From Geothrix paludis (lineage in GTDB: Bacteria > Acidobacteriota > Holophagae > Holophagales > Holophagaceae), in contig NZ_JAKZLC010000001.1 of assembly GCF_022808815.1 (NCBI RefSeq), forward strand, positions 372,001 to 436,000: DNA of 64,000 bases. Direction: 5' to 3'. The translations under genes and the position numbers were made by a program. Below the pieces are notes generated by a model. That model searched no databases, was not told the origin of the DNA, and saw nothing but the letters and a program-made list of their open reading frames with translations. Of this stretch, positions 1-64,000 are shown piece by piece (within the stretch, counting starts at the first letter, position 1; the number at the start of each line of letters is the position of its first letter).

Positions 1-2
1 CC

Positions 3-182
3 AAAGCACCCGCCAAGGTGGTCGAGAAGGTGACCGTCGAGGCCTGCATCGCCATCGCCCAGCGGGTCCAGCAGGCCCGCCTCGTCTCCGGCGATGAGGC
101 CGGATCGGATGCCGCAGCCCTCATCGCCGAGGCCATGCGCCGCGAACTCCTGAAGGGGCAGCAGGAAGGCGCGGTCGTCTAG
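3..182 (+). CDS. C-terminal end of an unidentified protein (partial)
   Basis: An open frame enters from the left edge and stops at the TAG at 180-182, leaving 59 codons. The peptide is rich in Ala, Glu, Gln and Arg (ending EGAVV) and looks helical, with no motif I recognise. Codon use is GC-rich like the surrounding genes, which supports a real coding end. The next gene is convergent, 41 bases away. The function cannot be judged without the upstream sequence. Confidence 0.5.
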   Translation, partial: KAPAKVVEKVTVEACIAIAQRVQQARLVSGDEAGSDAAALIAEAMRRELLKGQQEGAVV

Positions 183-223
183 CTCCCGTAGGCTCCCGGC
201 GCCCCGTCCACGCCGAGGCTGGC

Positions 224-655
224 TCAGACTCTGTATTCGTCAGCCCGCCAGGTCTGGATCCGCTTCTTGATGGCCTCGCCGTCGAGGTTCTCCTGGAGGG
301 CTTCCCGCACGCGATCGGCCACTTCCGCGTCAGACGCGAAGCGGATGCCCACGAGCTGCCTGACGCTCAGCTCGGGAATGCGGGCCTTCAGGTCCTCGGG
401 CAGGAGGCGGGCGAGGCGCAGCTGTTCCTCCAGGCGGATGAGGCGGTCCTGCACCCGGATGGCGTAGACGCGGGCTTTCAGGGCGAGGAGCGTTACGGCC
501 AGGGCCAGGAGGGCGATCCAGAAGGTGGCCAGGGCCGGACGCCGGACGAAGGTGGTGATGGTGGCGACCACCGTCACCAGGAAGAAGGGGAGCAGAACGA
601 AGTGGTACAGCGGATCGAAGCGGCGGTGGGTCGCGTAGGTCTGAGGCGCGGACAT
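224..655 (-). CDS. DUF6526-like two-helix membrane protein
   Basis: This encodes 143 residues. A short polar N-terminus carrying HRRFDPLYHF leads into two hydrophobic segments at about residues 17-36 and 43-60. A charged helical tail of about 80 residues follows, probably cytoplasmic. This layout and the N-terminal pattern resemble the DUF6526 family of small bacterial membrane proteins, whose function I do not know. The ATG at 655 has a GGGAG ribosome site 7 bases upstream. The gene lies 24 bases after the ArfB gene on the same strand, so co-transcription is plausible. Family assignment is from memory of the pattern. Confidence 0.6.
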   Translation of the reverse strand: MSAPQTYATHRRFDPLYHFVLLPFFLVTVVATITTFVRRPALATFWIALLALAVTLLALKARVYAIRVQDRLIRLEEQLRLARLLPEDLKARIPELSVRQLVGIRFASDAEVADRVREALQENLDGEAIKKRIQTWRADEYRV

Positions 656-679
656 GTCATCTCCCGGAAGGCTTCCAGG

Positions 680-1105
680 TTACTCCAGAGGTCCGCTCCG
701 CCGCCGCTTGAGCGCCGAGGCCCGCTTCTTGGTCTCGAGACGGCGCTCCTTCGAGGCGCGAGTGGGTCGCGTGGCATGGCGGGCCACGGGCCGCACCAGG
801 GCGGCACGGACGGCCGCGGCGGCCTTCTCCCGGGCGTCCTCCAGGTTCTTGAGCTGGTCGCGGGTGCGGTCGCTGACGACGATCCAGAGGCCCTCGGCGT
901 CCAGGCGGTTCCGCTGGGCCAGGCGCAGGCGGAGCAACGCATCCTCGGGCAGGCCCTCGATGGCGCCGAGGTCGATGCGCAGCTCTACCTTGGAAGAGAC
1001 CTTGTTCACGTTCTGCCCGCCGGCACCCCCGGCCCGCACCGCCTTGAAGCGGATGGCGTCGCCGGGGATGCGGACGGTGGCGGTGACGGGGATGGGATCG
1101 GCCAT
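680..1105 (-). CDS. arfB: Peptidyl-tRNA hydrolase ArfB (YaeJ-type ribosome rescue factor)
   Basis: The protein has 141 residues, the usual size of ArfB/YaeJ. It carries the class-I release-factor GGQ motif in GGAGGQNVNK at about residues 26-35, followed by the SSKVELR strand of that domain. The tail from about residue 110 is very basic (KRRRSGPLE), as expected for the segment that enters the empty mRNA channel of a stalled ribosome. ArfB hydrolyses peptidyl-tRNA on non-stop ribosomes in the cytoplasm. It lacks the codon-recognition domains of RF1 and RF2, so it is not a normal release factor. It sits 21 bases after the end of the ABC permease gene, on the same strand. Confidence 0.9.
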   Translation of the reverse strand: MADPIPVTATVRIPGDAIRFKAVRAGGAGGQNVNKVSSKVELRIDLGAIEGLPEDALLRLRLAQRNRLDAEGLWIVVSDRTRDQLKNLEDAREKAAAAVRAALVRPVARHATRPTRASKERRLETKKRASALKRRRSGPLE

Positions 1106-1126
1106 GAGGCGATCCTACCGCCCCTT

Positions 1127-2440
1127 TCAGCGCATGGCTTCCATGGGGCTGAGCCGCATGGCGCGGAAGGCGGGGTAGAGGCCGAACACCAGCGCCAGCG
1201 CCAGGGCCACGATCCAGGCGGTGATGAGGCCGACGGGATTCACCACCAGGCCGTAGGGGAAGCTGGCGGAGAGGGCCTGGCACAGCAGGCCGCCGGACAC
1301 CGTGCCCAGCAGGGCGCCGATGGCCGCCAGCACCACGGCCTCCAGCAGGAACTGGATGAAGATCTCGTGGTCCGAGGCACCCAGGGCTTTGCGCAGGCCG
1401 ATCTCGAAGCGGCGGTCGCTGAAGCTGATGAGCATGACGGACAGCACGCCCACGCCGCCCACCAGCAGCACGGTTCCCGCCAGGCTCAGCAGCACCACCG
1501 TCCAGCCGTGCATCTGCTCCAGGAAGTTCTGGTAGGCCTTGGCCGCCTCGGCGTCCAGGTCCACGATCTCGGCGTCCTCGATGCCGTGGTGGGCCTGGCG
1601 GACGCGGCTGAGGAGCATGGCCGACACCTCGCCCGCATCCTCGGCCCGGCGCAGCTTCACGGTGACCTGGGCCAGCTTGTGGGCAGGGTCCATGCGGTCC
1701 GTGTAGGCTTCCAGCGGGATGAGGATGCCGTTGGCGTCCGTGTAGTTCTCATCGTTGAAGATCTGGCCCGGCGCCTGGACGCCCACGATGCGGAAGGGCA
1801 CGCCCTCCACCACGAGATCGCGGCCCACGGGATCGGCGCCGCTGAAGAGCTTGGAGGCCAGGGTGGCGCCCACCACGGCCACCGTGGAGCGCCGTCGCTG
1901 ATCGTCCTCTGTGAGGTTGCGGCCCAGGCCGATGGGCCGGTTCATCCAGACCGCGTAGTCGGGGGTGACGCCCGTGACGAAGATGCGCTCGGTGTCCCCG
2001 GTGACGCGGACAGACGAGGTGCGCTGGGCCCGGGGCAGGAAGGCCAGGACCTTGGGATGGGGGGCCGTGAGGCGCGAGAGGTCCTCAAAGCGGAGACCGG
2101 GGCTCATGACGAAGCGGCTGCGCTCCTCGGCGGTCTCCGCGGTCTTGGGGGCCACGCGCACGGTGCCGTCCCAGCTCATGCCCGCGAAGCCCGTGCTGAT
2201 CTTGTCCATGACGCCGTCCAGCACCGAGGTCATCACCACCAGGGCGAAGACACCCAGCATGAGCAGGGTGAGGGTGAGGAGGCTGCGCACCTTGTGGGCC
2301 CACAGCTCCACCAGGCCCGTGCGGACCACCTCCCAGAGCATGCCGAGGCTGAAACCGCGCACCTTCGGCGCGGGTGCGGGCGCTTCGCCATCCAGGAGAG
2401 AGGGACCGGGAGAGCGGAGGAGGAAGGTGCCGTCACTCAT
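1127..2440 (-). CDS. MacB-like ABC transporter permease, second copy
   Basis: The 437-residue protein has the MacB/FtsX layout: a cytoplasmic start, one membrane helix near residues 53-72, a periplasmic MacB_PCD domain of about 230 residues, then three C-terminal helices. The C-terminus carries the motifs FEIGLRKALGA and FGLYPAFRAMRLSPMEAMR that are typical of these permeases. It would pair with the ATPase and the neighbouring permease to drive mechanotransmission-type export or lipoprotein release rather than pore transport. The start overlaps the end of the upstream permease by 8 bases, implying translational coupling. The substrate is unknown; antibiotic, peptide or lipid export are all possible. 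Confidence 0.85.
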   Translation of the reverse strand: MSDGTFLLRSPGPSLLDGEAPAPAPKVRGFSLGMLWEVVRTGLVELWAHKVRSLLTLTLLMLGVFALVVMTSVLDGVMDKISTGFAGMSWDGTVRVAPKTAETAEERSRFVMSPGLRFEDLSRLTAPHPKVLAFLPRAQRTSSVRVTGDTERIFVTGVTPDYAVWMNRPIGLGRNLTEDDQRRRSTVAVVGATLASKLFSGADPVGRDLVVEGVPFRIVGVQAPGQIFNDENYTDANGILIPLEAYTDRMDPAHKLAQVTVKLRRAEDAGEVSAMLLSRVRQAHHGIEDAEIVDLDAEAAKAYQNFLEQMHGWTVVLLSLAGTVLLVGGVGVLSVMLISFSDRRFEIGLRKALGASDHEIFIQFLLEAVVLAAIGALLGTVSGGLLCQALSASFPYGLVVNPVGLITAWIVALALALVFGLYPAFRAMRLSPMEAMR

Positions 2441-3683
2441 AGCGCAAGGCCTCCATCGGAGACAGCCTGCTTGCCTTCCAGGCCGGGTAGAGCGCGAAGA
2501 GGAAGCCGAAGGCCGCGGCCAGGCCGTAGGCCCAGAGGAAGCTGGCGGGCGTCACGTAGAGGGGGATACCCAGGCTCTTGGTGATGATCCAGGAGAAGCC
2601 CACGCCCAGCGCCAGGCCTGCCAGGCTGCCGAGGGCCGTGAGCAGCAGGGCCTCGGTCATGAAGCCTTTGAAGATCTCCCGGCCCGAGGCGCCGATGGCC
2701 ATCTTCACGCCCACCTCACGGACCCGCTCCTTGAGCCCGGCCATCTGGATGTTCACGTTCACGATGCCGCCGCCCACCAGGGCCAGCACGCCCGAGAGCA
2801 GGAAGATGATGTCGTAGACATCCCCCTGGCTGTTGCGCCGGCGGATGCGCGCCGCCACGTCGTCCAGGCGGAAATCCTCCTGGAGCCGGTGGTTGGCCTT
2901 GAGGAGGTCGGAGAGCTGCTTGGCGAAGCCACCCATGGCGCCCAGGTCGGGGATGCGGAAGGTGACCCGGTCCAGGCGGCGGTAGGCGTCGCCGTTCATG
3001 CGGCGCTGCACCAGGCTGGCGGGCACGGCGATGATGCGGTTGCGCCACCAGAACTGGTTGTGCTGGCCCTCGCGGAAGCGGAAGACCCGCTCCTCGAAGA
3101 GGCCGATGACGGTGACGGGGACATCCCCGATGCGCAGGGTCTGCCCCAGGGCATCGCCCTTGGGGAAGAAGGTCTGGGCGGCCTCGGTGCCGAGGATCAC
3201 CACCGGGGCGCCGGAGTCCGTATCGCTGGTGGAGAAGGCCCGTCCGCGCACCACCTCATAGCCGTTGGCCGGGATGAAGTCCCCGCCGATGCCGCTGATC
3301 TGTCGGTCCTGGTCTCCGTAGGCTGACACCACCCGGGCCCTGGCGAACTTTTGGCGGCTCACGCCGTGGATGGCGTCCGCCTTCAGTCCCTCGCCGCCCG
3401 TGGCATCCTCGTCGCGCAGGCCCAGGTTGGCCTGCTGCAGGGCCGTGGGGCGACCGTCGCGCACGGCGGCCTTGGGCTGGACGTTGAGCTTGTCCAGGCC
3501 GCCCATCTTCACGAACATCTCGTCCGCCCGGCGGCGCTGGCTGTCGGAGATCGAGAAGCCGCCCAGCACGGAGGCCACGCCCAGGAGCACGCCCAGGGCC
3601 TGGAGCACCGAGCGGCCCAGGTTCTCCCGGATCTCCACCCAGGCCCCGAGCAGCCGCTCGCGGAAGGCGCCGGAAGTCTTCAT
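2433..3683 (-). CDS. MacB-like ABC transporter permease, first copy
   Basis: This encodes 416 residues of the FtsX/MacB permease type. There is an N-terminal helix near residues 25-45 (VLQALGVLLGVASVLGG), a large periplasmic domain, and three C-terminal helices containing REVGVKMAIGAS and LYPAWKASRLSPMEALRYE. Together with the second permease it would form a heterodimer. It overlaps the ATPase gene by 4 bases upstream (3680-3683) and the next permease by 8 bases downstream, so the three are one translation-coupled block. Two different half-permeases served by one ATPase and one adaptor is a common tripartite efflux arrangement. Confidence 0.85.
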   Translation of the reverse strand: MKTSGAFRERLLGAWVEIRENLGRSVLQALGVLLGVASVLGGFSISDSQRRRADEMFVKMGGLDKLNVQPKAAVRDGRPTALQQANLGLRDEDATGGEGLKADAIHGVSRQKFARARVVSAYGDQDRQISGIGGDFIPANGYEVVRGRAFSTSDTDSGAPVVILGTEAAQTFFPKGDALGQTLRIGDVPVTVIGLFEERVFRFREGQHNQFWWRNRIIAVPASLVQRRMNGDAYRRLDRVTFRIPDLGAMGGFAKQLSDLLKANHRLQEDFRLDDVAARIRRRNSQGDVYDIIFLLSGVLALVGGGIVNVNIQMAGLKERVREVGVKMAIGASGREIFKGFMTEALLLTALGSLAGLALGVGFSWIITKSLGIPLYVTPASFLWAYGLAAAFGFLFALYPAWKASRLSPMEALRYE

Positions 3684-4366
3684 GCCGCGCCCTCGTTGAG
3701 GGCGATCAATCCATCCCTGATCTCGACCTGCCGCTCGGCCTGGGCGGCGATGGAGGGATCATGGGTCACCAGCAGCAGGGTATTGCCCTGCTGGTGCAGC
3801 TCGCGGAAGAGGCCCAGCACCTCGGCGCCAGTCTTGGAGTCCAGGGCGCCGGTGGGCTCGTCCGCCAGCAGGAGGGCCGGTTCGTTGGCCAGGGCCCGGG
3901 CCACGGCCACGCGCTGCCGCTGGCCGCCGGACAGGGTACCGGGCAGCTTGTCGGCCTTGTCGGCGATGCCCACCTTCTCCAGAAGGGCCAGGGCCCGCTC
4001 GCGGCGCTCCTTGCGTCCCACGCCGGCGTAGAGCATGGGCAGCTCCACGTTGCGGGCGATGCTGGCCTTGGGCAGCAGGTTGTAGCTCTGGAACACGAAG
4101 CCCACCTTCTCGTTGCGGATCCGCGCCAGCTCGCCGCCGGAGAGGCCCTGCACTTGGTGGCCGTCCAGCGTGTACGTGCCCTCGGTGGGCAGGTCCAGGC
4201 AGCCGAGGATGGCCATGAGGGTGGACTTGCCCGAGCCCGAGGGCCCGATGAGGGCCACGAACTCCCCCTTGGCCACGGTCAGGTCGATGCCCCGCAGGGC
4301 GTGGACCGCCGTGCCATTGCTGCCGTAGACCTTCGTCAGGCCCTGGGTCTGGATGATGCTGGACAT
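3680..4366 (-). CDS. ABC transporter ATP-binding protein (MacB/LolD type)
   Basis: This encodes 228 residues, a full single ATPase domain. Walker A GPSGSGKS is at residues 41-48. The signature LSGGQRQR and the Walker B/D-loop stretch LLLADEPTGALD are both intact, and the H-loop appears as LLVTHD. This is the MacB/LolD subfamily, which powers FtsX-like permeases from the cytoplasmic face. It lies between the adaptor gene upstream, 74 bases away across a palindromic repeat, and the first permease downstream, which it overlaps by 4 bases. All key residues are present, so it should be active. Confidence 0.92.
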   Translation of the reverse strand: MSSIIQTQGLTKVYGSNGTAVHALRGIDLTVAKGEFVALIGPSGSGKSTLMAILGCLDLPTEGTYTLDGHQVQGLSGGELARIRNEKVGFVFQSYNLLPKASIARNVELPMLYAGVGRKERRERALALLEKVGIADKADKLPGTLSGGQRQRVAVARALANEPALLLADEPTGALDSKTGAEVLGLFRELHQQGNTLLLVTHDPSIAAQAERQVEIRDGLIALNEGAA

Positions 4367-4381
4367 GGTCGCTCCGCGAGG

Positions 4382-4440
4382 CCGTCAGCTATCGGCTGTC
4401 AGCTATCAGTGACTGAGAGCTGACAGCTGATGGCCGAGAG
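4382..4440. repeat. 59-bp palindrome of TCAGCTA-like heptamers
   Basis: The left half (4382-4410) reads as heptamers of the type TCAGCTA / TCGGCTG / TCAGCTA. The right half (4412-4440) is its inverted complement with 6 mismatches in 29 positions. The core is a perfect 10-bp arm pair at 4395-4404 and 4418-4427. It fills the gap between the adaptor and ATPase genes of the efflux operon. It has no T tract, so it is more likely an interspersed repeat or a processing/attenuation hairpin than a normal terminator. Confidence 0.7.
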
Positions 4441-5661
4441 CTAATTGTTTTCATCGTCCTTCTCGACCTTCTTCTTGCTGGGATCCTCCAGACTCACCTG
4501 GTCGTTGGCCTTGAGGCCGGAGAGGATCTCCACACGCTCCAGGGTGGCGATGCCGGCCTTCACGGGCACCACGTCGAAGTACTCTTTCCAGTGGTCCGAG
4601 AGCCAGATGAACTTGCCGCGGCCGTTGAGTCCCTCCTTGGCCTTGGCGAGGTCCTGGGGCGGGAGGTTCTCCTTCAGGCGGTAGACCACGGTCTGGCCGT
4701 CGCGGCGCTGGAGGGCCTCCAGCGGCACGCTCACGGCCTTGTCCCGCTTCTCGCCGAGGATCTCCACGTTGGCGCTCATGCCGGTCTTGAAGGCCTCTGT
4801 GAGCTCATCCAGGGCCACCTCCACCTTGAAGACCTTGATCTTCTCCACCAGGTCCGCGGCGGGAGCCACGAAGCGCACCTTGCCCGTGAAGGCCTTCTGG
4901 GGGTAGGCGTCCAGGGTGATGCGGACGGGCTGGCCGACCTTCACCTTGGCGATGTCCACCTCGTTGAGGTTCACCTTCACGATGAGGGACTGGAGGTCGG
5001 CCACAGTGAAGACCACCGTGCCCGCATTGAAGGAGCTGACGCCGGAGGTGATGGTGTCGCCCAGCTCAACGCCCTTCTTGATGACCACGCCGTTCATGGG
5101 GGCGGTGACCCGGGCCTTCTGGGTGGAGGCGTTGCCGCTGATGGGGATACCTCGGTCCTCCACGATCTGGTAGCGGGTCTGGGCGCTCTTGAAGGCCTCT
5201 TCGGCCAGGTCGCGGGTGGTCTTGGCGCTGCGGTAGGCCTGGTCGGAAATCAGCCCGGACTTGTAGAGCTCGGCCTGCTGGGAGAAGTCGCGTTCGGCAT
5301 TGCGGAAGCTCACCCGGGCCTGGGACACGCTGCCCTGCACGTCGGACAGGGTCTGGGCCTGGTTCACGTCGGGTTCCACCTCGGCCAGCACCTCGCCGGC
5401 CTTCACGGTCGCGCCCTCGCGCACCTTGAGGCCCACGATGCGGCCCGAGACCGTGGACTTCACGTCCACCTTGGTCAGGGGGTCCACCACGCCCACCTCC
5501 CGGACGCTCACCTGGAGGTCCTCGGCCTGGACCTTGCCCAGGCGGAAGGGGGTGGAGGCTTCTGCCTTCTTGCCCTTACCGTCACCGCCCTTGAGGGTGA
5601 AGAACATGCCCGCCGCCAAAGCCACTCCGGCCACGGAGACGATGACCCATCGCTTTCGCAT
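4441..5661 (-). CDS. MacA/HlyD-family periplasmic adaptor of an efflux system
   Basis: This encodes 406 residues from the ATG at 5661, which has an AGGGGG ribosome site. A longer reading frame upstream is proline/arginine junk and was rejected. The N-terminal anchor WVIVSVAGVALAAGMFF is followed by a biotinyl-lipoyl-like half (GRIVGLKVREGATVKAGEVL). A helical hairpin rich in Ala, Gln and Glu (about residues 110-170) and a beta-barrel region with VRITLDAYPQKAFTGKV follow. It would bridge the two inner-membrane permeases to an outer-membrane TolC protein; one TolC-type gene lies far away at 61008-62528. It is the first gene of the four-gene operon. Confidence 0.85.
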   Translation of the reverse strand: MRKRWVIVSVAGVALAAGMFFTLKGGDGKGKKAEASTPFRLGKVQAEDLQVSVREVGVVDPLTKVDVKSTVSGRIVGLKVREGATVKAGEVLAEVEPDVNQAQTLSDVQGSVSQARVSFRNAERDFSQQAELYKSGLISDQAYRSAKTTRDLAEEAFKSAQTRYQIVEDRGIPISGNASTQKARVTAPMNGVVIKKGVELGDTITSGVSSFNAGTVVFTVADLQSLIVKVNLNEVDIAKVKVGQPVRITLDAYPQKAFTGKVRFVAPAADLVEKIKVFKVEVALDELTEAFKTGMSANVEILGEKRDKAVSVPLEALQRRDGQTVVYRLKENLPPQDLAKAKEGLNGRGKFIWLSDHWKEYFDVVPVKAGIATLERVEILSGLKANDQVSLEDPSKKKVEKDDENN

Positions 5662-5976
5662 GGAACCCCCTTGATGGGAAAGATGCCGGACCTGCCGGAT
5701 TGATGGATGGCCTACGGAGCAGAGTCTGGGGTCGTTTAGGGAGGGGCTCCTTCGGGAACCGGCGGCCGGTGGACCGGGGCCGGTCAACGGACCGGTCGGC
5801 GGGGGGAACCCCCCTGTGGCATCCCGCCACAGGGCTTGAGGCAACGATCCACGCCGAACCGGTTAAACCTTCTCCAAATGGCTCGGGCTTAACCAGGTTG
5901 TGAATTGGCACGAGGGCGGCATCAGGCCATCCCGGGACGATTCCCCTTCGCGGCCCTGCCGCACCAGGAGCACACC
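5662..5976. other. Divergent intergenic region with several inverted repeats
   Basis: No gene is supported in these 315 bases between the adaptor gene (-) and the heptad-repeat gene (+). The region holds a run of CCGG-rich sequence, a GGGGGG-AA-CCCCCC palindrome at 5801-5814, and a hairpin with 8-bp arms at 5813-5820 and 5826-5833. It also has a GGTTAA ... TTAACC inverted pair at 5861-5866 and 5889-5894. The last lies just upstream of a sigma-54-like site and could be an activator site, but that is only an inference from position. Confidence 0.45.
5906..5921 (+). promoter_or_regulatory. Candidate sigma-54 promoter
   Basis: The sequence TGGCACGAGGGCGGCA matches the -24 element TGGCACG exactly. 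It keeps the GC of the -12 element at the correct spacing, but the two T residues before that GC are replaced by CG. Transcription would start near 5933, about 44 bases before the ATG at 5977. The poor -12 half keeps the confidence moderate. Confidence 0.4.
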
Positions 5977-6432
5977 ATGTCCAACCTTCAGAAGCGCATG
6001 GCCCTCATCGTGGCGGCGGGTCTCATCGGCGCCTCCCTCATGGCCCAGGCCCCCGTGCCCCCGCCTCCCACTGGCCAGCAGGTGGAGAAGAAGGGCGAGC
6101 GCGTCGAGCGTCGGGGCGAGGCCCAGGAGCGTAAGGGCGAGCGCCAGGAGCGCCGGGGCGCTCGAAACGAGCGCCAGGGCGACCGCAAGATGGCCCAGGG
6201 GGCCCGGATGGAGAAGCGTGGGGAGGCCCTTGAGGCCAAGGGCGACGGGAAGGCCGGCCAGGCGCTGGAGCGCAAGGGCGAGCGCCGCGAGACCGCGGGT
6301 GCGGCCCAGGCGGCCAAGGGTGAGCGCCAGGAGCACCGCGGGGCCCGGAATGAGCGCCGGGGCGAGCGCAAGGAGCGCCGCGGGACGCGCATCGAGCGCA
6401 AGGGCGAGCACATGGAAGCCCAGGGCAAGTAA
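5977..6432 (+). CDS. Secreted charged heptad-repeat protein with Gly every seventh residue
   Basis: This encodes 151 residues from the ATG at 5977, chosen for its AGGAG site 6 bases upstream and because a clean signal peptide starts there (MSNLQKR, hydrophobic core, cleavage near LMAQA). The rest is almost entirely a 7-residue repeat of the form x-E-R-[KR]-G-[EA]-R. There are about 16 units, with a single 5-residue interruption (KAGQA) after the eighth. The mature protein is extremely rich in Arg, Lys, Glu and Gly, with no Cys. It is probably periplasmic or surface-bound. I do not recognise a family; nucleic-acid, lipopolysaccharide or metal binding would be guesses. A perfect terminator hairpin follows. 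Confidence 0.75.
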   Translation: MSNLQKRMALIVAAGLIGASLMAQAPVPPPPTGQQVEKKGERVERRGEAQERKGERQERRGARNERQGDRKMAQGARMEKRGEALEAKGDGKAGQALERKGERRETAGAAQAAKGERQEHRGARNERRGERKERRGTRIERKGEHMEAQGK

Positions 6433-6445
6433 GGTCTTTCCATCC

Positions 6446-6485
6446 CTCACGAAAGCGGCCCCCGGGCGGGGGCCGCTTTCGTGAG
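6446..6485. terminator. Bidirectional hairpin terminator
   Basis: Perfect 18-bp arms at 6446-6463 and 6468-6485 enclose the loop GGGC. It lies 13 bases after the heptad-repeat gene (+) and 12 bases after the acetate kinase gene (-), so it can serve both. The arms include GAAAGC/GCTTTC but there is no long T tract. Confidence 0.9.
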
Positions 6486-6497
6486 CCAGAAGGAACG

Positions 6498-7679
6498 TTA
6501 CCGCACCGTCTCCCGCGCGATCATCAGTTCCTCGTTGGTCGGCACGACGGTCACGACCACGCGGGAATCCGGGGTGCTGATGATGCGCTCGCCGGTGCCG
6601 TGCTCGTTGGCCTCGGGATCGAGCTTCACGCCCAGGAAGCCCAGCTTGCTGCAGACCTTGGCCCGGACGTAGGTGCTGTGGGTGCCGATGCCGGCGGTGA
6701 AGGTGATGGCGTCCACGCCGTCCAGGACGGTGGCGTAGGAGCCAATGAACTGGCGCACGTTGTAGGTCAGGAGGTCCCGGGCCAGGCGGGCGCGGTCGTT
6801 GCCGCTGTCCGCGGCCAGCTCGATCTCGCGGAAGTCGGAGGACACACCGGAGATGCCCAGCAGTCCGGACTTCTTGTTCAGCAGGTCCGTGATGGCCGAG
6901 TAGTCCAGGTGCTCATGCTCCATGAGCATCTCCACCACGCTGGGGTCGATGGTGCCGCAGCGGGTGCCCATGATCACGCCCTGGAGCGGGGTCATGCCCA
7001 TGCTGGTGTCCATGCTCTTGCCCTGGCCCACGGCGCAAATGCTGGTGCCGTTGCCGATGTGGCAGGTGATGACCTTCAGGGAGCGCAGGGGCCGGCAGAG
7101 CAGGATGGCGGTGCGGGCGGCCACGTAGGCGTGGCTGGTGCCGTGGAATCCGTAGCGGCGGATGCCGTACTTCTGGCTCAGCTCGTAGGGGATGCCGTAG
7201 GTGCGTGCGTGGTCCGGGATGTTGTGGTGGAAGGCGGTGTCGAAGACCGCCACGTGGGGGATGTCGGGGAAGGCTGATTTGGCGACGCGGATGCCCAGGG
7301 CGTTGGCCGGGTTGTGCAGGGGCGCGTAGATGGCGAAGGCCTCGATGTCCAGCAGGACCTCGTCCGTCACGAGCACGGAGTCCCCGTACTTCGGTCCCCC
7401 GTGGACGACCCGGTGGCCCACGGCGTGGACGGGCGTGTCGTGGAGTACGTTGGCGTGGAGCCGCTCCAGGATGGCCTCGAGGGCCTCCTTGTGGGTGGGA
7501 AGGGGAAGGGTCTCCTTCCGCTTCTCTCCGTCGAGGGTGGTGATCAGGTTGGCTTCGGCCAACCCGATGCGCTCCGCCATGCCCTCGGCGATGGAGACCT
7601 CCTTCACCATGTCGAAGAGGTTGAACTTGAGGCTGGAAGAGCCTGCATTCAGAACGAGAACGTACACGTCATCCCCCAT
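6498..7679 (-). CDS. ackA: Acetate kinase
   Basis: This encodes 393 residues, the normal length of AckA. Signature 1 (VLVLNAGSSSLKF) is at residues 8-20. GFHGTSH and the nucleotide-binding stretch HIGNGTS are present, as is the second signature near MGTRCGTIDP. The enzyme interconverts acetate plus ATP with acetyl phosphate plus ADP in the cytoplasm, giving substrate-level ATP during fermentation. No phosphotransacetylase gene is next to it, although pta often accompanies ackA. The gene is followed by the shared hairpin terminator at 6446-6485. The start at 7679 gives the expected N-terminus. Confidence 0.96.
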   Translation of the reverse strand: MGDDVYVLVLNAGSSSLKFNLFDMVKEVSIAEGMAERIGLAEANLITTLDGEKRKETLPLPTHKEALEAILERLHANVLHDTPVHAVGHRVVHGGPKYGDSVLVTDEVLLDIEAFAIYAPLHNPANALGIRVAKSAFPDIPHVAVFDTAFHHNIPDHARTYGIPYELSQKYGIRRYGFHGTSHAYVAARTAILLCRPLRSLKVITCHIGNGTSICAVGQGKSMDTSMGMTPLQGVIMGTRCGTIDPSVVEMLMEHEHLDYSAITDLLNKKSGLLGISGVSSDFREIELAADSGNDRARLARDLLTYNVRQFIGSYATVLDGVDAITFTAGIGTHSTYVRAKVCSKLGFLGVKLDPEANEHGTGERIISTPDSRVVVTVVPTNEELMIARETVR

Positions 7680-7740
7680 AACAGGGAAAGTCTAGCGCCC
7701 AAGTCACGTGACCAAAGGCGCATTGTGGATGGATGGGTCG

Positions 7741-7792
7741 TCATGCCAGCCTGGCCTGGCAAAAGGCATGAGTCCGGGGAAGGCCGGCCTTC
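7741..7792. other. Hairpin and 14-bp palindrome after the E1 alpha gene
   Basis: TCATGCC at 7741-7747 pairs with GGCATGA at 7765-7771. Next to it a perfect palindrome (7779-7792, centre AGGCCGGCCT) overlaps the stop codon of the E1 alpha gene. Either could help end the minus-strand transcript, but neither has a T tract. Confidence 0.35.
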
Positions 7793-8729
7793 AGGCGGAG
7801 AAGACCCCCGCATTCAAGGTGGCGGGGTCGGGCCAGGGGGCCGCCAGGGCGGTCTCCGCGTCCTCGAGGAGCTTGCCTTCCAGCCGGGCGCGCAAGCCCG
7901 GGTCCGGGGTCCAGCGCTTCCGGGCGAGCCAGGCCTCGAAGCGGGGCAGGGGGTCCTTGGCGGCCCACTGGGCCAGAAGCTGGGGATCCACGTAGCGCTG
8001 GTCGTCGTGCTCGGCGTGGCCTTTCATGCGGAAGGTCTCGCAGACGAGGAAGACGGGGCCCTTGCCCTCGAGGCAGTGCTGGCGGGCCTGCAGGCTGGCG
8101 GCATACACCTCCGCGGCGTCGTTGCCGTCCACCGTGAGGGTGAAGGCCCCCTGGGACCGGGCCGACATCCGCCCGGCCATCTGGCGCTCCGGGGGCGTGG
8201 AGAAGGCGTATCCGTTGGACTCCCCGACGACGATCAGGGGAAGCTGCTGCACCACCGCGAAGTTGAGGCCCTCGTAGAAGGCTCCGGTGGAGCTGCCGCC
8301 ATCGCCGATCCAGGTCATGGCCACGCGCCGCTCCCCCTTCTGGCGAAAGCTGAGGGCCACGCCCGCCATCACGGGGATGAGGGCGCCCAGCATGGAGGTG
8401 GGGGCCAGGATGCCTCTTTCCACCGCGCCGAAGTGGTTGTTGTGCTCCCGGCCCGCGGTGGGGCCGGTGGCGCGGCCCAGGTACTGGAGGAAGATCTCGA
8501 GTGGTGTGGCGCCCCGGACCAGCATGGAGCCCAGGTTGCGGATCATGGGGCCGATCACGTCGTCGGGCCCGAGGGCCATGGCGCTGGCGCAGGAGGTGGC
8601 CTCCTGGCCCAGGCTCCGATAGATGCTGCCGAGGGTCCTGCCCTGGCGGAAAAGCTTCACCAGGCGCTCTTCCGTGAGCCGGGTCAGGAGCATGGCCTCA
8701 TGAAGGCGGAGGGCGGTGTCGCGGTCCAT
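7791..8729 (-). CDS. TPP-dependent dehydrogenase E1 component, alpha subunit (orphan)
   Basis: This encodes 312 residues resembling the alpha subunit of pyruvate, acetoin or branched-chain 2-oxoacid dehydrogenase E1. The thiamine-diphosphate motif appears as WIGDGGSSTGAFYEGLNFA (GDG ... N), and the phosphorylation-loop-like stretch FRMKGHAEHDD is visible near residue 235. In complexes this subunit pairs with an E1 beta subunit and lipoyl E2 to decarboxylate a 2-oxoacid. No beta, E2 or E3 gene is adjacent, so the partner must be elsewhere or the substrate differs. The start codon is only 17 bases from the divergent GNAT start, with no ribosome site, which suggests a leaderless transcript. The substrate is not resolved. 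Confidence 0.82.
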   Translation of the reverse strand: MDRDTALRLHEAMLLTRLTEERLVKLFRQGRTLGSIYRSLGQEATSCASAMALGPDDVIGPMIRNLGSMLVRGATPLEIFLQYLGRATGPTAGREHNNHFGAVERGILAPTSMLGALIPVMAGVALSFRQKGERRVAMTWIGDGGSSTGAFYEGLNFAVVQQLPLIVVGESNGYAFSTPPERQMAGRMSARSQGAFTLTVDGNDAAEVYAASLQARQHCLEGKGPVFLVCETFRMKGHAEHDDQRYVDPQLLAQWAAKDPLPRFEAWLARKRWTPDPGLRARLEGKLLEDAETALAAPWPDPATLNAGVFSA

Positions 8730-8734
8730 CCGGT

Positions 8735-8741
8735 TAGCATA
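8735..8741. promoter_or_regulatory. Overlapping divergent -10-like elements
   Basis: Plus strand TAGCAT (8735-8740) ends exactly 6 bases before the GNAT ATG. Minus strand TATGCT (8741-8736) ends exactly 6 bases before the E1 alpha ATG. Both fit TANNNT, and both genes lack a ribosome site, consistent with two leaderless starts from one AT-containing core. Confidence 0.45.
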
Positions 8742-8746
8742 GACCC

Positions 8747-9229
8747 ATGCTGAACCTGCGCCCTGCCGTTCCTTCCGACGCCCCGTTGATCCTGCAGTAC
8801 ATCCGCGAATTGGCGGACTACGAGCGGGAGCCGGAAGCGGCGGTCGCCACGGAGGCGGACATCCATCGTTACGCCTTTTCGGAGCATCCCCTGGTGAAGG
8901 TGACCATGGCGGAGTGGGACGGCCAGCCTGCGGGCTTCGCCCTCTGGTTCCTGAACTTCAGCACCTGGGAAGGCAAGCCGGGCATCTACCTCGAGGACCT
9001 GTTCGTGCGGCCGGCCTTCCGGGGCAAGGGCATTGGCAAGGCCCTGCTCCAGCACCTGGCCGCGCTCGCCGTGAAGGAGGGCTGGACCCGCTTCGTCTGG
9101 CAGGTGCTCGATTGGAACACGCCGGCCATCGAGTTCTACGAGGCCCATGGCGCCAAGGTCATGCGGCCCTGGCTCACCTGCCGCGTGGAGGGCGAAGCCC
9201 TGGCCCGGCTGGCGCGGGGCGCCGACTGA
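8747..9229 (+). CDS. GNAT-family N-acetyltransferase
   Basis: This encodes 160 residues with the GNAT fold. Motif A is clear as LFVRPAFRGKGIGKALLQHLA at about residues 85-105, including the acetyl-CoA pyrophosphate loop RGKGIG. The C-terminal part (VLDWNTPAIEFYEAHGA) is typical of the diamine/spermidine acetyltransferase-like branch. It would transfer an acetyl group from acetyl-CoA to a small amine or an N-terminus; the substrate cannot be named from sequence. Its stop overlaps the start of cca (TGATG), so the two are co-translated. No ribosome site precedes the ATG. Confidence 0.88.
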   Translation: MLNLRPAVPSDAPLILQYIRELADYEREPEAAVATEADIHRYAFSEHPLVKVTMAEWDGQPAGFALWFLNFSTWEGKPGIYLEDLFVRPAFRGKGIGKALLQHLAALAVKEGWTRFVWQVLDWNTPAIEFYEAHGAKVMRPWLTCRVEGEALARLARGAD

Positions 9230-10578
9230 TGTGGGCCCCGCTGCGCCACCTCGAGGAGGCCCTGGGGCCCGAGGCGGAGCTGGTGGTGGTCGGCGGCGCC
9301 GTCCGCGATGAACTGCTGGGGCGTCCTCACACGGACTGGGACCTGGCCACGAAGCTGATGCCGAAGGCCGTGATGGACCGGGCCCGGGCCGCGGGCCTGA
9401 AGGCGATTCCCACGGGGCTGCAGCACGGCACGGTCACCGTGCTGCTGGAGGATCGGCCCATCGAGATCACCACGTTCCGGAGCGATGGGGATTATCTGGA
9501 CGGGCGGCATCCCGAGACGGTGCGACTGGGCGTCAGCCTGGAGGAAGACCTGTCTCGCCGCGACTTCACCATCAACGCCATGGCCCTTCCCGTGGGCGGC
9601 GGCGACCTGGTGGATCCCTTCGGTGGCAGGGCCGACCTGGAGACGCGGACCCTCCGGGCCGTGGGCGATCCGCTGCGCCGCTTCGCCGAGGACGGCCTCC
9701 GCACCCTGCGGGCATGCCGGTTCGCGGCCCAACTGGGCTTCGAGGTGGAAGCCGGGACCCTGGCGGCCATTCCCGAACGGCTGGAGGTTGCCCGCAAGGT
9801 GGCCGCGGAGCGGGTCCTCGCGGAACTCACCAAGCTGCTCTGCGGCCTGGAGCCCCACCGGGGGCTGGACCTCCTGGCGCGGACGGGGCTGCTGGACCTC
9901 TGGCTGGCGGAGCTGCGTCCCATGATCGGCTGCGGCCAGAACCGGCACCACCGATGGGATGTGTGGCGCCACACGCTGGAGGTGACGCGCCTGGTTCCGG
10001 CCGATACGGGGCTGCGCTGGGCCGCCCTGCTGCATGATGCCGGCAAGCCTGGCGCCCGCACCCTCGGGGACGAGGGTGAGACCCGGTTCCATGGGCACGA
10101 GGCCCGGTCCCTGGAGCTCACGGGCATCCTCCTGGAACGGCTCAAGGCCGCCCACGCGCTCCGGCGCGACGTCCTGGCCCTGGTCCGCCACCATGGCACC
10201 CATCCGACCGCGGATTGGAGCGACACGGCCTGCCGGCGCTTCCTGCGTCGGCTCGGGGAGGACGGGCTGACCCTGGCCCGCTGGGGGGCATTCCGCCTGG
10301 CGGATCAACGGGCGAAGGGCCTGGAGGTGGAGGCCCGGGAACAGGAGCACGCCGCCATCCTGGTCCGCCTTGAAGCCATGGCCGCCGCTGCTCCGCCCCT
10401 CTCGGTGAGGGCCCTGGCCCTGGACGGAGCGGCGCTCATGGCGCTGGCCGGACGCGGAGGCGGCCCCTGGCTGGGCGAGCTCCAGCGGGATCTGCTGGAG
10501 GCCGTGCTGGAGGACCCGTCGCTCAACACGCCGGACGCCCTCGCGGGCCTGGCTCGCCGAAGGCTCGAAAAGCCCTAG
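9229..10578 (+). CDS. cca: CCA tRNA nucleotidyltransferase with HD domain
   Basis: This encodes 449 residues from the ATG at 9229, which shares a base with the GNAT stop. The class-II nucleotidyltransferase head is clear: VVGGAVRDELLGR, the catalytic pair in TDWDLAT, RRDFTINAMAL and FAEDGLRTLRACRFAAQLGF. From about residue 250 an HD phosphohydrolase domain appears (NRHHRWDVWRHT, LLHDAGKP, HGHEARS). The enzyme builds or repairs the 3' CCA end of tRNAs. HD-containing versions may also remove cyclic phosphate at tRNA ends. A poly(A) polymerase role is less likely but not excluded. Its end overlaps the end of ispF by 4 bases. Confidence 0.93.
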   Translation: MWAPLRHLEEALGPEAELVVVGGAVRDELLGRPHTDWDLATKLMPKAVMDRARAAGLKAIPTGLQHGTVTVLLEDRPIEITTFRSDGDYLDGRHPETVRLGVSLEEDLSRRDFTINAMALPVGGGDLVDPFGGRADLETRTLRAVGDPLRRFAEDGLRTLRACRFAAQLGFEVEAGTLAAIPERLEVARKVAAERVLAELTKLLCGLEPHRGLDLLARTGLLDLWLAELRPMIGCGQNRHHRWDVWRHTLEVTRLVPADTGLRWAALLHDAGKPGARTLGDEGETRFHGHEARSLELTGILLERLKAAHALRRDVLALVRHHGTHPTADWSDTACRRFLRRLGEDGLTLARWGAFRLADQRAKGLEVEAREQEHAAILVRLEAMAAAAPPLSVRALALDGAALMALAGRGGGPWLGELQRDLLEAVLEDPSLNTPDALAGLARRRLEKP

Positions 10579-11066
10579 CGCCTCTCGATCAGCACCACGG
10601 CCTGGGCCGCGAGACCTTCGCCCCGGCCGGTGAAGCCCAGCTTCTCCGTGGTGGTGGCCTTCACGTTCAGGGCATCGCTGTGGATGCCCAGCACAGGGGC
10701 GATGCGATCGCGCATGCCCTGGCGGTGGGGGCCGATCTTGGGTCGCTCGCCGATGAGGCAGACATCGGCGTTCACCACCCGCCAGCCCCGCTCAGCGAGA
10801 TCGCCCATCACCCGCTCCAGCAGGCCCGCCGAGTCGGCGCCCCGATAGGCGGGATCCATGTCGGGGAAATGCTGTCCGATGTCGCCCAGGCCCGCGGCGC
10901 CCAGGAGCGCGTCCATGAGGGCGTGCAGCATGACGTCCGCGTCGCTGTGACCCGCCAGGCCCCGGTCATGCGGAATGTGGCAGCCCATGAGCATCAGCGG
11001 GCGGCCTTCTTCCGGTGCCGCGAAGCGATGGACGTCGAACCCCATGCCTGTGTGGAAGGCGTTCAT
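10575..11066 (-). CDS. ispF: 2-C-methyl-D-erythritol 2,4-cyclodiphosphate synthase
   Basis: This encodes 163 residues, standard for IspF. The metal ligands are in GFDVHRF (Asp and His) and a later His (HALMDALLGAAGLGDIGQHFPD). The signature SDADVMLHALMDA, the FPDMDP stretch and ATTTEKLGFTGRGEG are all present. It cyclises CDP-ME 2-phosphate in the MEP isoprenoid pathway, consistent with prenyl supply for the UbiA enzyme at 15236. The start (11066) overlaps the histidine kinase stop by 4 bases (ATGA), an unusual operon partner. The longer frame upstream is a shadow of the kinase and was rejected. Confidence 0.95.
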   Translation of the reverse strand: MNAFHTGMGFDVHRFAAPEEGRPLMLMGCHIPHDRGLAGHSDADVMLHALMDALLGAAGLGDIGQHFPDMDPAYRGADSAGLLERVMGDLAERGWRVVNADVCLIGERPKIGPHRQGMRDRIAPVLGIHSDALNVKATTTEKLGFTGRGEGLAAQAVVLIERR

Positions 11067-12592
11067 ACCCGCTCTGCTCCCAGGTTGCGGTGCTCTCCCG
11101 TGGACTCGTCCGGCAGCCGGTGGTCCTCCGTGATGGGATGGTCCGGCAGGAGGATGATGACCTCGGTCCCTTGGCCCTCCTCGCTGAGGAATTCCAGGGT
11201 GCCCCCGTGCTCCTCGACGATCTTCTTCACGGTGGCCATGCCAAGACCCGTCCCCTTCTTCTTCCCGTAGCTGAAGAAAGGTTCGAAGATCCGCTTGACG
11301 ACGCGCTTGGGGATGCCGCGGCCCTGATCCTTCACCCGGATCTGAACCCCGCCCGTGGTCTGGATCCAGTTCACGAGGATCTCGCCGCTCATGCCGACGG
11401 TGGCGTCCATGGCGTTGGCCAGGAGGTTCTCCATGACCCGGGTGAACCGGGCGGGATCCAGCTTGATCAGGCAGGGCGGACCTTCGGCCTGGAGGGTCAC
11501 GCCCATCTCGGCGGCACGGGGCACCAGGGGCTCGATGACGGCCTCCAGGAAGGGCCGGAGATCCACTGTTTCTCTCCGGGGCTCCCGCACCTTGGCGAAA
11601 TCGAGCACGTCCTGGCTCAGGTGCGTGAGGCGATCCACGCATTCCAGGATCTTGCGGCAGTGGTGGCGGACCTTGGTGTCCTCGGTGGACAGCTCCAGCA
11701 GGTCCGCGTGGCCGCGGAGCACGAAGAGCCCGTTCTTGAAGTCATGGACGATGGAACTGGCCACCTGGCCCACTGTGGCGAGCACGTGGCTGCGCAGGTT
11801 CTCCTCGGACAGCCTCGAACGCTCGATGGCGATGGCGCAGAGCGAGACGATGGCCTCGAAGGTCGGCCGGTCCGGCGGTTCGATGATGGGGCGGCGGCTG
11901 TCGAGGTAGACCACGCCGATGCGCCGCCCCTGGAGCAGCAGGGGAAGGCAGAGGATGGTCTTCAGCTCCAACCGCTGGATCGAGTGCTGGCTGAGCAGCT
12001 GGCCGTCCTCGGCAACGTTGAGGATCCAGATGGGATCCCCGGTCTCGAACACCTTGTGGACGCTGGACATGGACAGCTGGATCTGGCCCTCGAGCTCCTG
12101 GCCCAGGTTGCGCTGGACCCGGCAGGCCAGCTCGCCATCCTCCAGGAGCATGAGGAAGCCCCGGTCCGTCCCGGAGATGCTGAGCAGGCGGTCCAGGGAC
12201 TGCTCGAGCATGTCCTCGAGATCGGATTCCTGGGCCAGGAGCTGGGCCGCATCGAGGATGGCCTGGAGGTGGATCTCCGAGCTGCTGTGGTCCGTGCGGA
12301 CCAGGGTCAGCGTGTAGGCGCTGTCCGCCAGGAGCAGGGGAGTCCCGGGCTCCCAGGCCTGGCGCTCCGTCAGTGGCTGACCCATGTAAAAGCTGCCATG
12401 GGTGGTCTTGAGATCCTCGACCCACCAGGTGTCGTCCTGCAACTCCAGGCGCAAGTGGCTGCGGCTGATCATGTTGTCGGACAGCACCACGTCGCAGAGG
12501 CTCTGCCGTCCCACGGTGACCGAGCGGGCGAGGGGCACGGAACGCTCGAACCCGTGCCGGTCTCGAATCAGGAGCTGGTAGCGCTGGGCCAC
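11063..12592 (-). CDS. FHA-GAF sensor histidine kinase
   Basis: This encodes 509 residues starting with GTG at 12592, preceded by GGGAG. The N-terminal FHA domain (about 1-100) carries VGRQSLCDVVLSD, SRSHLRLE and THGSFYMG. A GAF domain (about 110-260) follows, then the H-box SSIVHDFKNG with His283, and an HATPase domain with N box ENLLANAMDA and G boxes DQGRGIPK and GTGLGMATV. There is no membrane helix, so it is a soluble kinase that can read phosphothreonine through FHA and a small ligand through GAF. No response regulator is adjacent. It is translationally coupled to ispF. Confidence 0.9.
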   Translation of the reverse strand: MAQRYQLLIRDRHGFERSVPLARSVTVGRQSLCDVVLSDNMISRSHLRLELQDDTWWVEDLKTTHGSFYMGQPLTERQAWEPGTPLLLADSAYTLTLVRTDHSSSEIHLQAILDAAQLLAQESDLEDMLEQSLDRLLSISGTDRGFLMLLEDGELACRVQRNLGQELEGQIQLSMSSVHKVFETGDPIWILNVAEDGQLLSQHSIQRLELKTILCLPLLLQGRRIGVVYLDSRRPIIEPPDRPTFEAIVSLCAIAIERSRLSEENLRSHVLATVGQVASSIVHDFKNGLFVLRGHADLLELSTEDTKVRHHCRKILECVDRLTHLSQDVLDFAKVREPRRETVDLRPFLEAVIEPLVPRAAEMGVTLQAEGPPCLIKLDPARFTRVMENLLANAMDATVGMSGEILVNWIQTTGGVQIRVKDQGRGIPKRVVKRIFEPFFSYGKKKGTGLGMATVKKIVEEHGGTLEFLSEEGQGTEVIILLPDHPITEDHRLPDESTGEHRNLGAERV

Positions 12593-12702
12593 GGCATCTC
12601 CCGGGCAGGCGTCATGGGATAAGGGGGGCTTAGGACTGCGAACCCAAGATTATCCGGCCATCGGCTGGACACAAGTGGAAGACCCGTGAGGGAATAGAAG
12701 TC

Positions 12703-13716
12703 ATGCACCGGCATCCTGACCTCGATCCCTCCACGAACCTGGAGGACCCCGTTGAATACTCGCTGAGGCCCCAGCGCCTCCAGGAATATATCGGCCAGGC
12801 CAAGGTGAAAGCCCGGTTGGAGATCGCCCTCCAGGCCGCCTCGAAGCGCGGGGAGGTGATGGATCATGTGCTCCTGTTCGGCCCACCGGGGCTGGGCAAG
12901 ACCACCCTCGCGCACGTGCTCGCCAACGAGATGGGCGCGCCCTGCAAGGTCATCCAGGCCCCGGCGCTGGAGAAGAAGGGGGACCTGGCGGCCATCCTCA
13001 CGAACCTGGAGGCGGGGGAGTTCCTCTTCATTGACGAGGTCCACCGCCTGTCGGCGCCCATCGAGGAGATGCTCTACTCGGCCATGGAGGACCGCAAGCT
13101 GGACATCCTCATCGGCCAGGGACCCAGCGCCCAGACCCTGAAGGTGGATCTGCGGCCCTTCACCCTGGTGGGCGCCACCACGCGCGCCGGACTCATCTCG
13201 AAACCCCTGCACGATCGCTTCGGCATGGTCCATCGCCTGGAGTTCTACACCCGGGCGGACCTGGCCATCATCGCCCGCCGGTCGGCGGACCTCCTGGGCA
13301 TCCACCTGGCCCCGGAGGGCGCCGAGGCCATCGCCCGCCGGAGCCGGGGGACGCCGCGCATCTGCAACCGCCTGCTCCGGCGCTGCCGGGACTACGCCGA
13401 GGTGAAGGGCGACGGGACCATCACCGTGGAATCCGCCGAGGCCTGCCTGAAGCTTCACGAGGTGGACGACCTGGGCCTGGATGGCCTGGACCGGGAGTAT
13501 CTCCAGGCCATCTGCCACAAGCATCGGGGCGGCCCCGTGGGCCTGCGGACCCTGGCCGCCGCGCTGGGCGAGGATGAGGGGGCGCTCGAGGATCTGGTGG
13601 AGCCCTACCTCATGCAGGTGGGCTTCCTGGATCGCACGCCCCAGGGCCGGAAGGCCACCGATGCGGCCTACGCCTATCTGGGGGTGAAGTCCGATCCGGG
13701 GCCGCTGTTCCGCTGA
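12703..13716 (+). CDS. ruvB: Holliday junction branch-migration helicase RuvB
   Basis: This encodes 337 residues, normal for RuvB. Walker A GPPGLGKT is at 60-67, Walker B FLFIDEVHR at about 107-115, and the sensor stretch LVGATTRAGLISKPLHDRFG is present. The C-terminal winged-helix region ends with DRTPQGRKATDAAYAYLG. It is the hexameric ATP motor that drives branch migration with RuvA before RuvC cuts. ruvA and ruvC are not in this window, so the usual cluster is broken up here. The stop abuts the stop of the convergent bactofilin gene with no spacer. No strong ribosome site is visible at the ATG. Confidence 0.97.
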   Translation: MHRHPDLDPSTNLEDPVEYSLRPQRLQEYIGQAKVKARLEIALQAASKRGEVMDHVLLFGPPGLGKTTLAHVLANEMGAPCKVIQAPALEKKGDLAAILTNLEAGEFLFIDEVHRLSAPIEEMLYSAMEDRKLDILIGQGPSAQTLKVDLRPFTLVGATTRAGLISKPLHDRFGMVHRLEFYTRADLAIIARRSADLLGIHLAPEGAEAIARRSRGTPRICNRLLRRCRDYAEVKGDGTITVESAEACLKLHEVDDLGLDGLDREYLQAICHKHRGGPVGLRTLAAALGEDEGALEDLVEPYLMQVGFLDRTPQGRKATDAAYAYLGVKSDPGPLFR

Positions 13717-14178
13717 TCAGAACTTGGCGTCGATCGTGTCCTGGGCCTGCGACCCGGTGGAGGACATGGCGAGGGTTCCGCCCTTGGCGGCGTTCGCAAG
13801 CTCCAGGGTACGGGTCTGATCCCGGCGGACACAGACGCCCTGGAGGGTGCCGCCCTCGTCGACGACCAGGGAGCCGACCTCGACGTCTCCCTCCACGTAG
13901 CCCGTGCCATGGATCTCCAGGCACTCGGTGATCTTCATGGTCCCTTCGGCGCGGCCGGTCACCACGAGGTGCTTGGCGTAGATGGTCCCCTTCACCATGC
14001 CGCCCGGGGCGATGGAGATCTCGCCGGTGGATTGGATGATCCCCTCCACGGTGCCTTCGATGCGCAGGCTCTGGGAGCCCGTGTGGATCTCTCCGGTGAG
14101 AATCACGTCCTTGCCGAGGATCGAGTGGATCGCGGGGGCGGAATCGGGCTTGGGCTTGTTGGTGCGGAATACGGCCAT
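13717..14178 (-). CDS. Bactofilin-family cytoskeletal protein
   Basis: This encodes 153 residues. A short N-terminal tail is followed by a DUF583/bactofilin beta-helix core at about residues 18-120 with repeating hydrophobic-Gly steps (LTGEIHTGSQSLRIEGTVEG, GMVKGTIYAKHLVVTGRAEG). The C-terminal tail is disordered and ends in KF. Bactofilins polymerise without nucleotides and scaffold cell-wall enzymes. It lies 19 bases after an M23 peptidase gene on the same strand; in several bacteria bactofilins and M23 enzymes act together on cell shape. The gene converges on ruvB with no gap. Confidence 0.9.
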   Translation of the reverse strand: MAVFRTNKPKPDSAPAIHSILGKDVILTGEIHTGSQSLRIEGTVEGIIQSTGEISIAPGGMVKGTIYAKHLVVTGRAEGTMKITECLEIHGTGYVEGDVEVGSLVVDEGGTLQGVCVRRDQTRTLELANAAKGGTLAMSSTGSQAQDTIDAKF

Positions 14179-14197
14179 GGGTTGCTCCTTCGGGGGG

Positions 14198-15175
14198 TCA
14201 GGACGATTTGCGCAGCGCCCGGATCCACTGGCGCTGGAGACGCAGGTAGGGCTGGGGGTTCGTGGGCTTGCCGTTCAGCCGCACTTCGTAATGGAGATGG
14301 ACCCCGGTGGCGTTCCCCGAGCGTCCCATCGTGCCCAGGATATCCCCGCGGGACACTTTCTGCCCGGCCTTGACGTTCACGTGGTTCATGTGGGCGTACA
14401 AGGTTTCCTGCTCGTTGTTGTGCCGCACGCGGACGCCCCAGCCGTAGCGGTCCATCCAGCCGGCTTCTTCCACCTCGCCGTCAGCGGTGACCTGGATCGG
14501 CGTGTCGAGGGCGTTGCTGATGTCGATGCCCGTGTGGTAGCCCAGCAGTCCATCCCCTTCCTCGTTGGGCCGGGAGAACGGATTGACGCGTACCCCGAAC
14601 CCCGAGCTGAGGTAGCCGGCCGTGGGCGGGATGGAGGGCGTGTGCGCCCAGGCCCGGAGCACGGGCTCCATCCTGGCCCGCACGACGGCCGCCTGCTTGG
14701 TGGTGTAGTCGAGGTCCTGCTTGAGGCGGGATAGCTTCTCCTGGGTTCCGGGAGGCGGCGGGGCGGGGGGTTGCACAGGTTGCCCGGGCGGCGGGGGCAG
14801 GGGCGAAGTGGTGGAGGCCTTCGGATCCAGGAGCTTCAGCAGCTCCGTCTGCTGCTGCCGGAGGGTCGTCACCTCGGCCTCGAGGGCCTGGGCCTGATCC
14901 AGGGAGGACCGGAGCTGCTCCTGCTGCTCCACCGTCTCTTTCTGGAGCCGGCTGAAGCTCATGATCTTCTTGGTGGCCCAGAATCCGTAGCCGGAACCAA
15001 TCATCGCCAGGGCTGAAAAACCGGCCACGAGTCCGATTCCCCAGAGCAGCATCCGGCGAGTGAGGGACCAGCGGAGGGTGCGATGGCTGAAGACGACCAT
15101 CACGGTGAGCCACCCCACGGGATCGGGGCGGCTGGAGCGCACGGCGAGTCGGCGTTCGGGCTGGTGAGTGGACAT
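14198..15175 (-). CDS. Membrane-anchored M23 family metallopeptidase
   Basis: This encodes 325 residues. There is a basic cytoplasmic start and one membrane helix at about 44-65. A periplasmic coiled coil (about 75-115, rich in Gln/Glu/Leu) and a Pro-rich linker (about 122-145) follow, then a LytM/M23 domain. Zinc ligands are visible in GYHTGIDIS and HLHYEV, and GNATGVHLHYEV is the classic end motif. It would cleave peptidoglycan cross-bridges. Partnership with the bactofilin 19 bases downstream is inferred from the gene pair and the cytoplasmic/TM/periplasmic layout. Confidence 0.9.
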   Translation of the reverse strand: MSTHQPERRLAVRSSRPDPVGWLTVMVVFSHRTLRWSLTRRMLLWGIGLVAGFSALAMIGSGYGFWATKKIMSFSRLQKETVEQQEQLRSSLDQAQALEAEVTTLRQQQTELLKLLDPKASTTSPLPPPPGQPVQPPAPPPPGTQEKLSRLKQDLDYTTKQAAVVRARMEPVLRAWAHTPSIPPTAGYLSSGFGVRVNPFSRPNEEGDGLLGYHTGIDISNALDTPIQVTADGEVEEAGWMDRYGWGVRVRHNNEQETLYAHMNHVNVKAGQKVSRGDILGTMGRSGNATGVHLHYEVRLNGKPTNPQPYLRLQRQWIRALRKSS

Positions 15176-15235
15176 GGCCTCTCAGCATACCTGGGAATCC
15201 ATGATGGATCGACTCGCCTTCTTACAACGAACGAT

Positions 15236-16222
15236 CTAGACCGGAGCCAGGAGCGAGCGCGATAGCCACCACTCCAAGGCATGGGCGAGGAAAAACACGA
15301 GTCCCACAAGGCTGTTCAACGTGAAGAAAGCCTGGTCGATGCGGGACAGGTCACCACCCCGGACCAGCCACTGCTCCTTGGCGAGCATGACCGCCACAGT
15401 GGCCCATCCGGCCCAGGCGATCAGATGGCTGCCCATGTGGACGTTGAACATGGCCCAGGCCGCCAGGGCCAGGAGGTGGAAGGCGCGGGAAAGGGCCAGG
15501 GCGCCGCCAGTGCCCAGCCTGACGGGCATGGAATGCAGCCCCTTGTCGCGGTCATAGCCCTGGTCCTGGAGGGAATAGAGGATGTCGAAGCCCGCGGTCC
15601 AGGCCAGGACGCCCCCGGAGAGCCAAAGGGCCGGGGCCTCGATGCGTCCCGACACGGCAATCCAGGCCCCCAGGGGCGCTCCGGAGAGGGAGAGGCCCAG
15701 CACCACGTGGGCCCAGGAGGTGAAGCGCTTGCAGAGCGAGTAGCCCAGGATGATCACGAGGGCCAGCGGCGAGAGGGCCCAGGTGAGGGGTCCCAGGGCG
15801 CCGGCCGCCAGGCCGAAGAGGACGATCCCCGCCCCCATCAGGAGCATGGCGCCGGCCCGGGAGACCCGGCCCGCGGGCAGGGCCCGGCTCGCGGTGCGAG
15901 GGTTCTCCGCGTCCACGTCCACGTCCACCAGGCGGTTGAAGGTCATGGCCGCCGTGCGCGCCCCCACCATGGCCGCCAGGATCCAGAGGATCGTGCGGAG
16001 GGGTGGGATTCCCTGAGCCGCCCCCAGCGCCCCCAGGAAGGCGAAGGGCAGGGCGAAGACCGTGTGCTCGAACTTGATCATGTCGAGCAGTTCGCGGGTG
16101 TGGCGCAGGGGGGAGAGGCCAGGCTCCGGGGCCGGGGCAGGCCCGCCGGTGGGTGCCTCCGTCCCATCCCGGGGGGGCTCCTCCACGGGATGGGGCTCCT
16201 GGGCCGGATCAGGGTGGTTCAT
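15236..16222 (-). CDS. UbiA-family prenyltransferase (4-hydroxybenzoate/MqnP-like)
   Basis: About 328 residues from the ATG at 16222. ATGs at 16234 and 16243 are also possible, as none has a strong ribosome site. After a Pro/Glu-rich N-terminal tail there are eight or nine hydrophobic segments. Motif 1 is FNRLVDVDVDAENPRT (N-x-x-x-D-x-x-x-D) and motif 2 is YSLQDQGYDRDKGLHSMP, both needed for Mg-prenyl diphosphate binding. The enzyme attaches a polyprenyl chain to an aromatic ring for quinone synthesis. In menaquinone users the close homologue MqnP of the futalosine route looks the same, so ubiA versus mqnP is left open. Confidence 0.85.
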   Translation of the reverse strand: MNHPDPAQEPHPVEEPPRDGTEAPTGGPAPAPEPGLSPLRHTRELLDMIKFEHTVFALPFAFLGALGAAQGIPPLRTILWILAAMVGARTAAMTFNRLVDVDVDAENPRTASRALPAGRVSRAGAMLLMGAGIVLFGLAAGALGPLTWALSPLALVIILGYSLCKRFTSWAHVVLGLSLSGAPLGAWIAVSGRIEAPALWLSGGVLAWTAGFDILYSLQDQGYDRDKGLHSMPVRLGTGGALALSRAFHLLALAAWAMFNVHMGSHLIAWAGWATVAVMLAKEQWLVRGGDLSRIDQAFFTLNSLVGLVFFLAHALEWWLSRSLLAPV

Positions 16223-16286
16223 CGGTCTGTCCATTGAATACATGATCCAGTGAATCAGGGTCGCTGTCTTGGGGTGGATTGGCGGC

Positions 16287-16982
16287 CTACTCCTCCGTCC
16301 GTAGCCGGTAGCCCACGCCGGGCTCGGTCTGCAGGTACCTGGGGCGGGAAGGATCCTCCTCCAGTTTGTGCCGGAGCTGGGCCATGTAGACCCGGAGGTA
16401 CAGGGGCTGGGCGCCCGCCACGCCACCCCAGACCTCCTTCAGGAGCTGGCGCTGGGTGACGACCTTTCCTGCGTGCCGGATCAGGGTGGTGAAGAGGCGG
16501 TATTCGAGCGGGGTGAGGTGGACCTCCTGGCCTCCGACGAGGACCTGGCGCCGGGCCAGGTCCACTCGCCACCGTCCCAGGGTGAACAGCGGGTCTTCGG
16601 CCGTCCCGGGGTCCGCGTGGCGCAGAGCTACACGGATACGGGCCAGGAGCTCCCCGGTGCCGAAGGGCTTGGTGAGGTAGTCGTCGGCGCCCACGTCCAA
16701 GGCACCGATCTTGTCGGTCTCCCGTCCCCTGGCGGAGATGACGATGACCGGGGTGCGGCTCCATTCCCGGAGCCGCGTCATGAGGTCGAGGCCGTCCATG
16801 TCGGGGAGGCCCAGGTCGAGCAGGATCACGTCCGGCCGATGCTGCACGGCCAGGGTCAGGCCCTCCTGGCCCGAGGCGGCCTCGAGGTAGCGGTAGCCGC
16901 CACCCTCCAGGGCCACCCGGAGGAATCGGCGCATCTGGGGCTCGTCCTCCACCAGGAGGATCTGGGGAGCGGGAACGCTCAT
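16287..16982 (-). CDS. kdpE: KdpE response regulator of the potassium operon
   Basis: This encodes 231 residues. The receiver domain has the acidic pair in LVEDEP, the phospho-acceptor Asp in ILLDLGLPD (residue 56), the switch Ser in VISARG and Lys in YLTKPF. The OmpR-type winged helix (about 130-231) ends with GVGYRL. It follows kdpD with an ATGA overlap at 16979-16982. KdpE activates kdp transcription at low K+ or high osmolarity. The two 11-bp-spaced elements at 24422-24438 and 24492-24509 are its most likely targets here. A longer frame upstream is a shadow of kdpD. Confidence 0.95.
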   Translation of the reverse strand: MSVPAPQILLVEDEPQMRRFLRVALEGGGYRYLEAASGQEGLTLAVQHRPDVILLDLGLPDMDGLDLMTRLREWSRTPVIVISARGRETDKIGALDVGADDYLTKPFGTGELLARIRVALRHADPGTAEDPLFTLGRWRVDLARRQVLVGGQEVHLTPLEYRLFTTLIRHAGKVVTQRQLLKEVWGGVAGAQPLYLRVYMAQLRHKLEEDPSRPRYLQTEPGVGYRLRTEE

Positions 16983-19663
16983 GCCGGCTCCTCGGGCACA
17001 GGTGGCGGCGTGCCCAGGGGGAGGCTCACGAGGAACTGGGCTCCGCCCTGGGGATGGTTGACCGCCTGGATGCGGCCCCCGTGGGCGGCCACGATGCCCT
17101 TGCAGATGGCCAAGCCAAGCCCCGCCCCAGGGTGGCCCACGGCGGCGCCGCCTCGGGCCAGCTTCTCGAAGATCCGCACCTCCTCCCCGGGAGCGATCCC
17201 GGGGCCCCGGTCCGTCACGGACAGGGTGAGGGACTTCCCAGCGGCCCAGGCCTTGATGTCCACCTGGGAACCCGGCGGCGAGTACTTCAGCGCGTTGTCG
17301 AGGAGGTTCACCAGCACCTGCTCCATGAGGACGGGATCCATGGCCACCAGCGGCAGATCTTCGGGCAGGTGGGCCTTCACCCGCGCGGATTCCGCACCCA
17401 GCTCGCGGCGGTCCAGGGCCGCGCCCACCACCTCCTCCACGGGGATCCATTCGGTGCGCAACTCCAGGGCGCCGGCCTCAAGGCGCGTGATATCCAGCAG
17501 ATTGCTGACGAGCCGGTGCAGCCGTTGGGCCTCCTCCTGGGCCGAGGTCAGGAGGTCGCGCCGGGTGGCGTCGGAGAGGTCGGGTGTCTCCAGGACCGTG
17601 CTCACGGCGCCAGTGATGACGCCCAGGGGGGTCCGCAAGTCATGCGATACCGAGCTGAGCAGCGCATTCCGCAGGCGCTCCTCCTCGGCCCGCTGGCGAT
17701 CCGCGGCGCTCTGCTCGGCCAGGAGGGTTCGCTCCAGGGCCAGGGCGGTCTGGGTGGCGAAGGCCTCCAGCAGCTGACGCTGGTCCGGTTCCACCCACCG
17801 GGGGGCGCCCTCCGGAAGCACACCCATCACACCCAGCGGGCCCTTGGACCCCTTGAGGGGCAGGTAGGTGGCACGGGCCCCGGGCAGGGTGACCGTGCCC
17901 AGTCCGGCAGGCTCGTCATGCTCGAGGACCCACTGGGCCACCCCCCGTTCCTGGTCGTTCAGCGGGAAGGCGAAGTGATGGGCCGGCGCCTCCAGGTGTC
18001 CGGAACCGTCTGGAAGCAGCACCACCGCATGACTCTGGAACTGGGCCGCGACGTTCTGGATCGCGGCGGCCACCAGCGCTGTGGACCCCGCGCTGCGGGC
18101 CAATCCCTGCCCCAGGCGGAAGAGGGCCTGTGTCCGTTGTTCCCGGCCGCGGGCCAGGCGGGCCTGGGCCCGGATCCGCTCGGTGAGATTGCCGATGACC
18201 ACCCCCACCAGAAGCATCACCGAGAAGGTGCCTACGTGGCGGAAGTCGGATACCACGAAGGTGAAATAGGGGGGCACGAAGATGAAATCGAAGGCCGCCA
18301 CGCTCAGGATCGAAGCCAGGAGCGAGGGGCCGCGGCCGAAGCGGGTGGCGACCACCAGGATCCCCAGCAGGTAGACCATCACGATGTCCGCTAGTTCCGT
18401 GCGTCGGAATACCAGGCCGGCGACGGCCGTCGCGAGGGCCACCGTGATGAGGCTGAGCAGGTAGTTCCGCGGGGGGCTCGTGATGCGGGGCCGGAGGGCC
18501 GACGGGTGCGCCTGTTTCGCCGTTTCGCCCGTGATGACGTAGATGTCGATGTTCCCGCTGTGGCGGATGAGGTCATCTACCGGCGAACCCGCGAAGGCGT
18601 CGAGCCATCTTGGGCGCGAAGGCTTGCCCACCACGATCTTGGTGATGTTTCGATCCTGGGCGAATGCGAGGATGTCCTCGTCCGTCCGGCCGCCGCCTTC
18701 GATGACGACCGTTTCCCCACCCAGCTTCTCGGCCAGCCGGAGATTCTCCTCGACGCGGGTCCGCTCTTCCTCGCTGAATTTGAAGTGCCGGGGGGATTCG
18801 ATGTAGAGGGCCACCCATGAGGCCGCCAGGGACCCCGCCATGCGGCGTGTGGCGCGGATGAGCCGCTCGGAGAGCCCGTCCGGACCGACACAGACCAGGA
18901 GCCGGTCACCGGCTGCCCAGGTCTTCCGGATACCCTCGGACTCCATGTACCGCCGCATCTGGGCATCGACGTTTTCCGCCGTGTGGCGCAGGGCCAGCTC
19001 GCGAAGGGCGAGAAGGTTGCCTTTGCGGAAGAAGTGTTCGCGGGCATGACTGGCCTGCTCCGGAAGGTAGACCTTGCCCTCCTTGAGCCGGACGAGCAGA
19101 TCCTCCGGGGCCAGGTCCACCAGCTCGACTTCGTCCGCTCGTTCCATGACGGTGTCCGGGACATTCTCTCGAACCGTGACGCCGGTGATCTGGGCGATGA
19201 CGTCCTTGAGGCTTTCCAGGTGCTGGACGTTCATCGTGGTGTAGACATCGATGCCGGCGTCCAGCAGCTCCATGACGTCCTGCCAGCGCTTGGCGTGCCG
19301 GGAGCCCATCACGTTGGTGTGGGCCAGCTCGTCCACGAGAATCAGCGCCGGCCGGCGGGCCAGGGCGGCTTCGAGGTCGAACTCAGGAAGGAACTGACCG
19401 GCGTAGGCCAGCTCCTTTCGGGGCAGGATCTCCAGCCCCTCTGTAAGGGCGGCCGTCTCACTCCGGCCGTGGGTCTCGACGACGCCGACGACGAGGTCGA
19501 CCCCCTCCACGCTCCGCTCCCGCGCCTCGGAAAGCATGGCGTAGGTCTTGCCAACGCCCGGTGCGGCGCCGAAGAAGACCTTGAGTTTCGCCCGACTCTC
19601 CCGGGCTTCTTCTGCCTGGACCTTGCGGAGCAGGGCATCAGGATCAGGGCGTTGGAAGGCCAT
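16979..19663 (-). CDS. kdpD: KdpD sensor histidine kinase
   Basis: This encodes 894 residues, full KdpD length. The N-terminal KdpD domain has Walker A GAAPGVGKT at 32-40 and LVDELAHTN. A universal-stress-like domain follows at about 240-370, then four short membrane helices at about 395-500 and a GAF-like region. HisKA has H-box SVSHDLRTPLG with His674. HATPase has DNALKYSPPGSQ and GPGIAPGEE. It senses K+ limitation or turgor and phosphorylates KdpE. It starts 9 bases after kdpC and overlaps kdpE by 4, so the sensor genes belong to the transporter operon. Nothing appears truncated. Confidence 0.96.
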   Translation of the reverse strand: MAFQRPDPDALLRKVQAEEARESRAKLKVFFGAAPGVGKTYAMLSEARERSVEGVDLVVGVVETHGRSETAALTEGLEILPRKELAYAGQFLPEFDLEAALARRPALILVDELAHTNVMGSRHAKRWQDVMELLDAGIDVYTTMNVQHLESLKDVIAQITGVTVRENVPDTVMERADEVELVDLAPEDLLVRLKEGKVYLPEQASHAREHFFRKGNLLALRELALRHTAENVDAQMRRYMESEGIRKTWAAGDRLLVCVGPDGLSERLIRATRRMAGSLAASWVALYIESPRHFKFSEEERTRVEENLRLAEKLGGETVVIEGGGRTDEDILAFAQDRNITKIVVGKPSRPRWLDAFAGSPVDDLIRHSGNIDIYVITGETAKQAHPSALRPRITSPPRNYLLSLITVALATAVAGLVFRRTELADIVMVYLLGILVVATRFGRGPSLLASILSVAAFDFIFVPPYFTFVVSDFRHVGTFSVMLLVGVVIGNLTERIRAQARLARGREQRTQALFRLGQGLARSAGSTALVAAAIQNVAAQFQSHAVVLLPDGSGHLEAPAHHFAFPLNDQERGVAQWVLEHDEPAGLGTVTLPGARATYLPLKGSKGPLGVMGVLPEGAPRWVEPDQRQLLEAFATQTALALERTLLAEQSAADRQRAEEERLRNALLSSVSHDLRTPLGVITGAVSTVLETPDLSDATRRDLLTSAQEEAQRLHRLVSNLLDITRLEAGALELRTEWIPVEEVVGAALDRRELGAESARVKAHLPEDLPLVAMDPVLMEQVLVNLLDNALKYSPPGSQVDIKAWAAGKSLTLSVTDRGPGIAPGEEVRIFEKLARGGAAVGHPGAGLGLAICKGIVAAHGGRIQAVNHPQGGAQFLVSLPLGTPPPVPEEPA

Positions 19664-19672
19664 GCCCTTACG

Positions 19673-20284
19673 CTATCTGGATTTGTGGCTCTTTGCCCCA
19701 AACGGGTCGTCGAGGGCCAAGTTGAGTTTCAGGACGTTCACCCGGGGTTCGCCGAGGATGCCCCATTGCGGGCCTTCGACATGGGTGGTCACGAGGTCGC
19801 GCACAGTGGTCTCGTCCAGCCCTCTCGCCAAGGCCACCCGGTGAGCCTGGAAGAGCGCGGAAGCCGGGCTGATGTGTGGATCCAGGCCACTGCCCGACGC
19901 GGTAACGAGGTCGACAGGAACCGGGCCGGTGGCCTCCGGGTCCGCGGTCCGGAGGGCGGCGACCCGGTCCTGGACCGCTCTGCGGAGATCCGGACTGCTG
20001 GGAGCCAGGTTGGAACCGCCACTGTTGGCGCCGTTGTAGGGCAGGGGCTTGCCTTGGGCGTCGACGGTGGCGGAGGGACGACCCCAGAAGTCGCGGGGCG
20101 CCGTGAAGGACTGCCCGATCCACTCGGAACCGATGATCTGGCCGTCTCTGCGGATCAGGCTGCCTTCGGCCTGATGGGGGAAGACCGCCTGGGCCAGCCC
20201 GGTGACCCCGAGGGGGTAGGCCAGACCCGTGAGGGCGGACAGCGCGATGAAGAGGACGAGGGCGGGGCGGAATTGCGAGTCCAT
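19673..20284 (-). CDS. kdpC: KdpC subunit of the K+-transporting P-type ATPase
   Basis: This encodes 203 residues. One N-terminal membrane helix (about 8-28) contains [15 protein letters not shown]. The periplasmic domain carries [30 protein letters not shown] and the strongly conserved [15 protein letters not shown]. KdpC assists the KdpFABC complex and raises nucleotide affinity of KdpB. It lies 10 bases after kdpB and 9 before kdpD. Length and motifs are normal. Confidence 0.96.
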
Positions 20285-20294
20285 GAGAACTCCT

Positions 20295-22373
20295 CTAGGC
20301 GACGAGGTGGAGCGCGGCGAGCAGCCAGTCGATGGCCTTGATACCGATGAAAGGCACCACCAGGCCGCCGGCCCCGTAGAGCAGCAGGTTCCGCTGCAGC
20401 AGTTGCGCCGCCCCCACCGGCCGGTACGCGACGCCCCGCAGGGCCAGGGGGATGAGGGCGACGATGATGAGGGCGTTGAAGATCACGGCCGAGAGGATGG
20501 CGCTCTCGGGGCTGTGGAGCCGCATGACGTTGAGTGCGCCCAGGGCCGGGTAGGTGGCCACGAAGGCCGCGGGCAGGATGGCGAAGTACTTGGCCACGTC
20601 GTTGGCGATGCTGAAGGTGGTCAACGAACCGCGGGTCATGAGCATCTGCTTGCCGATCTCCACGATCTCGATGAGCTTGGTGGGATTGGAGTCCAGATCC
20701 ACCATGTTCCCCGCCTCCTTCGCGGCCTGGGTGCCGCTGTTCATGGCCACGGCGACATCGGCCTGGGCCAGGGCCGGCGCGTCGTTGGTTCCGTCTCCTG
20801 TCATGGCCACCAGACGCCCGCCGGCCTGGTACTCACGGATGAGCTTGAGCTTGGCTTCCGGCGTGGCCTGGGCCAGGAAGTCGTCCACGCCGGCCTCGGC
20901 GGCGATGGCGGCGGCGGTGAGGGGGTTGTCGCCGGTGATCATCACGGTCTTGATGCCCATGCCCCGCAGCTCCGCGAAGCGCTCCTTGATGCCGCCCTTC
21001 ACGATGTCCTTGAGCTGGATGACACCGAGGGCACGTGATCCTTCGGCCACCACGAGCGGGGTGCCGCCCGTCATGGAGATCTGGTCCACGGTCCGGCGCA
21101 AGTCCTCCGGAAACGACCCGCCATGAGACTGGACGTAGGCCTCGATGGCCGAGGCGGCACCCTTGCGGATTTGGCGGGCGCCGAGGTTCACGCCACTCAT
21201 GCGGGTTTGTGCGGTGAAGGGCACGAAGTGGGCGTCCAGGGCGTGGAGGTCCCGCTCGCGGAGGCCGTGCTGTTCCTTGGCCAGCACCACGATGCTGCGT
21301 CCCTCGGGTGTTTCATCTGCCAGGGAGGAGAGCTGGGCCGCATCCGCCAGATGCTTCAAGTCCAGACCATCGGCGGGCAGGAAGGCCACGGCCTGCCGGT
21401 TGCCCAGGGTGATGGTGCCGGTCTTGTCCAGCAGCAGCACGTCCACGTCGCCCGCTGCCTCCACGGCCCGGCCGGATGTGGCAATGACATTGGCCTGGAT
21501 CATGCGATCCATACCCGCGATGCCGATGGCGCTGAGCAGGCCGCCGATGGTGGTGGGAATGAGGCAGACGAGCAGTGAGACCAGCACGGTCAGCGTCACG
21601 GGATGCCCCTGTCCGGCGGCCTTGGTGGAGAAGACGGAGTAAGGCAACAGGGTGGCCGTAGCCAACAGGAAGACGATGGTGAGCCCGGCCAGGAGGATGT
21701 CGAGGGCGATTTCGTTAGGCGTCTTCTGGCGCTTGGCGCCCTCCACCATGGCGATCATGCGGTCCAGGAAACTCTCACCGGGATTGGACGAGATGCGGAT
21801 CAACAGCCAGTCGGAAAGCACCAAGGTTCCCCCGGTGACGGCGGAGCGGTCGCCGCCGCTCTCCCGGATGACCGGGGCGCTCTCGCCGGTGATGGCGCTT
21901 TCGTTCACCGAGGCCACGCCCTCGACCACCTCTCCGTCACCGGGGATGGTCTCGCCGGCTTCCACCAGCACGAGGTCATTGACGCGCAGGACCGGTGCAT
22001 CGACCACCTCGTGCGGCCCCATCCTGTCGGCCCCGAGCAGCCGTCTGGCCTTCACGCCGCGCCTGGACCGGCGCAGGGAATCCGCCTGGGCCTTGCCCCG
22101 GCCCTCTGCCATGGCTTCGGCGAAATTCGCGAAGAGGAGGGTGAACCAGAGCCAGAGAGAGATGGCCAGGATGAAGCCGGGGCGTCCCTCCCCGCGGCCC
22201 GTCAGGGCCTGGATCCAGAGGCCCGTGGTGAAGGCACTGCAGATCCAGACGGTGAACATCACGGGATTCCGGATCTGGTGAAGGGGGTTCAGCTTCCGGA
22301 CGGAGTCCAGCACGGCGCGTCGCACGATGGCGGATTCGAAGAGAGGCCTGTCCTGCCGCGAGTGGGAGGTCAT
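20295..22373 (-). CDS. kdpB: KdpB, catalytic subunit of the K+-transporting P-type ATPase
   Basis: This encodes 692 residues from the ATG at 22373, which overlaps the kdpA stop (ATGA at 22370-22373); the frame that extends further upstream is a shadow. The actuator motif TGES is in [10 protein letters not shown]. The phosphorylated Asp is residue 316 in DKTGT. The nucleotide domain has KGAAS, and the hinge motif [17 protein letters not shown] is complete. KdpB hydrolyses ATP to power K+ uptake by KdpA. All catalytic residues are present. The Ser in TGES that is phosphorylated for inhibition in E. coli is conserved, so similar inhibition at high K+ is possible. Confidence 0.97.
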
Positions 22374-24076
22374 CGGATGCTCCTCAGGGTCAGGTGCTCG
22401 GCGACGGGGCCGAGGGCCAAGGCGGGGATGAACGTGAGTGCGCCCACCAGGAGCACGACTCCGACGAGCACGCCGACAAAAAGGGGCGTATGCGTGGGCA
22501 AGGTGCCCAGACCCTCGGGCGTGTGCTTCTTCTTCACCAGGGAGCCGGCGAGGGCCAGCACGGGCCAGATCACGCCGAAGCGACCCAGGAGCATGGCGAC
22601 GGCTAGACCGTCGTTGTAGAAGGGCGTGTTGGCGTTGAGTCCGGCGAAGGCACTGCCGTTGTTGTTGGAGGCGCTGCTCCAGGCGTAGAGGATCTGGCTG
22701 AAGCCGTGGGGTCCGGGATTGCTCACGGAGGCCACGGCCGCCGGAACGAGCACGGAGATGGCCGTCCCGATCAGCACAGCGGCGCAAGGCAGGAGGATGG
22801 CGATGGAGGCCATCTTCATCTCGAAGGCCTCCACCTTCTTGCCTAGGTATTCGGGGGTGCGGCCCACCATGAGGCCGCCAATGAAGACGGCGACCAGGGC
22901 GAACATGAGCATGCCGTAGAGCCCCGATCCGACGCCGCCGAAGACCACTTCGCCCAGTTGCATGAGCCATAGGGGGACCAGGCCGCCCAGGGGCGTGAAG
23001 GAGTCGTGCATGGCGTTCACGGAGCCATTGGAGGCAGCCGTGGTGGCTGTGGCCCAGAGGGCAGAGCCGCCGGGGCCGAACCGCAGCTCCTTGCCCTCCA
23101 TGTTCCCGCCCGGCTGATCGAGGCTGGCCACCTGGGTCACCCCCAGGCCGTCCAGGGCGGGGTTGCCCTTCACCTCGGCCTGCGTGCAGACGGCCAGGGC
23201 CCCGACGAACATCACGGTCATGGCCGCCAGCAACGCCCAACCCTGGCGGCGGTCCTTCACCATGTGCCCGAAGGTCACGCAGAGGGCCGCGGGGATGAGG
23301 AGGATGCTCAGCATCTGGGCGAAATTCGAGAGGGGCGAGCTGTTCTCGAAGGGATGGGCGGCGTTGGCGCCGAAGAACCCGCCGCCGTTGGTGCCGAGCA
23401 TCTTGATCGCGACCTGGGATGCCGCGGGGCCCATGGCGAGCACCTGTCCGCCGGCGGTGTGGAGGTAGGCGGACAGGTTCTGGATGACGCCCTGGGAGAC
23501 CAGGAAAAGGGCGAGGGCGAAGGACAGGGGTAGGAGGATATAGAGGGTGCTGCGCACCAGGTCTACCCAGGCATTCCCGAGGCCCGCGGCGCTGCGGCGC
23601 GTGATGCCCCTGACGAGCGCGGCCAGCACCGCGATGCCGGTCGCGGCGGAGATGAAGTTCTGCACCGTGAGGCCCAGCATCTGGGTGAGGTAGCTCAGCG
23701 TGGTTTCACCGCTGTAGGCCTGCCAGTTGGTGTTGGTGATGAAACTGACGGCCGTGTTGAAGGAGAGGCCGGAGGCGACGTTGGCCTGGCGCTCGGGGTT
23801 CAGGGGCAGGGCCGCTTGGGTCTTCATCAGGAGGAACACCGCCGCCAGGCCGAGGAGCTTGATGAGGGTGATGGACCAGGCGTAGGCCTTCCAGCCCATC
23901 TCATCGTCCTCGTGGATGCCCATGAGGCGATAGAGGCCTCGTTCGAGGGGGCGCAGGATCGGGTGGAGGAGGGTGCGCCCGCCCTCAAGGACCTTGGCCA
24001 TGTGGGTTCCCAGGGGGTAGGCCAGGCTCAGGAGCAGGGCCAGGTACAGCAGGTTCTGGGACCAGGCATGGGTCAT
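22370..24076 (-). CDS. kdpA: KdpA, K+-translocating subunit
   Basis: This encodes 568 residues with about ten membrane helices and the four pore-loop repeats of the SKT channel superfamily. Recognisable pore stretches are [52 protein letters not shown] and [14 protein letters not shown]. It binds and passes K+ toward the KdpB tunnel. The start overlaps the stop of kdpF (ATGA) and the stop overlaps the start of kdpB (ATGA), giving tight stoichiometric coupling. Length is normal for the family. Confidence 0.97.
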
Positions 24077-24165
24077 TGGAACGTCTCCGGCTTCAGCAGA
24101 GCGAAGGTGAGGTAGCCCAGAAGGCCCAGGGCCAGGAGAGAGGCCAGAAGGAGGGTGAGGTTCAT
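24073..24165 (-). CDS. kdpF: KdpF, 30-residue stabilising subunit
   Basis: This is a very short gene of 30 codons: [11 protein letters not shown], then [19 protein letters not shown]. It is a single membrane helix with the KdpF hallmark GYL-x-x-AL followed by a short polar end (KPETF), and it lies directly before kdpA. It overlaps kdpA by ATGA and the upstream 64-codon frame by ATGA. KdpF acts like a lipid-like stabiliser in the KdpFABC complex. Position and motif together make the call strong despite the size. Confidence 0.92.
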
Positions 24166-24356
24166 CGGAGCATTCCTTCCCGGGGTTGGATCTGGGCGAT
24201 CAACCAGAAGAAGAAGGGAAGAAGCATCAGGATCAGCATCCACCAGCCGCTGGTGCGTCCGCCCTCACCCTCGTTCCAGAGCGCGCGCGCGGCCCGGAGG
24301 CCCAGCCAGGCTGCCAACGCGGCGAATGGGAAGAACCATGGCATCACAAGGTGCAC
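24162..24356 (-). CDS. Unnamed 64-residue membrane protein heading the kdp operon
   Basis: This encodes 64 residues starting with GTG at 24356, chosen because AGGAG lies 5 bases upstream. An internal ATG at 24344 is the alternative. It has two hydrophobic segments (about 6-24 and 38-56) separated by a charged loop ([13 protein letters not shown]), and ends QPREGMLR. Its stop overlaps the kdpF start (ATGA), so it is coupled to the whole kdp chain. It is not one of the classical Kdp subunits. It might be an accessory subunit or a regulatory leader peptide. I do not recognise the family. Confidence 0.72.
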
Positions 24357-24421
24357 AGAGACTCCTGCGGGCGACCTGGTCCGTGAGGGGGCACCCGATC
24401 CGACAGCATGGTTCGAGCCCC

Positions 24422-24438
24422 GTTAAGACGCTGTTAGG
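24422..24438 (-). promoter_or_regulatory. Candidate KdpE-type operator facing kdp
   Basis: On the minus strand this reads CTAAC (24437-24433), six bases, then TTAAC (24426-24422), an 11-bp pitch typical of tandem sites bound by OmpR-family regulators. It lies 65 bases before the GTG of the first kdp-operon frame and matches the element facing kimA at 14 of 18 positions. Confidence 0.55.
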
Positions 24439-24491
24439 AGTTGAGGCGGACCGATCGAGGTGTCGTCGGGGCAGGCGTTCTAGGCTGGATT

Positions 24492-24509
24492 CCTAACGCA
24501 TTCTTAACG
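24492..24509 (+). promoter_or_regulatory. Candidate KdpE-type operator facing kimA
   Basis: Plus strand CTAAC (24493-24497), six bases, TTAAC (24504-24508) is the same arrangement and orientation relative to its gene as the kdp-side element. The extended form is CCTAAC-GCATTC-TTAACG. It lies about 100 bases before the kimA ATG. Confidence 0.55.
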
Positions 24510-24612
24510 CCGTTCCTGGCCATTCTTGTCGGTTGGCCCGGCCCCGGAGCAGGTGGACCGGGCCGGTCCCATCGTCATCCCGTCTGGACCCGCCATCCCA
24601 GGAACCCCGGTC

Positions 24613-26505
24613 ATGCCCAATTACAGAACCCTTCTCCTGGGCCGGCGTCTGGCCAGCGAGGAAAGCCACGAGACCCGGATCAGCAATCCCATCGCCCTGG
24701 CGGTGTTCAGTTCGGACGCGCTGTCGTCCGTGGCCTACGGCACCCAGGAGATCATGGCGCCGCTCACGGCGGCCATCGCGGTGTTCGGGGCAGGGGTGCT
24801 CGGGTGGTCTTGGTGGGTGGCTCTCGGCATCGTGGGCCTGCTGCTGATCCTCAACGTGAGCTACCGCCAGACCATCCACGCCTATCCCAGCGGCGGCGGC
24901 GCCTACCTGGTGGCTAAGGACAACCTCGGCGAGGCCGCGGCCCAGACGGCGGGCGCTTCGCTGCTGATCGACTACATCCTCACCGTGGCCGTATCGGTAT
25001 CCGCGGGCGTCTCGGCCATCGTTTCCGCCTTCCCCGGGCTGGAGGCCCACCGGGTGCTGCTGGCCGAGGGAATTATCGCCTTCATCGCCCTGATGAACCT
25101 TCGCGGGGTGAAGGAGAGCGGCCTGGTCTTCTCCCTGCCGACCTATGGCTTCGTGGTCTGCATCGTGGGCCTGCTGCTCAAGGGCTTCTGGAACGTGGCC
25201 ACGGGGCATGGGGCGGCCGCCGCTCACGTGGCCGCGGCCCATCTCGAAGGGACCTCCCGGCTGGCCGCCGTCTGGCTTCTGGCCCGAGCCTACAGCGCCG
25301 GCTGCACTGCGCTGACGGGCGTGGAGGCCATCAGCAATGGCGTCACGGCCTTCAAAGACCCGGTGTCGCGCAATGCGTCGAAGACCATGACCTGGATGGT
25401 GGTGATCCTGGGGGGCATGTTCCTGGGCATCACCTACCTGACGAACCACTACGGGCTGACCTACCATCCGGACTCGCCCGAGACCCTTCTGTCCCAGCTC
25501 ACCCGGATCATCCTGGGCGGCGCGGAACACGGGTTTCCGAAGCTCGTCTACCTCACCACCACAGGCTTCACCATGGCCATCCTGGCCCTGGCGGCGAACA
25601 CGGCCTATGCGGACTTCCCCCGCCTGGCCGCGCTCCATGCCCGGGACGGCTTCCTGCCCCGCCAGTTCACCAGCCAGGGGGATCGCCTGGTCTTCTCCAA
25701 CGGGATCTTCATCCTGTCCCTGGCGGCTGGGTTCCTGGTCCTGCTCTTCGGTGCAAAGGAAGACCACCTGCTACCGCTCTACGCGGTGGGCGTCTTCCTG
25801 GGCTTCACCATCAGCCAGACGGGCATGGTGCGCCGGTGGTTCCGGCTGAGGGGCCCCCACTGGCGGCTCAAGGCGCTGGTCAATGGCCTGGGCGCGGTGA
25901 CCACCCTGATCGTGATGCTGGTTATCGCCGTGACGCGGTTCACCCACGGGGCGTGGATCGTGATCGTGCTCGTGCCGGTGATGGTCACCACGTTCTTCAA
26001 CATCCACCGGCACTACATCCGGGTGAAGTCCATCCTCGCGGCCAGCCGTGTGGACTTCATCGGGCCCCGCCGGAACCGCGTGGTGGTCCTGGTGTCGGGG
26101 ATCCATGCCGGCGTGGTGCAGGCCCTGAACTACGCGAAGGTCATCGCCGGACATGGCGAGGTGGAGGCCCTGACCATCGACTTTCCCGACGAGCACGGCC
26201 GGGACAGCGCGGCCCTGGAGAAGCTGCGCTCCGACTGGCCGCGGTATTGCGAGGGGATTCCGCTCCGGTCCATCCGCAGCCCCTACCGGAAGATCGTCGA
26301 ACCCATCGTGAACGAGCTGGATCGCATGCGGCAGGCGGAACCGGAGTACACAATCACCGTCATCCTCCCCGAGTTCGTGACCGGCCACTGGTGGGCGAAC
26401 CTGCTCCATAACCAGACGGCCTGGCGCATCAAGGGCACATTGCTGTCGAAGCCCAAGACCATCGTCATCTCCATTCCCTATCACCTGGAACCGCTGATGG
26501 AGTGA
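24613..26505 (+). CDS. kimA: KimA-like high-affinity K+/H+ symporter (APC superfamily)
   Basis: About 630 residues from the ATG at 24613; a TTG-initiated extension upstream is not family-like. Twelve membrane segments are followed by a cytoplasmic C-terminal domain of about 165 residues. Patterns that match B. subtilis KimA (YdaO) include AVFSSDALSSVAYGTQEIM, YRQTIHAYPSGGGAYLVAK, LLIDYILTVAVSVSAG, CTALTGVEAISNG, LAANTAYADFP and the ending PYHLEP. KimA imports K+ with protons and is inhibited by c-di-AMP in Gram-positives. A generic amino-acid permease is the alternative, but divergence from kdp supports potassium. It is convergent with the ClC gene, with no gap. Confidence 0.85.
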   Translation: MPNYRTLLLGRRLASEESHETRISNPIALAVFSSDALSSVAYGTQEIMAPLTAAIAVFGAGVLGWSWWVALGIVGLLLILNVSYRQTIHAYPSGGGAYLVAKDNLGEAAAQTAGASLLIDYILTVAVSVSAGVSAIVSAFPGLEAHRVLLAEGIIAFIALMNLRGVKESGLVFSLPTYGFVVCIVGLLLKGFWNVATGHGAAAAHVAAAHLEGTSRLAAVWLLARAYSAGCTALTGVEAISNGVTAFKDPVSRNASKTMTWMVVILGGMFLGITYLTNHYGLTYHPDSPETLLSQLTRIILGGAEHGFPKLVYLTTTGFTMAILALAANTAYADFPRLAALHARDGFLPRQFTSQGDRLVFSNGIFILSLAAGFLVLLFGAKEDHLLPLYAVGVFLGFTISQTGMVRRWFRLRGPHWRLKALVNGLGAVTTLIVMLVIAVTRFTHGAWIVIVLVPVMVTTFFNIHRHYIRVKSILAASRVDFIGPRRNRVVVLVSGIHAGVVQALNYAKVIAGHGEVEALTIDFPDEHGRDSAALEKLRSDWPRYCEGIPLRSIRSPYRKIVEPIVNELDRMRQAEPEYTITVILPEFVTGHWWANLLHNQTAWRIKGTLLSKPKTIVISIPYHLEPLME

Positions 26506-28341
26506 TTATCCAACCCGGAAGGTGCGCTTCGGAACCTCCGAGGAGGTCAGCCTGGCCGTATGCGCCTCCAGCAGGTCGCTCCGCGTGAGGATGCCGATCA
26601 GCCTGGAGTCCGCGTCCAGGACAGGAAGGCGTCCCACGGCCTCGCGGACCATGTGATCGGCCGCCTGGCGGAGCGAGTTGCCCCCGAAGGCCACGGCCAG
26701 ATCCCGGTGGATCAGGTTCCGGATGGACGCCTCCGGGGGATGGGAGGCCTCCAGCAGGTCCCGCCGCGTGAGCACGCCAATCACGGATCCATCACCTTCG
26801 ACGACGGGGAACCCGTGATGGGAGGCGCCATTCGCTCCAGCTTCGATCCAGCGCCGCGCCGAACTGAGCGACTGGTCCGCCTCCAGGGTCACCACGGGGC
26901 TCGAGGCCGCATCCTGGACCAGGACCTGATCCAGGAAATCCGCGGAGTACTCCTCCGGGACCCGGATGCCGCGCCGGGCGAGCTTCTCCGTCATGATGCT
27001 GTTCCGCATCATCAGGGCCGAGATCAGGTAGGCGGCGGAGCATCCGCCCAGCAGAGGCAGCAGGCCCAGCGGCTGCAGGGTCGTCTCGAAAGCGAACACG
27101 GCGGAGGCCAGCATGGCCCGGGAGGCGCCCGCGAAGATGGCGGCCATGCCGACCAGCGCGCAAATCCGGGGGTCCACGCCCGCCCCCGGGAAGGCGGCGG
27201 CGACCAAGCCGCCCAGGAGGGCGCCCAGCGCGCCGCCCAGGGTGAAGAGGGGGGCCAGCGTTCCGCCGGACGTGCCGCTGCCCAGGGCGATGGACCAGGA
27301 GAGGAACTTGGCCAGGCACAGGACCAGGAGGCCGGTCCCAATGAGGTTCGCCGAGAGGATGGCCTGGATGTTGTCGTAGCCCACGCCCATGGTGTGGGGG
27401 ACGAAGTAGCCGATGACGCCGACGGCGAGTCCGCCCAGGGCGGGCCACCACATCCAGTGGATGGGCAGATGCTCGAAGCCGTCCTCGATCCAGTAGATGG
27501 CCCGGGTCACGTAGACCGAGGCCAGGCCGACCAGGGCGCCGAGGGCGATGTAGACGGCCAAGGCGGAGCCGCCGGGGGTGGCGAGCGTGGGCATGGGGAA
27601 GACCGGCCGGATGCCGACGAGCGAGAAACGGACGCCGGTGGCGGCCGCGCTGGCCAGGGCCACGGGGATGATGGAGCGCGGGCGCATCTCGAAGAGCAGC
27701 AGCTCCACCGCGAGGAGCACCGCGGAAACCGGAGACCCGAAGGTGGCCGCCATGCCGGCCGCCGCGCCCGCCGCCAGCAGTGTCTTGCGCTCCAGGGCCG
27801 TGGTCGAGAGGACCTGCCCGAGGAGGGAACCGAGGGCGCCACCGGTGGCGATGATGGGGCCCTCCGCACCGAAGGGGCCGCCGGTGCCGATGGCGATGGC
27901 GGCGGAGAGGGGCTTGAGGAAGGTGATGCGGGCCGGGATGCGGCTCTCGTTGAGCAGGACCTGTTCCATCGCCTCGGGGATGCCATGCCCGCGGATGGCG
28001 CGGGATCCGTACCGGGCCATCAGGCCGACAAGGATCCCTCCCGCGACCGGGATGAAGATGGCCGGCCAGCCGAGGTGGTGCCCGGCCGGCGAGGCGAACT
28101 CAGTGGAGAATCGATGGTGGTAGGCGAGGTTGGTGACGAGCCCGATGAGCCGGACGAGCAGTTCGGCGAGGTACCCTGCGGCCACGCCCAGCGCGAGGGC
28201 GAGCAGGCTGATGAGGGCGACCCGGCCATCGACGATGGCGCGCTCGATGGGAATCCGGGCGTTCTCCAGGGCCGGTGCGAGGCTCGGGGCCACAGGGAGG
28301 CCCTCTCCGGACTGCTGGAACGGTGACCTTGCGCCCGTCAT
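26506..28341 (-). CDS. ClC-family chloride channel/antiporter with C-terminal CBS pair
   Basis: This encodes 611 residues. The ClC core (about 35-450) includes GHGIPEA (the GSGIP-like motif), GPFGAEGPI with the gating Glu retained, and GSGTSGGTLAPLF (the GxFxP-like region, altered). Two CBS domains follow (about 470-600), each ending in a VIGVLTRRDLLEA / LIGILTRSDLLEA pattern, which suggests nucleotide control. The gene overlaps the MarR stop by ATGA, so the regulator and channel form one operon. It may balance charge or pH during K+ uptake, an inference from the neighbouring K+ genes. Channel versus H+/Cl- exchange cannot be decided here. Confidence 0.9.
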   Translation of the reverse strand: MTGARSPFQQSGEGLPVAPSLAPALENARIPIERAIVDGRVALISLLALALGVAAGYLAELLVRLIGLVTNLAYHHRFSTEFASPAGHHLGWPAIFIPVAGGILVGLMARYGSRAIRGHGIPEAMEQVLLNESRIPARITFLKPLSAAIAIGTGGPFGAEGPIIATGGALGSLLGQVLSTTALERKTLLAAGAAAGMAATFGSPVSAVLLAVELLLFEMRPRSIIPVALASAAATGVRFSLVGIRPVFPMPTLATPGGSALAVYIALGALVGLASVYVTRAIYWIEDGFEHLPIHWMWWPALGGLAVGVIGYFVPHTMGVGYDNIQAILSANLIGTGLLVLCLAKFLSWSIALGSGTSGGTLAPLFTLGGALGALLGGLVAAAFPGAGVDPRICALVGMAAIFAGASRAMLASAVFAFETTLQPLGLLPLLGGCSAAYLISALMMRNSIMTEKLARRGIRVPEEYSADFLDQVLVQDAASSPVVTLEADQSLSSARRWIEAGANGASHHGFPVVEGDGSVIGVLTRRDLLEASHPPEASIRNLIHRDLAVAFGGNSLRQAADHMVREAVGRLPVLDADSRLIGILTRSDLLEAHTARLTSSEVPKRTFRVG

Positions 28342-28850
28342 GGCTTCCTCCTTCCGCGCGCAGGGCGTGGTGAATCCTCGAAGAACATTGGCCGGGCCTC
28401 CAGGCTCGGGGGAACCAGGTGTTCGAGCAGATCGGCGAGCCGGGCCCGGTTCCCGCCCTCCAGGCCGGCGATGCGCCGGATCAGCAGGTCCTGCACCGTC
28501 GGAGGGGTCAGCCCGGAAAGGCGCTGCCCGGCTGCCGTCAGGGACAGCTCCAGCCGGCGCCCATCCTCGGCTGAGACATGCTTCTGGACCAGGCCCTTCT
28601 CCTGGAGCTTCCGGACCACGACCGATACGGAGCTCTGGTCCGTGACCGTTCGGGCCGCCACCTCGCCCAGGCTCATGCCCGGCTGGTCGCGGAGGGCCTG
28701 GAGGACGAACAGCTGGGCGGCGCTCAGGCCGAATTGTTTCTCACATGAGGTGGAGGCCAGGCGCAGATCCCTGACGATGGCGCGCAAGGCCTGGAAGACC
28801 CGCCGGGTGGTCGGATCGCTGCCTGGAGGTATTTTTGATTGGGATCCCAT
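28338..28850 (-). CDS. MarR-family transcriptional regulator
   Basis: This encodes 170 residues from the ATG at 28850. The winged helix-turn-helix core is at about 40-110: LSAAQLFVLQALRDQPGMS, VAARTVTDQSSVSVVVRKLQEKGLV and the wing VSAEDGRRLELSLTAAG. A polar tail ends in RGRRKP. It is co-translated with the ClC gene (ATGA), which it probably controls, perhaps along with itself. The ATG lacks a ribosome site, but TATCCT lies 8 bases upstream, so the mRNA may be leaderless. The longer open frame upstream is a shadow of gnd. The ligand is unknown. Confidence 0.88.
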   Translation of the reverse strand: MGSQSKIPPGSDPTTRRVFQALRAIVRDLRLASTSCEKQFGLSAAQLFVLQALRDQPGMSLGEVAARTVTDQSSVSVVVRKLQEKGLVQKHVSAEDGRRLELSLTAAGQRLSGLTPPTVQDLLIRRIAGLEGGNRARLADLLEHLVPPSLEARPMFFEDSPRPARGRRKP

Positions 28851-28884
28851 ACAATTGGAGGATAGCCCACGTGGAGACATTGTG

Positions 28885-28897
28885 GCAACACCGTTGC
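28885..28897. promoter_or_regulatory. Possible MarR operator
   Basis: GCAAC-ACC-GTTGC is a perfect short inverted repeat in the 97-base divergent gap between marR-ClC and gnd. Its size and position suit a MarR dimer, but this is position-based inference only. Confidence 0.3.
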
Positions 28898-28947
28898 ATA
28901 TGGGCACACCATTCATGGAGCCGGAATCGAACCCAAGGAGCGTCACC

Positions 28948-29853
28948 ATGGACATCGGCATGATCGGATTGGGCAGGATGGGCGCGGGCATGGCCCGGCG
29001 CCTGGCTGGAGCCGGCCACCGCGTGGTGGGCTTCGACCCGGATGACGGGGCCCGCGGACGCCTGCAAGGCCACGGGCTCGACGTCGCCGGGTCGCTGGAG
29101 GCGCTGGCGGGCGGCCTGCCGGGGCCGCGGGTCCTCTGGCTGATGGTGCCCGCCGGGGAGAAGGTGGACCAGACGATCGACGCCCTGCTGCCGCTGCTGT
29201 CAGCGGAGGACGTGATCGTCGACGGGGGCAATTCCCATTACAAGGACACGCTGCGTCGGGCGGCGACGGTGGCGGAAAGGCGGGTCTACTACCTGGACTG
29301 CGGGACGAGCGGGGGCGTCTGGGGACTCACCGAGGGCTACTGCCTGATGGTGGGGGGCGATCCGGCGGTGATCGAGCGCCTACGGCTGGTCTTCGGGAGC
29401 CTGGCCCCCATAGAAGGCGGTGGCTGGGGTCGGGTCGGCCCGTGCGGCGCGGGCCACTTCGCCAAGATGGTTCACAACGGCATCGAATACGGGCTGATGC
29501 AGGCGTACGCGGAAGGCTTCTCAATCCTCCGGCACAAAGAGGAATTCGAATTGGATGTGAGCCAGGTGGCCGAGATCTGGCGGCACGGGAGCGTGGTGCG
29601 CTCCTGGCTGCTGGACCTGACCGCCAGCGCACTGGCGAAGCCGGGTGGCTTGGCCGGCATCGCCCCCTACGTCGCGGATTCGGGGGAGGGCCGATGGGCC
29701 GTGGACGAAGCGATCGATCTGGACGTTCCGGCACCCGTGATCACCCAGGCGCTGATCCAACGGCTGCGCTCGCGCGATGCCGAGTCGTTCTCGGACCGGC
29801 TGGTGGCGGCGATGCGCCAGGAATTCGGTGGACATGCGGTCAAGCAAGGATGA
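28948..29853 (+). CDS. gnd: 6-phosphogluconate dehydrogenase, decarboxylating (short GndA/YqeC type)
   Basis: This encodes 301 residues from the ATG at 28948 with AAGGAG 7 bases upstream. The Rossmann start is MIGLGRMGAGMARRL. The signature IVDGGNSHYKDTLRR and the catalytic Lys region HFAKMVHNGIEYGLMQAYAEG are present. It belongs to the roughly 300-residue class, shorter than the classical 470-residue enzyme. It oxidises 6-phosphogluconate to ribulose 5-phosphate with CO2 release. No glucose-6-phosphate dehydrogenase is nearby. It is divergent from the MarR-ClC operon and ends at a strong hairpin. Confidence 0.92.
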   Translation: MDIGMIGLGRMGAGMARRLAGAGHRVVGFDPDDGARGRLQGHGLDVAGSLEALAGGLPGPRVLWLMVPAGEKVDQTIDALLPLLSAEDVIVDGGNSHYKDTLRRAATVAERRVYYLDCGTSGGVWGLTEGYCLMVGGDPAVIERLRLVFGSLAPIEGGGWGRVGPCGAGHFAKMVHNGIEYGLMQAYAEGFSILRHKEEFELDVSQVAEIWRHGSVVRSWLLDLTASALAKPGGLAGIAPYVADSGEGRWAVDEAIDLDVPAPVITQALIQRLRSRDAESFSDRLVAAMRQEFGGHAVKQG

Positions 29854-29932
29854 GTCTGCCGGGTATCCAGACAGGTTCCGGCTCGGCACGATGCAACTTC
29901 CCCCCGTTCCAATCCGGCGAGGATTTCTAAAT

Positions 29933-29966
29933 AAGGAAACGCCCGGCAGTCGCCGGGCGTTTCCTT
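29933..29966. terminator. Bidirectional hairpin terminator
   Basis: Perfect 15-bp arms at 29933-29947 and 29952-29966 enclose the loop AGTC. It stands between gnd (+) and sdhB (-). The arms begin and end with AAGG/CCTT, so only a minimal T run follows on either strand. Confidence 0.9.
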
Positions 29967-29981
29967 TGGTGCAGGGCTGGT

Positions 29982-30767
29982 TCAGCCCACGCCGCCGCCG
30001 CTGGTGGCGGGCCGGTAGGTGAGGCTGGCCTTGATGAAGTCGCGGTTCATGCGCGCGATGTTCTCCATCTTGATGCCCTTGGGGCAGGCGGCTTCACACT
30101 CGCCGTGGTTGGTGCAGGTGCCGAACTCCTCGGCGTCCATCTGGGCGATCATGTCGCGGACGCGGAGGTGGCGCTCGGGCTGGCCCTGGGGCAGGTGGCC
30201 CAGGTGGCTGATCTTCGCGGACACGAAGAGCATGGCGCTGGCGTTGGGGCAGGCGGCCACGCAGGCGCCGCAGCCGATGCAGGCGGCCGCATCCATGGAG
30301 AGGTCGGCGCTCTGCTTGGGGATGGGCAGGGCGTTGGCATCCTGGGGCGAGCCGGTGGGCACGCTGATGAAACCGCCGGCCGCGATGATGCGGTCGAAGG
30401 CGCCGCGGTCCACCATCAGGTCTTTGATGACCGGGAAGGCCTCGGCGCGCCAGGGTTCGAGGGTGATGCTGTCCCCGTCCTTGAAGCTGCGCATGTGCAG
30501 CTGGCAGGTGGTGGTGCGCTCGCGGGGGCCGTGGGGGCGCCCGTTGATCACCATGCTGCAGGTGCCGCAGATGCCCTCGCGGCAGTCGTGGTCGAAGGTG
30601 ATGGGTTCCTCACCCTTGCGGATGAGGCCTTCATTCACGACGTCGAGCATCTCCAGGAAGGACATGTCGGGGCTGATGTTCTCGGCGGGGTACTCGACGA
30701 ACTTGCCGTCGCACTTGGCGTTCTTCTGCCGCCACACGTGAAGGGTGAGATTGAGGTGCTTGGACAT
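29982..30767 (-). CDS. sdhB: Succinate dehydrogenase/fumarate reductase iron-sulfur subunit
   Basis: This encodes 261 residues. The 2Fe-2S cluster ligands are in [11 protein letters not shown] plus a later Cys (TTTCQLHM). The second domain has [15 protein letters not shown] and [15 protein letters not shown] for the 4Fe-4S and 3Fe-4S centres. It carries electrons between the flavoprotein and the membrane quinone site. It is the last gene of the sdhCAB operon, 11 bases after sdhA. The sequence resembles the epsilon/Bacteroidota-type complex rather than the E. coli Sdh type. Confidence 0.94.
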
Positions 30768-30778
30768 GGCTCAGTTCC

Positions 30779-32698
<1,920 letters not shown>

Positions 32699-32714
32699 GG
32701 AGCGCTCCCTGGGA

Positions 32715-33410
32715 TCAGTGGATGAAGCCGGTCAGGACGGCGATGGGATAGGAGATGTTCACGCCCACCACGAGGACGGTCAGGCCGGTGGCGAAGTTGC
32801 GCCGCAGGCTGTCGTAGCGGGGATGGGCCAGGCCGAAGCTCTGGGTGCAGCTCCACACGCCGTGCCACATGTGCAGGCCCAGGCAGAGCTGGGCCACGAT
32901 GTAGAAGGCCGCCGCGGCGGGAACCTTGAAGCCGTTCACGAAGTTGGCGTAGGGGTTCGCGCGGTCGAAGTTGGGATGGACGGTGCCGGTGGTGAGGTGC
33001 AGGAGGTGGTAGACGATGAACGCGGCGAGGATGACGCCGCTCCAGCGCATGGTGCGGGAAGCCCAGGTGGAGGCGACGTTCTTCTGGTTCCGGTAGCCGA
33101 CGGGACGGGCGGCCATGTTGTCCAGCGTGAGGGTCGTGGCGGCCCAGATGTGGAGGCCGACCGCGGTGAGCAGCACCGCCCGGAACACCCAGATGCCCAT
33201 GCCATGGATCATGGTGTGCAGGAACTCGGCGTAGTGGTTCATCGCCTCGGCACCCATGTAGGACGTCAGATTGCCCAGCATGTGGACCGTGACGAATCCG
33301 AAGAGGATGACGCCGGTGGCCGCCATGACGACCTTGCGGCCGACCGACGAGGCCAGGAAGCCGTGGCCGCGTGCTTCCGCGCCCGCGATGCTCTGTTCAG
33401 CAACGGACAT
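32715..33410 (-). CDS. sdhC: Succinate dehydrogenase/fumarate reductase cytochrome b subunit
   Basis: This encodes 231 residues with five membrane helices, the single-chain type B anchor that replaces separate SdhC and SdhD. His residues on helices that can bind two hemes are visible in [30 protein letters not shown] and [10 protein letters not shown]. It anchors the SdhAB arm and exchanges electrons with menaquinone-type quinone. It is the first gene of the operon, with AAAGGAG 7 bases before the ATG at 33410 and a good promoter upstream. Confidence 0.92.
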
Positions 33411-33502
33411 AGGGTGACTCCTTTGAAAAACGGGGAGGTGGGTCGGAGCGCCCGCGTTTGGCGGCGGGGCCCTCTTTCAATGGCGGGGCCATATCTGACC
33501 CG

Positions 33503-33531
33503 ATTATCTTCGGACGATCCTCGATTCCCAA
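33503..33531 (-). promoter_or_regulatory. Promoter of the sdhCAB operon
   Basis: On the minus strand, -35 TTGGGA (33531-33526) and -10 GATAAT (33508-33503) are separated by exactly 17 bases. The -10 matches 5 of 6 and the -35 4 of 6 of the housekeeping consensus. Transcription would start near 33496, about 85 bases before sdhC. Confidence 0.6.
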
Positions 33532-33621
33532 GCGCTAATGCTGGAGCAAGGCAAGCTGTGACAATGGGCATCGTCCAGTCCCACCCCGATGGGACCTTGA
33601 TTTGGAGGCTGGCCTGAAGTC

Positions 33622-33651
33622 TTGCGTTTGCAAGCAGCGGTCCGCTAAAAT
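33622..33651 (+). promoter_or_regulatory. Candidate promoter of the pyrophosphatase gene
   Basis: TTGCGT (33622-33627) and TAAAAT (33646-33651) are 18 bases apart. The -10 matches 5 of 6. It would give a leader of about 135 bases before the ATG at 33796. The rest of the 385-base gap between sdhC and hppA shows nothing else I can support. Confidence 0.45.
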
Positions 33652-33795
33652 CAAGCCCGATCTAGACATGATCTTTGGTGGAACGCCCCCGCGTGGGGCT
33701 CGTGCAGCTTCCGCACAGGCCACCATGTTCCGACCCGCATCCGGCCGATCCAGCTTTCCATTCTCCCTCTCCTTAACCCAACTGGAGGAACAACC

Positions 33796-36279
<2,484 letters not shown>

Positions 36280-36303
36280 GACCTCCGCCGCCGAGGTGGA
36301 CAA

Positions 36304-36339
36304 ACACAAGAAGGGGCCCTGCGGGGCCCCTTCTTGTGT
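36304..36339 (+). terminator. Terminator of the pyrophosphatase gene
   Basis: Perfect 16-bp arms at 36304-36319 and 36324-36339 enclose the loop TGCG, 24 bases after the stop. The next gene starts 27 bases later. Confidence 0.9.
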
Positions 36340-36366
36340 GATACCTTGTGTCGTGAGGGTATTTCC

Positions 36367-38490
36367 ATGCACCGATTATTTCATATTCCAGCTACCCTGC
36401 TCGCCTGTGGATTGCTCATGGCTGCCGATCCTGCCCCCAAGCCCCCCGTCGCGCCCCAGAAGGCCCACACAAGCCTCTGGCACGGGGAGACGGTGAACGA
36501 TCCCTGGTTCTGGCTGCGAGAGAAGGCCAATCCCGAGGTAGTGGCCTACCTGAATGCCGAGAATACCTACACCGAGGCCATGACCAAGGACCTCCAGCCG
36601 TTCTCCGAGGCGCTCTACAAGGAGATGCTGGGCCGCATCAAGCAGACGGATCTCAGCGTCCCTGTCCGCCGCGGCGTCTTCTACTACTACGCCCGCACCG
36701 AGGAGGGGAAGCAGTACCCCATCCAGTGCCGCCGGAAGGCCGGAAAGGATGGAGTCTACGACGAGAAGGCCGCCGAAGAGGTCCTGCTGGATCAGAACGA
36801 GTTGGCGAAGGGGCTGAAGTTCCTGGGCCTGGGCGGCATGTCCGTGAGCGACGATGACCGCACCCTGCTGTACAGCACCGATGCCACGGGCTTCCGCCAG
36901 TACAAGCTCTTCACGAAGGATCTGGTCTCGGGCAAGGTCAGCAGTCCGCTCGCCGAGCGGGTGACCTCCTTCACCTGGGCGGCGGATTCCCGGCACCTCT
37001 TCTTCGTCACGGAGGACGATGTCACCAAGCGCTCCAATCAGCTCTGGCGGCTGGATCTCAAGGGTGGCAAGCCTGAACTGATCTACGAGGAGAAGGACGA
37101 GCTGTACCGCATCGGAGTGGGGCGGACGAAGGACCGGAAGTTCCTCTTGATGGAAAGCCAGTCGACGGATACCTGGGAAACCCGGTACCTGGCCGCATCC
37201 AAGCCCACGGGCGCCTTCAAGGTTCTCCTGCCCCGGGAGAAGGGCCACAAGTACGATGTGGAACACCGGGAGGGGACCTTCTACATCCGCACCAACAAGG
37301 GCGCGAAGAACTTCCGTGTGGTCACGGCCCCGGTGGCGACGCCGGATCCCAAGCACTGGAAGACCTTCATCCCCCATCGCGCGGATGTGCTGATCGAAGG
37401 CCTCGAGCCTTTCCGCGACTTCCTGGTGGTGGCCGAAAAGCACGAAGGCCTGGACCGCTTCAGGATCCAGGACGTCAAGACCGGCGCCTGGAAGGATGTG
37501 GCGTTCCCCGAGCGGGTGTACGCGGCCTTCCCCGGTGGGACGCCCGAATACACTGCCAAGGCCTTCCGTTTCGCCTACCAGTCCATGATCACGCCCCAGA
37601 GCATCTACGACTGCGACATGGCTTCGGGAAAGCAGACCCTCCTGAAGGAGACCGAGGTACTGGGCGGCTACGACAGGTCCCAGTACGCCACGGAACGCCT
37701 CTGGGCCACGGCTCGTGACGGCGCGAAGGTGCCCCTGTCCGTGGTCTACAAGAAGGGCGTGAAGCTCGACGGGTCGGCGCCGCTCTTCCTGTATGCCTAT
37801 GGGTCCTACGGCTTCGGCATGTCCGCCACCTTCTCCATCCCCCGCCTCAGCCTGCTGGATCGGGGCATGGTCTACGTCATCGCCCACATCCGGGGCGGGA
37901 ACGAGATGGGCGAGGCATGGCACGACGATGGCATGCTCATGAAGAAGATGAACACCTTCACCGACTTCATCGATGCCGCCGACCACCTGGTGAAGGAGAA
38001 ATGGACGAGCAAGGATCGTCTGGTGATCGAAGGCGGTAGCGCCGGCGGCCTGCTCATGGGCGCCGTCACCAACCTGCGGCCCGACCTCTTCAAGGCCGTC
38101 CACAGCGCCGTGCCCTTCGTGGACGTAATGAACACCATGATGGATGCCAGCCTGCCCCTGACCGTGGGCGAGTACCTGGAGTGGGGCAATCCCAACGAGA
38201 AGGCCGCCTTCGACTACATGCGGGCCTACAGCCCCTACGACAACCTGGCGAAGAAGGCCTACCCGGCCATCCTCGTCACCACCAGCTTCAACGACAGCCA
38301 GGTGATGTACTGGGAACCCGCCAAGTACGTCGCCAAGCTCCGCACCCTCAAGACCGACGCCAACCCGCTGCTGCTGAAGATCAAGATGGACCCCGCCGGC
38401 CACGGCGGCGCCTCGGGCCGCTACGACGCCCTGAAGGACAAGGCCTTCGAGACGGCGTGGCTGCTCCAGCAGGTCGGCATCACCAAATAG
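36367..38490 (+). CDS. ptrB: Oligopeptidase B (S9A prolyl oligopeptidase family), exported
   Basis: This encodes 707 residues from the ATG at 36367 (GAGGGT upstream), which yields a signal peptide with an LLAC lipobox-like end. The N-terminal seven-blade propeller (about 60-440) precedes an alpha/beta-hydrolase domain. The catalytic triad is Ser558 in GGSAGGLLMG, Asp643 in SFNDSQV and His679 in AGHGGASG. The stretches MNTMMDASLPLTVGEYLEWGNP and YWEPAKYVAKLR are characteristic of oligopeptidase B, which cuts short peptides after basic residues. Export is unusual compared with cytoplasmic PtrB but common in environmental bacteria. It ends at a hairpin at 38501-38533. Confidence 0.9.
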   Translation: MHRLFHIPATLLACGLLMAADPAPKPPVAPQKAHTSLWHGETVNDPWFWLREKANPEVVAYLNAENTYTEAMTKDLQPFSEALYKEMLGRIKQTDLSVPVRRGVFYYYARTEEGKQYPIQCRRKAGKDGVYDEKAAEEVLLDQNELAKGLKFLGLGGMSVSDDDRTLLYSTDATGFRQYKLFTKDLVSGKVSSPLAERVTSFTWAADSRHLFFVTEDDVTKRSNQLWRLDLKGGKPELIYEEKDELYRIGVGRTKDRKFLLMESQSTDTWETRYLAASKPTGAFKVLLPREKGHKYDVEHREGTFYIRTNKGAKNFRVVTAPVATPDPKHWKTFIPHRADVLIEGLEPFRDFLVVAEKHEGLDRFRIQDVKTGAWKDVAFPERVYAAFPGGTPEYTAKAFRFAYQSMITPQSIYDCDMASGKQTLLKETEVLGGYDRSQYATERLWATARDGAKVPLSVVYKKGVKLDGSAPLFLYAYGSYGFGMSATFSIPRLSLLDRGMVYVIAHIRGGNEMGEAWHDDGMLMKKMNTFTDFIDAADHLVKEKWTSKDRLVIEGGSAGGLLMGAVTNLRPDLFKAVHSAVPFVDVMNTMMDASLPLTVGEYLEWGNPNEKAAFDYMRAYSPYDNLAKKAYPAILVTTSFNDSQVMYWEPAKYVAKLRTLKTDANPLLLKIKMDPAGHGGASGRYDALKDKAFETAWLLQQVGITK

Positions 38491-38500
38491 CCGCTCGATG

Positions 38501-38533
38501 CTCCAGAAAGGGCGCATCCTCGCCCTTCTGGAG
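38501..38533 (+). terminator. Terminator of the oligopeptidase gene
   Basis: The arms CTCCAGAAAGGGCG (38501-38514) and CGCCCTTCTGGAG (38521-38533) pair with a single bulged A around the loop CATCCT, just after the stop codon and before the ribosome site of the next gene. Confidence 0.75.
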
Positions 38534-38554
38534 AACGAAAAGAAGGAGGACGCC

Positions 38555-38983
38555 ATGGTCCAGCCGGTTCCGATGGGGTACCACACGGTCACGCCCTACG
38601 TGATCGTGCCGGACGGAGAGGGCTTCATCGCCTTTCTTCGGGCCGCTTTCCAGGCGGAGGAACGCAGCCGGGCGGTACGCCCGGACGGGGCCATCGCCAA
38701 TGCGGAAGTCCGCATCGGCGACTCCATGGTGATGCTGGCCCAGGCCCGGGAGCCCTGGAAGCCCATGCCCACGGGGTTCTACCTCTATGTCCCCGACACC
38801 GATGCGCTGTACCAGGCCGCCCTGGCGGCTGGCGGGGTTTCGCTCATGGAGCCCTCGGACCAGTTCTACGGAGACCGGAATGCCGGCGTGCAGGACCCGT
38901 GGGGCAATCAGTGGTGGATCGCCACCCACATCGAGGATGTGGACGAGGCCGAGGTCCAGCGCCGGATGGCGGCCCGGGGTTGA
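38555..38983 (+). CDS. VOC-superfamily protein (PhnB/glyoxalase-like)
   Basis: This encodes 142 residues from the ATG at 38555 with AAGGAGG 5 bases upstream. Two beta-alpha-beta-beta-beta units are evident, with PhnB-type patterns: TVTPYVIV, FIAFLRAAFQAEE, IANAEVRIGDSMVMLAQ, FYLYVPDTDALYQAALAAGG, FYGDRNAGVQDPWGNQWWIATH. The last Trp-rich segment is typical of the PhnB-like and bleomycin-resistance-like branch. The ligand is unknown; the usual metal Glu/His positions are only partly kept, so an enzyme or a binding protein are both possible. It is flanked by hairpins on both sides, so it is monocistronic. Confidence 0.85.
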   Translation: MVQPVPMGYHTVTPYVIVPDGEGFIAFLRAAFQAEERSRAVRPDGAIANAEVRIGDSMVMLAQAREPWKPMPTGFYLYVPDTDALYQAALAAGGVSLMEPSDQFYGDRNAGVQDPWGNQWWIATHIEDVDEAEVQRRMAARG

Positions 38984-39010
38984 GTCTCCCCTCCCGTCGC
39001 GGGACAATGG

Positions 39011-39036
39011 AAAGGCGCGGCATCCGCCGCGCCTTT
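39011..39036 (+). terminator. Terminator of the VOC gene
   Basis: Perfect 10-bp arms AAAGGCGCGG (39011-39020) and CCGCGCCTTT (39027-39036) enclose the loop CATCCG, followed by CTTT. Confidence 0.85.
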
Positions 39037-39053
39037 CTTTGCTCCGGAACCCC

Positions 39054-40631
39054 ATGTCCCTCTCCGAAGAGATCCAGCGGCGGCGAACTTTCGCCATCAT
39101 CAGCCACCCCGACGCCGGCAAGACCACGCTGACCGAGAAGCTGTTGCTCTACGGCGGCGCCATCGACCGGGCGGGCAGCGTGAAGGCCCGCGAGGGCGGG
39201 GCGGCGGCCCACTCGGATTGGATGAGCATCGAGCAGGAGCGCGGCATCAGCGTCACCTCCGCGGCCATGCAGTTCGAGTACCAGGGCCGGGCCATTAACC
39301 TGCTGGATACGCCGGGCCACCAGGACTTCAGCGAGGACACCTACCGGGCGCTCACGGCCGCCGACGCCGTGGTGATGCTCCTGGACTGCGCCAAGGGCGT
39401 GGAAGAACAGACCAAGAAGCTCTTCCGGGTGGCCAACGAGCGCAAGCTCCCCATCTTCACCTTCGTGAACAAGCTGGACCGACCGGGCCGCGAACCCGTG
39501 GAGCTCATCGACGAGGTGGAGGAGCTCTTCGGCCTCCATGCCGTGCCCATGACTTGGCCCATCGGCTCCGGCACGGACTTCAAGGGCGTCTACGTGCGCG
39601 CCACGGGTCAGATCCAGGTCTTCGAGCGGGCGAAAGCGGGCCGGAAAGCCCGCGTCGCCGGGCAGGGGGGACTGGACGATCCCGAGATCGCCGCCCTGCT
39701 GACACCCGCCGAGCTCCAGCAGCTCAAGGATGACGTGGACCTCATGGACCACGTGCTGCCGTCCTTCGACCGGGAGGCCTTCCTGCGCGGCGAGCAGTCT
39801 CCGATGTTCTTCGGTTCCGCGGTGAACAACTTCGGCGTGGCGGAGTTCCTGGAGGAGTTCCTGGAACTGGCGCCCGCGCCGGGCCCGAGGCCCCTGATGG
39901 ACGGTGGCGAGGTGGCGCCGGATCAGCCCTTCACAGCCTTCGTGTTCAAGGTGCAGGCCAACATGAACAAGGCCCACCGGGACCGCGTGGCCTTCGCCCG
40001 CATCGTGTCCGGGAAGTTCGACCGGGGCATGGACGCCCTGCACGTGCGCGAGAAGAAGTCCATCAAGCTGAACTACCCCCACATGTTCTTCGGCCGTGAG
40101 CGGCAGATCGTCGACGAGGCCTACCCCGGCGACATCCTGGGCCTCATCAACCCGGGCCTCTTCCGCATCGGTGACGTGCTGAGCGCCGCCGGTCCCATCG
40201 AGTTCCATGCCGTGCCCCGCTTCTCGCCCGAGCAGTTCTCCTCCGTCCGCTTGGCGGATCCCGGCGCCCGCAAGGGTTTCCTGAAGGGCCTGAACCAGAT
40301 CGCGGAAGAAGGCGTGGTGCAGGTCTTCTGGCCCAAGGGCGGCGCGCCCCTGCCCATCCTCGGCGCCATCGGCCGCCTTCAGTTCGAGGTGCTCCAGCAC
40401 CGCCTCAAGGACGAGTACGCCTGCCCCGTGCTGCTGGAAACCCGTGGCTTCCAGATGGCCCGCTGGATCCAGGGCGGCTGGCCTGAGCCCAGCCGCTTCT
40501 GGGGCGAGCTGGTGGAGGACGCGGAGGGCAACCCCGCCATCCTCTTCGAGAACGACTGGCAGCGGCGCACCACGGCGGAAAAGTCGCCGGGCCTCGTGTT
40601 CCTGGAGCACCCACCGAAGGAAAGATCTTGA
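39054..40631 (+). CDS. prfC: Peptide chain release factor 3
   Basis: This encodes 525 residues from the ATG at 39054. The G domain has G1 SHPDAGKTT, G2 near ERGISVTSAAMQF, G3 DTPGHQDF and G4 NKLD. Domains 2 and 3 follow, with the RF3-specific stretches GKFDRGM and NYPHMFFGRER. The length equals E. coli RF3. It is a GTPase that recycles RF1/RF2 from the ribosome after peptide release. Elongation factor G is excluded by size and by the missing domain IV. The gene is followed by an inverted repeat at 40631-40672. Confidence 0.96.
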   Translation: MSLSEEIQRRRTFAIISHPDAGKTTLTEKLLLYGGAIDRAGSVKAREGGAAAHSDWMSIEQERGISVTSAAMQFEYQGRAINLLDTPGHQDFSEDTYRALTAADAVVMLLDCAKGVEEQTKKLFRVANERKLPIFTFVNKLDRPGREPVELIDEVEELFGLHAVPMTWPIGSGTDFKGVYVRATGQIQVFERAKAGRKARVAGQGGLDDPEIAALLTPAELQQLKDDVDLMDHVLPSFDREAFLRGEQSPMFFGSAVNNFGVAEFLEEFLELAPAPGPRPLMDGGEVAPDQPFTAFVFKVQANMNKAHRDRVAFARIVSGKFDRGMDALHVREKKSIKLNYPHMFFGRERQIVDEAYPGDILGLINPGLFRIGDVLSAAGPIEFHAVPRFSPEQFSSVRLADPGARKGFLKGLNQIAEEGVVQVFWPKGGAPLPILGAIGRLQFEVLQHRLKDEYACPVLLETRGFQMARWIQGGWPEPSRFWGELVEDAEGNPAILFENDWQRRTTAEKSPGLVFLEHPPKERS

Positions 40632-40672
40632 TCTGTCACCACGCCGTCGTCCGGGCGGCACACGTGACAGAT
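40631..40672 (+). terminator. Inverted repeat after prfC, possible terminator
   Basis: ATCTGTCAC (40631-40639) pairs perfectly with GTGACAGAT (40664-40672). The 24-base loop contains a smaller GCCG/CGGC pair. The long loop makes it a weak terminator; a regulator site for the next gene is an alternative. Confidence 0.45.
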
Positions 40673-40716
40673 ACCATCCTGTTCCCACCCGCCGGTGGAG
40701 AGGAGAGGGGCCTGCC

Positions 40717-41892
40717 ATGACGCCATCCAGGGGGTTCGGTGCGATCCATGTGGCAGGGCGGTGTCCAAGTTGGTTCCTTGGGTGGGTCCTCCTGCTGCTG
40801 CATGCGCTGGCCCATGCCCAGGCCGCATCGCCAGTCGCGCCCCTCGAAACGCCGGCCCTCGCGGGGGACGGCTGGCAGCGGCTGAGTCCCGCCGAGGCCG
40901 GCTTCGATCCCGCCCGCCTTCACGCCCTTCTTCTGGAGATGATGGACGGCCGGGCCAATCTCCATGGCGTGGTTGTCGAACGGCACGGCCGGCTGGTCGC
41001 AGAGGCCTACCGGACGGGCAGGGACCGCACCGTGAACAGCCTCTTCGCCCACACGCGGGCCTTCGGTCCCGAGGTGCGGCACGACGCGCGGTCCGTGGGC
41101 AAGAGCGTCATCGGCCTGCTGGTGGGGGTGGCGCTGGCCCAGGGGCGGCTGAAGCGCGTGGACACCCCGGTGCTCGAGTTCTACCCGGAATTCCCCGAGC
41201 TGGCCTCGCCGGAGCGACGGGCCATCACGCTCGAGCACCTCCTCGGGATGAGCAGCGGTCTGGCCTGGCATGAGGGCGGCGACGGGCCCGACGATGAGCA
41301 CAAGCTGATGTGGAAGTGGACCCCGGTCTACCATCCACTGAGCCGTCCCGTGGCGGTGGCGCCGGGCACGGTCTTCAACTACAACAGCGGGGGCGCCCTG
41401 CTGTTGGCGGACATCCTTGCGCGTGCCACGGGCATGCCGTGGACGGAGTACGCGCGGACGGCCTTGTTCGAGCCCCTGGGGATCAGGGATGTGGAGTGGG
41501 TGGGAGATTTCCTCGGGAGGCCTATGGCCTACACGGGGCTGCGGATGCGGCCCAGGGACATGGCGAAGCTCGGCCGCCTGGTCCTGAACCGAGGCCAATG
41601 GCAGGGCCGCCAGATCGTGCCCTCGGCCTGGATCGACGCCTCACTGACACCACGGCTCCGCACCGGCTTCGACGACACAGGCTACGGGTATCTCTGGTGG
41701 ACCGGCTCCGCGGCCTGGCATGACCGGGCCGTGCCCTGGGCCGCGGCCTTCGGGAATGGCGGCCAGCGCATCTTCGTCGCGCCCGACCTGGACCTTTGCG
41801 TGGTCATCACCGCCGGCGCCTACGGCGACCTGAAGGTGGCCCGCCAGGTCAATGCGTTCTTCCGGGAGATCGTCGCGACCGTAGGTCGCTGA
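40717..41892 (+). CDS. Exported serine hydrolase (class C beta-lactamase-like fold)
   Basis: This encodes 391 residues from the ATG at 40717, downstream of an AGGAGAGGGG site. A signal peptide (WFLGWVLLLLHALAHAQA) is followed by a beta-lactamase/transpeptidase-like domain. The nucleophile motif SVGKS gives S-x-x-K near residue 128, and the second motif is YNS (FNYNSGGALLLADIL). The third motif, usually H/K-x-G, appears as FGNGGQR. The family includes esterases, D-aminopeptidases and PBP-like proteins, so a beta-lactamase function should not be assumed. It is periplasmic. A hairpin terminator follows at 41915-41942. Confidence 0.85.
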   Translation: MTPSRGFGAIHVAGRCPSWFLGWVLLLLHALAHAQAASPVAPLETPALAGDGWQRLSPAEAGFDPARLHALLLEMMDGRANLHGVVVERHGRLVAEAYRTGRDRTVNSLFAHTRAFGPEVRHDARSVGKSVIGLLVGVALAQGRLKRVDTPVLEFYPEFPELASPERRAITLEHLLGMSSGLAWHEGGDGPDDEHKLMWKWTPVYHPLSRPVAVAPGTVFNYNSGGALLLADILARATGMPWTEYARTALFEPLGIRDVEWVGDFLGRPMAYTGLRMRPRDMAKLGRLVLNRGQWQGRQIVPSAWIDASLTPRLRTGFDDTGYGYLWWTGSAAWHDRAVPWAAAFGNGGQRIFVAPDLDLCVVITAGAYGDLKVARQVNAFFREIVATVGR

Positions 41893-41914
41893 TCCAGCAC
41901 ATGACAGCCAAACG

Positions 41915-41942
41915 GAAGAGCGGCGCGAATGCGCCGCTCTTC
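41915..41942 (+). terminator. Terminator of the serine hydrolase gene
   Basis: Perfect 12-bp arms GAAGAGCGGCGC and GCGCCGCTCTTC enclose the loop GAAT. Confidence 0.88.
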
Positions 41943-41947
41943 ATACG

Positions 41948-41966
41948 CGGAACGCGCAGCGTTCCG
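41948..41966 (-). terminator. Small hairpin after the aldolase gene
   Basis: CGGAACGC (41948-41955) pairs perfectly with GCGTTCCG (41959-41966) around GCA, 9 bases beyond the aldolase stop. With the neighbouring hairpin it gives each convergent gene its own stem-loop. Confidence 0.6.
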
Positions 41967-41974
41967 AGCGAATG

Positions 41975-42895
41975 CTAAGCCTTCGCGAAGATGTCCATCA
42001 CCGCGTGCAGCAGCTGGATGGCCTCGGCCTTGGGCCGCTGGAAGGCATTGCGGCCCATGATGCTGCCGAAGGCCCCGCCCTTGGCGAGCTCGGCCACTTC
42101 CTGGAGTACCGCCTCAGTGCCCTTGGCCTCGCCGCCGCTGAAGATGATGATGCGGCGGCCGTTGAAGGCGCTGCGGACCACTTCCTTCACCCGGTCGGCC
42201 ATGGTCTCGGTGGGGATCTGGGCTTTCTCGAAGGCCGCGGCGGCTTCCTTCACCTCGAGGTGCTGCTTGGGGGGCTTCACCTTGATGATGTGGGCGCCGA
42301 GCTGGGCGGCGATCTGGGCGGCGTAGCCGGCCACGTCCACGGCGGTCTCGCCCTCCTTGGTCAGGCCCGCGCCCCGGGGATAGGACCAGACGACGGTGGG
42401 CAGGCCCACCGCCTTGGCCTCGAGGATCAGCTCGCGCAGGCTCTCGTACTGGATGTTGCGGTCACCGCTGCCGGGGTAGATGGTGTAGCCGATGGCGGCG
42501 CAGCCCAGGCGCAGGGCGTCTTCCACGCTGCCCGTGATGGCGCTGCAGGGTTCGTGGCCCTTGCTAAGGATGTCGCTGTTGTTGAGCTTGAGGATGAGCG
42601 GGATGTCGCCGGCGTAGTCGGAGGCCACGTGTTCGATGAAGCCCAGGGGCGCGGCGTAGGCATTGCAGCCGGCCTCGATGGCCAGCTCCACGTGGTAGCG
42701 GGGATCGTAGCCGGCCGGGTTGGGCGCGAAGCTGCGGGCGGGGCCGTGCTCGAAGCCCTGGTCCACGGGCAGGATCACGAACTTGCCGGTGCCGGCCAGG
42801 CGGCCCGTGTTCATCATCCGGGCCAGGTTGGCTTTCACGCCGGGGTTTTCAGAGCTGTACCAGGACAGGATCTCGCGGACTTTGGCCGTGGCCAT
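41975..42895 (-). CDS. fbaB: Class I fructose-bisphosphate aldolase (FbaB/DhnA type)
   Basis: This encodes 306 residues of the DhnA-type class I family: VILPVDQGFEHGP, AGCNAYAAPLGFIEH, VVWSYPRGAG, the Schiff-base Lys in HIIKVKPPK, and IIFSGGEAKG near the phosphate site. It cleaves fructose 1,6-bisphosphate, or condenses triose phosphates, without a metal. Together with acetate kinase and 6-phosphogluconate dehydrogenase it gives a picture of normal sugar metabolism. The gene is monocistronic, bounded by the small hairpin at 41948-41966. Confidence 0.93.
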   Translation of the reverse strand: MATAKVREILSWYSSENPGVKANLARMMNTGRLAGTGKFVILPVDQGFEHGPARSFAPNPAGYDPRYHVELAIEAGCNAYAAPLGFIEHVASDYAGDIPLILKLNNSDILSKGHEPCSAITGSVEDALRLGCAAIGYTIYPGSGDRNIQYESLRELILEAKAVGLPTVVWSYPRGAGLTKEGETAVDVAGYAAQIAAQLGAHIIKVKPPKQHLEVKEAAAAFEKAQIPTETMADRVKEVVRSAFNGRRIIIFSGGEAKGTEAVLQEVAELAKGGAFGSIMGRNAFQRPKAEAIQLLHAVMDIFAKA

Positions 42896-42930
42896 GGGGC
42901 ACCTCGCATGGATTCAAACGCCCATTCTAC

Positions 42931-44001
42931 CTAGAAATGCGCCGTCAGGCTCGCGCCAAGGCCCATGTCCGCGGTGTTCCCCCGGTGGGAGATGTTGTTC
43001 AGGTAGCGGAAGGTCAGGGTGGTGTGGGGCGTCCAGTGCCAGTGCACTCCCACATCGTGCTGGAGGCTGGGCTGGTCGAAGTGCTGGGAGGGCCGTCGCG
43101 GCAGGTAGCCGCTCTGCCAGTAGAGCTGGAGGAAGGGCTGGACCCGCCGCCAACGGCGGTATTCCCAGGTGGCATGGGCGCCGGCCCCGTTCCGGAACCC
43201 GATGTCCGTGTACTCCGGGCTTCCGTGGGGGCGGCGGACGAAGGCCCCGCCGAAATAGAACACATGCCGCCCCCCCGGCCTCCAGGCGCCTGTGATCCCG
43301 TAGGTCTGATCCCAGCCGGACCGGAAGGCGTCGTAGGTATGGGTGAGGGGGGGCTTGAGGCTGACCGCGGCGGAGAGCGTCCATGCGGGCGACGCCAGCA
43401 GGCGGTGGGTGAGCCCCAGGACCGGATCCTGGGTCTTCCCGAGGATGCGTTCATCGTTGTAGAAGGCGACCTTGCCGTTCTGGGCCACCGCCAGAGTCAC
43501 CTGGTTCTGCAGGACGCGGTCCCGTCCGGGCTGCTCGAATCCGATCCTGTGAAAGCCCTCGATCAGAGGATCGAGGAAGCCCCCCGTGTGGTTCTGGACC
43601 GGCAGCCGGAACCACAGGTCGGTCGTGTCGGACAGTCCATACCTTCCCTCCAGCTCGAACCGGGCGATCTCTTCGTCGAAGTAGTACAGGGTCGGGAGAT
43701 CGGGAAAAGCGGCGGCGGCTGAGGCGAATACCGCCTCGGTCACGGCCACGCGGCCGGAGGCGTCCCGCGGAGCATACTGCTCGAAGATGTCCGAGAACTG
43801 GAAGGTGTTGGCCTCGATCCAGTGCAGGGCCCACCGCCAGCGGCCCCGCCCGAGGGGAACGGGGTCCACCGGCTGGTAGGCCATGGTGGGCAGGTAGAGG
43901 GGGAACATCTCCCGGGTGGGGAAGGGGCCCATCTCGTGGAGGGGCTCCTCCGCGGCCAGTCCCAGGAAGGCCACGAAGGCGAGCGCCGCGCGGCGTTGCA
44001 T
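42931..44001 (-). CDS. DUF3187-like outer-membrane beta-barrel protein
   Basis: This encodes 356 residues. A short signal peptide (RRAALAFVAFLGLAA) leads to a mature part made of alternating beta strands and ends in HF, a typical outer-membrane barrel terminus. Patterns such as FPLYLPTMAYQP, EANTFQFSDI, FRLPVQNHTGGFLD and YFGGAFVRRP recall the DUF3187 family, whose function is unknown. It lies 12 bases after the 3-hydroxybutyryl-CoA dehydrogenase gene, on the same strand, so it may share its transcript without sharing a pathway. A porin-like role is possible. Confidence 0.72.
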   Translation of the reverse strand: MQRRAALAFVAFLGLAAEEPLHEMGPFPTREMFPLYLPTMAYQPVDPVPLGRGRWRWALHWIEANTFQFSDIFEQYAPRDASGRVAVTEAVFASAAAAFPDLPTLYYFDEEIARFELEGRYGLSDTTDLWFRLPVQNHTGGFLDPLIEGFHRIGFEQPGRDRVLQNQVTLAVAQNGKVAFYNDERILGKTQDPVLGLTHRLLASPAWTLSAAVSLKPPLTHTYDAFRSGWDQTYGITGAWRPGGRHVFYFGGAFVRRPHGSPEYTDIGFRNGAGAHATWEYRRWRRVQPFLQLYWQSGYLPRRPSQHFDQPSLQHDVGVHWHWTPHTTLTFRYLNNISHRGNTADMGLGASLTAHF

Positions 44002-44013
44002 GGCCCGCGGGGA

Positions 44014-44874
44014 TCAGGCCTTGCTGTAGTCGTAGAAGCCGCGGCCGCTCTTCTTGCCCAGCCAGCCGGCGTCCACGTACTTGATGAGCAGGGGGCAGGG
44101 GCGGTACTTGGGATCGCCCAGGCCCTCGTGCAGCACGTTGAGGATGAAGAGGCAGGTGTCCAGGCCGATGAAGTCCGCCAGGGTGAGGGGACCCATGGGA
44201 TGGTTCATGCCGAGCTTCATGATGCCGTCGATGCTCTCCACAGACGCCACGCCTTCATATAGCGCATAGATGGCCTCGTTGATCATGGGCAGCAGCACCC
44301 GGTTGCTGACAAAGCCGGGGAAGTCGTTGCAGTGGATGGGCGTCTTGCCGAGCTTCTTCGAGAGCTCCATGACCGCATCGAACGTGGCATCGCTGGTGGC
44401 CAGGCCGCGGATGACCTCGATGAGCTGCATCACGGGCACGGGGTTCATGAAGTGCATGCCGATGAAGGTCTCGGGGCGCTTGGTGACGGCGGCCAGCTTG
44501 GTGATCGAGATGCTGCTGGTGTTGGAGGCCAGGACGGCGCCGGGCCTGCAGACCTTGTCGAGGGTCTCGAAGATCTGCTTCTTGACCTCCCACTTCTCGG
44601 TGGCGGCCTCGATGACGATGTCGCAGCCGGCGAGATCCTCGAGCTTGGTGGTGGTGCGGATGCGGCCCAGGACGGCGGCCTTTTCCTCGGCGGTCATCTT
44701 GCCCTTGTCCACGCCGCGCTGGAGGTTCTTGTCGATGGTGGCCACGCCCTTGGCGGCGAAGGCGTCGCTGATGTCCTGCATCAGCACGCTGAAGCCCGCC
44801 TGGGCGAAGACATGGGCGATGCCGTTGCCCATCTGGCCCGCACCGATGACGCCGATGTTCTGGATGCTGCTCAT
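44014..44874 (-). CDS. hbd: 3-hydroxybutyryl-CoA dehydrogenase
   Basis: This encodes 286 residues from the ATG at 44874 with GGAGGG 7 bases upstream; the longer frame is not family-like. NAD-binding start [21 protein letters not shown] at about 6-26, then [13 protein letters not shown], the catalytic His in [11 protein letters not shown], and [19 protein letters not shown]. It oxidises or reduces (S)-3-hydroxybutyryl-CoA in butyrate or fatty-acid metabolism. A crotonase (59237) and an acyl-CoA dehydrogenase (62678) elsewhere in the window complete the same chemical steps. Confidence 0.94.
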
Positions 44875-44914
44875 ATGGAAACCCTCCGTCTCCCCAGCAT
44901 AGCGGAGGATGGGG

Positions 44915-45601
44915 TCACCAGCCCGCGAGCAGGGCCGGCAGGTCGCGGATGGAATCGAGCACGGGGAAGGGGGATTCCACCGGGGTGGCGACCACTTCAT
45001 GGGCCCAGGTCAGGTGGTAGGGGATGTGGATCGCCCGGGCGCCCAGGGCCAGGACCGGCAGGATGTCGGACTTCACCGAGTTGCCCACCATGGTGAAGGC
45101 TCCGGGTTGGAGGCCGTGGCGCCCGAGGAGGGCCGCGTAGGTCGCCTCGTCCTTCTCGGAGACGATCTCCACCCGTGAGAAGTGGTGCCCGAGGCCGGAC
45201 TTGGCCAGCTTGGTCTCCTGGTCGAAGAGGTCGCCCTTGGTGATGAGCATCAGGTCGAAAGCTCCGGCCAGCTTCGCCAGGACCTCCGCCACCCCGGGCA
45301 GGGGCTCCACGGGCTTGTCGAGCATGGCCTGGCCCAGTTCCAGCACCTTCCGGACGCCAGCGCCGTCGAGGCGGTTCTCGGTCAGCTCCAGGGCCGTCTC
45401 GATCATGGAGAGGGTGAAGCCCTTGATGCCATAGCCGTAGCGGCGGAGGTTCCGCATCTCCGTCTCGTGGAGGCGGGCGTCGATCCAGGCGTCGTCGTGG
45501 AAGGGGCGCAGGAGGGCCCGGAAGGCCTCCTGGGTCTCGGCGTAGAGGGTCTCGTTGTGCCAGAGGGTGTCGTCGGCGTCGAAGGCGAGCGTGGGGCGCA
45601 T
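44915..45601 (-). CDS. HAD-family hydrolase
   Basis: This encodes 228 residues. HAD motif I is FDADDTLW (nucleophile Asp8 and acid Asp10). Motif II is LMLITKGD, the Lys of motif III lies in KSGLG or SEKD, and motif IV is [10 protein letters not shown]. An alpha-helical cap sits between motifs I and II, as in the phosphoglycolate phosphatase-like class. It dephosphorylates a small cytoplasmic metabolite that cannot be named. The start at 45601 is divergent from the DoxX-like gene, and the two share a compact promoter core. Confidence 0.88.
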
Positions 45602-45624
45602 GGCGGTTTCCGTGGAGAATCCCC

Positions 45625-45634
45625 AGCCTACAAT
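45625..45634. promoter_or_regulatory. Bidirectional promoter core (ANNNTANNNT)
   Basis: AGCCTACAAT gives TACAAT on the plus strand (45629-45634) for the DoxX-like gene and TAGGCT on the minus strand (45630-45625) for the HAD gene. The two hexamers share the central TA. -35 elements are not convincing. Confidence 0.45.
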
Positions 45635-45654
45635 GGATGTTTCCCGAGGTATTT

Positions 45655-46011
45655 ATGGCCGCTTCCAAGACCCGCACCGACTGGGCCCTCTTCCTCCTGC
45701 GCCTCGCGGTGGGCGGCATGGCGGTGATGCACGGCTTCGAGATCCTCCGCCGCGCCCACGGGGCCATCACCTTCGCCCAGGCCTCGACCTGGGGCTTTGC
45801 CCTGGGTGAGCTGGTCTGCGGTGCCCTGATCCTCCTCGGCGTGTGGGTGGCCCTGGCCGGCGGGATCCTCGTGGCCGTCCTGGGCTGGCCGCTGGTGCAC
45901 GGCTGGATGCACGGCGCCGGGCCCCTGTCGAACCTGCCCGCCCTCTTCCGCTTGCTCGTAGGCCTGGCCTGCGCCGTGGGCGGCGGGGGCAAGTGGGCTT
46001 TGGAGAAGTAA
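45655..46011 (+). CDS. DoxX-like small membrane protein
   Basis: This encodes 118 residues from the ATG at 45655, preferred over 45637 because GAGGT lies 5 bases upstream. Four hydrophobic segments are visible (LFLLRLAVGGMAVMHG, GFALGELVCGALILLGVWVAL, GILVAVLGWPLVHG, LFRLLVGLACAVGGGG). The RLAVGGMAVMHGFEIL start and the later GELVCGALILLG match the DoxX/SURF4-like pattern. These proteins are linked to quinone or thiosulfate redox chemistry in some organisms, but no function can be given here. A large palindromic repeat follows. Confidence 0.75.
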   Translation: MAASKTRTDWALFLLRLAVGGMAVMHGFEILRRAHGAITFAQASTWGFALGELVCGALILLGVWVALAGGILVAVLGWPLVHGWMHGAGPLSNLPALFRLLVGLACAVGGGGKWALEK

Positions 46012-46028
46012 CCCGGCCGTTAAAGGAT

Positions 46029-46122
46029 CTCCACGAAGGACACGAAGAAGCCCTTCAGGTGAACCTAAAGACCACGAATTCGCCTTCGTGATCTGGCTTT
46101 TCTCTTCGTGCCCTTCGTGGAG
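46029..46122. repeat. 94-bp nested palindrome built from ACGAAG units
   Basis: Outer arms of 20 bp (46029-46048 and 46103-46122) pair with one mismatch. The left arm is CTCC then ACGAAGGAC and ACGAAGA, a 9-base tandem unit. An inner hairpin CACGAA-TTCGCC-TTCGTG lies at 46073-46090. It sits between two same-strand genes. The design resembles interspersed repeats of this ACGAAG type that I have seen in other environmental genomes, recalled without a reference. Confidence 0.75.
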
Positions 46123-46168
46123 GCTTTTGAGCATTACCTAGACTTGAAGGCATCCCAGGAGCGTTCCC

Positions 46169-46984
46169 ATGCTGCGTCCCCCGCACCACCAGATCTTCGC
46201 CTTCGACGCCGAGTGGGTGCCGGATCCCGCCACGGGGAGGCGGGTGCTGGACCTCCCGAAGGAGATGCCGGACGAGGAGGTGACCGAGCGCCTCTGGGCC
46301 TACGGCGGGGCTACGGAGGCGGAGCCCCGGCCCTACCTGAAGACGATCCTCTGCCGTGTGGTGTCCATCGCCGCGGTGATCCGCACGGTGCGGAACGGTG
46401 ACGTCCAGCACAAGCTCTTCGCCCTGCCGGAGGGACCGGAAGCCCTGGCCGAGGACGACCTGCTGCGCCGCTTCCTGGTGGCGCTTGGGGACAAGAAGCC
46501 CCAGCTGGTGGGCTTCAACTCGCGGGACGCGGACCTGCCCATTCTGGTTCAGCGGGCCATGGTGCACCGGCTCTCCATCCCGGGCCTGGGACGCAGCGCG
46601 GAGAAGTGGGCGGCGGGCGACTTCTTCGACCGCTACGGGAACCAGCACATCGACCTCCGCGAGATCACCGGCGCCTGGGGGAAAGCCTCGTCCACCCTGC
46701 ACGAGCTGGCCACGGCCTGTGGCATTCCGGGCAAGCTGGGCACCGACGGCAAGAGCGTCATCGATCTCTGGCGGGCGGGGGACATCGCCGGCATCGTCCG
46801 CTACAACCAGTTCGACGCCCTCACCACTTTCCTGGTGTGGCTGCGGGCCATGACGCTCTCGGGCCACCTGACGCCTGAGCAGATGGAGGCCGAGGAGGCC
46901 CAGATCCGCGCCCTGGTCCAGCAGAAGGCCGAGGCGGACCCGGCCTTCAACCTCTACCTGGAGGGATGGGCCCAGCTGGCCTGA
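46169..46984 (+). CDS. 3'-5' exonuclease related to the PolB exonuclease domain
   Basis: This encodes 271 residues. Exo I is FAFDAEW (Asp and Glu), Exo II is GFNSRDADLPIL (Asp), and Exo III is RYNQFDALTT (Tyr-x-x-x-Asp), together forming the DEDDy set. The family is the stand-alone predicted exonuclease related to DNA polymerase B, with no polymerase domain. It should trim DNA or RNA 3' ends in the cytoplasm, with a repair or processing role. The C-terminal helix (EAEEAQIRALVQQKAEAD) may be a dimer or partner surface. It stands alone between two palindromic repeat regions. Confidence 0.87.
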   Translation: MLRPPHHQIFAFDAEWVPDPATGRRVLDLPKEMPDEEVTERLWAYGGATEAEPRPYLKTILCRVVSIAAVIRTVRNGDVQHKLFALPEGPEALAEDDLLRRFLVALGDKKPQLVGFNSRDADLPILVQRAMVHRLSIPGLGRSAEKWAAGDFFDRYGNQHIDLREITGAWGKASSTLHELATACGIPGKLGTDGKSVIDLWRAGDIAGIVRYNQFDALTTFLVWLRAMTLSGHLTPEQMEAEEAQIRALVQQKAEADPAFNLYLEGWAQLA

Positions 46985-47004
46985 CTCAGCCGTAAAAGCA
47001 AGCA

Positions 47005-47171
47005 ACCGCGAATGACGCGAAAGGGCGCAAAACGTGGCGGAAGCAGGATCGTTCGCCATTCACGCGCCCGCAGAGCGATCCGTGTCATTCGCGATTCGAT
47101 CATTCCAGGCGGAGGCAAGTCGATCACCAGGTTTGGCTTCCCTTGGTGTCTTGGTGGTGCTCTTTGGCTTT
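47005..47171. repeat. Composite palindromic repeat (CGCGAATGA and ACCAAG units)
   Basis: CCGCGAATGACGCG at 47006-47019 has an inverted partner at about 47083-47096 (GTGTCATTCGCGAT) with two mismatches. Further GCGC-rich pairs lie between them. Downstream, 47142-47168 reads, on the minus strand, as CCAAAGAGCACCACCAAGAC then ACCAAGGG, again short tandem units. It fills most of the 278-base gap between the exonuclease and aqpZ, where no gene is supported. Confidence 0.6.
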
Positions 47172-47262
47172 TGAGGGCCGAAAGAGTAGGCATCCTCCCG
47201 GCGGATGGATAGACTGACCCCAGCTTTCCAGCCATCACGCTTTTTTCTTCCATGGAGGATGT

Positions 47263-47940
47263 GTGAACAAGCGGCTTGCGGCGGAATTCTTCGGGACCCT
47301 ATGGCTGGTGCTGGGCGGGTGCGGCAGCGCGGTGCTGGCCGCGGCCTTTCCGGGCGTCGGCATTGGCCTCCATGGCGTGGCCGTGGCCTTTGGTCTCACA
47401 GTGCTGACCATGGCCTTCGCCATCGGCCCCATCTCAGGCTGCCACCTGAATCCGGCTGTGACCCTGGGCCTGGCTGTGGGCGGGCGCTTCCCCTACAAGG
47501 ATGTGGCCGGCTATTGGCTGGCCCAGGTGCTGGGAGCCGTGGCCGCCTCGGCCATCCTCTATGTCATCGCCACGGGCAACGGGTCCGCCATCGGCGGTTT
47601 CGCGGCCAACGGCTATGCGGACCACTCTCCGGGCAAGTACGGGCTGGGCGCGGCCTTCCTGACCGAGGTCGTGATGACCTTCTTCTTCCTCATGGTGATC
47701 CTGGGCAGCACCGCCAAGAAGGCGGCTCCGGGCTTCGCCCCCATCGCCATCGGCCTCTGCCTCACCCTCATCCACCTCATCAGCATCCCGGTGACGAACA
47801 CCTCCGTGAATCCCGCCCGCAGCACGGGACCGGCCCTCTTCGTGGGTGGCTGGGCTCTCGGTCAGCTCTGGCTTTTCTGGGTGGCGCCCCTCCTCGGCGC
47901 CGCGATTGCCGGCTGGCTCTTCCCCAAGCTCGAGGACTGA
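47263..47940 (+). CDS. aqpZ: Aquaporin Z
   Basis: This encodes 225 residues starting with GTG at 47263, preceded by GGAGG. Six membrane helices and two NPA loops are present: [14 protein letters not shown] and SVNPARSTG. The Arg after the second NPA is kept and the stretch [20 protein letters not shown] is nearly that of E. coli AqpZ, indicating a water-selective channel rather than a glycerol facilitator. It may contribute to osmotic balance alongside the kdp/kimA system, although it lies far from it. The stop is 15 bases from the end of the convergent phosphodiesterase gene. Confidence 0.95.
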
Positions 47941-47955
47941 GCCCCTCGAAGGTCC

Positions 47956-48726
47956 TTACAGCTTCCTCAGAATCCGCTCGATGCTGGTCGCCTTCCGGCC
48001 CTCGGTGGTGACCAGCACGGCGTGGAGTTGGAGGTCGCCCTCGGCCACCTCGTACTTGGGGCGCTGGACTCTGAGGAAGCGGCCGATGCTGGCCTCCTTC
48101 TTCATGCCGATGACGCCGTCGTAGGGGCCCGTCATGCCGATGTCAGTGACGTAGGCCGTGCCGCCGGGCAGCACCTTGGCATCCAGCGTGGGCACGTGGG
48201 TGTGGGTGCCCAAGACGGCCGCCGCCCGGCCCTCCAGGTGGAAGCCCATGGCCTGGGCCTCGCTGGTGGCCTCGGTATGCATGTCCACGATGACGAGATC
48301 CGACCGCTCCTTCTGGAGGATGGTGTCCACGCCCCGGAAGGGGCAGTCGCAGGCGGGCATGTGCACCCGCCCCATGAGGTTGATGACGAGGACCTCGGCC
48401 CCCGAGGGCGTGTGCAGCTTCACCCACCCGTTCCCCGGTGTGTCGGGGGGGTGGTTGGCGGGCCGCAGCAGGCGGGGTTCCAGACGGAAGTAGCTCTCGA
48501 TCCCCTTCACGTCGAAGGCATGGTTGCCCGTGGTGATGACGTCCACCCCGAAGCGATCGAACCATTCCCGGGCGATGGTGTCCGTGATGCCGTGGCCGTG
48601 GGCGGCGTTCTCACCGTTCACGACCACGAGATCAGCGCCCGTCTCCCGGCGTAGCTCGGGCACGAAGGCCTCCACCAGCCTCCGCCCCGGTTCCCCCACC
48701 ACATCGCCCAAGCAGAGAATCCTCAT
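47956..48726 (-). CDS. YmdB-like metallophosphoesterase
   Basis: This encodes 256 residues from the ATG at 48726; upstream codons are not family-like. Metal-site motifs are LCLGDVVGEPG, VVNGENAAHGHGIT, TTGNHAFD, IVDMHTEATSE and VLGTHTHVPT, all matching the TIGR00282/YmdB family. B. subtilis YmdB hydrolyses 2',3'-cAMP and influences biofilm and motility decisions. The cellular role here is unknown. The next plus-strand gene, aqpZ, converges on it. Confidence 0.9.
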   Translation of the reverse strand: MRILCLGDVVGEPGRRLVEAFVPELRRETGADLVVVNGENAAHGHGITDTIAREWFDRFGVDVITTGNHAFDVKGIESYFRLEPRLLRPANHPPDTPGNGWVKLHTPSGAEVLVINLMGRVHMPACDCPFRGVDTILQKERSDLVIVDMHTEATSEAQAMGFHLEGRAAAVLGTHTHVPTLDAKVLPGGTAYVTDIGMTGPYDGVIGMKKEASIGRFLRVQRPKYEVAEGDLQLHAVLVTTEGRKATSIERILRKL

Positions 48727-48820
48727 GCGGCACCCCCGGTTCCGCACCCGGCGGGCTTCGGCTTCGCCAATGTGGCACTCCACTCCTGCTGCATGCTCAT
48801 GCCTCAAGCCTAATGGAAAA

Positions 48821-48844
48821 AGGGCGGCGCTGGCGCGCCGCCCT
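48821..48844 (-). terminator. Terminator of the AT-rich gene, with T tract
   Basis: Perfect 10-bp arms AGGGCGGCGC and GCGCCGCCCT enclose TGGC. On the minus strand the hairpin is followed directly by five T residues, one of the few classical intrinsic terminators in the window. Confidence 0.88.
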
Positions 48845-48879
48845 AAGTAAGAGGATGACTTTAAGAAGTAGAAGTAAAT

Positions 48880-50532
48880 CTATCGGTAAGGACCACCAAT
48901 ATATTCTGTGGTGCCTGGTATGATCGTGGGAGTGTATGTTTTAGTGAAGACAAGTTCTTTATCTGAATTGACGACATTTGGATCATTGATTTTAAATTTG
49001 AACACATATGTAATATTAGGTTGATTTGCCGAGGTTCCATCATAATCTGCAAGATAGGAACCTGGATTTGGAAACGAGTGAGGGGAAGTTACCGGGGTTT
49101 CATTTTTTGTGCTCAACACTGGTGCCATTGATGTTCCAAAACTCACAATAACTTGCTCTGATTCGAGTTGCATTCCACAGTTGGGATTAATGTATACTGT
49201 TGGAGAAGTTGTGCTAGCATGTAAAGTTTTGAAATAGTATGTACCAACGTGCTCCCAATCATCACCAACATTTAGAACCCAGATTTCGTCAACAAGAGTA
49301 TCCATAACAATAGATGGTGATTGATCAATATTGACAACTCCCCAGTTAACCGTTTGCACTGGCCGATAACCATCAGCCATTTGTGGACCAGGGTTTAAAT
49401 AGTAATTTCCGGACCAGCTAATTGCATTTTGAGCTTCAATGTTACCACTCAATGTGAATTGAAATTTTCCAGCAAAATTAAGTGGGACTGCTTGCTGAGT
49501 GCCCTTATTGGCACCACCTATAAATGAATTTATTGCCCCGGCAAGTCCAATCGCATATGGAGCAAGGGTTCCGTCAGTGGCGATCGTGGCGGCTGCAGCA
49601 GCCGCATATCCTATCCAACCCTGGGCATTCTGATTTTCATTAGCGAAATTTTGAATACCATTTAGTGCTTTGGTTGCGCTCTGATAATCAGAATAACCAG
49701 CATTAATGGCATTAAAGGCCCTTTGAAGATCGCTGGTGGAACCAACTCCGGTTGGTTTATAATTCCCCATGACTTGATTAAGAGACATGGTTCCAGCACC
49801 TACCAGTGTTATTTTGCTTTCATCAATTGGAGTAACATTTACGGTTAGGACGGGATCATACTTATTTGATGTAGCTAGATCGGGATCATAGCCAGCCGCA
49901 ACAATATCAAAGGTTGCCCAGCCCCTATAGGCATTCATCGGGGAGAGCTGAAATTGACTTGTAGAGCCATCGTAGTTGGTAATAAAGCTTTTAGCCTGAT
50001 CAGCTGAAAAGGTGAAAAGTGCCGATGAGTAATGATCGGGGGTGCTAGGAGAAATCGTGGTAGCGCCATTACGAAATTTGATTTCAGCTTTATATGCGGT
50101 ATGGGAGTCTGCTGGAGCGTTATAAAACATAAAGCGTAGTAGACCGCGGTATTTATTGTAAAGAGCTAGAAATGGAAGGGGTGGAGCATCCGTAGCAGTG
50201 CCAAAATCTCTGTACGCAAGAGTCCACCCATCTTGTTTGTACATGTCTTTTAGTGTGCCTGGGAGATTCAAAGGATCATTAGGTGAAAAAAATGGAAGTT
50301 GAACATTATCTAAGCGTATAGGCGTGGTTCCGTTTAAAGAATAGTACATGGTGTGGCCACTAAGGCTATCAGTGGTCCAGTCCCAATTGGGGTCGAGATT
50401 CGGGTCTCCGGGCAATAGCATCACAAATGCTGATTGTGCGGAGTTCCTCTGAATCTGCTGGACTGTCGTTTGGGCAATAGCCCCGCAGCTTACTAATATA
50501 ATTAGCGAGCTTATACGCAATATTCTTTTCAT
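48880..50532 (-). CDS. AT-rich gene for a 550-residue secreted protein of unknown function
   Basis: This encodes 550 residues. AAAGGAGG lies 9 bases before the ATG. The signal peptide (RISSLIILVSCGAIAQ) has an LVSC lipobox-like stretch, so it may be a lipoprotein or cut after AIAQ. The rest is rich in Asn, Thr, Ser, Tyr and beta strands, with a hydrophobic, Ala-rich patch near residues 305-340 (WIGYAAAAAATIATD). I recognise no domain. Two 60-base stretches counted by hand have 24 and 23 G+C, about 40%, against roughly 60-78% in ordinary genes nearby, and codon use (AAA, AAT, ATA) differs. Together with IS debris upstream this indicates recent acquisition. Confidence 0.8.
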   Translation of the reverse strand: MKRILRISSLIILVSCGAIAQTTVQQIQRNSAQSAFVMLLPGDPNLDPNWDWTTDSLSGHTMYYSLNGTTPIRLDNVQLPFFSPNDPLNLPGTLKDMYKQDGWTLAYRDFGTATDAPPLPFLALYNKYRGLLRFMFYNAPADSHTAYKAEIKFRNGATTISPSTPDHYSSALFTFSADQAKSFITNYDGSTSQFQLSPMNAYRGWATFDIVAAGYDPDLATSNKYDPVLTVNVTPIDESKITLVGAGTMSLNQVMGNYKPTGVGSTSDLQRAFNAINAGYSDYQSATKALNGIQNFANENQNAQGWIGYAAAAAATIATDGTLAPYAIGLAGAINSFIGGANKGTQQAVPLNFAGKFQFTLSGNIEAQNAISWSGNYYLNPGPQMADGYRPVQTVNWGVVNIDQSPSIVMDTLVDEIWVLNVGDDWEHVGTYYFKTLHASTTSPTVYINPNCGMQLESEQVIVSFGTSMAPVLSTKNETPVTSPHSFPNPGSYLADYDGTSANQPNITYVFKFKINDPNVVNSDKELVFTKTYTPTIIPGTTEYIGGPYR

Positions 50533-51164
50533 AATCTAGGCCCTCCTTTGGCCTGTGAGGTATAGATTGCCGCCTTATGGAAATAAAATTAGGTTAAGTG
50601 GCTTGGCCGTAGCCGAAACCACGGGGCTGAACCCGACCACCTGCGATCGGGCCCGGTCGGACAATCGGTTAGGCAACCCACCTAGGACACTTGTGAACCC
50701 CTGGTGGTTGTACCTCCCGACCCATACAAAGAGCGAAGTAGAAGCCTGTTAGGCACTGGCAAAACACTGACCGTGCACCTGGGCTACTGACCCAATGGGT
50801 GATGATGGCAAATTTTTTGAAGACTCTGGAGTGATAACCCTGAACGGTAGTGATTCGTAGGCCGAACGGTAGAAGAACCACTCGATCGCAGGGTGCGCCG
50901 ATGGCCAGAGAACTTTCAGTCATCGCTGGTGACGGGCCTGCCGCGAAGCTGAAGGTCTCCCTCGACCACCTCGTGATTTGGGTGCTGCACCTCCTCCAGA
51001 AGAGGCGCTTACTGTGGAATGGACAGTCACAGTGGGGATTTGCAGTCGACCTATGAGGTTAAGGATTAACACTGTAGTGTTGCTAGGTTTAAGTGCCAAT
51101 CAGGTTGTTCACTCGAATTCTGGGAAGCTGAAAGTGCCAACCAACAGCTTTCCGGGAGACTCGG
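50533..51164. other. Gene-free 632-base stretch upstream of the AT-rich gene
   Basis: No convincing gene. Intermediate base composition. A structure-like segment at 50837-50894 has ACCCTG pairing with CAGGGT and two copies of GAACGGTAG (50842-50850 and 50864-50872, 22 bases apart). It presumably holds the promoter of the AT-rich gene near 50540-50600, but no clear -35/-10 pair was found. The right end merges with an IS-end-like palindrome. Confidence 0.4.
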
Positions 51165-51171
51165 GTGAACA
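51106..51171. repeat. 66-bp palindrome with TGTTCAC ... GTGAACA ends
   Basis: Left arm 51106-51130 and right arm 51145-51171 form an imperfect inverted repeat around a 14-base centre, both beginning TGTTCAC when read inward. AAGTGCCAA also occurs twice as a direct repeat (51091-51099, 51132-51140). It may be the end of the IS481-type element or a small non-autonomous derivative. No target duplication was seen. Confidence 0.5.
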
Positions 51172-51971
51172 TCCATAGTCGAGCGCGATCCTGCCCTTTC
51201 AGTCGAGCCCTATTTGTTCAGAGGGTTCTTTCAGGGATGAGTGTCATCCAGGCCTCAGAGTTGGCCGAGTTCAGTGAGCGGACAGGCCACAAGTGGCTCA
51301 AGCGCTTCCGGCTGGAGGGGAACCGGGCCTCCAGGACCGCATCAGCCAGCCCCGTCGCCTGGCGCGAAGCCATGGACTTGGCCTTGTCGTCGAGGCCGTA
51401 GGTTGAAGACGGCGGGGCCAAGCGGCTGTCCGGATCGCCGCCGAGCTGGCCTTCCCCGCTCCACTGTGGGTTTCTGGCTGCGGAAGGCCGGGATCTCCAG
51501 GGCCTCGGCCCTCCAGGAGAAGGAACCGCCCAATCGCGATGAGCACGAAGCACCGGGCGACTTGCTTCACCTCGATACGAAGAAGCGCGCCAACTTCCAC
51601 GAAGTAGGCCACCGCGGCACGGGCATTCGCCACCACAAAAACCGCAAGGCGGGTTACCAGGTGCTGCATGTCTGCAACGACGACCACTCCCGGGCTAGCT
51701 ACATGGAGGTGTTGCCGGATGAGAAGAAGGGCACCACCGCGACCTTCCACCAGAGGGCGCTTTTGCATTTCCAGGCCCAGGGCGTCCAGGTTCGGAAGCT
51801 GCTGGCGGACAACGGCTCGTCTTACCGATCCAAGGAGTTCAAGGCCATGCGCGAAGCCTGCGGCCTCAAGCACAGTCGCACCCGGCCCTACCGCCCGAGA
51901 ACCAACGGCAAGGCCGAGCGGCTGATCCAGACCGCCCTCCGAGAGTGGGCCTACGGTCCCATCTGGCAGAG
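51165..51971 (+). pseudogene. Decayed IS481-family transposase
   Basis: The reading frame is broken. The N-terminal helix-turn-helix (RALFVQRVLSGMSVIQASELAEF, then SERTGHKWLKRFRLEG) is in one frame up to 51401. A middle piece (VRIAAELAF) is in another near 51430-51455. The catalytic part is in a third: LLHLDTKK, HVCNDDHSRASYMEVLPDEKK, LLADNGSS, RTRPYRPRTNGKAERLIQT. These give the DDE triad of IS481 transposases. The usual C-terminal end with HHYNFHRPH is missing: after LREWAYG the frame runs into unrelated sequence. At least two frameshifts plus a 3' truncation make it inactive. Confidence 0.88.
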
Positions 51972-52016
51972 GATCACCGACGGCGCCAGCACCGAGTTCG
52001 GCCGCATGGGCGGCGG
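51972..52016 (+). pseudogene. 45-bp fragment of a TonB-dependent receptor gene
   Basis: These 45 bases match the minus strand of the intact receptor gene at 54418-54462 at 43 positions. They encode ITDGASTEFGRMGGG, versus ITDGASAEFGRMGGG in the intact protein, a conserved plug-domain motif. The fragment is fused in frame to the truncated transposase and lies on the opposite strand to the intact gene. It is debris of a paralogue or a copied piece; two mismatches argue against a very recent copy. Confidence 0.8.
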
Positions 52017-52024
52017 TTCAGACG

Positions 52025-52057
52025 AACGGAACCAGGCGCTCGGCGCCTGGTTCCGTT
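52025..52057 (+). terminator. Perfect 15-bp hairpin after the IS/receptor debris
   Basis: AACGGAACCAGGCGC (52025-52039) pairs perfectly with 52043-52057 around TCG. It is probably the former terminator of the lost receptor gene, retained after most of the gene disappeared. Confidence 0.7.
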
Positions 52058-52139
52058 ACTAAAATCACCACAGACCTCATTCCGCCCTCGGTGGTCAGCC
52101 CCCGGGCACAAGGCCGAACAACATCATTGGCAACGACAA

Positions 52140-55121
52140 CTAGAACGCGAACCGCGCGCCGAGCTGGATCTGGCGGGCGGAGCCGATCCAGTTCTGCTGC
52201 GGGTTGAGTGCAAGCTGCTGTGCGTCAACCGTGGAGACGTTCGAGGTCGTGGTATTGGGCACCGAGGGAGTCCTGTTTGACAGGTAGGTGTCCTGGCGGT
52301 TGAACAGGTTGAATACGTCGGCCGATAGAGTCAATTTGATCCGCTTGGTAAATTCGATGTCTCTACGAAGCCCAAGGTCGAAAGTCAAGGTTGATCCGGC
52401 TCGCTGGGTATTACGGCCCGTGTCGACGCCATTCTGGAAGTAACGATCGTTTGAGGTATTCCCGTCACCGTTCACGTCGGCACCGTACGTCAGGGTATAG
52501 GGGGTCCCGGTCTGGTAGCGCACAGAAATGGACGCGAGGATTCCGGTAACCTGCTTGTCGAGGAAGCTGAAGTAGCCGGTCAACACCTGGCGACGATCCG
52601 TGTCGGCATAGCCCCACTGGTTCCCCAGAAGGCCTGCATCCTGGATGCTGATGCCCGAGTAGTTGCGCTCGTTGGAATCGCTATCCTTGTTGATGGCGTA
52701 GGTGTAGTACAACTGGGCGTCAAAAGCGCTGCCATCCTTGTGGTACTTCAGACTGGCCGTGTAGGCGTGGTAGAGGCTGGTGGCATCCGAGAAATACATT
52801 CCCATGGTGCCGTAGTTGGCATTTGGCCGGATTGGCGTCCAGGAGATGGTGGTCCGTCCCCCGACCGTTGTAGTCGTGAGAGTGGAAGGGTACATCAGGC
52901 GACCATAGGCATTGGGGGTAGGTGTACCGAGATTAAGATCTGCGGTTCGCTCCAGTTGCTTGCCCCTGGCGTAGGTGGCGGATAGGCCGAGCACCAAGTC
53001 GTTGAAGAAGGGGCGCTCGGCGCCGATGTTCACGCGGTCGGTGTAGGGGTTCTTGAAGTCCGGGTTGAAGGTCCAGATGTTGAATCCCGTGAAGGTCACG
53101 CCCGCCGGCAGGGAGGAAATCCAATAGGGGTTCGCCGCGTTGAAGGAGGCCCCGATGGGGATGCCATAGGTGGCGGCATCACCCGGCTGGAAATCCTTCG
53201 ATCCTGTGCGGACGCCGTTGGCAGCGTAAGCCTGGTAGAAGAACACGGCTGGCGTGGTGCTGACGTAGCGGCCGACGCTGCCGCGGATCACGGTCTTGCC
53301 CTGGTCGAAGGCGGGGGTCCAGGTGAAGGATACGCGGGGCGAGAACTGGCTGTCCGAGGGGATCTTGGCCGTGATGGGCATGGGGTTCGCGAGCGGGTCA
53401 CCCATGTTCAGGATCGGATAGTTCGGGTTCTCCTGGCGGTCCCAGCGGATGCCGGCCCCGAGCTTGAAGGTGTCGGTGAGGCGCCATTCGGCCTGGATGA
53501 AGGCGGCCATCTGCTTGTAGCTGGTGTCGAAGAGGCCAGCCTGCTGGACGGGGCTGTTCAGGCCGAAGTTCTGGCGGTAATAGCTCCAGAGGCCATTACG
53601 AAAATCAGCAAGAGAGTTGAACTGGTAGACCCCCTGCCAGTTGCCGGCGAAGAACTCCGACACGTTGATGTCGTTGTAGTCCACGCCCGCCTTCACCTGG
53701 AACGTGGGCGTCACGTAGCTGATGTTCTCCTGGATTTGGGTGCGCTTGGTGTTGTAGGTCCGGTCGAAGGGATAGGCGCCGTAGTAGCCCACGTTGCTGA
53801 TGCTGACCTCGGGGAGGTGCGAGTAGGTCGAGCGGGGCATGTCGTCCTTGGTATGGCTGACGCGGAACTCGTTCATCCAGTTCCCGCTGATCACCCAGTT
53901 CCACTGCAGCACGTAAGCGTCGGTGGTCACGTCATCCGAGGCCAGGTTTTCGGAGGCGGCCATGGTGCTGGCGCCGGTGACGCCGTTGAACTTGGAGTGG
54001 TTGATCCGGAACTGGATGCTGTGGTCGACGGTGGGGTTCCAGTCGAAGCGCAGGAAGTAGACGTCGGAATCCGCCTTGGCGGAGTAGTCGCCGGCCTTGG
54101 CCAGGAGCACCGCATCATTGGGGTAGGTGGCGGGGTCCAAGGCCACGGGCCGGCTGCCGCCCCACACCTGATGGACGGGGTCCTTCCGGCGCTGGGCGTC
54201 GTAGGCCACGAAGTAGAACAGCTTGTCCTTGAGGATGGGGCCGCCCACGCTGAAGCCGAACTGCTCCTGCTGGAAGTCTCCGACTGGATTCGTGGTGGTG
54301 GTGCCGTTGGGCTGACGGAGGGTCGGGCCAGCCTCCACCCAGCCCCGGGGGCGCTGGTAGTAGAAGAGGCTGCCGCTCAGGTCGTTGGTTCCGTTCTTGG
54401 TGATGGCGTTCACATAGCCGCCGCCCATGCGACCGAACTCGGCGCTGGCGCCGTCGGTGATCACCTGGTACTCGCGGATGGCCTCGATGGAGATGGTGAA
54501 GGGAGTCTTGCCCTCGGCTGCGCCAGTGGCGCCGCCGAAGAAGGGCTCGTTGTTGTCGCCGCCGTCGATGTTGATGGAGGTGTTCACGCCGCGCTGGCCA
54601 GCGATGGCGAGGTTGCCACGGCTGCTGTCCACCACGACCTGGGGGGCCAGGGTGGCGAGGTTCGTGAAGTTGCGGTTGAAGACGGGCAGATTGGTGAGGT
54701 TGTCGGGGGAGATGATGGCAGCGGCGCTGGCGCGCTCGGTGTCCACCTGGGCGGAGGCGGCGATCACTTCGACCACGGCGCCGGTCTCGGGGGCGAGCTT
54801 GATGGTCAGGGGGGCGGCATCGCCGAGGTTCAGGTTCACCTTGACGTTGCTCGCGGTCTGGAAGCCGGCCTTGGTGACGGTGACGGTGTAGGGACCCACC
54901 GGCAGAAGGGTGGCCAGGTAGCGACCTTCGGCGCTGGTCTGCAGGGTGCGGGTGAGGCCGGTCTCGGTGTTCCGGATGACCACCGTGGCTCCGGCGACGC
55001 CGGCGCCCTGGTTGTCGAGCACGCGACCGCCCAGCTGGGTGGAGACACCCTGGGCCATGATGGGGGCCGCCGCCACGAGCAGGGCCACAAGGGATGAGCC
55101 GGCGAAATGCCTTGATCGCAT
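52140..55121 (-). CDS. TonB-dependent receptor with N-terminal carboxypeptidase-regulatory-like domain
   Basis: This encodes 993 residues from the ATG at 55121, preferred because GGAGGA lies 8 bases upstream; an upstream TTG is the alternative. A signal peptide (LVALLVAAAPIMAQG) is followed by a beta-sandwich CarboxypepD_reg-like domain (GGRVLDNQGAGVAGATVVIRN, about 30-110). Then a plug with INIDGGDNNEPFFGG and FGRMGGGYVNAITKNGTNDLSG, and a barrel ending in ARFAF. This is the Oar-like type abundant in Acidobacteriota and thought to import or bind polymers. The substrate is unknown. A 45-bp relic of a similar gene lies at 51972-52016. Confidence 0.92.
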   Translation of the reverse strand: MRSRHFAGSSLVALLVAAAPIMAQGVSTQLGGRVLDNQGAGVAGATVVIRNTETGLTRTLQTSAEGRYLATLLPVGPYTVTVTKAGFQTASNVKVNLNLGDAAPLTIKLAPETGAVVEVIAASAQVDTERASAAAIISPDNLTNLPVFNRNFTNLATLAPQVVVDSSRGNLAIAGQRGVNTSINIDGGDNNEPFFGGATGAAEGKTPFTISIEAIREYQVITDGASAEFGRMGGGYVNAITKNGTNDLSGSLFYYQRPRGWVEAGPTLRQPNGTTTTNPVGDFQQEQFGFSVGGPILKDKLFYFVAYDAQRRKDPVHQVWGGSRPVALDPATYPNDAVLLAKAGDYSAKADSDVYFLRFDWNPTVDHSIQFRINHSKFNGVTGASTMAASENLASDDVTTDAYVLQWNWVISGNWMNEFRVSHTKDDMPRSTYSHLPEVSISNVGYYGAYPFDRTYNTKRTQIQENISYVTPTFQVKAGVDYNDINVSEFFAGNWQGVYQFNSLADFRNGLWSYYRQNFGLNSPVQQAGLFDTSYKQMAAFIQAEWRLTDTFKLGAGIRWDRQENPNYPILNMGDPLANPMPITAKIPSDSQFSPRVSFTWTPAFDQGKTVIRGSVGRYVSTTPAVFFYQAYAANGVRTGSKDFQPGDAATYGIPIGASFNAANPYWISSLPAGVTFTGFNIWTFNPDFKNPYTDRVNIGAERPFFNDLVLGLSATYARGKQLERTADLNLGTPTPNAYGRLMYPSTLTTTTVGGRTTISWTPIRPNANYGTMGMYFSDATSLYHAYTASLKYHKDGSAFDAQLYYTYAINKDSDSNERNYSGISIQDAGLLGNQWGYADTDRRQVLTGYFSFLDKQVTGILASISVRYQTGTPYTLTYGADVNGDGNTSNDRYFQNGVDTGRNTQRAGSTLTFDLGLRRDIEFTKRIKLTLSADVFNLFNRQDTYLSNRTPSVPNTTTSNVSTVDAQQLALNPQQNWIGSARQIQLGARFAF

Positions 55122-55248
55122 GAGAAGTTCCTCCGTGTTCTTCAAAGAATAGCCAGGGGGGGCATCGCAATAAAAGGGATCTGTTGGTCAAGGAACGAAA
55201 AAGTCACATGCAGCATCTGAAATTCACAGGGGCGCCCGGCCGGCGGCC

Positions 55249-55265
55249 GTCCCGGTCACCGGGAC
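55249..55265. promoter_or_regulatory. 17-bp palindrome in the receptor/S55 divergent gap
   Basis: GTCCCGGT-C-ACCGGGAC is perfect around one central base. It lies 37 bases before the S55-like gene and 128 bases before the receptor start, so it could be an operator. No regulator is suggested. Confidence 0.35.
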
Positions 55266-55301
55266 TGTCCTGCTAGGCTTCATACATTCCTTGAGATATC
55301 A

Positions 55302-57044
55302 ATGAAACTGGTCGCCCTCGCCTTCGCCCTCTTTTCTCTGGTTCCTCTGGCAGGCCAGGGGCCCGCCACCCTCCCGGTCACGGAGATCCGGGCGGGCATG
55401 AAGGGGTATGGCCGGACGGTGTTCCAGGGCGGCAAAATCGAGCGCTTCGACTTCGAAGTGCTGGGGGTGCAACGGAACGCGGCCCCAGGCAAAAGCCGCA
55501 TCATGGTCAGGGCCTCCGGGGGGCCCCTGGCGGATACGGGAATCCTGGCCGGCATGAGCGGCAGCCCCTGCTTCATCGATGGGAAGCTCATCGGGGCGCT
55601 GAGCACAGGCCTTCTCTTCGAGAAGGAGGCCATTGGCGGCATCACCCCCATCGCCGAGATGCTGGACCAGCTCCGGGACATCCCGGAAACCCCGCCCAGC
55701 CGCACCCCCCTGATCCTGCCCAAGCTGGAGCCGCCCAAGGTCCTCAAGGCGGCCCTCTCGGGGCAGATGCTGGATTTCCGGACGCTCATGGGCGAGCCGG
55801 ACCCCCAGGCCATGCCGATGTCCATCGTCGGCAGCGCGCTTGGACCTGAAGCCCGTCGTCTCTGGGCCGGATTTCCGGTCGCCTTCGCCGCCGCGCCGGT
55901 CCTATCCGGGGGCGCGCGGGAGGAGGCCAGTCCTCTCGAACCCGGCGGCATGGCGGCCGTCACCCTCATGCAGGGAGACCTGGATCTTGCCGCCGCGGGC
56001 ACCATCACCTACGTCTCGGGCAAGCGGGTGCTGCTGTTCGGGCACCAGCTGTTCAACCTCGGATCCGTGGACCTGCCCCTCTGGTCCGCCACGGTGGCGA
56101 GCACCGTGGCCAGCTACCAGAGCTCCTTCAAGATGGCCATGCCCGTGGCGCCCATCGGCGCCTTGCGGCTGGATCGCAGCTCCGGCGTCGCGGGGCTGCT
56201 GGGGGCCGAAGCGCGCATGGTCCCCCTGCGGATCGGCCTGAACCTGGGGGGGAAGCGCACCCTGAATTTCCGGTTCGAGTTGATGGACCACCCCGTGGCC
56301 ACTCCGGCCCTGGTGGCCACGGCCGTGGCCCAGACCCTGGACGCCCACACCCGTGGCCTCGGGCTCCAGAGCCTGTCCATGCAGGGCAACATCAAGCTGG
56401 CCGGGCATCCGGCCATCCTGATCGAGAACGTTATCGCGGACCTGAACCCCTCGCGCATCTCCCAGTACGTCGGCGCCATGCTCCAGGCCATCACGCTCAA
56501 TCCCTTCGAGAAGCCCGTGTTCGAAGGCATCTCCCTCACCATCAAGGCGGAGGAGCGGCTGGATCTCTCGGCCATCGCGGGCGTCCGCCTCCTCAAGGCC
56601 CGGGCCAAGCGGGGGGAGATCCTTCCGGTGCTGGTCACCCTCCAGAACATCCAGGGCGTGCGCGAGACCGCCACCTTCAACATCCAGGTGCCCTCCTCAG
56701 CGGCCAAGGGCAAGGCGACCCTCATGGTGGGCGATGGGTTCAGCCTCATGGCGGCCGATCCGGATGAGCGCATGATCGAGGTGGCCAACCTGGGGGATGT
56801 GGTCCGACTCCTGAACGGGGCCCTCCGGAACAACCACGCCTACGCGCTGCTGGTGCAGAGCCAGCCCGGCGCCGGGCTTCGCGGCAGCCGCATCGAAGGC
56901 ATCCCGCCCACGGTGGCGACCCTGGTCAGCGGGGACGGGGCCAGCAGCGACAACAAGCTCCAGCGGCGGATCGTGGGCCGGGCCGTCCTGCCGCTCGACC
57001 GCGAGGTGCGGGGGCTGAGCCAGCTGGACGTGGAAATCGAGTGA
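55302..57044 (+). CDS. SpoIVB peptidase S55-like exported protein
   Basis: This encodes 580 residues. A signal peptide (LVALAFALFSLVPLAGQG) is followed by a domain of about 130 residues with the S55 pattern: IRAGMKGYGRTVFQGGKIERF, EVLGVQRN, GILAGMSGSPCFIDGKLIGALS and IGGITPIAEML. The Ser in GMSGSP would be the nucleophile; a clear catalytic His could not be assigned, so activity is uncertain. The remaining 400 residues contain no family I can name. In B. subtilis SpoIVB is a signalling protease, but this organism has no sporulation genes here. It is co-translated with the propeller protein that follows (TGATG). Confidence 0.75.
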   Translation: MKLVALAFALFSLVPLAGQGPATLPVTEIRAGMKGYGRTVFQGGKIERFDFEVLGVQRNAAPGKSRIMVRASGGPLADTGILAGMSGSPCFIDGKLIGALSTGLLFEKEAIGGITPIAEMLDQLRDIPETPPSRTPLILPKLEPPKVLKAALSGQMLDFRTLMGEPDPQAMPMSIVGSALGPEARRLWAGFPVAFAAAPVLSGGAREEASPLEPGGMAAVTLMQGDLDLAAAGTITYVSGKRVLLFGHQLFNLGSVDLPLWSATVASTVASYQSSFKMAMPVAPIGALRLDRSSGVAGLLGAEARMVPLRIGLNLGGKRTLNFRFELMDHPVATPALVATAVAQTLDAHTRGLGLQSLSMQGNIKLAGHPAILIENVIADLNPSRISQYVGAMLQAITLNPFEKPVFEGISLTIKAEERLDLSAIAGVRLLKARAKRGEILPVLVTLQNIQGVRETATFNIQVPSSAAKGKATLMVGDGFSLMAADPDERMIEVANLGDVVRLLNGALRNNHAYALLVQSQPGAGLRGSRIEGIPPTVATLVSGDGASSDNKLQRRIVGRAVLPLDREVRGLSQLDVEIE

Positions 57045-59176
57045 TGGACATGAATCGAAAGGGCTCTATGCGCTGGATGACGTTTCTTCTCTCCGCGGTC
57101 GTGGGCGTGGCGGCCCTGGCGGATCAGCCCGTGGCCACCTTCTCCGGGTTCAACGACTGGCTAGGGTCCGAGACCCACGGTGTCCGCATCGGGGCTGACG
57201 GCCGGCTGCGCCTGGCGCCGAACTTGCGTCGTGTGGGCCAGCTGCCAGAAGGCGTGATCTGGGCGGCCGTTCCGGATGGCTCCGGGGGCGCCTACCTGTC
57301 CGCCGGCACGGACGGCAAGATCTTCCACTACACCGGTGGCCAGGTGAAACCCCTGGGCCAGGTGAAGGGGGGCATCGTGTTTGCTCTGGCGCGCCTGGGC
57401 CAGGATCTGATCGTGGCGCCCACGGGAGAGGGGAAGCTCTTCCGCGTGTCCCCTGCCGGCGACGTGAAGCCTTTCGCGGACATCGAAGCCCGCATCGTTT
57501 GGGCCCTGGCGGTGGATGGGGATGCGGTCATCGCCGCCGGTGGTTCGGAGAAGGGCGCCGTGCTGGTCCAGGCCCGGAGCGGATCGAGCCGCCGCCTGGC
57601 GGAGCTGGCAGACGAGACGGCGTTCACGGCCCTGACGCCGGACGGGCAGGGGGGCTGGTACCTCGGCAGCCATGGCCGGGGCCTGGTGCTCCGCTACAGC
57701 CGCCAAGGCGATCGTCTCGAGACGCTGATGGATACGCCCTTTGAAGAGGTGCGCGCCCTGGCCGTGGCCGATGGGCTGCTCTATGTCGGCGCGGACAACG
57801 GGCTCACGCCGAAGTTCAGCACCGGCCAGCTGGAACGGCGCGAAGGCTATCTCCAGGCGGATACCGCAGCGGCCACTCGGTCGGCTGTCATCCGCCTGGA
57901 CCGCGATCGGGTGCCCGAGACCCTGTGGCAGAGCGCCCAGAGCCAGGTCTACGCCCTGACCCCGTGGAAGGGCCAGCTGCTGGTGGGCACGGGCAACCGT
58001 TCTCGCCTTTTCTCGCTGCCCCTCGGCAAGGCCCACGATACGGATCCCTTCGCCGTGGTGCAGGAGCTGGGCACGGCGCAGGCCACGGCCTTCCTGCCCT
58101 CCGGCGGGGATCTACTCGTGGTGGGCTCGAATCCTGCCGAGCTGCACCTGCTGTCCGAAGCCCAGGCCACCGAGGGCACCGTCGAATCCCGGATCCTCAA
58201 GGGTGCGCCCCTGGCGGACTGGGGCCGGGCCTACCTTGACGCCGACACGCCATCGGGCACCAACGTGGAATTCCAGTTCCGCACGGGGAGCACGGAGACG
58301 CCGGATGCCACCTGGAGCCCCTGGACGCCCCCCCTGCGCAGCGGCGAGCGTCCGGCCCTGCCGTCCTCGCGGTTCGCCCAGTTCCGCCTGCGCCTCAGCA
58401 GCACCCGGGGCGGCGCCACGCCCGTGGTGGAGACCGTGACCGTCCACTGGGCCCATCGCAACCTGGCCCCGATCTGGGAGGGCGTGGATACCATGCCGCC
58501 GGGCCTGGTCATCACGCGCACGGCGCCCCCGGATGACATCGGCATCGAACGGGTGCCCCTGGAGACGCAGAAGCTCATCCCGGCCATGGGCTACATGGGC
58601 GCCGAGAAGCGCAGCTTCCGCCGGGGCGCCCAGAGCTTCGTGTTCCGCGTGAACGACCCCAACGCCGACACCCTCCAGTTCGCCATCCGGCTCGTGCCCG
58701 AGCGGGGCGCGCCGATCCTCCTGGAAAAGGCCTGGAAAGAGAAATTCTTCAGCTTCGACACCCTGCCCGTGCCCGATGGCCGGTACCGCCTCGAAGTGAC
58801 CGCTTCGGACGCCCCCACGGCGGCCTTCAACGTCGCCCTCACCAGCCTCTGGCGGACCGCCCCCTTCATCATCGACCACACGCCGCCCACCATCTCCGAG
58901 CTGAGCGCCACGCCCGAGGGCGAGGGCGTCCGGATCCGCTTCGTGGCCCGGGATGAGACCTCCACCCTGAAGGAGGCCGCCGTCAGCGCCGATGGGGAGC
59001 ACTGGCTCCAGATCGTGCCGGAGGATCGGGTCTTCGATCAGAAGGACGAGCGTTTCGATGTGGTCGTGCCCCGCGATGCCGTCCGCGGCGACCGCGTCCT
59101 CGTGAAGGTCGGGGACCAGAACAACAATGAGCAGGCAGCCGCGGTCACGCTTGGCGCGGTGGGCGCCAAGCGTTAG
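57044..59176 (+). CDS. Secreted beta-propeller protein paired with the S55-like protein
   Basis: About 710 residues from the ATG at 57044, which shares one base with the preceding stop; an internal ATG at 57068 is possible. A signal peptide (MTFLLSAVVGVAALA) precedes about 350 residues of repeating four-strand blades with GxL/IxR/Y and Gly-rich turns (GGAYLSAGTDGKIFHY, GGWYLGSHGRGLVLRY, LLYVGADNG). Two or three Ig/fibronectin-like domains follow, including FIIDHTPPTISELSATPEG near the end. No catalytic motif is visible. The tight coupling suggests it binds to, or is processed by, the S55-like partner. A terminator follows immediately. Confidence 0.72.
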   Translation: MDMNRKGSMRWMTFLLSAVVGVAALADQPVATFSGFNDWLGSETHGVRIGADGRLRLAPNLRRVGQLPEGVIWAAVPDGSGGAYLSAGTDGKIFHYTGGQVKPLGQVKGGIVFALARLGQDLIVAPTGEGKLFRVSPAGDVKPFADIEARIVWALAVDGDAVIAAGGSEKGAVLVQARSGSSRRLAELADETAFTALTPDGQGGWYLGSHGRGLVLRYSRQGDRLETLMDTPFEEVRALAVADGLLYVGADNGLTPKFSTGQLERREGYLQADTAAATRSAVIRLDRDRVPETLWQSAQSQVYALTPWKGQLLVGTGNRSRLFSLPLGKAHDTDPFAVVQELGTAQATAFLPSGGDLLVVGSNPAELHLLSEAQATEGTVESRILKGAPLADWGRAYLDADTPSGTNVEFQFRTGSTETPDATWSPWTPPLRSGERPALPSSRFAQFRLRLSSTRGGATPVVETVTVHWAHRNLAPIWEGVDTMPPGLVITRTAPPDDIGIERVPLETQKLIPAMGYMGAEKRSFRRGAQSFVFRVNDPNADTLQFAIRLVPERGAPILLEKAWKEKFFSFDTLPVPDGRYRLEVTASDAPTAAFNVALTSLWRTAPFIIDHTPPTISELSATPEGEGVRIRFVARDETSTLKEAAVSADGEHWLQIVPEDRVFDQKDERFDVVVPRDAVRGDRVLVKVGDQNNNEQAAAVTLGAVGAKR

Positions 59177-59186
59177 CCATTCCCTC

Positions 59187-59224
59187 CGCAGAAAAGCGGG
59201 GCCATTCGGCCCCGTTTTTCTGCG
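59187..59224. terminator. Bidirectional terminator after the propeller and crotonase genes
   Basis: 17-bp arms (59187-59203 and 59208-59224) with one mismatch enclose ATTC. The right arm contains five T residues and the left four A residues, giving partial T tracts on both strands. Confidence 0.88.
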
Positions 59225-59236
59225 GAAGTAAAAAGA

Positions 59237-60013
<777 letters not shown>

Positions 60014-60047
60014 TGGGAGGCTCCTGGTTTGGGATCGGTGTCGAACA

Positions 60048-60057
60048 TTGTACGCTG
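60048..60057. promoter_or_regulatory. Bidirectional promoter core (ANNNTANNNT)
   Basis: ATTGTACGCT reads as TACAAT on the minus strand (60053-60048) for the crotonase gene and as TACGCT on the plus strand (60052-60057) for nadC, sharing the central TA. This is the same architecture as at 45625-45634. Confidence 0.45.
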
Positions 60058-60072
60058 GGGCCGGAGTGACCG

Positions 60073-60921
60073 ATGTTCCATCCCCCGCACCCCGAGACCT
60101 ACCGCGACCAGCTGCGCGCCTTCCTGCGGGAGGACTGGGGCACCCAGGACTGGACCACGGCCTCGGTGCCGGACCGCCCCATGACAGCCAAGGTGGTGGC
60201 GAAGGAAGACCTGGTACTGGCGGGGCTGCCCGTGGCCGTGGAGGTCCTCCGGATCACCTGCCCGAACCTCAATGCGGACCTGGCCCGGCACGACGGGCAG
60301 CGCGTCTCCGCGCAGACGGAAGTGATGCGCCTGCGGGGTTCCAGCCATGGCATCCTGCTGGCCGAGCGGGTCGTGCTGAACCTCCTCCAGCGGCTCTCGG
60401 GGACGGCCACCCTCACCCGGAAGTTCGTGGACGCGGTGGAAGGCACCGGCGCGCGCATCCTCGACACCCGCAAGACCACGCCCGGCCTCAAGCTGCTGGA
60501 GAAGTACGCCGTGCGCTGCGGCGGCGCCGTGAACCACCGGCTGACCCTGGGCGATGGCGTGCTGCTCAAGGAGAACCACCTGGCCGCGGCCGGGGGGGTG
60601 CGGGCCGCGGTGGAAGCCGCCCGCCGGGTGGCGCCCAACCTCGTGAAGATCGAGGTGGAGGTGGAGACCCTGGGCCAGCTCAAGGCCTGCCTGGACCTTC
60701 CGGACGTGGACGGCGTGCTGCTGGACCACATGTCCCTGGACCAGATGCGCGAAGCGGTGGCCCTGCGGGACCGCAGCGGCCGGCGCCTCTTCCTGGAGGC
60801 CAGCGGCAACATCACCCTGGAGCGGGCCCGGGCCGTGGCTGAGACCGGCGTGGACTTCCTCAGCGTCGGCGCCCTCACCCACAGCGCCCCGGCCGTGGAC
60901 CTCAGCCTCCGGATGGACTGA
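60073..60921 (+). CDS. nadC: Nicotinate-nucleotide pyrophosphorylase (carboxylating)
   Basis: This encodes 282 residues. Features of quinolinate phosphoribosyltransferase are clear: [10 protein letters not shown] near the start, [45 protein letters not shown] with its substrate-binding Arg and Lys, [16 protein letters not shown], and the C-terminal [29 protein letters not shown]. It makes nicotinate mononucleotide from quinolinate and PRPP in de novo NAD synthesis. nadA and nadB are not in this window. CGGAG lies 6 bases before the ATG, and a strong terminator follows. Confidence 0.96.
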
Positions 60922-60958
60922 CCCATGTTTCGACTCCGCCACTTGGCGGCGGTGTCAT

Positions 60959-60994
60959 CTGCAAAACGGGCCCCGGATGGGGCCCGTTTTGCAG
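60959..60994. terminator. Bidirectional hairpin terminator
   Basis: Perfect 16-bp arms at 60959-60974 and 60979-60994 enclose GGAT, between nadC (+) and the TolC-type gene (-). AAAA/TTTT blocks lie inside the stem rather than after it. Confidence 0.9.
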
Positions 60995-61007
60995 CCGGGA
61001 ACGGACC

Positions 61008-62528
61008 TTATTTGACTTCCAGCTTCCTGGCTTCCAGCAGGTGCCCCAGGGCCTTCTCCAGGGCGGTCACGGCCTTGGCGTAGGTGATCTGGGCCTGCAG
61101 CTCGTTGCCCTTGGCGGTGTTCAGGTCGTTGAGCTTGGAGAGCACGAGGAAGTTGGTGCTCATGCCGTTCTCGAACTTCTTCTGCTCGGCCTCGAGATCC
61201 TTTTCGCGGAAGATGCGCGTCTTCTCGGCGGCGACCACGCCCTTGCCGGAGGCGTCCAGGTTGCGGAAGGCTTGGCGCACTTCAAGCGTGATGCCCAGCT
61301 CCAGGTCGCGGAGGGTCAGCTCGCTCTGGCGCCGGTTGGCGCGGGCCTGGGCCTGGTTGCCCCGGGCCGCCCGGTTCTGGATGGGCATGGAGAACTGGAG
61401 GCCCACCGTGTAGCCGGGGTAGGTGCCCTTCGTGAGGTCCTTGTTGACCGCGGCAAGGCCTTCGGACGGGATCTGGGAGGCCGCGTTGCCGGTGTAGGTG
61501 GCGAAGGCGTCCAACTGGGGCAGGATGCGGTTGTTGGCCGCGGTCTCGAGGGCCTGCTTGGATTCCAGGTCGAGACGGGCCGTCCGGAGTTCGATGCGGT
61601 TGGCCAGGGCCTGCTTCTCGGCCGTGGCCTCATTCAGCTCCAGGGGCTTGATGCTGGGGGCATCGGCCGGTTCCAGGTTCAGGGGGCGCTCGGAGGAGGG
61701 ATAGAGCGCGCGGATCAAGGCGTCCTTGGCATTCAGGAGCTGGGCTTCGGCCGAAATGATGTCCTGCTGGGCCTGGGCGACCGAGGCTTCGGAGGAGGTC
61801 ACCTCGATGGGGGCCAGGGTGCCCACCTGCACGCGGATCTGGTTTTCGTTGAGCTGCTTCTGGGCCAGGGCCAGGGCCTGCTGCTTGTTCTCCAGGTTGC
61901 GCTGGGCGAAGACCACATCCCAGTAGAGGGACTCGGTGCTGGCCACCAGGCCGATGATGGAGAGCTGGAAATTGAGGTCCGCGGCCTGGGCGCTCTTGCG
62001 CGCCACGATCAGGCGGCTCTCGGTGGCCGCGCGCCCGAAGTTGCGGAGCAGGCTCTGGGAGTAGGTGGCCGAGAAGCTGCCGTCGTAGGGATTGGTCGTG
62101 GTGCCCGTGTAGAGGCTGCCGGTGTGGAAGCTGTACAGGGGCGCGTAGCTGAGACTCAGGTTGCCGCCCCAGCCGAAGGCCTTGGTGGAACCCACGGTCA
62201 GGCTCCGGTTGAACGCCGTGCCCTCCAGGGTTCCGAAGGTGCCGTCGCCGTTGGGATAGCGGAAGCCGTCCTGCGTCTTGCTCACGCTCAGGCCGCTGGT
62301 GAGGTTCCAGTCGAAGGCGCCCTCCTCGATGGTGAGGCCGGCCCGCGTGAAGTCGCGCGTCTCGACGGCGATCTGCACCTGCAGGTTGTTCTTCAGGGAG
62401 GTCTCGATGGCCTGCTGGAGCGTCAGCTTGGCGGCGGCGGAGGGTGCGGTGGCATCGGCCTTGGGAGCCTCCTGGGCCACCAGGGAGAAGGCCACCAGCA
62501 GGGCCGGAAGGAACAGGGGACGCGTCAT
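61008..62528 (-). CDS. TolC-family outer-membrane efflux protein
   Basis: This encodes 506 residues from the ATG at 62528 with AAGGAG about 6 bases upstream. A signal peptide (FLPALLVAFSLVAQEA) precedes two OEP repeats made of long Gln/Ala/Glu-rich helices. The patterns LTLQQAIETSLKNNLQVQIA and LRDLELGITLEVRQAFRNLDAS mark the TolC/OprM fold. It forms an outer-membrane tunnel for tripartite export. It is not beside the MacAB-like genes at 1127-5661, but could serve them or other pumps. No neighbouring pump gene indicates its partner. Confidence 0.9.
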   Translation of the reverse strand: MTRPLFLPALLVAFSLVAQEAPKADATAPSAAAKLTLQQAIETSLKNNLQVQIAVETRDFTRAGLTIEEGAFDWNLTSGLSVSKTQDGFRYPNGDGTFGTLEGTAFNRSLTVGSTKAFGWGGNLSLSYAPLYSFHTGSLYTGTTTNPYDGSFSATYSQSLLRNFGRAATESRLIVARKSAQAADLNFQLSIIGLVASTESLYWDVVFAQRNLENKQQALALAQKQLNENQIRVQVGTLAPIEVTSSEASVAQAQQDIISAEAQLLNAKDALIRALYPSSERPLNLEPADAPSIKPLELNEATAEKQALANRIELRTARLDLESKQALETAANNRILPQLDAFATYTGNAASQIPSEGLAAVNKDLTKGTYPGYTVGLQFSMPIQNRAARGNQAQARANRRQSELTLRDLELGITLEVRQAFRNLDASGKGVVAAEKTRIFREKDLEAEQKKFENGMSTNFLVLSKLNDLNTAKGNELQAQITYAKAVTALEKALGHLLEARKLEVK

Positions 62529-62677
62529 CACCACTCCTTGGAGATCGAAAAGAGCCACCGTGGGATCAGGCTGCCTACGAACGGCACCCGCCAGAGGGTT
62601 AGACCCTTCCTGGACTTGAAAGGATGACTCCCTCGCAACGTGAGGGCAAGTCCTATTTCATCGGGTGTTGAATATTT

Positions 62678-63817
62678 CTACTTCAAGAGTTCCCGGGCGA
62701 TGACCATGCGCTGGATCTCGCTGGTGCCTTCGTAGATGGTGGTCACGCGGACATCCCGGTAGAGCCGCTCGACGGTGTATTCCCGGGAGTACCCGTAGCC
62801 GCCATGGATCTGGACGGCCCGGTCGCAGATCCAGACCGCGCTTTCCGTGGTGAAGAGCTTGGCCGTGGCGGCCTCCACGGTGCAGGGCTTGCCGGCCCCC
62901 TTGAGGGCGGCGGCCCGGTAGACCAGCAGGCGGGCGGCCTGGAGGCGCGCTTCCATCTCGGCCAGGTAGGTCTGGATCATCTGGTGCTCGCCGATGGGCT
63001 TCCCGAAGGACATGCGCGCCCTGGCGTAGGCCACGCTCTCGTCCATGGCCCGCTGGGCGATGCCCAGGGCCTGGGCCGCGATGCCCACGCGCCCGCCGTC
63101 GAGGCCGCCGAAGGCCACCTTCAGTCCATCGCCGGGCTTGCCCAGCATGGCGTCCTCGGGCACGAAGGCGTCCTCCAGGGCCACCATCACGGTCTTGCTG
63201 GAGCGGAGGCCCATCTTGGCCTCGGGCCGGCCCATGACCACGCCCGGCTGATCCGCGTCGAGGATGAAGGCACTGATGCCCTTCTTGCCCTTGTCCGGGT
63301 CGGTGCGCGCCATGGTGACGAAGTAGCGGCCCACGCCGCCGTTGGTGATCCAGGCCTTCGCGCCGTTCAGCTTCCAGCCGCCGTCCACCCGGGTGGCTCG
63401 GGTCTTGAGGGCCGCGGCGTCGGAACCCGCGTCGGGCTCCGTGAGCATGAAGCCGCCGATCATCTCGCCGTTCGCCATGGGCTTGAGGTACTTCTGCTTC
63501 TGGGCCTCGGTGCCGAAGGCCAGGATCGGCCCGCAGGCCACGGAGTTGTTCACGCTCATGGTCACGGCCACGGAGGCGTCGGCGTAGGCCACCTGCTCCA
63601 GGGCCAGGATGTAGCTGAGGAAGTCCACGCCGGCACCGCCGTAGGCTTCCGGCACGACCATGCCCATGAAGCCCATCTCCCCGAGCTGCTTCACGATGTC
63701 ACTGGGGAACTCGCCGCTGGCATCCCGGGCCGAAGCTCCGGGTTCGATCTCGGACATCGCGAAGTCCCGCGCGGCGTCGCGGATGGCGGTCTGGTCCTCG
63801 GTGAACTGGGGGAACAT
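62678..63817 (-). CDS. Acyl-CoA dehydrogenase (short/medium-chain type)
   Basis: This encodes 379 residues from the ATG at 63817, normal length. Features are MGMVVPEAYGGAGVDFLSY, MLTEPDAGSDAAALKTRA, KAWITNGGVGRYFVTMART, LGIAQRAMDESVAYARARMSFGKPIGEHQM and IHGGYGYSREYTVERLYRDVR, where the catalytic base and FAD contacts lie. It removes two hydrogens from an acyl-CoA and passes electrons to ETF. The motif around YEGTSEIQRMVIAREL fits butyryl-CoA dehydrogenase-like enzymes. No etfAB is adjacent. Chain length is not resolved. A longer TTG-started frame was rejected. Confidence 0.92.
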   Translation of the reverse strand: MFPQFTEDQTAIRDAARDFAMSEIEPGASARDASGEFPSDIVKQLGEMGFMGMVVPEAYGGAGVDFLSYILALEQVAYADASVAVTMSVNNSVACGPILAFGTEAQKQKYLKPMANGEMIGGFMLTEPDAGSDAAALKTRATRVDGGWKLNGAKAWITNGGVGRYFVTMARTDPDKGKKGISAFILDADQPGVVMGRPEAKMGLRSSKTVMVALEDAFVPEDAMLGKPGDGLKVAFGGLDGGRVGIAAQALGIAQRAMDESVAYARARMSFGKPIGEHQMIQTYLAEMEARLQAARLLVYRAAALKGAGKPCTVEAATAKLFTTESAVWICDRAVQIHGGYGYSREYTVERLYRDVRVTTIYEGTSEIQRMVIARELLK

Positions 63818-63954
63818 GGGCGGCTCCGGTTGGACATCCCAGGTTAGCAAGGCGGGAACGGGCGACCTTGGCGCCGCCCTCTGCTGGCCCCGGAATCACA
63901 GACCGCCGATGCCCGGGCTCGGGGAACCTCCAGCTTTCCGGGAGGGGGATGCGT

Positions 63955-64000
63955 TCAGCAGCCGAGGGCTTTCCTCAGCAGCCCCAGCGCAGCCTTGGAG
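63955..64000 (-). CDS. Possible C-terminal end of a gene entering from the right (partial)
   Basis: On the minus strand a 14-codon tail (SKAALGLLRKALGC) ends at a TGA at 63957-63955. The amphipathic, basic composition would fit a real protein end, but it is too short to prove. The 137 bases between it and the acyl-CoA dehydrogenase start contain no gene I can support. Confidence 0.25.
   Translation of the reverse strand, partial: SKAALGLLRKALGC

Follow-up and report, generated by a model that had tools for sequence, protein, structure and literature searches.

In Firmicutes, c-di-AMP controls the K+ importer KimA at two levels, through a riboswitch and at the protein itself (PMC6488665, PMC9945522), whereas the Kdp pump is known to be switched by the KdpDE two-component system. 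In the 3.41-Mb genome of the soil bacterium Geothrix paludis, a kimA gene and a kdp cluster face away from one spacer of 256 bp, which raises the question of what controls kimA in this organism, and whether the two unrelated K+ uptake systems share a regulator. The locus was analyzed in a window, i.e., the whole stretch of 64,000 nucleotides examined (G000:C1:372001-436000).

Gene content of the locus and its two operators

The kimA gene (24613-26505, plus strand, start ATG at 24613) encodes a K+/H+ symporter of the APC superfamily with 630 amino acids (PF13520). Its product matched the solved B. subtilis KimA structure (6s3k, E=6.6e-132) over residues 5-625, with the C-terminal cytosolic domain included, and is, from this full-length homology, a predicted KimA K+ importer. 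Two more kimA paralogues, 73% and 63% identical to the KimA of the window, lie in tandem at G000:C4:405048-408884, where the operator described below is absent.

On the minus strand, the order leftward from the spacer is orf60, kdpF, kdpA, kdpB, kdpC, kdpD, and kdpE, and the six kdp genes thus form one cluster. The matches for kdpF (24073-24165, 30 aa; TIGR02115, E=1.5e-7) and kdpC (19673-20284; NF001454/TIGR00681, also PF02669) are over the cut-offs, and kdpA (22370-24076) matched TIGR00680 with E=5.6e-235. The kdpB gene (20295-22373) was called from its ORF and orthology only, the ORF containing the P-type ATPase motif DKTGT and sharing 82-96% identity with the orthologues in the kdp loci of relatives. 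The sensor kinase gene kdpD (16979-19663) matched PF02702 (E=1.3e-96) and NF007793 (E=8.6e-280, under its curated cut-off), and its product comprises Usp, DUF4118, GAF, HisKA, and HATPase domains. The kdpE gene (16287-16982) encodes a response regulator of the OmpR/PhoB family (PF00486; E. coli KdpE structure 4kny, E=6.8e-79). The NCBIfam and 6s3k matches confirmed the original prediction that the pump and the symporter are transcribed away from a common spacer, kimA on the plus strand and kdp on the minus strand. One correction concerns the kdp side, where the operon opens not with kdpF but with the small hydrophobic orf60 (24162-24344, minus strand, 60 aa), which kdpF follows. In most kdp loci of Geothrix, an ORF with 27-100% identity to orf60 occupies the same position, after the kdp promoter and ahead of kdpF. 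The orf60 product gave no match in Pfam and NCBIfam searches; it is a candidate for an extra Kdp subunit or a small regulator.

Two matched elements had been described in the spacer, and both were found where they had been placed, CTAACGCATTCTTAAC at 24493-24508 on the plus strand and CTAACAGCGTCTTAAC at 24437-24422 on the minus strand, each pointing outward to its own gene. The 18-mers containing them, TCCTAACGCATTCTTAAC and TCCTAACAGCGTCTTAAC, differ only at four spacer bases, which reproduces the claimed agreement at 14 of 18 positions. The kimA-side operator (24491-24508, plus strand) consists of the half-sites TCCTAAC and TCTTAAC, at an 11-bp pitch, around GCAT, and the kdp-side operator (24422-24439, minus strand) of the same half-sites around AGCG. 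The core common to both is TCCTAAC-N5-CTTAAC, and the two operators are only about 50 bp apart.

A search for KimA in 77 genomes of the family yielded 30 loci, from which the orthologues nearest to the kimA of the window were compared. In 22 kimA orthologues, TCCTAAC-N5-CTTAAC is invariant, lies 98-125 bp before the ATG, and points to it. The T, C, and C of this core are also invariant although they were not used as the alignment anchor, and the flanks have a mean of 0.58 bits per position. The kdp-side operator is conserved in the genus as well, so that the comparison of related kdp/kimA loci, which had been proposed as a check, was borne out for both elements.

Each operator is followed by a -10-like box, CATTCT of the presumed kimA promoter (24521-24526, plus strand), 12 bp after the operator, and CATGCT of the kdp promoter (24405-24410, minus strand), 11 bp after it. 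The box, CATNCT, is conserved in the 22 kimA orthologues and in the kdp upstream regions. Counted from this box, the operators span about -42 to -25, i.e., the -35 position. Because the CATNCT box is only 11-12 bp downstream of TTAAC on both sides, the operator appears to stand in for the -35 element; PhoB uses such a -35-position geometry at the E. coli pst promoter. A scan of the spacer for a consensus sigma-70 promoter gave none at the scan threshold, which would suit an activator-dependent promoter.

Confinement of the sites to kdp and kimA, and KdpE as the putative binder

The looser pattern YTAAC-N6-YTAAC has exactly two copies in the 3.41-Mb genome, both in the kdp/kimA spacer. No wider regulon emerged from a genome scan with two mismatches allowed, which gave 74 matches against 257 for the reversed-pattern control; besides the two exact sites, just two of the 74 had one mismatch. 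Across 47 Geothrix genomes, exact CTAAC-N6-TTAAC was found at 48 sites in 29 genomes, and 48 of 48 lie at kdp or kimA promoters, with an orphan site beside kdp in G007 counted as a kimA promoter. An extended form of the pattern, searched in 84,980 species genomes, was found in 25 stretches. The 21 from Holophagaceae are all at kdp or kimA, including one (L133) whose own DNA has no kdp gene and which was assigned to the kdp promoter of G. limicola through the coordinates of G009, on the inferred identity of G009 with G. limicola; for the remaining four, from outside Holophagaceae, no kdp or kimA was found in the DNA examined around them. The same cluster is carried by Geothrix and other Holophagaceae, among them G. 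limicola, G. fuzhouensis, G. terrae, G. oryzisoli, G. campi, and G. fermentans; with the first five of these among the site carriers, the regulation proposed here is directly testable.

The 11-bp pitch had been taken to fit KdpE, and the same pitch is indeed found in the site of E. coli KdpE, which binds two 6-bp direct repeats with 5 bp between them (TTTATA-N5-TTTACA) upstream of kdpF (PMC3264566). Geothrix KdpE can be aligned with E. coli KdpE over the full length and keeps the equivalents of the latter's DNA-contact residues R193, R200, and T215 (PMC3264566), when the numbering offset of the crystal construct is allowed for. In contrast to the E. coli promoter, the half-site is YTAAC and not the E. 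coli-type TTTAYA, the operator stops 11-12 bp short of the -10-like box and overlaps the -35 position, most kdp promoters carry two dimers 32 bp apart, and a second putative target, kimA, is added. Because the letters of the half-site differ, we propose that Geothrix KdpE acts at these sites, without calling them an E. coli-type box.

In five species (G016, G029, G039, G040, and G041), kimA faces kdpD, and the exact kimA site is the sole copy in the genome. Neither kdpA nor kdpC was detected in these five genomes, G040 being 98% complete with a 194-kb contig. In three of them (G039, G040, and G041), KdpD and KdpE are intact as judged by alignment, and kdpE is under purifying selection, with a pairwise dN/dS of about 0.06-0.07. 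In the recognition-helix region (LYLRVYM-QLRHKLE), the kdpFABC-less species show no difference beyond one variable position. Over the genus, the site is present in 29 of 36 genomes with KdpD and in 0 of 11 without detected KdpD (Fisher p=1.8e-6), a correlation that is confounded by shared ancestry, MAG incompleteness, and target-gene loss.

The binder could be another regulator of the OmpR/PhoB family, e.g., a PhoB-like one, with KdpE a mere neighbor of the sites. The genome holds eight OmpR-type DNA-binding domains, and 11-bp direct repeats are a shared feature of this family as a whole. However, sites confined to kdp and kimA are ill-suited to a regulator with a wider regulon of its own, and the site is retained together with KdpDE in the kdpFABC-less species and was found in no Geothrix genome that lacks KdpD. 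We consider this alternative unlikely.

Conservation, the restriction of the sites to kdp and kimA, and the co-occurrence with KdpDE instead support the joint control of kdp and kimA by KdpE that the original prediction had put forward. A two-promoter KdpE regulon, comprising kdpFABC and kimA, is very likely, given the sites, their uniqueness and outward orientation, their conservation, their movement with kimA, and their co-occurrence with KdpDE as observed here; binding by KdpE we infer, as we do, from the known biology of KdpDE, activation as the direction of control and K+ shortage as the signal. In such a regulon, KdpE, whose gene closes the kdp cluster, would in its phosphorylated form bind TCCTAAC-N5-CTTAAC as a head-to-tail dimer and occupy two sites, one towards kdpFABC(DE) and the other towards kimA. 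KdpE bound at the missing -35 position would recruit RNA polymerase to the CATNCT -10 box, and the sensing of K+ shortage by KdpD would lead to the joint induction of the ATP-driven pump and the proton-driven KimA.

Rearranged loci and the target of the kimA-side site

The arrangement of the genes varies among the species. kimA faces kdpF in the window and in eight other loci, with the site present. Elsewhere, it faces kdpD, with kdpFABC located past kimA or elsewhere nearby (e.g., G009, G018, G021, G030, and G033), and the site is kept. In G046, kimA and kdp are on different contigs, that of kimA being 260 kb long, and a perfect site still precedes kimA. Because the site moves with kimA to this unlinked locus, the element belongs to kimA and not to kdp alone, and we rejected the site as a kdp-only part.

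These arrangements bear on a further possibility: KdpE could occupy both sites, with the one on the kimA side working mainly on kdp, or being a repressor site or a leftover, and having no part in the control of kimA. In its favor, the two sites of the window are only about 50 bp apart, and the locus of G. fermentans (L153) has lost kimA yet keeps its site beside the kdp site. Nevertheless, the site accompanies kimA not only to the unlinked G046 locus but also to the kdpD-facing and kdpFABC-less loci, and its orientation, its distance of 98-125 bp to the kimA ATG, and its CATNCT box are all kept, which makes this possibility very improbable.

The locus of G. fermentans (L153:6722-7265) and that of G007 (L107) share the same organization: kimA is gone from this place, sdhB is now the neighbor, and what is left is an orphan promoter, a perfect kimA-type site plus CATNCT box, 8 bp from the kdp site. 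In G046, the kimA operator (L217:5139-5156, minus strand) overlaps the TAA stop of an upstream ORF of the same direction.

As for the history of KdpE control of kimA, Geothrix KdpDE is probably less a regulator of the Kdp pump than a K+-starvation switch of which KimA is the more persistent target, and it would have become a dedicated KdpDE-KimA system after the loss of kdpFABC, replacing control by c-di-AMP of the Firmicutes type. The species counted as having lost kdpFABC for this reading are G039, G040, G041, G029, G016, and G028. In G028 (L158/L148), a fragment of KdpA (residues 137-182) is fused to the KdpC end; it sits between the promoter and intact kdpDE and looks like a scar of a kdpFABC deletion.

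The coupling of kimA to the operator is not universal, because copies of KimA that are 86-89% identical, at other loci of G013, G014, G022, and G027, lack the site. Among Acidobacteriota outside the family, 19 with KimA were checked for linkage of kimA to kdpD, and none had KdpD near kimA; nor did G053 and G065 within the family. In three family members with small genomes of 0.9-1.2 Mb (G001, G002, and G003), the kimA match contains one in-frame TAA each.

c-di-AMP control and comparison with known systems

A third alternative is that kimA is under c-di-AMP control as in Firmicutes, by a riboswitch or directly on the protein. Both KimA and the Usp domain of KdpD are targets of c-di-AMP in Firmicutes (PMC9945522, PMC4686210), and the Usp domain is present in Geothrix KdpD. 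However, a genome search for the c-di-AMP riboswitch of the ydaO type (RF00379) gave no match, and neither did an Rfam search at 22000-27000, so that a c-di-AMP riboswitch or another known RNA at the locus was rejected. The DAC cyclase domain was not found in the genome either, whereas the same search was positive in 11 of 14 control genomes. The known control of KimA is therefore not detected here, and we give this alternative hardly any weight. That the repeats arose by chance or are ordinary promoter parts, TTAAC being like part of a -35 box, can practically be dismissed, since CTAAC-N6-TTAAC was observed twice in the window and in none of 100 dinucleotide shuffles, the copies are the only ones in the genome, and they are invariant across 22 species.

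B. subtilis kimA belongs to the same transporter family and is likewise linked to K+ homeostasis, but it is under a c-di-AMP riboswitch (PMC6488665, PMC10117811), whereas G. paludis, in which neither that riboswitch nor a c-di-AMP cyclase was detected, has an operator of the two-component type instead. In B. thuringiensis, a c-di-AMP riboswitch replaces KdpDE in the control of kdpFABC (PMC6488665). A regulator has thus been exchanged between high-affinity K+ importers there as well, in mirror image: the pump is under the riboswitch in B. thuringiensis, and the symporter would be under KdpDE in Geothrix. In Geobacter sulfurreducens, a secondary K+ symporter gene, GSU2485, also adjoins the kdp cluster (PMC2700814), but it encodes Kup and not KimA, lies 3' of kdpABCDE, and has a predicted riboswitch, not a KdpE site.

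According to the original prediction, such an arrangement is not known to be described for KimA, and in agreement with this we found no published link between KdpDE and KimA in the open-access literature. Control of KimA by c-di-AMP in Firmicutes is known, and so is control of the Kdp pump by KdpDE; the pairing of KdpDE with KimA, predicted here from sequence, appears to be new, and its occurrence in kdpFABC-less species is the most interesting part. Here, a symporter is apparently wired to KdpDE in an organism without a detectable c-di-AMP synthase, and the persistence of KdpDE with KimA after loss of the pump offers a natural case for K+ sensors changing their targets. The locus also bears on what KdpD senses without KdpFABC, and on why a cell would induce a pump and a symporter together.

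On the kdp side, most Geothrix promoters contain a tandem pair of dimers at a distance of 32 bp, in which the distal dimer often reads CCAAC-N5-CTTAAC; the window has the proximal dimer only. In G035 (L170), the kdp operon opens with a porin of the BBP2 type (PF07642, E=2.5e-44), and the operator lies before the porin. Similar porin-like ORFs, judged by sequence likeness, occur with degenerate tandem sites in G011, G019, and G020 (L165-L167). A related tandem pattern is found on the kdp side of G053, which belongs to another genus of the family.
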